The notes beneath the pieces were generated by a model, which did no database searches, had not been told where the DNA came from, and worked only from the letters and a program-made list of their open reading frames with translations. 34,988 bases of DNA from assembly GCA_013314815.1 (NCBI GenBank), contig JABUEY010000031.1, positions 1 to 34,988 of the forward strand, in the 5' to 3' direction. Both the position numbers and the translations under genes were made by a program. The stretch comes from Syntrophobacteraceae bacterium (GTDB lineage: Bacteria > Desulfobacterota > Syntrophobacteria > Syntrophobacterales > Syntrophobacteraceae). Shown piece by piece: positions 1 to 34,988 of this stretch; within the stretch, counting starts at the first letter, position 1, and every line of letters starts with the position of its first letter.

Positions 1-419
1 AAGCATCTTGCAGACTTCTCCTCGCCTGCCGGTGGTTGGATTTGGCAATCAACCAACTCGCCCTTGGGCATCTGGTGGATAGCCGTCGCGCCAACTCGAA
101 TGTTATAAATCGATACGACACGGTCTCCTTCGCGGGAATGACGGTGTGGTATTGGACGGAATGACGTTATGATCTTCGCAGGAATGGCGTCGGGATGTCA
201 TCGGTCCTTTGCATGAAAAGCACTGGAGACATGAAAAGCCACTGGAGGCACTCCTTTGCTGGACGAACCAAGAATCAACTCGAAGGCCTTGACTCCCGCC
301 ACCCTGTTTGCGGATGGATCAGTTTGGCAGGTTCGATACGGGTGACTCTTCAACAGCAATATTCAAATCCCGGCGAGATGCTCGCACATCTATGCCTTCA
401 AAGGAGATGCCTTCACGCC
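1..419. other. Intergenic, no gene seen; degenerate repeat remnants
   Basis: No convincing coding region is seen before the methyltransferase. A short imperfect hairpin (TGGTTG at 33-38, CAACCA at 50-55) is present. At 129-143 and 175-189 there are two near-identical 15-mers (TTCGCGGGAATGACG and TTCGCAGGAATGGCG), with a third partial copy (GGAATGACG) at 158-166. They look like worn copies of a dispersed 'TTCGCGGGAATGACG' type element. The methyltransferase frame stays open back to about 195, but that part reads as non-coding. Confidence 0.5.
129..189. repeat. Degenerate short direct repeats
   Basis: TTCGCGGGAATGACG at 129-143 recurs with two changes at 175-189, 46 bp later, and GGAATGACG recurs at 158-166. 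Similar GGGAATGACG-containing short palindromic repeats are common between genes in many proteobacteria, but a genome-wide count was not possible here, so the family assignment is inference. Confidence 0.35.
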
Positions 420-1241
420 ATGCAAGAGATCGATTACCTCATGGAAAGCGCCGAGGAGGTGCTTCGGCTGGATGTAAAGACGGAAAGCACCGTTGTCGAG
501 GGCCAGGCATTGTGGGCCGGGATCAGGCCGGGCATGAGCGTTGCCGACATCGGGTTCGGTTCGGGGAAGACATCCGCCATCCTTCACTCCCTGGTACAGC
601 CCGGCGGGTCGGTGCTGGGAGTGGACGGTTCGGGGGAAAGGACCGCTTATGCAACCTCCCGGTACGGAGACCGTGGAATTCGATTCGTTTCCAGGGATAT
701 TCGGAACTCCCTCGATGACCTCGGCCGGTTTGACTTTGTGTGGGTAAGGTTCGTTCTCGAATATTATCGGGCCGAATGCATTGAAATCGTTCAAAACCTA
801 TCCCGGATCGTCAAGCCGGGGGGCATTCTCTGCCTGATCGACCTGGACCATAACAGCCTCAATCATTTCAGAATCCCTCAAAAGCTGGAGGAGACTCTGA
901 ACCGGATCATCGAAAGGCTTCAAAGCCGGCACAACTTCGACCCCTATGCCGGAAGAAAGCTGTACTCCTGCCTGTACGACCTCGGCTACCAGGACATCGA
1001 CGTCTCGGTTTCGGCCCATCACCTGATATTCGGCGAATTGCAGAAAAAGGACGCGTTCAACTGGATGAAAAAGATCGAGGTGATTGTCAGCAGGATGAAC
1101 GATCTCTTCGACGAGTACGACGACGGATTCGAGGGGTTTGTTCGGGAGTTCGAGGCGTTTTTTTCGGATCCGGGCCGGTTCACCTATACGCCCGTCATCT
1201 GCTGCCGCGGGCGAAGACCCGATTCGGGAATTCAGGGCTGA
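420..1241 (+). CDS. Class I SAM-dependent methyltransferase
   Basis: A 273-residue Rossmann-fold methyltransferase. Motif I (VADIGFGSGKTS, residues 41-52) is the glycine-rich SAM loop. VDGS at 68-71 supplies the acidic residue that binds the ribose, and a post-motif KPGG lies near 133, as in UbiE-like Methyltransf_25/31 proteins. The C-terminal third is helical and acidic, of unknown role. The substrate cannot be told. ATG 420 is chosen because AAGGAG lies at 401-406 and homology-like sequence begins there; the frame is open further upstream to 195 without conserved features. The gene is convergent with the HD-GYP gene, and the two 3' ends overlap by 10 bp (1232-1241), so no room exists for a terminator between them. 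A small-molecule or lipid methyltransferase is as likely as a signalling one. Confidence 0.8.
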   Translation: MQEIDYLMESAEEVLRLDVKTESTVVEGQALWAGIRPGMSVADIGFGSGKTSAILHSLVQPGGSVLGVDGSGERTAYATSRYGDRGIRFVSRDIRNSLDDLGRFDFVWVRFVLEYYRAECIEIVQNLSRIVKPGGILCLIDLDHNSLNHFRIPQKLEETLNRIIERLQSRHNFDPYAGRKLYSCLYDLGYQDIDVSVSAHHLIFGELQKKDAFNWMKKIEVIVSRMNDLFDEYDDGFEGFVREFEAFFSDPGRFTYTPVICCRGRRPDSGIQG

Positions 1242-3169
1242 GGCTTTCCGTCGCCGCTCTTCAAACCTTCGAGGTAGCGGAAGAAGGCGTCGACGACGCT
1301 GCTGTCGAAGTGCTTTCCTCTTTGGGAGTCAATGATATCGAGAGCCTCCTGCACGGGCATGGGTCCCCTGTAGTGTCGCCTGGATGTCAGGGCCTCGAAA
1401 ACGTCCGCAACGGCGATGATTCGAGCTCCAAGCGGGATTTCATCGCCCTTGAGTCCCAGCGGGTATCCCGTTCCGTCGACCTTTTCATGGTGAGATCCCG
1501 CGATCTCGGGCACCTCTTTGTAGAATCCGTCGAAATTCACCTGCTTGAGGATCTCCCGGGTTTTTTCGGCATGCGTTTCGATTTCGAAGCGTTCCTCGGC
1601 GGTGAGCACCCCGTTTTTCTTCAGTATGGAATCCCTTATCCCGATCTTGCCGTAATCGTGCAAAAGGGACGCCACCCGGACCATTTCACAGTAGTCCCTG
1701 GACATGCCCATCTCCCGGCAGATCCCCAACGCGTACTCGGTGACCCTGGTGGAGTGCCCCGCCGTGAGGGGGTCCCGGGCATCGATACTTGCCGCGAGAG
1801 TCTGGAGCAGGGATTTGAACTGGCTGATCTTCGCTTCGATCAGCATGGCATTGTGCATGCTGATGCCGATTTCCTGGGTGACCCCCATGAGCAGGCTGAT
1901 GTCTCTTTGCAGCAACGGTCTCTTGGTCGTCAGGTTATCTACCGCAAGCAGCCCCAGGGATTCCCCTTCGTAGACGATGGGGCAGCAGATAAATGACCTG
2001 GACCCGATCTTTTTTGCGAATTCGACACTTCGGGGAGACAGTTCACCGAGGATCTCATCCAGATCGTTGATCAGGAAAGGCTTCTGCTGCCGCACGCACA
2101 CCACAAAAACCCCTTTCGAGTCATGCCTGTCCAGGCGAAAGCTCGACTCCTGGAACCGCCTTTCCTGATCCCTGCTGTACCCGTACCCTGTCTTATACTC
2201 CAGCCTGGTCCGGTCTTCGTTCACCAGCAGTATCATCCCCCTGTCGAAATCCAGGCGCTTGCTCAAACTCTCTATCACTCCGCTCAAGATCCCGTCCACC
2301 TCCATCTGCTTGCCAAGAGCCTGCCCCAGTTCACTGATGAATCGAGCATTATTGTAGTTGAAGTTGATTTGATCCAAAAGGTTTTCGTTGGATTCTCTCA
2401 AGTTGGACAGCGCGGCATTCATTTCCCTGAAATGGTGCCGGCTGGAATAGATGTCGATCAGCAGGACGAGAAGTACTCCGGCGAGCCCGTAAAACCCCAG
2501 TTCCACCGGATTCAGCGTCGGAAGAAGGACAGCCGAAAGGGCAGCCAGCATCAATGCCGCATAATTCCTGACCTGTCTCCAGAATGCCGAACGGGACTCC
2601 TGCCAGGACACGATGTACCGGCACACCTTTCCGCCCTTGAAAAGGCATTCGGGGTGCTCGATCACGGGCAGTCTGTACTTAAAAACCAGGGATACCGCAT
2701 CGAGATATCCGAGCCGGTTCTCGCACTGATAGGGTTTTTCCTCGGCTCCTTCGACGGGGGTAGCCGTAATCTCGACGGAATTCCGCCCTATCCTGGAGGC
2801 TTCGACAAGGGAGGACCTGGTGAAATTGGGAGACGCTCTGCCGATAATCTGGTATGCGGTAGCCGGGTCCACGTGACTCAGAATGTACTGTCTCATCACC
2901 CCGATCGAATCGGGGGATGCCGCGAACCGGCCGGCTTCCCTGGCGATATTGGGATTTCCGGTAAGTGTGAGCAGCCTTTCATAAAAGAGATCGGCTTGTT
3001 CCTGGGTAAACCAGTGCCCCTCGTCTTCCACCTGGTAGAGTTCCATCCCGGCGTGACTCAACAGTTCGGCACTGTTTATATAGGGATAACGCTCCCGGAT
3101 CAGCTTTAAATACGTGTTGAATATCCTGCTGTTGTAGAAATGCTGATCGTCCGAACCCGGTGAATTCAT
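1232..3169 (-). CDS. Membrane V4R-like/GAF/HD-GYP c-di-GMP phosphodiesterase
   Basis: A 645-residue multidomain signalling protein predicted to degrade cyclic di-GMP. Residues 10-190 form a sensor region ending in an EHPEC...G...CRYIVSW pattern (C174, C183) that recalls the 4-vinyl-reductase/heme-NO-binding fold; that assignment is tentative. Two hydrophobic segments (about 204-218 and 225-240) suggest a membrane hairpin. A coiled linker leads to a GAF domain (about 285-440). The C-terminal HD-GYP domain (455-635) keeps its metal and signature residues: H472, HDYGKIG at 504-510, H533, HH at 560-561, then DGTGYP at 565-570 and the following AVAD motif. It appears catalytically competent. Its ATG lies 2 nt after the stop of the upstream PilZ-domain gene, so the two are probably co-transcribed and translationally coupled. 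The signal sensed is unknown. Confidence 0.85.
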   Translation of the reverse strand: MNSPGSDDQHFYNSRIFNTYLKLIRERYPYINSAELLSHAGMELYQVEDEGHWFTQEQADLFYERLLTLTGNPNIAREAGRFAASPDSIGVMRQYILSHVDPATAYQIIGRASPNFTRSSLVEASRIGRNSVEITATPVEGAEEKPYQCENRLGYLDAVSLVFKYRLPVIEHPECLFKGGKVCRYIVSWQESRSAFWRQVRNYAALMLAALSAVLLPTLNPVELGFYGLAGVLLVLLIDIYSSRHHFREMNAALSNLRESNENLLDQINFNYNNARFISELGQALGKQMEVDGILSGVIESLSKRLDFDRGMILLVNEDRTRLEYKTGYGYSRDQERRFQESSFRLDRHDSKGVFVVCVRQQKPFLINDLDEILGELSPRSVEFAKKIGSRSFICCPIVYEGESLGLLAVDNLTTKRPLLQRDISLLMGVTQEIGISMHNAMLIEAKISQFKSLLQTLAASIDARDPLTAGHSTRVTEYALGICREMGMSRDYCEMVRVASLLHDYGKIGIRDSILKKNGVLTAEERFEIETHAEKTREILKQVNFDGFYKEVPEIAGSHHEKVDGTGYPLGLKGDEIPLGARIIAVADVFEALTSRRHYRGPMPVQEALDIIDSQRGKHFDSSVVDAFFRYLEGLKSGDGKPQP

Positions 3170-3171
3170 GT

Positions 3172-6069
3172 TCAGCTTTCCGCCGGCTGAGCAGACCCGT
3201 CACCGGGTTTCCGGCGTGAGCGGCTCAGGAGAGATTCCATGTATTGAAAGTACCGATCACTGTAGAGGGTGTTGAAAGCCCAGAGTCGATAGATTTTATC
3301 ATAAGCCAGCGACTGGCTTTCAGCATAACGGACAGGATAAAGGAGAACGGGGATATCTTCGCTGCCGTAGCATTGAATCTTTCGTTTCGCCGCGAACAAC
3401 GCGGGGAGAAGTTCCCGGGCGGGAAAGTCTTCGCCGTCCAGCACGATGACGTGCATGCAGTTGGTCAGGTTCGATAGGTTGAGGCCAATGTCCGATGCGG
3501 TCATCAGAACAACTGCCCTGAGCCTGCCCGCCTTCCTGACGGACAGCACCTTCCGCATCCTCGTAAACCCCGCCCTTCGGTACTCCGCAGTCAACGTATC
3601 CACATTCAGCATATCCGGCTTCAGATCCAGCGCGTGGAACAGCAGGGCGGTTTCACTTCCGAAGCAGCTCTCCAGCTCGATCAGATCCCTGCCGGAGCTT
3701 TCGGCGACCTCGATTTCCAGCTCGATATCCGGGTTGTCCCAACTTTCCGGTGACGAACCATCCGGGAGGTGAAAATAAGCGAACGGGCTGACGGATGCCC
3801 CTTCAGGGTCGTCCAGGTGCCTGGCGAATCCGCCGAACACCCGGTCGGGAAACCTGTTCTCGGGCCTGAAATAGGAGACGATAAAGTGCATATGAGTCGA
3901 ATAGAGACGGGCAAAGTCATTGACGTAGCGGCCTATCTGTTCGAGCACCACGATTCCCGACTTCCTGAATCCTGAACCCGTAGCCGCATGATGATGAAAC
4001 AGCCACGTATTTTCGTGGAATCGAACCATGGATATATGCCCGGATATCCTCCCTTTTTCCTGGTATATGAAATGCCTGGCAATCTCGGGGCTCTCGATGT
4101 AAAGCTTCTCATACGTCCTTTTCAGTCTTTCCTTCTTGTCATGGATCAATGCATACTTCTTGGGATAAAAGAACCCGGTTTCAAAAAAGAACCTCCACAG
4201 TTGATCCATATCGACCCGGTTGCATACGAAAGATCTATCATCCGCCAGACGATGCAGTACGCTTGAAAGCCTCACCTGGTCCTTCATGTCCATATCCAGG
4301 ACCGCGACTCCACACTTTACGTAACGGCCGTCTTCGCACTGCTCCACCGGATTTCTGTACACGACCTGGGCCTTGCACCTGACCCTGCAGCCGCTTGCAA
4401 TCTCGATTTCCGCCTCGGGCAGGATAAGACCCGTCATCAACAGCGAATGACCATAGTATTCGACGGCGGAAAACCCTGAGCCGGAGATGTCGTCGAGTTC
4501 CAGGCTGACAAGACCGGCCGTAAGGGGATGTCTAAAAACGAGCGAAGGGGAAGGAACGACTTTGTGCCTCCTGCTGCGGAATTCTTTGGGCCTGAACCTG
4601 TGGATCCTGTCCTTGACGGGCCTGAGCGCAAAGGCTCTCGCATGCTGTCCGTGACCCTGCCGAATAATTTCACATTCACCCGAGAACACAATGCCTTGTG
4701 CACTTCGAAACAGCACGGTCACCGCAGCATTCGGGTTGACCCAGAGGAACGACTGAGGCGGTTCGGCGACAACCTCGATGCGGAATGACACCCCGCTGTA
4801 CTCGACAAGAACCCCTTTAAAAACCACACCTTCCTGGATCAGTTCCGCCTCTATGTCTCTGCAGCGGTGTCTTTCCACACTTCGAAGGCTGATCCTGTAA
4901 CCTTCCCCGGGAAGAGTGAAGCTCATGCAGCCTTGGGCTTCCGACTTCACAGGTTCAGGCATGACCAGGATGACGTCGCATCCGTCGGCAAAAAGGAAAT
5001 GCGCGAACTCGTAAGACAGGTCCTCGATGGCGCCTTCACTCTTGCCAATCAGGATGCAATCCAGCCTCTCGCCCATACAGGGTCGAGGTCTCGCCTGCAC
5101 GGAAAGGATCGAATGGTATTTCTTGTGCCGGAAATTGAGGAGAATGCTTTCGTCCTGGAAATGCACGTAATTGAGTGCGTTGATCAGATCCTTCCTGGTT
5201 ATCTTCTTATGCGATTCAATCCCTTCTTGCAGCCTTCGGTTTTGAAACAAGTTGAAGGCCCTGCGCAAGGCCGTTTTCTGCTGGATATCTCGATCGGAGC
5301 AATCTGGAAGTGCAGTCGAAATCAACGTGTCAGGGAGCGGGGATGAGCGGGGCGTGGAAGATCCAAGCGAACCCGCGGCCGCATCGACATGATGCCGAGC
5401 GGGCATCCGGCCCCCAAAATCATCGGGCGGGCGGGCGCATCGAGGCGGTTCATTTGCCGGCTTTCCCTTTGCCAGAATGGTCTCGACCAGCCGGGAGCAG
5501 ATCGAAGAACTGTCTTCTCTCGCAGTGACTGTTCCCGAGGGCAGCAAACCGGGGCTGGTCAGGTATTCGATCAGGATATTCCCCAGTGGATAAGGGGTTC
5601 CACGGCAGTTGCCGGTCAGATCGAGAAGCACCTCTCCGCCGGACTTATAGACGATCCCCTGAAAAAGAACCCGCTCGAACCCTTCCGTGCTCGCGGCGGA
5701 AATGAGCCTGCGAAGATCGCTGCACTTGTCTTTCAGCCGGACGAAAAGGTTCCGCGCGTCATCATCGCTGAAAGAACAGTGATCCTGAAACTGCGGCTCC
5801 TCCAGGTGTGGATCGGCATCGGCGAATTCGATCAGGTAAACACAGTGAGGAGTAACAACCAGGACATCGGCCTTCAAGACATGAGTGCCTTCGGGATCCT
5901 GGAATGCGATGTCCGGAATGACCAGGTACTCCGAGTCGAGGTTCAGGAATCGCTCCCCGAAACGGACTGCGGATGCCGACGGCAGGTTGTCCAGCAGAAA
6001 CTGAACAAGCCTGCGCCTGTTTCTGCTCTGCGGCAGATCACCCCCTGGAGGCAGCATCAGTTTCGCCAT
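3172..6069 (-). CDS. Large NERD-like / PilZ / GNAT-like fusion protein
   Basis: A 965-residue protein from ATG 6069 (AAGGGA, 5-nt spacing); a GTG at 6111 is an alternative start. The N-terminal 60-120 region resembles a NERD/restriction-like nuclease core (ADVLVV, then YLIEFADA), but the usual ExK lysine is absent, so nuclease activity is doubtful. A low-complexity linker follows (about 200-260). Residues 290-480 look like a YcgR-N/PilZ-N-type beta region. Residues 494-606 look like PilZ, with a basic RPKEFRSRRHK stretch and DISGSG at 527-532. The strict RxxxR spacing of c-di-GMP-binding PilZ domains is not met, so ligand binding is uncertain. Residues 626-900 resemble one or two GNAT-like acyltransferase modules (EKGRISGHISMVRF and downstream). 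It immediately precedes an HD-GYP phosphodiesterase, which supports a c-di-GMP-linked role. No signal peptide is seen. The exact function is unknown. Confidence 0.7.
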   Translation of the reverse strand: MAKLMLPPGGDLPQSRNRRRLVQFLLDNLPSASAVRFGERFLNLDSEYLVIPDIAFQDPEGTHVLKADVLVVTPHCVYLIEFADADPHLEEPQFQDHCSFSDDDARNLFVRLKDKCSDLRRLISAASTEGFERVLFQGIVYKSGGEVLLDLTGNCRGTPYPLGNILIEYLTSPGLLPSGTVTAREDSSSICSRLVETILAKGKPANEPPRCARPPDDFGGRMPARHHVDAAAGSLGSSTPRSSPLPDTLISTALPDCSDRDIQQKTALRRAFNLFQNRRLQEGIESHKKITRKDLINALNYVHFQDESILLNFRHKKYHSILSVQARPRPCMGERLDCILIGKSEGAIEDLSYEFAHFLFADGCDVILVMPEPVKSEAQGCMSFTLPGEGYRISLRSVERHRCRDIEAELIQEGVVFKGVLVEYSGVSFRIEVVAEPPQSFLWVNPNAAVTVLFRSAQGIVFSGECEIIRQGHGQHARAFALRPVKDRIHRFRPKEFRSRRHKVVPSPSLVFRHPLTAGLVSLELDDISGSGFSAVEYYGHSLLMTGLILPEAEIEIASGCRVRCKAQVVYRNPVEQCEDGRYVKCGVAVLDMDMKDQVRLSSVLHRLADDRSFVCNRVDMDQLWRFFFETGFFYPKKYALIHDKKERLKRTYEKLYIESPEIARHFIYQEKGRISGHISMVRFHENTWLFHHHAATGSGFRKSGIVVLEQIGRYVNDFARLYSTHMHFIVSYFRPENRFPDRVFGGFARHLDDPEGASVSPFAYFHLPDGSSPESWDNPDIELEIEVAESSGRDLIELESCFGSETALLFHALDLKPDMLNVDTLTAEYRRAGFTRMRKVLSVRKAGRLRAVVLMTASDIGLNLSNLTNCMHVIVLDGEDFPARELLPALFAAKRKIQCYGSEDIPVLLYPVRYAESQSLAYDKIYRLWAFNTLYSDRYFQYMESLLSRSRRKPGDGSAQPAES

Positions 6070-6083
6070 GGCAATCCCTTCGG

Positions 6084-6143
6084 CTATGGTGATCGATCCC
6101 CTGTACGGCACATCCGGTCAATCGGCCGAATATCCTGCATCAT
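6084..6143 (-). CDS. Possible 19-residue leader ORF with a strong SD
   Basis: ATG 6143 is preceded by AAGGGGGTGA (6156-6147), an almost perfect anti-16S match with ideal spacing, better than that of the large gene downstream. The reading frame gives only 19 residues, starting MMQDIRPIDRMC, and stops 14 nt before ATG 6069 of the PilZ-domain gene. It could be a leader peptide that couples or attenuates translation, or the true start of the large gene broken by an indel. However, the frame of the large gene has a TGA a few codons upstream of its GTG. No homology is recognised. Confidence 0.3.
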   Translation of the reverse strand: MMQDIRPIDRMCRTGDRSP

Positions 6144-6481
6144 ATCTCACCCCCTTCAAACACCGGCATATACCTCGTTTCCCGGCGGGATCCGACCCGG
6201 CATCGAAGATAAAGCTGGAAAAGACCCGGTCGGCAAGGACTCGTCATCCGCCCGAAGTTCTCAACCGTGCCGTCCAGGTGCTCCGCCTTCGGAAACAAGG
6301 ACCACCCGTCCGTATCCGCGCCGCCTGGAACTGCACAAGACTGTCCCTCCAAAAGGCAATCCCTCCGGTCTGCCCTCCACGATATAAACATACCCCGCCC
6401 GACTAGAAAGTCGTCCTTTTCACCAAACGGCATGGTCAGACAAAACAATGATGTCATAAGAATTGAGAATCCGGTGTGTTA

Positions 6482-6510
6482 ATAATCCACTGAATGAAAG
6501 GAAAAATCAA
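6482..6510 (-). promoter_or_regulatory. Possible sigma-70 promoter for the PilZ/HD-GYP pair
   Basis: On the minus strand TTGATT (6510-6505), a 17-nt spacer and GATTAT (6487-6482) make a fair sigma-70 match in an AT-rich patch. If used it gives a leader of about 400 nt before the large gene, including the micro-ORF. There is no other support. Confidence 0.3.
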
Positions 6511-6873
6511 ATAGAATTCCAAAACCGCCTGATCCGGGACCTTCATTTCGACTGTTGCTCGCCATCCCGTTGCATCGAAAACATGTTCCAACTTTCTCCT
6601 CCCGCATCCCCATCGTTTATGGTTCATCCCCAAACGCATACCCGAACAGTTGTCGCACAAAGCTGGAATACACCTGGAACATCGTCATTCTCGCAACAAC
6701 CTCATTCGGCATCTACAACGACAGGGGCAGAGACAACGCAATGGATTGCGTGTCGATGTCTGTCCTGGCGGCGGTTTATACCCCGAGATCCTCCTCGTAT
6801 GCGCCCATCAATGCCCCATGGGTTTGCGGCGGTATCTCGCAGGGGCATTTCTTCCTTTGGGGGGGATCCCGAT

Positions 6874-6897
6874 AGGGGCGGTTTACGAACCGCCCCT
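6874..6897. repeat. REP-like perfect hairpin
   Basis: AGGGGCGGTT at 6874-6883, loop TACG, and AACCGCCCCT at 6888-6897 form a perfect 10-bp stem. It is followed by GCA, not a T-run, so it is a poor intrinsic terminator. The sequence type (GGGGCGG...CCGCCCC with a TTTACGAA centre) resembles the dispersed intergenic palindromes found in many environmental proteobacteria. Confidence 0.65.
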
Positions 6898-7206
6898 GCA
6901 ATCATCCGTGATGACAGGGATTTCATGCAAATGATTCGGCGCACCACCCATTCTTCCCGATCTTTTCTTCAACAGCGACCCGGGGATCGGACAGGGAGGC
7001 TGTTCACCGGCCCGGCTGTCGATTCACCGGGCATTCGCCGCCTGTCGGAAAGGGAATACTTTTCGAGAACCCATCGAGGCGTGACTATCCAGCCTTTTTA
7101 GACGTGGGTTCTGCTGTTTCCTGCCATGACTGCGGACTGCAGGTTCGCCTCCGGTTGCTTCTCACCCCGTCTCGCTGCGACGCAGCTGCCTTCGGCTGCC
7201 GGATGA

Positions 7207-7272
7207 GCCTCGTTTATCGTCGGGTGGTCGCGGGTCAGTGCAAAACAAGCCGACTTGAAATATAAACGAGGC
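7207..7272. promoter_or_regulatory. 11-bp inverted repeat overlapping the cytochrome promoter
   Basis: GCCTCGTTTAT (7207-7217) is repeated exactly in inverted orientation as ATAAACGAGGC (7262-7272). Arm centres are 55 bp apart, close to five helical turns. The downstream arm lies inside the spacer between the -35 and -10 boxes of the promoter for the cytochrome c gene. This geometry suits a repressor or loop-forming operator; it could also be a chance match or a long stem in RNA. Confidence 0.45.
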
Positions 7273-7282
7273 GTCTTATAGT
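7255..7282 (+). promoter_or_regulatory. Sigma-70 promoter for the cytochrome c gene
   Basis: TTGAAA (7255-7260), 16-nt spacer, TATAGT (7277-7282): four of six and five of six consensus matches with acceptable spacing. The predicted start is near 7289, leaving a leader of about 130 nt before ATG 7418. Confidence 0.55.
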
Positions 7283-7417
7283 ACTTCCATTGTCGTTTTC
7301 AGTGCAACGGAATGGACCATCCGGAAGTGTATCGTACTGAAGTGTGATCGATTTGGTTGTATCAGGTGAGCACGGTTTACGAGAAAGTCCTCTCCTGTTT
7401 CCGTACCGGAGGTTTCC

Positions 7418-7984
7418 ATGAAATGGTTCTGGATTCTGTCGTGCAGCGTATTGCTTGTGGCTGCCGCCGCGGTTCTCTTTATCCGTTCGGGCAGCTACAA
7501 TGTTGCGGCGAATGTGCCACACTGGAGTACCACCTACATTGTTCTCGAACAGGTCCGTGAACGGTCCATAATGAACCACGGCAAGGGGATCGAGGTCCCC
7601 GGCCTGGACGGACCGGACATGCTGAAAGCGGGAGTGCAGTTTTACCACGAGGCATGCAGGCTGTGCCACGGAGCGCCCGGATATCCCAGCGCCCCCTTTG
7701 CCCTGGGGCTCTATCCCAGTCCTCCCTATTTTCCTTCCGGCCATTCGCAAAGGAAAAGAACTGATGGCGAGACATTCTGGGTGGTCAAGAACGGTATAAA
7801 GATGACGGGAATGCCCGCCTTTGGTGCCGGCTACGAGGACGGCGAAATCTGGGGAACGGTGATCGCCTTCAAACGCCTGCCCGGGATGAGCAGGGATCAA
7901 TATGATGCCATCGCCGTCATCGCACAACCCGGAGAAAGTTCCGCCGATGCCCGTCCCCGCAGAGGTTTCCTGGACCTCAACTGA
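7418..7984 (+). CDS. Membrane-anchored monoheme cytochrome c
   Basis: A 188-residue protein with an N-terminal hydrophobic segment (residues 4-22) that is either an uncleaved anchor or a signal peptide, so the rest lies in the periplasm. One heme-attachment motif CRLCH (residues 80-84) gives covalent c-type heme. Met132 in GMPAFG is the probable distal ligand. The GMPAFG...DGEIWGTVIAFKRLPGMS stretch is typical of class I cytochrome c domains (Cytochrome_CBB3/PF13442 style). GGAGG at 7408-7412 with 5-nt spacing fixes the start. It stands alone, with its own promoter upstream and a hairpin just after the stop. The electron partner is unknown; small orphan carriers of this type often serve a terminal oxidase or a periplasmic dehydrogenase, but none is encoded nearby. 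Confidence 0.88.
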   Translation: MKWFWILSCSVLLVAAAAVLFIRSGSYNVAANVPHWSTTYIVLEQVRERSIMNHGKGIEVPGLDGPDMLKAGVQFYHEACRLCHGAPGYPSAPFALGLYPSPPYFPSGHSQRKRTDGETFWVVKNGIKMTGMPAFGAGYEDGEIWGTVIAFKRLPGMSRDQYDAIAVIAQPGESSADARPRRGFLDLN

Positions 7985-7996
7985 GAATGCCATTGG

Positions 7997-8020
7997 GGAG
8001 ACGGTTTATTCGCCGTCTCC
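7997..8020 (+). terminator. Hairpin after the cytochrome gene, terminator- or REP-like
   Basis: GGAGACGG (7997-8004), an 8-nt loop TTTATTCG and CCGTCTCC (8013-8020) form a perfect 8-bp stem 13 nt past the stop codon, followed by TTCTTC, a weak pyrimidine-rich tail. It can end transcription of the cytochrome gene, but its make-up also resembles the 6874-6897 palindrome, so it may be a repeat element used as a terminator. Confidence 0.55.
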
Positions 8021-8122
8021 TTCTTCAAGCCTCCCCATTGCCCCGGCATCCCCCGGGAATCCGGCCTGTCACTGGGTCGGATCCTCTCGAGTCACAGTGC
8101 CGCACGTCCATCATGGCACCTG

Positions 8123-8151
8123 TTGCTAAAACCCATTGACTATGCTAATAA
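8123..8151 (+). promoter_or_regulatory. Extended -10 promoter for leuS
   Basis: TTGCTA (8123-8128), 17-nt spacer, TAATAA (8146-8151), preceded by TGC, which makes an extended -10 element. The predicted start near 8158 gives a 90-nt leader before ATG 8247 and would drive leuS-lptE-holA. Confidence 0.6.
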
Positions 8152-8246
8152 ACCTGCTGTCCCGGTGGACGATGTCCGCTCGCCGGCAGCCCGGGCCGTG
8201 CCGCAGGCTATTGCGGGGTCATCGATCATGGAGAAAAGAGAAGCAT

Positions 8247-10736
8247 ATGGAATGGAAATATTCGCCCAAGAGCATTGAAAAAAAATGGCAGGAATACTGG
8301 GAAAGGGAAAGACTTTTTGAAGTCAGGGAAGATTCAGGCCGGGAAAAGTATTACCTCCTCGAAATGTTCCCGTATCCCTCCGGGCGGATCCATATGGGCC
8401 ATGTGCGCAATTATTCCATCGGCGACGTTGTGGCCCGCCACCTGCGCATGCGGGGCCTCAACGTACTGCATCCCATGGGCTGGGACGCCTTCGGCATGCC
8501 CGCCGAAAATGCGGCCATCAAGGCAAAGACTCATCCTGCCAAATGGACATATGACAATATCGACTACATGCGAAGCCAGTTGAAGAAGCTTGGATTCTCC
8601 TACGACTGGTCCCGTGAATTCGCCACCTGCGACGTTTCCTACTACCGATGGGAACAGCTCTTCTTTCTCCTGATGTACAGGAAAGGACTGGCCTACAAGC
8701 GCAGCGCCTATGTCAACTGGTGCAATACCTGCCAGACGGTTCTCGCCAATGAACAGGTGGAAGGTGGAGCCTGCTGGCGCTGCGATCAGCCGGTGATTCA
8801 GAAGCAGATGGAGCAGTGGTTCTTCAAGATTACGGATTACGCCGAAGAACTCCTTGATTACACGTATAAACTCCCGGGCTGGCCCGAACGGGTACTCACC
8901 ATGCAGCAGAACTGGATCGGCAAGAGCTTCGGGAGCAGGCTGGTCTTTCCACTCGAATCGGGCGACGGAGAGATCACGGTATTTACGACCCGGGCGGATA
9001 CGCTCTTCGGAGCCACTTTCATGAGCATCGCGCCTGAACATCCGCTGGTGACGAAGCTGTGCAGAGGCAAATCCCAGGAATCCGATGTGCTTCAATTCAT
9101 TGAACGGGCCAAGCAGGCAAAGCGCAGTGACCGGGAAGCGGACCTGCTCGAAAAGGAAGGCATCTTTACGGGCAGCCACTGCATCAACCCCGTCACCGGC
9201 CTGAAGATACCTGTCTATGTGGCCAATTTCGTATTGATGGAATACGGTACCGGTGCGGTCATGGCCGTACCCGCCCACGATCAGCGGGATTTCGAGTTTG
9301 CGGGAAAATACGGCCTTCCTGTAAAGGTGGTGATCCAGCCTGTCGATGCAGTGGATCCCCCGAAGGCGGAAGAACTCACCGCCGCTTTTGAAGAAGACGG
9401 CGTTCTCGTGAATTCGGATGCCTTCAGTGGAATGACTTCGGGTGAGGCTCGGGACGCCATCACGGCCTTTCTGGCCGAAAAGGGACTGGGAGAAACGACG
9501 GTACAATACCGCCTGCGCGACTGGGGAATATCGAGGCAGCGCTACTGGGGTGCCCCCATCCCCATCATATACTGTGACCGCTGCGGCACCGTTCCCGTGC
9601 CCGAGAAGGACCTGCCCGTGGTTCTTCCGACCGATGTCGCTCTTCTTGCCAGTGGAGCCTCCCCTCTTCCCGTGCACGAACCCTTCGTCAACACCGTCTG
9701 TCCCGAGTGTGGCGGTCCAGGCCGGCGGGAAACGGACACCATGGATACCTTCGTGGAATCGTCCTGGTATTTCGCCCGCTTCGCCTGTCCCGGGCACGAC
9801 ACCGGTCCGCTGGATTTGAGCAGGGTCGGGTACTGGATGCCCGTGGACCAGTACATCGGAGGTATCGAACATGCCGTGCTTCATCTTCTTTATTCCCGGT
9901 TTTTCGTCAAGGTACTCAGGGACATGGGTTACCTCGACGTGGACGAGCCGTTCCTCAACCTTCTCACCCAGGGCATGGTCATCAAGGATGGAGCCAAGAT
10001 GAGCAAGTCCAAGGGCAACGTGGTGGATCCCGACGAAATGATCGAGGCTTACGGAGCTGACACGGTGCGCCTCTTCTGCCTCTTCGCGTCCCCTCCCGAA
10101 AAGGACCTGGAATGGAGCGAACAGGGGGTCGAAGGATCCTTCCGATTCTTGTCCAGGATGTGGCGACTGGTCGCCGAAAACCGGGAAAAACTCCTTAAAG
10201 CGGTGAAGTACGACGGAGAAAGACGTCTTCCCACCCACCTTCTGGATCTTCACCGTAAGACCCACCAGACCATCAAGAAAGTCACCGACGACATCGGGGA
10301 ACGTTTTCATTTCAATACGGCCATTGCAGCGGTCATGGAACTCGTCAACCACATGTACCAGATCCTTGAGTCCCCGCCCGGGGACGATGAACTCTGGCCC
10401 GTCTTCAGGGAGGCCGTCGAAAGCATGATATTGCTTGTATCCCCCATCGTTCCGCACATCGCCGAAGAACTCTGGCACTCCATGGGATACACGGAAAGCG
10501 TTCTCCTGCAGCCCTGGCCGAAATGGCGGTCGGAAGCGCTGCAGTCCGAAGAGGTGCTTATCGTCGTGCAGGTGAACGGCAGGCTGAGAAGCAGGATTAC
10601 CGTGCCCGCCGATGCTTCGGCCGACCAGGTACAGCGGACCGCTCTCGAGGACCCGCGCATTCGGGAATTCATCTCGGGGAAGACGCCTCGCAAGGTGGTT
10701 GTCGTTCCGAACAGACTGGTAAACATCGTGGTTTGA
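8247..10736 (+). CDS. leuS: Leucyl-tRNA synthetase
   Basis: Charges tRNA-Leu with leucine in the cytoplasm. At 829 residues it is of usual bacterial length. Class I signatures are intact: [10 protein letters not shown] with HMGH at 49-52 (HIGH-type) and KMSKS near residue 584. A CxxC...CxxC zinc-ribbon pair (CNTC, CWRC) sits near 160-180. The CP1 editing domain carries [11 protein letters not shown] and [15 protein letters not shown], so post-transfer editing is expected. ATG 8247 is preferred because the family starts [12 protein letters not shown] at 8230-8233 is a somewhat distant SD. Upstream in-frame codons to 8136 do not look like LeuS. First gene of leuS-lptE-holA, a conserved order in proteobacteria. 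Confidence 0.98.
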
Positions 10737-10828
10737 TTGAAACGGCGAATGCCCGGGAACCCGATGGACTGGAATCTTCCCTTAACCCGTTACCGGCAGC
10801 AGGGCAGAAAGAGGCTTAGACACCCTCC

Positions 10829-11377
10829 ATGAAAACCGGATTCATTGCCTTAACGGCGTTCGTTTTGCTCGTAACGGGCGGATGCGGTTATCACTTCACC
10901 GGTGAAGGACCCGGGCCGCGTCCCGGACTGAAGAGGATATCCATTCCCGTTTTCAAGAACAATACCAGTGAACCGGAACTGGGAGCCATCCTGGCGGGGG
11001 CACTGCGCAGGGAGTTTATGAAACGCGGCAACATGCAGTTGGTATCTTCAGAAGAAGCGGAAGCCGTATTCTGGGGAACGGTAACCAACATCTACGCCAC
11101 CCCGGTGGCTCACCGCGAACTTCCCATCACCTATGGAAAGCAGCTGGCCGTCGAAACCAGGCTCTACGTGGTTCTGGACATACGCTGTGTCGACCCGGGC
11201 ACGGGGAAGGTGCTTTGGCAGGACCCCAGCTTTACCTACTTCAGAGTCTATCAGCAGGTTCCCGACCCAGACAACCCGAGCACCATCGTCAGCTTCGACA
11301 ACCGCCGCCAGGCCCTCGAGGTGATATCGAGGGAAATGGCCGTCCGTATCCACGACCGGTTTCTCAGCAACTTCTGA
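10829..11377 (+). CDS. lptE: LPS-assembly lipoprotein LptE
   Basis: A 182-residue outer-membrane lipoprotein that would plug the LptD barrel and help place lipopolysaccharide in the outer leaflet. It has a lysine-bearing signal peptide and a lipobox-like VTGGC, with the modified cysteine at about residue 19; the -3 Thr is less usual than Leu. The mature start CGYHFTGEGP is the typical LptE 'CGY-F' opening, followed by ISIPVFKNNTSEPELG and repeated beta-rich segments. It lies between leuS and holA, the same neighbours as in Escherichia coli, which strongly supports the call. The SD is weak (GAGG at 10811-10814). Its presence implies an LPS-bearing cell. Confidence 0.9.
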   Translation: MKTGFIALTAFVLLVTGGCGYHFTGEGPGPRPGLKRISIPVFKNNTSEPELGAILAGALRREFMKRGNMQLVSSEEAEAVFWGTVTNIYATPVAHRELPITYGKQLAVETRLYVVLDIRCVDPGTGKVLWQDPSFTYFRVYQQVPDPDNPSTIVSFDNRRQALEVISREMAVRIHDRFLSNF

Positions 11378-11379
11378 CC

Positions 11380-12393
11380 ATGACGTCCCATGATTTCTCA
11401 AAACACCTGGAAACGACTCCCCCCGCTCAGGTCTATCTCTTCATAGGGGACTCGAGCCCTCTCATGGAGGAGGCCTGGCAAAAACTGGTCGAAAAAATCG
11501 TGCCCGCCGGCGCTCGACGATTCAACGGCGAACGCGTATCGGCGAAAGATTTTTCCGCTTCGGACATGGCGGCTCGACTGAGCACCCTCCCGATGTTCGG
11601 ATCCAGACAGCTGCTCATGGTCAAGGACTTCGAAGCCTGGTCCAAGGATCAGAAGAATATCCTGCTTCGGTATCTTTCAGCACCCTCCCCCACCGCGTGC
11701 CTTGTCCTCACCACGTCCGCAAAGAAGGGAATGGAGAACATCGTCTCAGCCGTGGAAGCCACGGGCCGTGTATTTCAGTTTCGTCCTCCGTCCGGGAGGG
11801 ATCTTCTCCGGTGGCTTCAGGACAGGGCAAAACGACTGGGAAAGACACTCGATGCGCGGGCGGCCCATTTCCTCGCCGAACATGCCGGTCCGGATCTTTT
11901 CGGTCTCGAGAGCGAACTGGATAAGCTTGTGGATTACACCGGAAAAAGCAAGACGATTCGGGTGGAAGATGTACGGCAGTCGGTGAGCTGCCGGCGCACA
12001 TTCTCGATCTTCGAACTTCTCGGCTATGTGGGCAGGCACCAAACCAGGCAGGCCGTCGAATCGCTCAGAAGCCTCCTGCTGGCCGGTGAGGCCCCCCTGG
12101 GCATCCTCGCCCTGCTCACCAGGCAGGTACGTCACCTGTGGCAGGTCAAAGACGCTCTCGAAGCCGGCATTCCCGCTTTACAGATCTCCAGGCAGTTGAA
12201 TCTTCCCCAGTTCGTCGTGAACACCTGCGCACAGCAGGCTCCCCTGATCTCGACGACAAGGCTGGCCGGAATGCATCATGCAATACGTGAGGCGGATGTG
12301 GCGATGAAGAGCACCAGATCCTCACCGGAACTGGTGCTCGAGATGCTCGTCCTGGAACTGTGCACCGAGAGGGACAGACCCGGCGGGTTCTGA
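11380..12393 (+). CDS. holA: DNA polymerase III subunit delta
   Basis: A 337-residue clamp-loader subunit that opens the beta clamp in the pol III complex. N-terminal VYLFIGDSSPLMEEA, the GSRQLLMVKDFEAW strand and C-terminal AEHAGPDLFGLESELDKLVDY with the LLGYVGRHQTRQAVESL collar region are characteristic of HolA. ATG 11380 starts 2 nt after the lptE stop and no clear SD is present, so translation is probably coupled to lptE; the frame upstream of this ATG lies inside lptE. The length is normal for the family. Confidence 0.92.
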   Translation: MTSHDFSKHLETTPPAQVYLFIGDSSPLMEEAWQKLVEKIVPAGARRFNGERVSAKDFSASDMAARLSTLPMFGSRQLLMVKDFEAWSKDQKNILLRYLSAPSPTACLVLTTSAKKGMENIVSAVEATGRVFQFRPPSGRDLLRWLQDRAKRLGKTLDARAAHFLAEHAGPDLFGLESELDKLVDYTGKSKTIRVEDVRQSVSCRRTFSIFELLGYVGRHQTRQAVESLRSLLLAGEAPLGILALLTRQVRHLWQVKDALEAGIPALQISRQLNLPQFVVNTCAQQAPLISTTRLAGMHHAIREADVAMKSTRSSPELVLEMLVLELCTERDRPGGF

Positions 12394-12404
12394 GGAAACA
12401 AAAC

Positions 12405-12430
12405 GCCCCCGGGAGCGGAACCCCGGGGGC
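12405..12430 (-). terminator. Intrinsic terminator of rpsT
   Basis: A 9-bp G+C stem (GCCCCCGGG at 12405-12413, CCCGGGGGC at 12422-12430) with an 8-nt loop. Read on the minus strand the stem is followed by GTTTTGTTT, a good U-tract, so it ends rpsT. On the plus strand it is followed by AGGATGG, so it would only weakly end the convergent holA transcript. Confidence 0.8.
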
Positions 12431-12456
12431 AGGATGGATCTCCAAAGCGCGTCGGG

Positions 12457-12723
12457 TTAGGATGCGAGCGCGTTTACCTTGCGGGAAAGCCTGGAAATCT
12501 TCCGTGAGGCATTGTTCTTGTGAATCACGCCCTTGGCGGCGGTCTTATCGATGACCGCTATGGCTTCCTTCAGTTTTTCGAGAGCGAGTTCCCGGGAATT
12601 GGATGCCAGCGCTTCCTGAACACTCTTGATCACATTCTTCATACGGGTTTTGCGCGCACGATTGCGAATACGGCGCTCCTCGCTCTGCCTGGCCCGTTTA
12701 ATGGCTGATTTATGGTTCGCCAA
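12457..12723 (-). CDS. rpsT: 30S ribosomal protein S20 (TTG start)
   Basis: An 88-residue basic protein, starting MANHKSAIKRARQSEERRIRN and ending in KISRLSRKVNALAS, a clear S20 that binds 16S rRNA early in 30S assembly. The start codon is TTG (12723-12721), with GAGGAG (12737-12732) 8 nt upstream. In Escherichia coli rpsT also begins with UUG, and that start takes part in autogenous control by S20; the same arrangement here is seen in the sequence, and the regulation is inference. It has its own strong promoter and terminator. Confidence 0.97.
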   Translation of the reverse strand: MANHKSAIKRARQSEERRIRNRARKTRMKNVIKSVQEALASNSRELALEKLKEAIAVIDKTAAKGVIHKNNASRKISRLSRKVNALAS

Positions 12724-12814
12724 GTTAAGATCTCCTCTTCATGTGCTTTAAGGTCTTGATTCCCTTCCCTCACGGACGATCATCCCGCGTCCGAAGCGTT
12801 CAAACAGACTTGAT

Positions 12815-12844
12815 AATATACCTCTGCCGTCCCACATATGTCAA
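12815..12844 (-). promoter_or_regulatory. Strong sigma-70 promoter for rpsT
   Basis: On the minus strand TTGACA (12844-12839, perfect), 18-nt spacer, TATATT (12820-12815, five of six). The predicted start near 12808 gives a leader of about 85 nt before the TTG start of S20. Confidence 0.8.
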
Positions 12845-12868
12845 GCCGGATTTGGCGACCGGAACAAA

Positions 12869-12882
12869 GGCGGGGATCCGCC
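12869..12882 (-). terminator. Weak terminator after greA
   Basis: On the minus strand GGCGG, loop ATCC, CCGCC (12882-12869), followed by TTTGTTCC, 10 nt past the greA stop. The stem is only 5 bp, so readthrough into rpsT is possible. Confidence 0.45.
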
Positions 12883-12892
12883 CGGGAGATTT

Positions 12893-13363
12893 CTAATTGT
12901 TGACTTCAAGGATTTCGATGCTCCTGATGCCTTTTGGAGTCTGGACCCTGACTTCTTCGCCCTCTTCCTTGCCGATCAGGGCCTTTCCCAGAGGAGCGGT
13001 CACGGAGATAGTCCCCGCCAGCACATCCGCCTCGTAGGGTCCGACGAGGGTGTAGCTTGTGACTTCTCCTGTCTCCGCATCCTCCACCACGACCCTTGAA
13101 CCAAAGATCACCTTACCGTTGTCTGAATCGGACGGTTCTATAATCTCGCATTGCGCCAGTTTCTGGGATATATCCTGAATGCGCCCTTCGATCATCGCCT
13201 GCTTTTCCTTCGCCGCTTCATACTCGGCATTCTCGGAAATGTCCCCGTGAGCGCGCGCCTCCTCGATCGCCTTGATGACCGAAGGCCTTTCTTCCTTCTG
13301 AAGCCTCTGCAGCTCGTTTTTCAGTCGTTCGTAACCTTCCTTGGTGATCGGAACTCTTCGCAT
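12893..13363 (-). CDS. greA: Transcription elongation factor GreA
   Basis: A 156-residue factor that inserts its coiled coil into the RNA-polymerase secondary channel and stimulates cleavage of backtracked RNA. The N-terminal coiled coil bears the acidic tip DISENAEYEAAKEKQ, with the D and E residues needed for cleavage. The C-terminal FKBP-like domain includes FGSRVVVEDAETGEV and PLGKALIGKEEGEEVRVQTP. ATG 13363 (MRRVPITKEGY) matches the family start and has GGGGGAGG just upstream, though close; an in-frame codon 24 nt upstream is less likely. Divergent from pyrB. Confidence 0.96.
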   Translation of the reverse strand: MRRVPITKEGYERLKNELQRLQKEERPSVIKAIEEARAHGDISENAEYEAAKEKQAMIEGRIQDISQKLAQCEIIEPSDSDNGKVIFGSRVVVEDAETGEVTSYTLVGPYEADVLAGTISVTAPLGKALIGKEEGEEVRVQTPKGIRSIEILEVNN

Positions 13364-13395
13364 GAACCTCCCCCTTCCTCGAATCATTGCGCATT

Positions 13396-13424
13396 CATTT
13401 AATAATATTATCCTTTTCTGTCAA
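13396..13424 (-). promoter_or_regulatory. Probable sigma-70 promoter for greA
   Basis: On the minus strand a perfect TTGACA (13424-13419) and, after 17 nt, TAAATG (13401-13396), within a very AT-rich run. The -35 is excellent; the -10 is less certain because several TA-rich hexamers overlap. Confidence 0.55.
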
Positions 13425-13604
13425 GTTTGAACCGTATCATCGAATCGCTTTTGCCTCATGCGGTGCCCGTCCGGGCGGCTTTGCCTCCTGCGGAGATTTT
13501 GTCTGAATCCGCTGAATTCATTGGCGGTATCCTTTCGTCTCGTGCTAGATTATGCTCCAAAATCGGCGGGATTTTCTTTCTTCAAGAAACGATGGGGATC
13601 TTCC

Positions 13605-14522
13605 ATGTCCTTCAAAAGAAAAGACCTTCTGGGAATACGTGATCTCGAAGTCGATGAAATCGAACACATCCTCGAAATGGCGGCATCTCTCAAGGAAATC
13701 AACACGAGGACGATCAAGAAAGTACCCACCTTGAGGGGCAAGACCGTTATCCACCTGTTTTACGAACCGAGCACGCGTACGAGGACATCCTTCGACATTG
13801 CGGCCAAACGGTTGAGTGCCGACACATACAGCATCACTGCATCGGCCAGTTCCCTCGTGAAAGGGGAAACCCTGCTCGATACCCTGAAGAACCTCGAAGC
13901 GATGAAACCCGACATTTTCGTCATCCGGCACACCGCCTCGGGTACTCCGCACCGCATGGCCAGGCATACCAGCGCCTCGGTGATCAATGCCGGAGACGGT
14001 ATGCACGAGCATCCTTCTCAGGCGCTCCTGGATATGATGACGATCCTCGAACACAAGAAACGCCTCGAGGGACTCAACGTGCTCATCGTGGGTGACATCA
14101 CTCACAGCCGGGTCGCCCGCTCCAATATCTGGGGACTAGGCAAGATGGGGGCAAAGGTGATCCTCTGCGGGCCGAAGACTCTCATCCCGCCGGAGATCGA
14201 AAGCCTTGGAGTCCAGGTATGCTATCGTGTGGAAGAGGCCATCGCCGATGCCGACGTGATCATGGTGCTCCGCCTTCAGAAGGAACGCCAGCAGCAGATG
14301 CTCCTGCCTTCCCTGCGCGAGTATTCCATCTATTACGGCATCAACCGCGAGAGGCTCGGCAAGGCAAAACAGGACGTGCTGATCATGCATCCCGGACCGA
14401 TGAACAGAGGTGTGGAAATCAGCCCCGACGTGGCGGACGGACCTCACTCGGTCATTTTGGACCAGGTGACGAACGGAGTCGCCGTCCGCATGGCTCTGCT
14501 CTATCTCCTGGGGCAGAAGTAA
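13605..14522 (+). CDS. pyrB: Aspartate carbamoyltransferase catalytic subunit
   Basis: Condenses carbamoyl phosphate with aspartate, the first committed step of pyrimidine synthesis. At 305 residues it matches the catalytic chain. The carbamoyl-phosphate site STRTRTSF (56-63), the [10 protein letters not shown] loop with its catalytic Lys, IRH...H and the late [11 protein letters not shown] motif are all present. ATG 13605 ([11 protein letters not shown]) is chosen from family alignment; a GATGGGG lies upstream. No pyrI or pyrR is adjacent, and the following gene is pyrC. An extended -10-like TGCTAGATT near 13545 could be its promoter, but this is weak. Confidence 0.96.
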
Positions 14523-14616
14523 GCAATCCGTCTTCCTGTTGAAATCCGTTTCCGTCAAGACCGGAGGTCGGGCGGTGAGCCGACGTCTTCCGGCCTGGTT
14601 TCAAGGAGCCTGTCTT

Positions 14617-15930
14617 ATGGTGAATGGAGAAGAACACGAAGGCAACTGGATTCTTCGAAACGGAAGAGTCCTGGATCCTGAACGCGGCCTCGACAAGGTT
14701 TGTGATGTTCTCGTCCTGGGCGGCCGCCTCGTGGATATCAGCCCGCATTTCGACCTTCCGTCCGACCGGCTGTCCGAAATCAAGGAAATCGATGCAGCCG
14801 GCAAGTGGGTTGTGCCGGCATTTGTGGACATGCACGTCCACCTGAGAGAACCGGGGGAAGAATACAAGGAAACCATCGAAACGGGAACACGGGCCGCGGT
14901 TGCGGGAGGCTACGCCGCCGTAGCCTGCATGCCCAACACTCGACCCGTCAACGACTGTGCAGCGGTGACCGAATTCATCCTCGATCGAGCGCGCACTCGA
15001 GGCTCCTGTCATGTCTGTCCCGTGGGAGCCATCACCAGCGGGCTAAAGGGAGAAAACCTTTCGGAATTCGGAGAACTGCGGGATTCCGGTGCCGTCGCCG
15101 TATCCGACGACGGTCGTCCGGTCATGTCCAGCATGATGATGCGCAGAGCACTCGAATATGCAAAAACCTTCGGGCTCCTGGTCATCAGTCATGCAGAAGA
15201 CCTGGCACTCTCGGCAGGCGGACTGATGAACGAAGGGCCGATCTCCACCCTGCTCGGACTGCGGGGAATACCCGCGGCAGCGGAGGAAATCATGATCGCC
15301 CGGGACCTGATCCTTGCTGAAACGACAGGATGCAGGCTGCATGTCGCTCACGTCAGCACCGAAGGCTCCGTCCGGCTGATCCGCGAAGCCAGGAAGCGGG
15401 GAATACCCGTGACGGCCGAAACGGCTCCACACTATTTTACCCTCACCGACGACCTGCTCATGACCTTCGACACGGTGTACAAGGTGAATCCTCCCATAAG
15501 GACTTCCAGAGACGTCCAGGCAATCAGGGAAGGACTGGCGGATGGCACCATCGACGCCATTGCCACAGACCATGCACCCCACAGTGCCGTCGAGAAGGAT
15601 ACGGAATTCGAGTATGCGGCAAACGGGATCATCGGCCTTGAATCCGCTCTCCCCTTGATTCTCGCCCTGGTACGTGAAGGAATCCTGTCTCCCCTGGACG
15701 CCATGGCCAAGGTATCCTGCAACCCCTCGCGCATCCTGGGCGTGCCTTTCGGGCGCTTTCGAACGGGCGCCGCGGCTTGCGTGACCATCGTAGACCCCGA
15801 TATATCCTATGTATTGGATGCTGATTCGTTTTTTTCGAAAAGCCGCAACTGCCCTTTCCACGGGCACACCATGCAGGGTCAGGTTGTGATGACTTTTGTT
15901 GATGGGAAACTCGCTTTTTCCCGAATATAG
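14617..15930 (+). CDS. pyrC: Dihydroorotase (class I, PyrC/AllB type)
   Basis: Cyclises carbamoyl aspartate to dihydroorotate, the step after pyrB. 437 residues. Metal-binding DMHVHLREPG is at 71-80, EETGTRAA-type helix sequence follows, then CMPNT, HAED, HVST and the catalytic Asp in TDHAPH (D318). These define the long class I dihydroorotase. ATG 14617 has AAGGAG at 14603-14608 with 8-nt spacing, so it is preferred to the in-frame ATG at 14539. The 94-nt gap from pyrB and same orientation suggest one operon. Confidence 0.95.
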   Translation: MVNGEEHEGNWILRNGRVLDPERGLDKVCDVLVLGGRLVDISPHFDLPSDRLSEIKEIDAAGKWVVPAFVDMHVHLREPGEEYKETIETGTRAAVAGGYAAVACMPNTRPVNDCAAVTEFILDRARTRGSCHVCPVGAITSGLKGENLSEFGELRDSGAVAVSDDGRPVMSSMMMRRALEYAKTFGLLVISHAEDLALSAGGLMNEGPISTLLGLRGIPAAAEEIMIARDLILAETTGCRLHVAHVSTEGSVRLIREARKRGIPVTAETAPHYFTLTDDLLMTFDTVYKVNPPIRTSRDVQAIREGLADGTIDAIATDHAPHSAVEKDTEFEYAANGIIGLESALPLILALVREGILSPLDAMAKVSCNPSRILGVPFGRFRTGAAACVTIVDPDISYVLDADSFFSKSRNCPFHGHTMQGQVVMTFVDGKLAFSRI

Positions 15931-16059
15931 AGTTGTGAGCCGTCGGCCTTTTGATCCGACAGGAAACACTCGGTCGAGACAAGCGACAAGAACGATCCGA
16001 TGCGGTTCCGTTATGCTCCCTGACGTTCATTCCCCTGCAACCGGACCTTGCGAAGAAGA

Positions 16060-17454
16060 ATGAATTCCTGCCAGGCAAACCCCGGGAAGATTCTGATCGT
16101 CGACGACGAAAAGAGCATGCGTGAGTTCCTGGAGATCATGCTGCTCAAGGACGGCTACCAGGTACACACGGCAGACAGCGGCCAGAGTGCCCTGGAAGCC
16201 ATTCAGCGGGACAGCTTCGATATGCTCATCACGGATATCCGCATGAAGCCCGTCAACGGCCTGGACGTACTCAAACAGTGCAAGGCGGTCTCTCCGGGCA
16301 CGGTGGTCATCATCATCTCCGCTTATGCCAGCACCGAAACAGCCGTGGCTGCAATGAAGGAAGGAGCATACGACTACCTTCCCAAGCCCTTCAAGGTCGA
16401 TGAAATACGTTCGGTCATCGAGGGGGCTTTCAGGAACAGGGGAGCAGAAAAAGTCACGAATCCGCAGGAAGGGCCCTTCTACTTCGGATGCCTCATCGGA
16501 GAAAGCCCGGCCATGCGAAAAGTTTACGAACTCATTCAGCGGGTGGCGGCCACCAACAGCAACGTGCTGATCACGGGTGAAAGCGGCACGGGAAAGGAGC
16601 TTGTGGCAAAGGCCATTCACCGCCAGAGCCCCCGCAACGGGGAACCCTTTGTGGTGGTGAACTGTGCCGGGGTCCCGGAATCACTTATCGAAAGCGAATT
16701 GTTCGGATACAAGAAGGGTGCTTTCACGGGAGCTTCAACCACGCGCAAGGGCATGGTGGAAACGGCCCAGGGCGGGACCCTCTTTCTGGACGAGATCGGC
16801 GAACTGTCCATGGCCCTCCAGGTCAAAATACTGCGCCTGGTCCAGGAGAAAACCATCCGGATGATCGGGGGAACCGAGGATATCTCCGTCGATGTGAGGA
16901 TCATCTCCGCCACCAACCGGGACCTCGAAGAGATGGTCATCGAAAACAAGTTCCGCGAAGACCTCTACTACCGGTTGAATGTCCTCCCCATCCGGATCCC
17001 TCCACTCAGGGAAAGGCCCATGGACATCCAGATCCTTGCTCAGCACTTCCTTTCCAGGTTCAGCAGGGAGTTCGGCAAGGACATCCACAAGCTCTCGTCC
17101 TATGCCATGGACATCCTGAAAAACTATGACTTTCCGGGAAATGTCCGGGAACTGGAACACATCATCGAAAGAGGCGTTGCACTCGAATCTTCGAGCATCA
17201 TTCTGCCGGACAGCCTGACCCTCTCCACGTACAAGCGATCTCGAAACGATCCCCCCCCATGCACCGCAATGAACCTGCCGCCCGAAGGCATCGACCTGGA
17301 TCGCTACCTGATGGAAATAGAAAGGAAGATGCTTCACCAGGCCCTGCAGGCTACTCGCGGCATAAAGCACAAGGCCGCGGGATTGCTGGGTATCACCTTC
17401 AGATCGTTTCGATATCGCCTGATCAAGTACGGAATGGAATCGGGGGAAGAGTAG
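16060..17454 (+). CDS. Sigma-54-dependent response regulator, PilR/NtrC type
   Basis: A 464-residue activator. Receiver domain 10-125 with acidic pair D15-D16, phospho-acceptor D59 in LITDIRM and K109 in LPKPFK. AAA+ domain with Walker A GESGTGKE (173-180), the sigma-54 contact loop GAFTGA (220-225) and Walker B LFLDEIGE (241-248), all intact. The Fis-type helix-turn-helix at the C terminus (KHKAAGLLGITFRSFRYRL) is very close to that of PilR. The cognate kinase is not adjacent. ATG 16060 follows an in-frame TTG at 16048, and the SD is poor for both. Targets may be pili or surface genes, but that is inference from the helix-turn-helix alone. Confidence 0.92.
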   Translation: MNSCQANPGKILIVDDEKSMREFLEIMLLKDGYQVHTADSGQSALEAIQRDSFDMLITDIRMKPVNGLDVLKQCKAVSPGTVVIIISAYASTETAVAAMKEGAYDYLPKPFKVDEIRSVIEGAFRNRGAEKVTNPQEGPFYFGCLIGESPAMRKVYELIQRVAATNSNVLITGESGTGKELVAKAIHRQSPRNGEPFVVVNCAGVPESLIESELFGYKKGAFTGASTTRKGMVETAQGGTLFLDEIGELSMALQVKILRLVQEKTIRMIGGTEDISVDVRIISATNRDLEEMVIENKFREDLYYRLNVLPIRIPPLRERPMDIQILAQHFLSRFSREFGKDIHKLSSYAMDILKNYDFPGNVRELEHIIERGVALESSSIILPDSLTLSTYKRSRNDPPPCTAMNLPPEGIDLDRYLMEIERKMLHQALQATRGIKHKAAGLLGITFRSFRYRLIKYGMESGEE

Positions 17455-17520
17455 CTCCGTTCCCATTGACGAATCGGAATGCCCTCGAGATTCCCGATCC
17501 AGGCTTTCGGCCGCACAGCC

Positions 17521-17551
17521 GCCGGCTTCCCGTTTTCCGGGCCGGGTTTTT
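17521..17551 (+). terminator. Intrinsic terminator after the sigma-54 regulator
   Basis: Stem CCGGC (17522-17526) with GCCGG (17541-17545), extended internally by CCG/CGG pairs, then five T residues at 17547-17551. It lies about 65 nt past the regulator stop, in the gap before the convergent AEC permease gene. Confidence 0.6.
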
Positions 17552-17609
17552 CCCGTGTCCTTCTCCCCCGAACTTCCCGTTCCGTTCCTCGATCGGCGGT
17601 CTTGCACGC

Positions 17610-18536
17610 CTAGGCGAATATCGCCAGGACAGCGCTGTAGGTAAACGCCGATCCCAGGGTAAAGACAGACACGCTGGTGGCTGCCAGTTCAGGGTCTCCC
17701 CCCAGCTCGATGGCCATCACGTAGGTGATGGTGGCAGGAGGAGACGCAAGAAGGATGATTGCCGGGAGGATCAACGGATCGGGAACATGGGCGGCGGTCA
17801 TGAGCGTGTACCCGGCCAGGGGCAGGAAGGCGAGCTTGAGGACGCCGATGCCGACGATTTCCTTTGCCACCAGGTGAAAGGACCCGAAGGAAAGACCTGC
17901 CCCGATGAGCAGCAGCGCCGTCGGGAAAGCCATGCCCGACAGGATTTCGAGGCCCTTCTTCATTGGCGGCGGCAGGTTAAAGCCCAGTGCGGAATAGATG
18001 ATGCCTGCCGCAACGGTCGGAATGATGGGATTTTGAATCACCTGTCGGACGAAGGTCCATCGGTGCTCTTTCCGGCTGGATCCTCCTCCGAAGGTCACAA
18101 GAGCCCACACGGCGAGCAGGTTCTGGCCCACCATGAGAAAGCTGCTCATGATGGCCATCCTGGCAAAGTGGCCTTCCCCCAGCGCGAAATAGGCCACGGC
18201 ATAAGCCATGTAACCGATGTTGCCGTGGAAACTGCTTTGAATAAACGTCGCCCGCCGGCTATCGGGTATGCCGAGGATCCTGATGCAGAAAAGGCCTGCA
18301 AACAAGACCAGGCCCAGTGCGCCGAGAATGCACAGCACCGCCGTCAGATCGAAGTTCTCTTTGAAGGGAGCCTGAACGATTTCGTTCAACAGCATGGCGG
18401 GAATAGCCACATTGAACACGATCTGGTTCGCCGTTCTCGCGAACGCCGCATCGATGGTCTTTCTCCTTTTCAAGAAATAGCCCAGAATGATGATGCTGAA
18501 GATCGGAAGGATCGTGTTCACGAGGACGTGGAACAT
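17610..18536 (-). CDS. AEC-family transporter (auxin efflux carrier type)
   Basis: A 308-residue integral membrane protein with about ten hydrophobic segments in two halves, starting MFHVLVNTILPIFSIIILGY. Family features include the FN.A.PA.LL element in the first half, the NPII segment beginning the second half and the late ASPPATITYVMA stretch. AEC proteins in bacteria export or exchange organic acids such as malate or malonate; the substrate here is not readable. ATG 18536 is chosen because the conserved first helix starts there; upstream in-frame sequence is non-homologous. Convergent with the sigma-54 regulator and divergent from the acidic Tudor-like gene. Confidence 0.88.
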   Translation of the reverse strand: MFHVLVNTILPIFSIIILGYFLKRRKTIDAAFARTANQIVFNVAIPAMLLNEIVQAPFKENFDLTAVLCILGALGLVLFAGLFCIRILGIPDSRRATFIQSSFHGNIGYMAYAVAYFALGEGHFARMAIMSSFLMVGQNLLAVWALVTFGGGSSRKEHRWTFVRQVIQNPIIPTVAAGIIYSALGFNLPPPMKKGLEILSGMAFPTALLLIGAGLSFGSFHLVAKEIVGIGVLKLAFLPLAGYTLMTAAHVPDPLILPAIILLASPPATITYVMAIELGGDPELAATSVSVFTLGSAFTYSAVLAIFA

Positions 18537-18771
18537 AGTGGACCCCGATGGATGGGTGCCTGGTGACGGTAAGGCGCGAAGATCGGGCCAGTACTTAACA
18601 AGTATGGGCGGAAATGATCCGGACGACTCGATCCGGCAGGACGGCCGGGGCACCTCCGGCCATCGAGGCACAGCGCGGCGGCATGCGGTTTCGATGAATT
18701 AGCTTGACCTTTGCGCAGAGTTCTAATACACGGAACCTTTGTAAAAATAAAGAGGAAAACGGAGAGACAAG

Positions 18772-19167
18772 ATGGTTAAGAAGAGCATGGACGACGACCA
18801 GATGATGGAAGAATTCGATGACGAAGGGAGCCTCGAATTCGACCAGGGAGATGAACTCGATTTTACGGGCGAAGATGAACTGCTGCTCGAGGAAGGCGAA
18901 GAGGAGGAGGATCTCATTCCTTCCGTTCTGTACAAGGGGGTTTCCAGGCCCAAGACAGAGGACGACTGGCGGCAGCTGCTTCTCGAGGCCGGCAGAGAAG
19001 GAGTGCCCACCTACCAGATGGGAGACACTTACAGGGAAGGCGACCTCCTGGTTCATCCCGTTTTCGGCCTCGGTGTCGTGAGCAAGGTCATCTCCCCTCG
19101 CAAGATGGAAATCGTCTTCGAATCCAGCAAGAAACTGCTCGCTATGAGCATCACCCCTCCTGCATAG
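18772..19167 (+). CDS. Small acidic protein with SH3/Tudor-like C-terminal domain
   Basis: 131 residues in two parts. Residues 1-50 are extraordinarily acidic (runs such as EEGEEEEDL) and probably disordered. Residues 86-126 carry YREGDLLVHPVFGLGVVSKV followed by EIVFESSKKLLAM, the GD-V-H-x-FG-G-V-V pattern shared by the C-terminal Tudor domain of UvrD/PcrA and, more distantly, by CarD. In UvrD/PcrA this domain touches RNA polymerase, so an RNA-polymerase or nucleic-acid-mimic role is conceivable here; that is inference. GGAGA at 18761-18765 gives a good start. A TTGACC and TAATAC lie upstream but with short spacing. The function is unknown. Confidence 0.8.
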   Translation: MVKKSMDDDQMMEEFDDEGSLEFDQGDELDFTGEDELLLEEGEEEEDLIPSVLYKGVSRPKTEDDWRQLLLEAGREGVPTYQMGDTYREGDLLVHPVFGLGVVSKVISPRKMEIVFESSKKLLAMSITPPA

Positions 19168-19216
19168 TGCACAGGCGGGGCATGGCGGAGGCTGTGCGGC
19201 TTATGGACCGATGCGT

Positions 19217-20029
19217 TCAGATCATGCCCGATTCGAGGGCCGGCACGAGGGAGGCCTGCACCTGTTCCAGGAGAAAAGGATATACCTCGGCAGTGCCGCC
19301 GACGATGTGACCGTTGTAAAGGAATTCCTGTTTTCCCCAGAAGTCGCTCACAAGGCCTCCGGCTTCCCTGGTAAGCAGGCCGCCCGCGGCGATGTCCCAT
19401 GCCTTGAGTCCCACTTCCCAGAACCCGTCCACTCGGCCGGCGGCCAGGTATGCGAGGTCCAGTGCGGCCGATCCTGCCCTCCTTATTCCACTCACCTCCT
19501 GGAATATGCTCCTGAAGCTGTTCAGGTACGGTTCCAGGACACCTCTTGATCGAAAGGGAAAACCCGTCGCCACAAGGGCGTCGTTGAGTCGAACAGTATT
19601 CCTCACCCGGATGCGCCTCCCGTTGAGAAAGGCGCCCTCTCCCCGCACCGCGTGGAAAAGCTCCCCTCTCACCGGATCCAGCACAAGCCCGAGCACGGGT
19701 TCCCTGTCCAGGCAAACGGCAATGGACACCGCGACAAACGGAAACCCGTGAATAAAGTTCGTCGTTCCGTCAATAGGATCGATCACCCAGGTGTACCCAT
19801 CCCGAAGCCCGTCGTTGGCCGTCTCCTCGGACATGATGTGATGGCCGGGAAATCGCCTGCGGATTTCGTTCATAATCAGGGCTTCGCAGTTCCTGTCGAT
19901 CTGGGTGACATAATCGGACGGCCCCTTGCTGTATACATGGGCGGAACCTACCGTACCCAGGTGCTCCCGGATCATGTCCCCCGCCCGTGCGATGACCTCC
20001 CTGGCCACCTCCTCGATATCATGGATCAT
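19217..20029 (-). CDS. Inositol monophosphatase family protein
   Basis: A 271-residue Mg-dependent sugar-phosphate phosphatase of the SuhB/IMPase/CysQ superfamily. Metal ligands are present: EE at 68-69, DPIDGTTNF at 84-92, and the late WDIAAG motif preceded by GSAALDLAYLAAGRVDGFWE. The GFPF...RRAGSAALDL features fit inositol-1-phosphatase or SuhB more than CysQ. ATG 20029 has GAGG 7 nt upstream; a GTG at 20059 is less likely. Divergent from the amidohydrolase, and converging on the acidic protein gene. The in vivo substrate is unclear. Confidence 0.92.
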   Translation of the reverse strand: MIHDIEEVAREVIARAGDMIREHLGTVGSAHVYSKGPSDYVTQIDRNCEALIMNEIRRRFPGHHIMSEETANDGLRDGYTWVIDPIDGTTNFIHGFPFVAVSIAVCLDREPVLGLVLDPVRGELFHAVRGEGAFLNGRRIRVRNTVRLNDALVATGFPFRSRGVLEPYLNSFRSIFQEVSGIRRAGSAALDLAYLAAGRVDGFWEVGLKAWDIAAGGLLTREAGGLVSDFWGKQEFLYNGHIVGGTAEVYPFLLEQVQASLVPALESGMI

Positions 20030-20070
20030 TTGTATGCCTCGGTTCTTTGTTGAAGACACGCAGCGATGCT

Positions 20071-20093
20071 TCTGTTAAGCAAGAGATAACAGA
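20071..20093. promoter_or_regulatory. Inverted repeat between divergent genes
   Basis: TCTGTTA (20071-20077) and TAACAGA (20087-20093) are perfect inverted 7-mers separated by 9 nt, in the 122-bp region between the phosphatase and amidohydrolase starts. It could be an operator. No promoter boxes were clear. Confidence 0.35.
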
Positions 20094-20151
20094 TCGCCTT
20101 TCGCGTTGCACGCGGAAAGAAAAAACAAGGGCAAAGGAGACGAACTCCGGC

Positions 20152-20997
20152 ATGCGCATCGACGTGCACACCCACATATTCCCTCCTGTCGTAGCGGCGG
20201 CAAGGGAGCGTTTTTTCCCGAACGAACCGGCGTTCAGGACGCTCTATGATTCACCGTCAGCCCGCCTGGCAACAGCGGAATCCTTGATCGAGGCGATGGA
20301 CCGGGACGGAGTAGACCGGTCGGTGGTTTTCGGCTTTCCCTGGCACGAAACGGCTCAAGCGGCCAGGCACAATGACTATGTGCTCGAATCCGCCGCAAGG
20401 TATGCTCCGCGCCTTATCCCCCTCGCGTGCGTGAGTCTGCAGGTCCCCGAGAGCATAACGGAAGCTCGAAGATGCCTCGATCAGGGGGCGAAAGGGCTTG
20501 GAGAACTGGCGGTATACGGCGCATGCCGCGAACAGGACGTCCTGAACATCTTCAGGGACCTTGTCCCATGCTGTGCAGCCGCAGGAGGCGTCCTCCTGGT
20601 TCATGCCAACGAACCCGTGGGACATGCCTACCCCGGCAAGGCACACCTCGGACCTCACTTCTATTATGCCCTCGCGCGGCTTGCCCGGGGCGTGCCCCTT
20701 ATACTGGCTCACTGGGGAGGAGGACTCTGCTTCTACGAACTGCTGAAGAGAGAAGTTGCCGACGTCCTTTCCTCCGTCTATTACGACACCGCAGCGTCAC
20801 CTTTTCTCTACAGGCCTGAGATCTACCACCTGGCCGCGAGGATTCTCCGGCCCGGCAGGATCCTTTTCGGAAGTGATTTTCCGCTCCTGCCTCCACGACG
20901 ATACTTCAGCGAGATGTCGCAAGCGGGACTCACTCCCGAGCAGATAGATGACCTGTGCGGCGGCAACGCTGCAAGGCTTTTCTCTCAGTACTTGTGA
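20152..20997 (+). CDS. Amidohydrolase family 2 (ACMSD-like TIM barrel)
   Basis: A 281-residue metal-dependent hydrolase or decarboxylase. It starts MRIDVHTHIFPP, with the HxH metal motif at residues 5-7. A HAN at strand 5, LAHWGGG at strand 6 and FGSDFPLLPP with the catalytic Asp near the end give the usual 2-amino-3-carboxymuconate semialdehyde decarboxylase-like pattern. ATG 20152 is chosen on the motif; AAAGGAG (20133-20139) is rather far upstream. The DUF488 gene starts 10 nt downstream, so the two are probably co-expressed. The substrate is unknown. Confidence 0.85.
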   Translation: MRIDVHTHIFPPVVAAARERFFPNEPAFRTLYDSPSARLATAESLIEAMDRDGVDRSVVFGFPWHETAQAARHNDYVLESAARYAPRLIPLACVSLQVPESITEARRCLDQGAKGLGELAVYGACREQDVLNIFRDLVPCCAAAGGVLLVHANEPVGHAYPGKAHLGPHFYYALARLARGVPLILAHWGGGLCFYELLKREVADVLSSVYYDTAASPFLYRPEIYHLAARILRPGRILFGSDFPLLPPRRYFSEMSQAGLTPEQIDDLCGGNAARLFSQYL

Positions 20998-21007
20998 TTA
21001 CATCATC

Positions 21008-21580
21008 ATGGCGGAAGAGGCTGAGAAAGAAAGTCCCGTCCTTTTGAGCATCGGTCACTCGACGCGAACGATCGAAGTCTTCACCGGCCTGATCGAGACC
21101 CACGGCGTGACGCTCCTGGTCGACATCCGTACGGTTCCCGGATCCAGGCACAATCCACAGTTCAACAAGGAGACGCTCCCGGGAAGGCTCAAAGCAGCCG
21201 GGATTGGCTACGAACACCTGGCTGCCCTGGGAGGCCTTCGTCATTCCAGGCTCAAAGATTCACCCAACACAGGCTGGAGGTCACCGGGGTTCAGGAACTT
21301 TGCCGATTACATGCTGTCGCCGTCGTTCGAAGACGGCATCGAGAAGCTCATCGCCCTTGCCCGGGACAACAGGGCGGCCATCATGTGTGCCGAAGCCCTG
21401 CCCTGGCGGTGCCATCGGATCCTGGTGGCCGATGCGCTCACCGTGCGAGGCGTCCGGGTCGAGCACATCATGGGCCTCGGCAGCCCGCTCAAACACGAAC
21501 TTACCCCCTGGGCCCGTGTCGACGGGACCACGATCACCTATCCGCCACCGCCCGACGAAAACACAAGCCCGGAAGAATGA
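21008..21580 (+). CDS. DUF488 family protein
   Basis: A 191-residue protein of the DUF488 family. Characteristic motifs: LSIGHSTRTIEVF near the start, VDIRTVPGSRHNPQFN, GIGYEHLAALGG and the MCAEALPWRCHRILVAD cysteine-bearing element near residue 125. The biochemical role of the family is not established. ATG 21008 follows the amidohydrolase stop by 10 nt with no recognisable SD, suggesting translational coupling. It converges on the UbiA-like gene with only 36 nt between the stops. Confidence 0.85.
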   Translation: MAEEAEKESPVLLSIGHSTRTIEVFTGLIETHGVTLLVDIRTVPGSRHNPQFNKETLPGRLKAAGIGYEHLAALGGLRHSRLKDSPNTGWRSPGFRNFADYMLSPSFEDGIEKLIALARDNRAAIMCAEALPWRCHRILVADALTVRGVRVEHIMGLGSPLKHELTPWARVDGTTITYPPPPDENTSPEE

Positions 21581-21616
21581 AGACCTCTCCATGATGAACC
21601 GGCCGGAACGGTCTTC
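21579..21616. terminator. Hairpin filling the gap between convergent stops
   Basis: GAAGACC (21579-21585) and GGTCTTC (21610-21616) pair across the whole gap between the DUF488 and UbiA-like stop codons, with a CCGGCCGG palindrome inside the loop. There is no T-run on either side, so termination efficiency is uncertain; it may act for both strands. Confidence 0.4.
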
Positions 21617-22558
21617 CTACAGGTACGAACCGAGCAGCACGATAAACAGCATGACCGGCGGGTAGGTGCTCGCACGGTTGAACAGGGTCGAAGCCAGGGC
21701 AGGATCTTTCGAGGCATACAGGCGGTACGCCGGCACAAGGAGAAGAAAGATACCCGCAAGAAGTGACCCGGAAAAATAGAAGGCCGGATTGAGCCGGGCG
21801 GGAGTAACGAAAAACAGGACGAGACTGAGAAGGACGGCCAGGACGAGTGAGACCAGTATGATGATTGCGGCGCCGCGGGTTCCGAACCTCACGGGGATCG
21901 TCTCGGCTTGAAGTGCCCTGTCCTCGTCGGCGTCACACCAATCATTGGGAACGTTCTGTCCCCCGATCTCCCAGAAGAACAGCCACAAGAAAAGGAAGAA
22001 CACGAACGTAAAGGAAGGGTGGGAAGCCACCGCAAAAACAGCGGCCACTCCTCCGACCGTCTTCACGCATCCGCTCACGAGTGTACGCAGGTAACTGACG
22101 CGCAGCATGAGGCAGTAAACGGCCTCCGCAAGACATCCTAGAAAAAAGATCAGGGCGCACACCGGGTTGAGCGCGTAGGCGCCGATGAGGGCAACGGCAG
22201 CCCACGCCACGGTCCAGAGTATGCCTTCTCTCAGGCTGAGCAGCCCCTGGGCCAGGGGATGGCGGGCATATACGGCGTCCAGGTCAGTGTTCGAACAGGG
22301 CAGGCCGCATTCCCTGAACTTCTCCATGTCGGACCTGTAGTCCACAACGTCGTTGAGAGCATACACGGCCGTGTATCCGGCAAATGCGGTCAGCAGGCCC
22401 AGCGCGATGATCTGTCCGGAAGGCATCCCGCCGAGATACAGCAGTGCCCCCAGTGCTGGAGTGGCCATATCCAGAAGGCCGTGAGGCGTCCTTGACAGGG
22501 CCATGAAGAGCTTCAGCCTGGAGATAAAGGAGCCATCGGCCACTGAAGTGGAATTCAA
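21617..22558 (-). CDS. UbiA-family membrane prenyltransferase (TTG start)
   Basis: A 313-residue integral membrane protein with eight or nine hydrophobic helices. Both Asp-rich Mg-diphosphate motifs are present: NDVVDYRSD in the first half and NDWCDADED in the second. This defines the UbiA superfamily, which joins a prenyl diphosphate to an aromatic, heme or lipid acceptor. The acceptor cannot be told; quinone synthesis is attractive because the gene follows succinate dehydrogenase and fumarase genes. The start is TTG 22558, with AGGAGGAG at 22568-22561, a near-perfect SD; the frame upstream is open but lacks an SD. It is the last gene of the minus-strand TCA run, 96 nt after fumC. Confidence 0.88.
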   Translation of the reverse strand: MNSTSVADGSFISRLKLFMALSRTPHGLLDMATPALGALLYLGGMPSGQIIALGLLTAFAGYTAVYALNDVVDYRSDMEKFRECGLPCSNTDLDAVYARHPLAQGLLSLREGILWTVAWAAVALIGAYALNPVCALIFFLGCLAEAVYCLMLRVSYLRTLVSGCVKTVGGVAAVFAVASHPSFTFVFFLFLWLFFWEIGGQNVPNDWCDADEDRALQAETIPVRFGTRGAAIIILVSLVLAVLLSLVLFFVTPARLNPAFYFSGSLLAGIFLLLVPAYRLYASKDPALASTLFNRASTYPPVMLFIVLLGSYL

Positions 22559-22654
22559 ACTCTCCTCCTGTCTCGGTTGCCCGTCGCGGTCCCACGCGGC
22601 GGGCAATCATCGCGCCGCTTTCCGAAAGACCGGCATCAGGCGGCACAGTGTGCT

Positions 22655-24049
22655 CTATACAGTTCCGTGAAATATCTCGTCAAGCTTTTCAGCCGGGAGT
22701 ATCCCGTCCGCCAGCACCACGTCCCTGATCGTCCTGCCCGTTTCAAAGGCCTTTCTGGTGACGGCAGCCGCCCGGTCGTACCCGATGTGGGGAACGAGGA
22801 ACGTGGACAGGGCGAGGCTCTGCTCGATATTGGCCGTGCATCGTTGTCTATCTGCGGTGATACCGTCGATGCACCGTGTTGAAAAGAGCGCTGCCGCCGA
22901 AGACAGAATCAATATGGACTGGAGAAGGTTGTGAGCGATCAGCGGGAGGGCGGTGTTCAATTCGAAACGGCCCGTCTGGGCTCCCATCGCAATGGCCGTG
23001 TCGTTTCCCACCACCTGCGCCGCCACCTGGATCACCATCTCCGGGATCACCGGGTTTACCTTTCCCGGCATGATGGAGGATCCCGGCTGGAGAGAAGGAA
23101 GCCGAATCTCCCCCAGGCCGCATCGAGGACCCGAGGCCAGCCACCGGAGATCATCGGCGATCTTGAGCAGGCTCAACGCCACGGTCTTCAATGCTCCACT
23201 CGTCTCGACCGCGGCATCCTGGGCCGCCTGTGCTTCAAAATGGTTCGCCGCCTCCACGAACGGACATCCGGTGGTATCCGCAATCAGGGCAATGACCCGG
23301 GAAGCGAATTCGGGGTGAGTGTTTACGCCCGTCCCAACGGCTGTGCCGCCGAGGGCCAGTTCCACAAGAGTCTGCTCGACGTTCCGAATCCTCACGATCC
23401 CCAGTTCCACCTGGCGCGCGTACCCACTGAATTCCTGCCCGAGGCTCATCGGAACCGCATCCTGTAGATGCGTTCTTCCGATCTTCATGACATCCTTGAA
23501 TTCCATGGACTTTCTGACCAGGGCGTCCCTGAGCATTTCAAGGGCAGGGAGCAGTTCGTTTTCAAGGGAGGTCAACGCGGCGACATGGATGGCCGACGGG
23601 ATGACGTCATTGCTCGACTGCCCCATGTTGACGTGATCGTTGGGGTGGACCGGGATCTTGCCGCCCCGGCGGCCGGTGAGCAGTTCGTTGGCGCGCCCGG
23701 CGATCACCTCGTTGGCGTTCATGTTCGTGGACGTCCCCGATCCGGTCTGGAAAACATCGATGACAAAATGACCGTCCAGTTTTCCTTCCTCGACTTCGCC
23801 CGCAGCCCTGATCACCGCGTCGGCTGTTGCCGGATCGAGGAGCCCCAGTTCCCGGTTTACGACGGCGGCGCACCTCTTGATCAGCCCGAGGGACCGAATC
23901 AGAACCGGGGGCAGGGTCATGCCGCTCACGGGAAAGTTATCCACCGCGCGCTGCGTCTGCGCGCCGTAGTAGGCATCCGAGGGAACCGGAACGGTCCCGA
24001 GGGAGTCCTCTTCTTCCCTGGTGTTCACAGGAATCATGGTTCTTTCCAT
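22655..24049 (-). CDS. fumC: Fumarate hydratase class II
   Basis: A 464-residue oxygen-stable fumarase that interconverts fumarate and malate. Superfamily motifs are all present: TGSGTSTNMNANEV, the HPNDHVNMGQSSND stretch, GRTHLQDAVP with the catalytic His, and the signature GSSIMPGKVNP bearing the catalytic Ser loop. Length is normal. Two ATG codons are possible, 24049 and 24037; the SD-like GAGG is immediately before the first, so the second (MIPVN) may be used. It lies 57 nt after sdhB in the same run, as expected for the next TCA step. Confidence 0.96.
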   Translation of the reverse strand: MERTMIPVNTREEEDSLGTVPVPSDAYYGAQTQRAVDNFPVSGMTLPPVLIRSLGLIKRCAAVVNRELGLLDPATADAVIRAAGEVEEGKLDGHFVIDVFQTGSGTSTNMNANEVIAGRANELLTGRRGGKIPVHPNDHVNMGQSSNDVIPSAIHVAALTSLENELLPALEMLRDALVRKSMEFKDVMKIGRTHLQDAVPMSLGQEFSGYARQVELGIVRIRNVEQTLVELALGGTAVGTGVNTHPEFASRVIALIADTTGCPFVEAANHFEAQAAQDAAVETSGALKTVALSLLKIADDLRWLASGPRCGLGEIRLPSLQPGSSIMPGKVNPVIPEMVIQVAAQVVGNDTAIAMGAQTGRFELNTALPLIAHNLLQSILILSSAAALFSTRCIDGITADRQRCTANIEQSLALSTFLVPHIGYDRAAAVTRKAFETGRTIRDVVLADGILPAEKLDEIFHGTV

Positions 24050-24106
24050 ACCTCGACGGGATAAAGTGTTCCCCTGCAGGCCATCGCTGCCAGGCCGTTC
24101 ACTCGG

Positions 24107-24820
24107 TCAATCCGGCCTGCGCGGAAAGACTTTCTCGATGGCTCTCTTGATGGTGTTTATTGATCTGGTGACCGGTATGCTCTTGGGGCAGACCCGGGTG
24201 CACTCGAAGTGATTGACACACGCCCATGCTCCGTCGGGGAAATCCACCCCTTTCAGTCGTTCCTCGAATCCGCCGTCTCTCGAATCGAATATGAACCGGT
24301 AGGCCCACACCAGCGCCGCAGGACCGATATAGTCCCTGTTTTCGAGCATGACGGGACATGCCCCGGTGCAGCAGGCACAGAGAATACAGCGGATGACGTC
24401 ATCCACCTTCTTCCTGTCTTCGGGGCTCTGGAACCTCTCTTTTTCGGGAATATCGCCGGTGGACAGGAGATAGGGGTGCAGGCGCCTGATGCCTTCGAGA
24501 AACTCTTCCATGTCGACGACCAGGTCCTTGACGACCCGGAAGAACGGCAGCGGCTCGACCAGCACCTCCCCGCCCGAGTAGTCCTTTACGAGCTTCTGGC
24601 ACGCCAGGGCGCAGACACCGTTGATTCTCATTCCGTCCGATCCGCATACGCCGTGGCCGCAGGACATTCGATAGCTCAACGTCCCGTCCTGCTCCCACCT
24701 GATCCTGTTCAAACAGTCGAGAATACGTTCACCGGGTTCGGCGGACACGTCGTATTCCTGGTACCTGGGCCGACTGTCCACTTCCGGGTCAAACCGGAAG
24801 ATCTTGAATTTCATGTCCAT
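24107..24820 (-). CDS. sdhB: Succinate dehydrogenase/fumarate reductase iron-sulfur subunit
   Basis: A 237-residue electron-transfer subunit. The [2Fe-2S] motif SCGHGVCGSDG...C has Asp at the third ligand position, as in Escherichia coli SdhB. The [4Fe-4S] and [3Fe-4S] motifs are CILCACCTGACP and CVNHFECTRVCPKSIP. ATG 24820 lies 1 nt after the sdhA stop, with AGGA 9 nt upstream, so it is coupled to sdhA. It would normally pass electrons to a membrane-anchor subunit, but none is encoded in the window. Confidence 0.96.
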   Translation of the reverse strand: MDMKFKIFRFDPEVDSRPRYQEYDVSAEPGERILDCLNRIRWEQDGTLSYRMSCGHGVCGSDGMRINGVCALACQKLVKDYSGGEVLVEPLPFFRVVKDLVVDMEEFLEGIRRLHPYLLSTGDIPEKERFQSPEDRKKVDDVIRCILCACCTGACPVMLENRDYIGPAALVWAYRFIFDSRDGGFEERLKGVDFPDGAWACVNHFECTRVCPKSIPVTRSINTIKRAIEKVFPRRPD

Positions 24821-24821
24821 A

Positions 24822-26543
24822 TCAATAGGTCCTGGGCTTGGGTTCAAAACGGGTGATGGTTACCGGTTTGTATGACAATTCGAGCACTTCTCCGGCTGTG
24901 TGAACCAGTGTGTGCTTCAGGCAATTCTCATCGTCCCTTTCGGGATAGTCTTCCCGGAAATGGGCTCCCCGGCTTTCCTTTCTGCCCGAGGCGGACACAA
25001 CGACGGCTTCGGCCAGGTCCAGGAGCCCTTCCAGTTCGAGGGCGTCGAGGAGTTCCATGTTGAAGCGGGAACCCCTGTTGTCGATGCGGACCCGGGAATA
25101 CCGATCCTTCAGTTCACGGATCTTCACCGCGGCCCGTGCCAGAGTCTGCTCCGTACGGAAAACTGAACACAGGGCGGTCATGGTCTCCTGCATGGCGCTC
25201 CGAACATGGGCGGTCTTCTCGCTTCCCGCGCCTTCCATGAGTCGTTCGATGCGTTCGCGTGCCCGGTGTTCCGCATCACGGGGCGGGTCGACCCATGACA
25301 GGTCTTCGAGATCGGCGGCCATCCTGCGGCCCGCGATCCGGCCGAAGACCACGAGATCGAGCAGGGAATTGCATCCGAGTCGATTCGCACCGTGCAGGGA
25401 CAGGCAGGAACATTCGCCGGCGGCATACAATCCGGGCACGGATTCCCCGGAAGGCCACAGCACCCGGCCTTCGACACTCACGGGTATGCCGCCCATCATG
25501 TAATGGCACGTGGGCTGGATGGGGATGAGTTCCCTGACCGGGTCGATGCCAAGGTAGATCCTTACGAAGGAGGAAATGTCGGAAAGCCTTTCGGCAAGCT
25601 TCTTTTCCCCGAGGTGCGTCAGGTCGAGATGCACGTAGTCTCGACCTCCGATTCCTCTTCCCTCGCGGATTTCCGTGGCGATGGCCCGGGACACCATGTC
25701 CCGGGGGGCAAGATCCTTGATGGCCGGAGCATACCGTTCCATGAAGCGCTCGCCATTCGAGTTCCTCAGGACGCCCCCTTCGCCTCGGGCCGCTTCACTG
25801 ATGAGTACTCCAAGCCCGTAGATTCCCGTAGGATGGAACTGGACGAATTCCATGTCTTCGAGGGGAATCCCCAGCCTGCAGGCCGCGCTGACCCCGTCGC
25901 CCGTGCTTGCGAAGGCGTTGGATGTCGTCTTGTAGATCTTGCCGAATCCTCCCGTTGCAAGCAACACCATCCTGCTGTGAAAGAGATGAATCTCCCCCGT
26001 GGCCAGTTCGTAGACAACCAGTCCGGCAACCTGTCCGTCCGCCATGACGATATCGAGCATCTGGAATTCAGGAAAGATCTTGATTCCCCGCCTGACCGCC
26101 TCGAAATAGAGAGTATCCATCATAACCCGCCCGCTGCGGTCCGCTGCGTAACACGCCCTCTTCACCGCCGCCTTACCGAACTCCCTCGTATGACCGCCGA
26201 AAGCCCGCTGAGCGATCTTTCCTTCCGGCGTCCTGTTGAAGGGGACTCCCATGTGTTCGAGTTCGAAGACCGCACGGGGAGCGTCCCGGGCCAGCACCTC
26301 GGCCACATCCTGGTCCGTGAGATAGTCGCCCCCCTTCACGGTGTCGTACATGTGCCATTCCCAGGAATCGGGTTCCTCGTTCCCAAGAGCCGCCGCGATG
26401 CCTCCCTGGGCGGCACCTGAATGCGACCTTGTGGGATATACCTTGCTGATGACGGCCACATTCAGACTGCCCGCCAGTTCCAGGGCCGCCCGCAGACCTG
26501 CCAGGCCTGCACCCACGATCACCACGTCGTGTTTGAAAGACAC
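24822..26543 (-). CDS. sdhA: Succinate dehydrogenase/fumarate reductase flavoprotein subunit
   Basis: A 573-residue FAD subunit that oxidises succinate or reduces fumarate. GAGLAG (11-16) binds FAD and [10 protein letters not shown] holds the His (residue 41) that carries covalent [20 protein letters not shown] and [19 protein letters not shown] are active-site motifs. GTG 26543 is chosen because AGGAGG stands 5 nt upstream and the flavoprotein fold begins at once; an in-frame codon at 26582 lacks this. The order gltA-sdhA-sdhB is unusual in that no sdhC or sdhD precedes it (55 nt from gltA). Direction of catalysis cannot be told from the sequence. Confidence 0.95.
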
Positions 26544-26598
26544 GGAATCCCTCCTCCACAGGGCACTCTCACCCTCGTCCACAGACCCACGGGATGCT

Positions 26599-27792
26599 TC
26601 AAGCCCTCAGTTCCACAGGTTCGTAACTGCACCCAATCGCTCCGCAATAATGCCCGACATACTCGGCTTCCGGCCTGTACAATGCCGGCTTTTCCTGTGC
26701 CTCCGCGAACTTCTCCTCGATGACATGGGAACACCAGCCGGCCACGCGCGATATGGCAAAAACCGGAGTCATAATGTCCACGGGGATACCCATCATCGAA
26801 TAGACCGAACCGCTGTAGAAATCCACGTTCGACTTTATGTTGCTCTTGCCCCTTTTTTCGAACTCGCGAAGCCCCTCTTCCTCGATCCTGGTCAGAAGAC
26901 GGTACCAGGAGGCGTGGCCCGTCTGATCCCCGAGACGCCTGGACATCTCCTTGAGTATCTTCGAGCGCGGATCAAATGTTTTGTAGACGGCATGGCCCAT
27001 ACCCATGATCTTCTCGCCTCGTTCGATGCGGTCACGGACCCAGCGGCCCACGTCGTCCTCCGACTTCACTTCCCTTTCCACCTGGAACAGCATCTTCATG
27101 ACCCGGGCATTGGCCCCGCCGTGCAGACTCCCGGAAAGGGCCCCCACTCCTGCAGCGACTCCGGCGTACATGTGCGCCTGGGTCGAAACGACTTCCCGAC
27201 ATGCAAAGGTCGAGGCATTGAACGTGTGATCGGCGTGCAGAACCAGGCACACATCAAAATCCCGGGCCATATCGGCGGGTGGTTTCTCGCCCGTGAGCTG
27301 CCACAGGAAGTTGGCTGCATGGGTGAGTCCGTCGTCGGGTGGCAGCGGTTCCTTTCCCTGCCTTATCCTGTTCCATGCAGCCACTACCGCGGGCACCCTT
27401 GCAATGAGACGGACGGCCTTGCGCACATTCGCCTCCCTGGATTCGTCCGCAAGATCCGGGTCGGCCATGCCGAGCAGGGGCACCGCAGCCTGGAGGACAT
27501 CCATGGGATCGGCCTTCACCGGCAGGGTCCTCATGGAATCCACAATGAACCCCGGAAGATGCCTCGCAGCCCTGATTTCATCTTCGAATGCCTCAAGCTG
27601 CCCACGCCCGGGAAGAACCCCGTTGAGCAGCAGATAGGCTGTTTCCGGAAACGTCGACCTTTCGGCCAACTCCTCGATGCGGTACCCGCGATAGATGAGA
27701 ATTCCGTTTTCTCCGTCGATAAAGCTGATCCGGGTATCCGCTACCTTCACTCCCCGCAAGCCCGTATTCTTTACTCGAACCTCTTTCTCCAT
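26599..27792 (-). CDS. gltA: Citrate synthase (short type)
   Basis: A 397-residue citrate synthase family enzyme joining acetyl-CoA and oxaloacetate. The three catalytic residues can be placed: His in [11 protein letters not shown], His in [13 protein letters not shown] and Asp in NVDFYSG. The length matches the short dimeric form found in Gram-positives, archaea and many Desulfobacterota rather than the 427-residue hexameric form. GGGGAGG with 6-nt spacing fixes ATG 27792. It lies 24 nt after the aconitase gene. 2-Methylcitrate synthase is the main alternative, but the adjacent aconitase and SDH genes favour the TCA role. Confidence 0.93.
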
Positions 27793-27816
27793 ATCCGGCC
27801 TCCCCTTGTGTCGGCA

Positions 27817-29760
27817 TCAAACCTGCCGGTGCAGCGCCTTCCTGACGACATTGAGCGCCCCGCCGGCGATCAACTGCCTGCGTTGCCTTGCTGAAACGTT
27901 CAATAGAGTCATAACCGTCTTCCCATCCACCCGGACGGGAATCTTCACATCTCCCCGTTCGATCCTTTCCCGCACCTCGGGCAGCACCACCCCGGTTCCC
28001 TTGTGGAAGAGCCCGTAATCGGCCGGGTTTTCAAACGTGAGAGGCAGGATGCCGAAATTGCACAGGTTAGCCATGTGAATCCGGGCAAAACTTTTGGCAA
28101 ACTTGGCTCGAACCCCCAGGTACCGGGGAGCCAGAGCGGCGTGTTCCCGGCTCGAACCCTGCCCGTAATTCTCCCCTCCCACAATCACCACGGTTCCCTT
28201 CTTTCTGCACTCAAGGTGAAAGTTCGGATCTATCTGGGAGAACACGAACTCGCTGATGGCGGCAACATTGGAACGCAGGGGCAGTACCCGGTTGCCGGCG
28301 GGCATGATGGTATCCGTGGACAGGTTGTCGCCGACCACGAGTACGACTTCGGCCTCAAGGGTATCCGGGAGCGGGTCCATCTCGGGCAGAGGCATGATAT
28401 GGGGACCCCTTACGACCTCCGTCTTCTTCAATTCTTCTGAAGGAGCAATCACGGAACCTTCGGGAACCAGGTACTTCTCAGGGTCCATTACACGTGGATA
28501 ATCCATTTCGGAAGCCAGGTCCCGGGGATCGGTGATGACTCCTTTCAGAGCCGCCGCGGCGATGGTTTCCGGTGAGCAAAGGTAGACCTTGTCGTCTCTG
28601 GTTCCGGAGCGGCCCGGGAAGTTTCGAGGCATGGTCCGCAGACTGACTTCTCCGGTTCCTGGCGCCTGGCCCATTCCAATGCAGCCCAGGCAACCTGGTT
28701 CATGGATACGCGCACCGGCCATGAGAAAGGAAAGTACCCCTCCATGCGAAGCCACATTCTGGAGTACCTGGCGGCTCCCCGGGTTCACATGGAACGAAAC
28801 CCATGGTTTGCAGTGCCTCGTGTCCACAATCCGGGCCACCACCATGAGGTCCCTGAAAGACGAATTGACGCTGCTGCCCACAATCACCTGGTCCACCCTG
28901 ATACCGGCCACATCCCGCACGGGCACGACGTTGCCGGGCGAAGACGGGCACGCGACGAGCGGTTCGAGTGTCGACAGGTCTATTGTGTCCGCTTCATCAT
29001 ATTGGGCACCTTCGTCCGCACTCAGTTCGACCCATGCATCTTCCCGCCCCTGGGCCTTCAGATACCTGCGAGTATTGTCGTCCGAAGGAAAGATCGAACT
29101 CGTCGCCCCCAGTTCCGTACCCATATTGCCGATCGTCTCCCTGTCCGTGGCGGAAAGGGTTCTCACTCCCGGCCCGTAATACTCGACCACCTTGCCGACA
29201 CACCCCTTCACCCCGTATCGCCGAAGCATTTCGAGTATAACGTCCTTAGCGCTGACCCAGTCGGGCAGTTCCCCCGTCAGTCGTACTCCCAACACCCGGG
29301 GGCAGGGGAGATAATAGGGAAGACCGGCCATGGCCATGGCCACATCGAGGCCTCCCGCTCCTATGCCGAGCATGGACAGGCCTGCAGCGCCCGGAGTGTG
29401 ACTGTCGGCGCCCAGGATGGTCTTGCCCGGCATTCCAAATCGCTCCATGTGCACCTGGTGGGAGACTCCGTTTCCGGCAGGGCTGAAGTAGATGCCGTAC
29501 CGGGCGCAGGCGGTTTGCAGGTACCTGTGATCGTCGGCATTCTTATGATCTGTCTGGAGTATGTTGTGATCCACGTACTGAACGGCCAGTTCAGCCTTTA
29601 CAGCATCGAGGCCCAAAGCCTCGAACTCGAGCATGGCCATGGTCCCGGTGGCATCCTGGAGCAGAACGTGATCGATCTTCAGGGCAATCTCCTCGCCCGG
29701 CACAAGGCGCCCTTCCACCAGGTGGGCTTCGAGAATCTTGTGAGTAAGGTTTCTTGCCAT
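27817..29760 (-). CDS. Aconitate hydratase, short (Aquifex-like) type, Ser at a cluster-ligand site
   Basis: A 647-residue aconitase/homoaconitase superfamily protein that isomerises citrate and isocitrate with a [4Fe-4S] cluster. Features in order: HVLLQDATGTMAMLEFEAL, VDHN, GADSHTPGAAGLSMLGIGAGG, NPGSRQVLQN, EPGCLGCIGMG with C357 and C360, and a C-terminal swivel domain with GGENYGQGSSREHAAL. The usual first cluster cysteine lies in a GSCTNSS motif; here it reads GSSVNSS, so Ser297 replaces it (codon AGC at 28872-28870). ATG 29760 (MARNLTHKILE) has AGAGG upstream; a further 106 in-frame codons above it have no family resemblance. First gene of the TCA run. Confidence 0.92.
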   Translation of the reverse strand: MARNLTHKILEAHLVEGRLVPGEEIALKIDHVLLQDATGTMAMLEFEALGLDAVKAELAVQYVDHNILQTDHKNADDHRYLQTACARYGIYFSPAGNGVSHQVHMERFGMPGKTILGADSHTPGAAGLSMLGIGAGGLDVAMAMAGLPYYLPCPRVLGVRLTGELPDWVSAKDVILEMLRRYGVKGCVGKVVEYYGPGVRTLSATDRETIGNMGTELGATSSIFPSDDNTRRYLKAQGREDAWVELSADEGAQYDEADTIDLSTLEPLVACPSSPGNVVPVRDVAGIRVDQVIVGSSVNSSFRDLMVVARIVDTRHCKPWVSFHVNPGSRQVLQNVASHGGVLSFLMAGARIHEPGCLGCIGMGQAPGTGEVSLRTMPRNFPGRSGTRDDKVYLCSPETIAAAALKGVITDPRDLASEMDYPRVMDPEKYLVPEGSVIAPSEELKKTEVVRGPHIMPLPEMDPLPDTLEAEVVLVVGDNLSTDTIMPAGNRVLPLRSNVAAISEFVFSQIDPNFHLECRKKGTVVIVGGENYGQGSSREHAALAPRYLGVRAKFAKSFARIHMANLCNFGILPLTFENPADYGLFHKGTGVVLPEVRERIERGDVKIPVRVDGKTVMTLLNVSARQRRQLIAGGALNVVRKALHRQV

Positions 29761-30407
29761 TTTCCGCCTCTGTGCTGTGTAGTTCATCAGAATAATAATC
29801 ATGCTTCGACGCGGGAGCATCCACCTGACCGACTGCCCGGCTTCCATGAGCCGGCCCGGCACTCCCTGAAGGCAAGAACGGCTGTGTGTTCGGAATGTGC
29901 AAAACGTACCCGTGGAATCACGACGACACGACGGTGAAAGGTCTTCATACAAAGAAGGATCGCCGGTGCAAAGCCGCCGGCAGGCCGGGACACACCTCGC
30001 TTTGCGCCGGATCGCCCGATGTCCGGCAACTCGGTTCACTCCAGGGATTGAACTCCAAGCCGGAAAGAACCCGGGCATCTTTCCTCGCCCCGCCAGGGAC
30101 AGCGCTCCGTTGCCCGGAGTATTCCCTGGGGGGCGCCGAGGCAGGAAGAAACCCTGGTTCAGATGGAATGTTCGGGAGAAGAGCCTTCGGCACGAAACAA
30201 TGGCGGGGTGCGCAACGGAAATGACCCTGTCCGGTGCCGTTCAGGGGATGGAGGGGACCGGTGAAAATGCGGGCGTGCTCGGGTTCCCGTGAGCACGAAA
30301 ATACACCCGGGTGGCAGGCAGGGTTGCTTGTTGCTTTTCACCGACGATCCCCCCGAATCCTTTTCAGATTCTTCTCACATGAGTGGGACTCACCCGGTAC
30401 GGCAACC
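29761..30407. other. Long intergenic region between HU and aconitase genes
   Basis: About 650 bp with no supported gene. An imperfect hairpin occupies 30274-30297, and GAATC (30355-30359) pairs with GATTC (30367-30371) near the HU 3' end. A TATTAT -10-like box on the minus strand near 29800 precedes the aconitase gene without a clear -35. A small RNA or leader is possible but not shown. Confidence 0.45.
30274..30297. repeat. Imperfect hairpin
   Basis: CGTGCTC (30274-30280) pairs with GAGCACG (30291-30297), with an inner GGG/CCC pairing and a 2-nt bulge. It is flanked by A-rich sequence on the plus side, not a usable U-tract for the minus-strand HU transcript. Confidence 0.4.
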
Positions 30408-30680
30408 CTACTTGACTTTTTCGCTCAAGCTCTTGCCCGGCTTGAACTTGACGACCTTCGAAGCGGGAATGCTGATCTTCTCTCCCGTCCTCGGATTTCG
30501 GCCGTCGCGGGACGATCGTGAACCGACGACGAAAGTGCCGAAGCCAACCAACGTCACCTTCTGACCCGTTGCCAGAGCATCGGATACCGCGGCGACAAAA
30601 CCGTCCACGGCCTTCTCGGCCTGCGCCTTGGTCATGCCACTGCTGCCTGCAATCCTGGAAACCAAATCTGCCTTCGTCAT
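30408..30680 (-). CDS. HU/IHF-family DNA-binding protein
   Basis: A 90-residue histone-like protein that bends DNA as a dimer. [27 protein letters not shown]-type helices are followed by VTLVGFGTF and the beta-arm [24 protein letters not shown], which is the HU signature. GAGGAGG 9 nt upstream fixes ATG 30680. The residues fit HU more than IHF-alpha or IHF-beta, but the split cannot be made firmly. Stands alone between two long intergenic stretches. Confidence 0.94.
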
Positions 30681-31188
30681 ACCCTTTCCTCCTCAAGGTG
30701 CTGTACAACCCCTTTTCCCATGAAGCACTCTCCAGAACCGCTTTCCACCACCCCCTTTCATGCATGGAGAAAGAACCCATCCTGAAACCGTGTATCCGGA
30801 AGACCGGATGAATCATCCATCAGAGGCACCTTGCAAACCATCAGCCGCGATCCGAAAAGGACCGGGTACTTTTCGATACGAAGACAGACCAGATGGCACG
30901 CCAGAAAATTATAAAAGAAAAAAGCAGGCACATCAGGGCAGCACCTTGGCGAAAGCTGCCATAAATCTACATTTAGCGGCATTCTAAGGCCAATATCCAT
31001 GAAAGACAATATTTTTATAGCCTGCTGCCTCTGCAGACACATATTTTTTCAATAGTGCCATCGGGCTTTCTTCCGCAGACCACCTGGCGCGATGTTGCTT
31101 TTTGCAGGGGAGAGTCTTATATGGAGTTTGTGGAATTGATTCGTATAGGGATCTTGAATAGTTAACCTTTTTCACAAGGAGGCGTGCC
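30681..31188. other. AT-rich divergent intergenic region
   Basis: About 500 bp between HU (-) and the ABM-domain gene (+). Bases 30900-31060 are much richer in A+T than the window. A TTGATT with TAGTTA 17 nt downstream (31133-31161) is a weak promoter candidate for the ABM gene. No gene or RNA was recognised. Confidence 0.4.
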
Positions 31189-31476
31189 ATGACGATTCGA
31201 GTGCTCATCGAAAGAGAGGTCGAACCCGGTCAGGAAATGAAACTGCAACAGCTGATGATGCAATTGAGATCCAAGGCAATACATGTGAAGGGTTACATCT
31301 CCGGAGAGACACTTCGAGCCTTAGACAATCCGAACAGGTTCCTTGCAATAAGCAACTGGAACAGCGTGGAAGACTGGAGAAACTGGGAAAAGTCGCCGGA
31401 GCGCCAGAAGCTTCAGGAGGAAATCAGGAAGCTTCTCCATGGCAAAGAGTCCTGCACGGTATATACTCGGTTCTAG
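31189..31476 (+). CDS. Antibiotic-biosynthesis-monooxygenase (ABM) domain protein
   Basis: A 95-residue ferredoxin-like alpha-beta protein. MTIRVLIEREVEPGQE, the GYISGETLRALDNPNRFLAISNWNSVEDWRNW core and a final beta strand match the dimeric ABM family. Members act as heme-degrading enzymes or small monooxygenases or have no known substrate; no heme ligand can be assigned here. AAGGAGG (31176-31182) 6 nt upstream fixes the start. The gene is single, and its stop codon lies in a 14-bp palindrome. Confidence 0.85.
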   Translation: MTIRVLIEREVEPGQEMKLQQLMMQLRSKAIHVKGYISGETLRALDNPNRFLAISNWNSVEDWRNWEKSPERQKLQEEIRKLLHGKESCTVYTRF

Positions 31477-31481
31477 AACCG
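31468..31481. repeat. 14-bp perfect palindrome at the ABM gene stop codon
   Basis: CGGTTCTAGAACCG reads the same on both strands and includes the TAG stop of the preceding gene. Chance occurrence is quite possible. Confidence 0.5.
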
Positions 31482-31618
31482 GACATGGCCATGAACCTCG
31501 TTGCCTGACAGTGTTCCCGGTCTCCAGGAGCTCCCGCATCCGCTGCATCTGACCGCCTGATGTTCATCGCTGTTTTGACGTGTCGACAAACAACAAGGCA
31601 GCAACCCCCCCCCAACAC

Positions 31619-31655
31619 CACCCGGGCAGGGTCGGCAAAATGCTCTTCCCGGGTG
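31619..31655 (-). terminator. Possible terminator hairpin after rel
   Basis: CACCCGGG (31619-31626) pairs with CCCGGGTG (31648-31655) across a 21-nt loop, just past the rel stop on the minus strand. The sequence beyond is G-rich (a nine-base C run on the plus strand at 31605-31613), not a U-tract, so it is weak. Confidence 0.35.
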
Positions 31656-31662
31656 AAGCTTT

Positions 31663-33810
31663 CTATTCCATGCTTCTCTGCACGCGGAAAACGCCTTTTT
31701 CCGCTCTCAAGGCAGCCATGACACGTTGAAGGTGCTTGGTATCCTTCACTTCAATTCGCAGCCTGCACACACTGCAGTTGTTGCCGTGCGAGTCGACCTG
31801 GATGTCGATGACGCGGGCGTCCAGCTGGCCGAGTACTCCATTGATGGCGGCCAGGATTCCCTTGTCTCCCGAATGGACAATGCTGATGTCCACGGGGTAG
31901 AGCTGGTCTTCCCCGGAATCCCAGTGGACTTCGATCTTCCGATCCGAGTCACCCCGCACCAGGTTCCTGCAGTGCAGCCGGTGAACCGTGATACCGCGCC
32001 CCCGGGTGATGTAGCCTATGATGGGCTCTCCCGGCAAAGGATTGCAGCACCTGGCCATGCGAATCAGGACATCGTCCACTCCCTTTACCTTGATGCCCTC
32101 GTCGGGCGGTCCGGACTTTCGCTTTTCTACGGCGATGATGTCCTCTCTGCCCGGTTCCTCTTCCTGGATCATGCAGGAGAGCTTCCCGATGACCTGGGAG
32201 GGAGTGATCTTTTTGTACCCGACGGATGCCAGCAGATCCTCGATGCCTCGAAGAGAGAAACTTCGAGCCACCTCCTGCAGTTCCGCAGAATTGACGAAGT
32301 TATTGAAGTTCAATCCTTTCTTCCGGAATTCTCGCTCGAACATCTCGCGCCCGAGGGCGATGCAGCGCTCCCGCTCCTCCGCCTTGATCCAGTGACGGAT
32401 GCGGTTGACCGCCTTCGTGGTCTTGACGATCTTGAGCCAATCCTTGCTCGGACGATGGTTGGCCGTGGTCAGGATTTCGATGGTATCCCCGTTTTTCAGT
32501 TCATACCGCAGCGGCACCAGTTTGCCGTTCACTCTTGCCCCGACACATCGGTGCCCCACTTCGGTGTGCACTTCGTATGCAAAGTCTATGGGTGTCGCGC
32601 CCCGGGGAAACGCCTTGACATCGCCTTGAGGGGTAAAAACATAGACTTCGCCCGGGTAGAAATCGACCTTCATCGCATCCAGGAAGGCTTTCGGATCCCG
32701 CCATTCCTTGTTCCATTCCATCAATTCGCGGAGCCATGAGAAGCGCTGCGTTTCCTGCTGATCGACCTTTTCGAGAGGTTTGCCTTCCTTGTACAGCCAG
32801 TGGGCGGCAATACCTTCGTCCGCAACCCGGTTCATCTCCTCCGTCCGGATCTGGACCTCCATTCTCTCACCGTAGGGTCCGATCACCGTCGTGTGAAGGG
32901 ACCGGTACATGTTGGACTTCGGCTTGACGATATAGTCCTTGAACCTTCCCTGTACGGGCTCCCACAGTGAATGAACCATGGCAAGCGCCTCGTAGCACGC
33001 CTTGACATTGTCCACGATGATCCGAAAGGCAATGAGGTCATAGATGCGGTTGAGGTCGAGGTTCTGCCTCATCATTTTCAGATAGATGCTGTAGAGGTGC
33101 TTCGGGCGACCGATGACGCGCCCGTTGAGTCCGAGTTCCCGCAGGTGGCCGCTGAAAACGCCTTTGACTTCCTCGATATACCGGCTCCGTTCTTCCTGCG
33201 TCTTCTCCAGACCCTGCAGAATCTCCTCGAACTCCCTCGGATGAAGACACCGGAAAGCCAGGTCCTCGAGTTCCTGCTTCATCCAGTCGATCCCCAGGCG
33301 GGCAGCGAGAGGCGCATAGATGTCCAGGGTCTCCTGCGCCCGTTCCACCTGCAGTTCCCGGGAAAGGTATCGGAAATGTCTCATATCGTGCAGCCGGTCG
33401 GCGAGCTTGACCAGGACGACTCGGATATCCTGAGACATGGCAAGAATCATCTTGCGTACTCGCTCCGCCTGAATCTCTTTTCTGCCGCCGACCTCGATCT
33501 GGCTGAGCTTCGTCACTCCCAGCACGATACGAGCGACACCCGTACCGAAAAGATTACCGATCTGCTCCTCCGTCGCGAGCTTCTCTTCTACAAGGTCGTG
33601 CAGGAGTCCGGCGGCGATACTTTCCTCGTCCAGGCGCATTTGTGCAAGTATTCCGGCCACGGCAAGAGAATGGTCCAGGTACGCTTCCCCCGAAAGGCGG
33701 ACTCGTCCCCTCTGGGCCTTGGCCGTGAAAATATAGGCCCTTTCGAGAAGAAGATGATCAGCCATCGGGTAATAGCTGAGCACTTGGTCCCTGATCTCAA
33801 AAAAACGCAC
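31663..33810 (-). CDS. Bifunctional (p)ppGpp synthetase/hydrolase (Rel/SpoT)
   Basis: A 715-residue stringent-response enzyme. The N-terminal HD hydrolase holds H47, HD at 71-72, E75 and D138. The synthetase has GRPKHLYSIYLKM and NMYRSLHTTVIGP. RFKD at 289-292 is the RxKD motif of bifunctional Rel/SpoT rather than the ExDD of RelA. TGS (about 385-450), a helical region, a Cys-containing RMARCCNPLPG segment and a C-terminal ACT domain follow. Two hydrolase positions differ from the usual HDxxED and LHNM: E76 replaces Asp and D142 replaces Asn. The start is GTG 33810 with AGGAG 7 nt upstream. It lies 78 nt after ispG. Confidence 0.94.
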   Translation of the reverse strand: MRFFEIRDQVLSYYPMADHLLLERAYIFTAKAQRGRVRLSGEAYLDHSLAVAGILAQMRLDEESIAAGLLHDLVEEKLATEEQIGNLFGTGVARIVLGVTKLSQIEVGGRKEIQAERVRKMILAMSQDIRVVLVKLADRLHDMRHFRYLSRELQVERAQETLDIYAPLAARLGIDWMKQELEDLAFRCLHPREFEEILQGLEKTQEERSRYIEEVKGVFSGHLRELGLNGRVIGRPKHLYSIYLKMMRQNLDLNRIYDLIAFRIIVDNVKACYEALAMVHSLWEPVQGRFKDYIVKPKSNMYRSLHTTVIGPYGERMEVQIRTEEMNRVADEGIAAHWLYKEGKPLEKVDQQETQRFSWLRELMEWNKEWRDPKAFLDAMKVDFYPGEVYVFTPQGDVKAFPRGATPIDFAYEVHTEVGHRCVGARVNGKLVPLRYELKNGDTIEILTTANHRPSKDWLKIVKTTKAVNRIRHWIKAEERERCIALGREMFEREFRKKGLNFNNFVNSAELQEVARSFSLRGIEDLLASVGYKKITPSQVIGKLSCMIQEEEPGREDIIAVEKRKSGPPDEGIKVKGVDDVLIRMARCCNPLPGEPIIGYITRGRGITVHRLHCRNLVRGDSDRKIEVHWDSGEDQLYPVDISIVHSGDKGILAAINGVLGQLDARVIDIQVDSHGNNCSVCRLRIEVKDTKHLQRVMAALRAEKGVFRVQRSME

Positions 33811-33888
33811 CCTGCTTCTCCTGTAACAACGTCTTCCAGGCCGATTGCCACTCGGAGCCCATCCCCCGGTCTTCTCTTTACTCGCCTG

Positions 33889-34973
33889 TTACGTCGATCG
33901 AGGAATCTTTTCGCCCGTCATGGTCTCGATTTCGGCAAGCAGCCTGCCAAGGAGTTCCTGTTCCGCCACGGTATCGACCCGTTCCCCCTTCTTGAAAAGG
34001 ATGCCCTTCCCACGTCCTCCTGCAATCCCGACGTCCGCCTCTCGAGCCTCTCCCGGACCGTTCACCACGCAGCCCATGATAGCCACCTTAAGAGGGGTGC
34101 GGACCGTTCGCAGCAGGCGTTCCGCCTCCTCGGCCATCGGAATGAGGTCGATTTCCGTGCGGCCGCAGGTGGGACAGCTGATCAGCTCGACTCCGCGCTC
34201 CCGCAGTCTGAGGGACCTCAGGATGCTGTACGCAACGGGGATCTCGTCCTCGGGGTTCCTCGTGAGAGACACTCGAAGCGTGTCCCCGATTCCGTCGAAC
34301 AGCAGTATGCCGATGCCCAGTGCGGACTTGATCGCCCCGTTCAGCAGCGTTCCCGCCTCCGTAACCCCGAGGTGCAGGGGATAATCGGTCCTCTCGGACA
34401 AGAGCCGGTAGGAGGCGACCGTATCGACGACATCGGAAGACTTCAGCGAGATCTTGATCAGGTCGAAGCCGTGGTCCTCAAGAAGTTCGACATGCCTCAT
34501 GGCGCTCTCGACCATGGCTTCCGGAGTGGGCCGGCCGAACCGGGCCAGCAGATCCTTTTCCAGCGAACCGCTGTTCACGCCGATCCGGATCGGAACACTC
34601 CGTTCCCTGGCGGCCTTTGCCACCTTGCGAACCCGGTCCGGTCCCCCGATATTGCCCGGGTTGAGTCGAAGGCCGTCCACACCCGCAGCCAGGGCATCCA
34701 AAGCGAGCCGGTGATCAAAATGGATATCCGCAATCAGAGGGATGCCGATGGCAGCCTTGATCCTGGCAAGACTCTCCGCCGCCTCCCGGTCCGGGACGGC
34801 GACTCGAACCATCTCGCACCCGGCCGCTTCCAGGCGCCTGATCTGAGAAACAGTTGATTCCCAATCCCGGGTGTCCGTGTTGGTCATAGACTGGACCACA
34901 ACGGGAGCTCCCCCCCCACCGGGACCCCTCCCACAACAATCCGGCGCGTGCCGCGGCGCACTCGAAGATCCAA
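33889..34973 (-). CDS. ispG: IspG (GcpE), apparent one-base frameshift near the 5' end
   Basis: The flavodoxin/ferredoxin-dependent 4-hydroxy-3-methylbut-2-enyl-diphosphate synthase of the MEP isoprenoid pathway. The body (from QSMTNTDT, through IADIHFDHRLAL, LRLNPGNIGG and IRIGVNSGSL, to SCPTCGRTEID and GCVVNGPGEA with the Fe-S cysteines) is intact. A continuous frame starts only at GTG 34899. Upstream, in another frame, TTG 34973 with AAGGAG 8 nt before it begins a peptide (RIVVGGVPVGG) that fits the missing IspG N terminus. The two join at a run of eight G (34917-34910 on the minus strand); nine would give GGGAPVVVQSM in one frame. Hence either a sequencing error or a real indel. The cytoplasmic enzyme is normally essential. 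Confidence 0.9.
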
Positions 34974-34988
34974 TGTAGTCACTCCTTG

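Follow-up and report, generated by a model that had tools for sequence, protein, structure and literature searches.

The nearest characterised protein to the enzyme at the core of the locus discussed here is the PilZ-PilZ-GNAT protein PixB (MXAN_2604) of Myxococcus xanthus. PixB is reported to combine two PilZ domains with GNAT acetyltransferase at the C terminus; it has been shown to bind c-di-GMP in vitro and depends on the acetyltransferase domain for its function (PMC8316039). Neither an H-NOX/V4R-type sensor nor a methyltransferase is described alongside it in the text consulted. The sensor of the locus can be compared with the H-NOX proteins of Shewanella and Vibrio (PMC7108781) and with V4R domains, for which hydrophobic ligands have been proposed (PMC2253512). 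Moreover, the quorum-sensing pair PhcB/PhcS of Ralstonia provides a precedent for enzyme-made methylated fatty signals that are read by a membrane kinase (PMC8578825). An N-terminal NERD stretch is shared with MAD6 of the methylation-associated defence system (NF047741).

The window, i.e., the whole stretch of 34,988 nucleotides that was analysed, carries a conserved three-component signalling unit consisting of an enzyme, a membrane sensor, and a methyltransferase:

195 to 1241, + strand: SAM-dependent methyltransferase (PF08241, 49.5 bits; alignment of 36 relatives; co-occurrence)
1232 to 3169, - strand: membrane sensor with HD-GYP output, 645 amino acids (ORF, Pfam, structure model)
3172 to 6069, - strand: core enzyme, a 965-residue PilZ/tandem-GNAT protein with a NERD-like appendage (ORF, relatives, structure model, fold match)

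Both frames of the pair lie at the coordinates and on the strand given by the first-pass annotation of this DNA. The 965-residue frame runs on the minus strand from an ATG at 6069 down to 3172 and the sensor frame begins 2 nt further on; an alternative in-frame GTG start at 6111 would extend the enzyme to 979 residues. The methyltransferase gene, which that annotation overlooked together with a YcgR-N domain in the enzyme (residues 284-395), is convergent with the enzyme/HD-GYP pair. Its true start is uncertain, since homology starts near 423 and the ORF at 195. The unit occurs in at least two phyla and is apparently undescribed so far; no description was found in the open-access papers searched. 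Within the domain combination that the first-pass annotation did not recognise, the PilZ-PilZ-GNAT part has PixB as a precedent.

The core enzyme is predicted, from a structure model that is confident over residues 284-940 and from fold matches, to consist of two halves, one regulatory (YcgR-N/PilZ/PilZ) and one of tandem GNAT repeats:

4885 to 5220, - strand: YcgR-N-like domain, residues 284-395 (5y6h, Z 10.9, model range 284-395)
4609 to 4884, - strand: PilZ domain 1, residues 396-487 (fold match, motif alignment)
4252 to 4587, - strand: PilZ domain 2, residues 495-606 (5ked, Z 13.0; 4xrn, Z 12.7; motif alignment)
3766 to 4242, - strand: first GNAT repeat, residues 610-768 (fold match, alignment)
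3250 to 3714, - strand: second GNAT repeat, residues 786-940 (fold match)

A Pfam search of the window enzyme itself returned neither PilZ nor GNAT, and PDB sequence searches gave no match, whether they started from the enzyme alone or from a profile. Pfam PilZ matches 12 of 14 relatives, however, PilZ structures match the model at Z 12-13, and the tandem GNAT has HisAT/NAT16 as its best match (Z 14.0 over 272 residues). The fold searches that had been set as a check on the two PilZ-type regions and the GNAT-like C-terminal modules therefore recovered both. PilZ1 carries the canonical R396xxxR400 in all 44 aligned sequences, while its second motif is degenerate. In PilZ2, the motifs are R498xxR501, i.e., RxxR and not RxxxR, and D527xS529xxG532, whose glycine is kept in 45/45 sequences; the irregular spacing remarked on earlier is thus a feature of PilZ2 and not of PilZ1. 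Compared with PixB by domains, both proteins combine two PilZ domains and GNAT in one chain, but PixB is reported to have RxxxR in both PilZ domains, with the arginine motifs 210 residues apart (R121 and R331) relative to 102 in the core enzyme. In the first GNAT repeat, H693 and YFRPENxFP are conserved. The canonical R/QxxGxG/A acyl-CoA motif is absent from the GNAT repeats, and only G705 of the first repeat is conserved at the expected place.

The partner of the enzyme is a sensor composed of an H-NOX/V4R-fold domain, a probable transmembrane hairpin, and a GAF domain, followed by an output module that is exchanged between lineages:

2600 to 3136, - strand: H-NOX/V4R-fold sensor domain, residues 12-190 (3tfd, Z 16.6; alignment)
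2450 to 2578, - strand: hydrophobic helical hairpin, residues 198-240 (inferred from sequence and model helices)
1823 to 2383, - strand: GAF domain, residues 263-449 (PF01590, 53.1 bits; 3oov, Z 20.0)
1268 to 1804, - strand: HD-GYP domain, residues 456-634 (PF13487, 151.7 bits; 9rbz, Z 25.4)

The hairpin probably forms two transmembrane helices with both ends in the cytoplasm. The sensor domain shares its fold with H-NOX of Shewanella and Vibrio (Z 16.6-15.9; the best match extends over 169 residues), so the V4R/ligand-sensor-like domain proposed by the first-pass annotation was right in kind. Residues C149, H172, C175, and C183 are invariant in the sensor alignment and form a putative zinc-type quartet, in which the spacing of 23-3-8 equals, within one residue, the Cys-His-Cys-Cys pattern (22-3-8) of zinc-site H-NOX. 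In contrast to H-NOX, the sensor has no PF07700 match, is joined to its output (HD-GYP, kinase, or cyclase) through the hairpin and GAF, and lacks a conserved proximal heme histidine. Because the profile alignment with H-NOX sequences is too weak to locate this histidine by sequence, its lack is deduced from the region around the inferred heme position, which has no conserved His; the sensor alignment keeps histidines only at residues 52, 63, 172, and 177. Heme-based NO sensing was rejected on this ground. Among 35 sensor relatives, V4R (PF02830) weakly matches 19 (best E 7e-6), the window's own sequence not being one of them, and Arabinose_bd (PF12625) weakly matches 25; of these two families only PF12625 matches the window sensor domain, under the cut-off. 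A PDB search with the single sensor sequence gave chance matches only.

The same sensor domain is followed by HD-GYP in 18 cases, by a histidine kinase in 17, and by a class III nucleotide cyclase in one. In the window, the HD, HHE, and GYP residues are intact, consistent with the earlier reading of an apparently active HD-GYP enzyme. As the output is swapped and the sensor is constant, the conserved link is that between the enzyme and the sensor domain. This arrangement amounts to a natural experiment, which suggests that conservation centres on the sensor ligand rather than on c-di-GMP turnover; the neighbouring enzyme and methyltransferase are an obvious candidate source of such a ligand.

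The three components were surveyed alike in 395 genomes of the phylum. By raw counts that ignore kinship, the enzyme is present in 45 genomes, the sensor in 50, and both in 37; the methyltransferase is found in 36, of which 34 also have the enzyme. At the genus level, the enzyme is present in 24 of the 25 methyltransferase genera relative to 32 of 246 genera overall (co-occurrence was assessed by Fisher test, without phylogenetic correction). The methyltransferase subfamily is thus almost confined to enzyme-bearing genomes. Conservation of the pair in relatives had been named earlier as a further check, and the two genes do keep together. In 30 of 52 loci, the sensor gene directly follows the enzyme on the same strand, no more than 600 nt downstream; another seven loci have it at a different place. 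The methyltransferase is present in 37 of the 52. Four genomes with an unlinked core enzyme each have one sensor gene elsewhere. Moreover, three Nitrospirota loci have identical three-gene order and orientation. Distance-matrix correlations between enzyme, sensor, and methyltransferase segments range from 0.60 to 0.83, values in which shared ancestry and co-evolution are not separable. In mostly anaerobic lineages, the unit ties together three parts that are poorly understood: the PilZ-GNAT enzyme, the H-NOX/V4R-fold sensor that lacks heme, and the private subfamily of methyltransferases.

The explanation that we tentatively prefer, at somewhat less than an even chance, is that the sensor detects a hydrophobic metabolite synthesised by a c-di-GMP-gated acyltransferase together with the methyltransferase. 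In this scenario, the GNAT enzyme would acylate a small hydrophobic or lipid-like metabolite under the control of c-di-GMP, the methyltransferase would methylate it, and its binding in the sensor pocket would drive the output. In the window, where the output is HD-GYP, the feedback loop on c-di-GMP would thereby be closed; at other loci, the output driven by this sensor would be a histidine kinase or nucleotide cyclase. The explanation is supported by the folds, PilZ motif conservation, linkage, co-occurrence, Nitrospirota gene order, and the exchange of outputs behind a constant sensor, and also by the presumed hydrophobic ligands of V4R domains, by the FadL-family porins that adjoin the unit in several families, and by the PhcB/PhcS precedent. 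The latter combines a methyltransferase-made fatty signal with a membrane sensor kinase; the likeness is one of logic only, as PhcB/PhcS has neither GNAT nor PilZ and a different sensor. However, in 11 of the 45 enzyme genomes, some of them fragmentary, no methyltransferase passes the threshold that was applied, and the sensor family occurs without the core enzyme in 13 genomes (about eight strong matches) and also as extra, unlinked copies. The lack of the canonical CoA motif in the GNAT repeats weakens the explanation further. In its broad form, a chemical signalling system of Desulfobacterota and Nitrospirota that was unknown until now, in which a tandem-GNAT acyltransferase gated by c-di-GMP works with a dedicated methyltransferase to supply a hydrophobic signal to a membrane H-NOX/V4R-fold receptor with exchanged outputs (HD-GYP, histidine kinase, cyclase), the proposal is possible but rather unlikely.

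The zinc-type site fits redox sensing equally well (PMC7108781), which also weakens the preferred explanation and leads to its main rival, in which a sensor of redox state or NO is coupled to an envelope or protein acyltransferase under c-di-GMP gating. Here, a zinc-thiolate site would sense oxidants in mostly anaerobic lineages and the output would alter c-di-GMP or phosphorylation, while a PixB/HfsK-like effector would acylate a protein, polysaccharide, or lipid, with the methyltransferase acting on the same substrate; the sensor ligand would not be produced by the enzyme. The invariant cysteines and histidine correspond to the zinc ligands C139/H161/C164/C172 of Shewanella oneidensis H-NOX, and the heme-free H-NOX of Vibrio cholerae senses redox through its zinc site (PMC7108781). 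As PixB demonstrates, motility and development can be under the control of a PilZ-PilZ-GNAT protein, and the best PDB matches of the methyltransferase include phosphoethanolamine N-methyltransferases, compatible with lipid headgroup chemistry. We nevertheless consider this rival doubtful: it does not account for the constancy with which one sensor domain and a private methyltransferase accompany the enzyme through changes of output, and the zinc site of V4R-type domains may be merely structural.

A closed c-di-GMP loop, in which PilZ would read c-di-GMP, GNAT would acylate or localise a target, the adjoining HD-GYP would degrade c-di-GMP, and the sensor would set the gain, appears improbable. 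It agrees with the conserved PilZ motifs, with the intact HD-GYP that is tightly paired with the enzyme in 18 loci (window and Nitrospirota included), and with an extra C-terminal PilZ-like region in two HD-GYP partners. However, the output is a histidine kinase in about half of the partners and a cyclase in one. The conserved link hence does not lie in c-di-GMP turnover, and the first-pass idea that HD-GYP resets what PilZ reads fails as a general principle. Moreover, the loop leaves the methyltransferase unexplained.

The N terminus of the window enzyme precedes the modelled core:

5440 to 6069, - strand: NERD-like stretch, residues 1-210, akin to the MAD6 N terminus, ExK lysine lost (profile matches, alignment; low-confidence model)
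5221 to 5439, - strand: linker, residues 211-283, at the position of a degenerate Ser/Thr kinase in the G004 homologue

Pfam NERD (PF08378) matches the 965-residue protein below threshold (16 vs 22.1 bits), and the NCBIfam MAD6 profile aligns with residues 1-201 (E 9e-7). The alignment has EFA at the ExK site in place of the EIK of MAD6 and the DIK of the G004 homologue, and the loss of the lysine that the first-pass annotation noticed is therefore real. The NERD-like part does not, however, belong to the conserved architecture: it is present in two genomes only, and nearly all relatives lack it. It is an appendage specific to the lineage, derived from the front of a defence kinase of the MAD6 type minus the ExK lysine and the kinase, i.e., a decayed fusion that is dispensable for the unit. 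An active NERD nuclease was rejected, as the lysine is lost and the relatives lack this part. That it makes the protein a MADS/BREX-type defence component, already unlikely for the conserved unit, is highly improbable and a defence role was rejected: MAD6 does match the window protein and, at E 1.8e-78, the G004 fusion, but at 27.7 and 264.6 bits both stay under the curated cut-off of 460, the window protein has no kinase domain and that of G004 lacks the HRD aspartate, and no other defence genes were seen beside the enzyme/HD-GYP pair.

The contig of the window starts at base 1, with the methyltransferase gene 195 bases in, and the same genome has two FadL genes, both inside other contigs.

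The two reading frames of the first-pass annotation were confirmed exactly; they lie on the minus strand, separated by 2 nt, and form a unit with a convergent methyltransferase gene:

195-1241, plus strand, methyltransferase
1232-3169, minus strand, 645-aa HD-GYP membrane protein carrying the sensor domain
3172-6069, minus strand, 965-aa protein containing the PilZ/tandem-GNAT core

For the 645-aa protein Pfam returned HD-GYP and GAF; in the 965-aa protein NERD is the sole match, below threshold, and no sequence-similar chain was found in the PDB. Genome searches revealed that residues ~285-950 of the latter exist as a stand-alone protein of ~690 aa, the core, in many Desulfobacterota genomes, as well as in one Nitrospirota MAG and a MAG named Geobacter sp.

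A structural model of the 965-aa protein, built from an alignment of 45 sequences, is mostly above pLDDT 85 over residues 285-957 and largely below 50 over residues 1-257. Comparison with solved structures recovered both the PilZ and the GNAT folds first proposed from sequence: the model shows a YcgR-N domain (residues 284-395), two PilZ domains (395-487 and 495-614; Z 13.0 to MrkH and 12.7 to 4xrn) and a tandem GNAT (607-940; Z 14.0 to HisAT/NAT16, rmsd 4.5 over 272 residues). The irregular RxxxR spacing remarked on earlier holds for PilZ2, which has RxxR together with an invariant G of DxSxxG, and not for PilZ1, where R396xxxR400 is kept in 44 of 44 sequences and the second motif is degenerate. 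A canonical CoA motif was not found in the GNAT repeats, which have conserved residues of their own, including H693 and a YFRPENxFP stretch. The nearest characterised protein is Myxococcus xanthus PixB, which binds c-di-GMP and controls motility and development; because PixB is likewise PilZ-PilZ-GNAT, the enzyme architecture has precedent (PMC8316039). No description of the three-gene unit was found in the open-access papers searched.

The NERD-like N terminus has a separate history. Its first 201 residues match the MADS kinase MAD6 (NCBIfam, E 9e-7). In G004, a genome from the same family as the window's genome, a fused protein (L022:7634-11278) carries, ahead of the core, a NERD-plus-kinase N terminus that matches MAD6 over 493 residues (264.6 bits; NCBIfam cut-off 460 bits). 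A second genome of this family, G010, encodes a MAD6 protein above that cut-off (L026:6685-10884; 602.7 bits) with NERD, two kinase-like regions and a further C-terminal part; its gene is flanked by restriction-modification-like genes (DNA methyltransferase-like, specificity subunit-like and one other), and L026 is probably a MADS defence locus. The G004 kinase is degenerate, with HGE at the position of HRD in G010 MAD6, and the window protein has lost the kinase altogether and carries another residue in place of the ExK lysine. In the G004 fusion a signalling enzyme has captured the front end of a defence protein. Since the other relatives inspected have no NERD-like part, the N terminus reads as a decaying fusion outside the conserved mechanism.

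The partner's model has, at residues 12-190, an H-NOX-fold domain (Z 16.6 against Nostoc H-NOX); after it come a probable transmembrane hairpin, GAF and HD-GYP, the hairpin and its orientation being read from sequence and model. Among 35 sensor relatives, Pfam matched Arabinose_bd in 25 and V4R in 19. C149, H172, C175 and C183 are invariant across the aligned relatives, with the spacing, to within one residue, of the zinc site C139, H161, C164 and C172 of S. oneidensis H-NOX (PMC7108781); the alignment has no conserved histidine in the heme-ligand region. By fold and putative zinc site the domain is H-NOX-like and, by the residues tested, not a heme H-NOX. The family also serves outside the unit: unlinked copies with histidine kinase or HD-GYP outputs occur at loci L125, L126, L128 and L129-L133.

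The pairing proposed in the first-pass annotation is conserved in relatives. By mechanical ORF calls, and with several loci truncated by contig ends, 30 of 52 loci have the sensor gene immediately after the core, on its strand and no more than 600 nt downstream; a further seven have it at another place in the locus, sometimes upstream or inverted. Four genomes (L013, L014, L018, L019) have no sensor adjacent to the core, and each carries one sensor gene elsewhere. Among 395 sampled genomes of the phylum, 45 carry the core, 50 the sensor (the five weakest matches, about 1e-16 to 1e-21, probably being other families) and 37 both, counts that ignore phylogeny. The methyltransferase emerged as third gene from clustering of neighbours based on the same ORF calls. 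Its subfamily occurs in 36 of the 395 genomes, 34 with the core; in the remaining two (G296, G297) the sensor is present and a unit fragment lies at a contig end. By genus, uncorrected for phylogeny, the core is present in 24/25 methyltransferase genera versus 32/246 overall. The core occurs in 4 of 118 Nitrospirota genomes, and the window order of core, sensor-GAF-HD-GYP and convergent methyltransferase recurs in three of them. A FadL-family outer membrane protein gene adjoins the unit at L022, L059, L060, L061, L062, L084, L094 and L124, in several families and Nitrospirota, usually just beyond the methyltransferase. One neighbour cluster, near the unit at L015, L025, L069 and L080, encodes radical SAM/B12-binding proteins, an identity confirmed by Pfam for L015.

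Among full-length sensors neighbouring the core, the output is HD-GYP in 18 (two with an additional C-terminal PilZ-like region), histidine kinase in 17, most of which also carry a receiver or Hpt domain, and a class III cyclase in one. What stays constant in the unit is the enzyme together with the sensor domain.

Our best explanation, put forward tentatively, is that a c-di-GMP-gated acyltransferase and the methyltransferase make a hydrophobic metabolite read by the sensor. The folds, motif conservation, linkage and output swaps are its observed part. c-di-GMP would bind and gate the acyltransferase, the two enzymes together would produce the metabolite, this would be the sensor's ligand, and feedback may operate. 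The main rival, which we regard as somewhat less likely, is that a zinc-thiol redox sensor controls an effector enzyme like PixB or HfsK, the latter an effector enzyme of Caulobacter. The replacement of HD-GYP by 17 kinases and one cyclase behind a constant sensor domain argues against the initial proposal that the PilZ protein reads c-di-GMP and the adjacent HD-GYP simply resets it.

At L013:9593 (CP070694.1), an in-frame TAG breaks the core gene where relatives have leucine, and the match resumes past it; sequencing error, a pseudogene and TAG read-through are the candidates.
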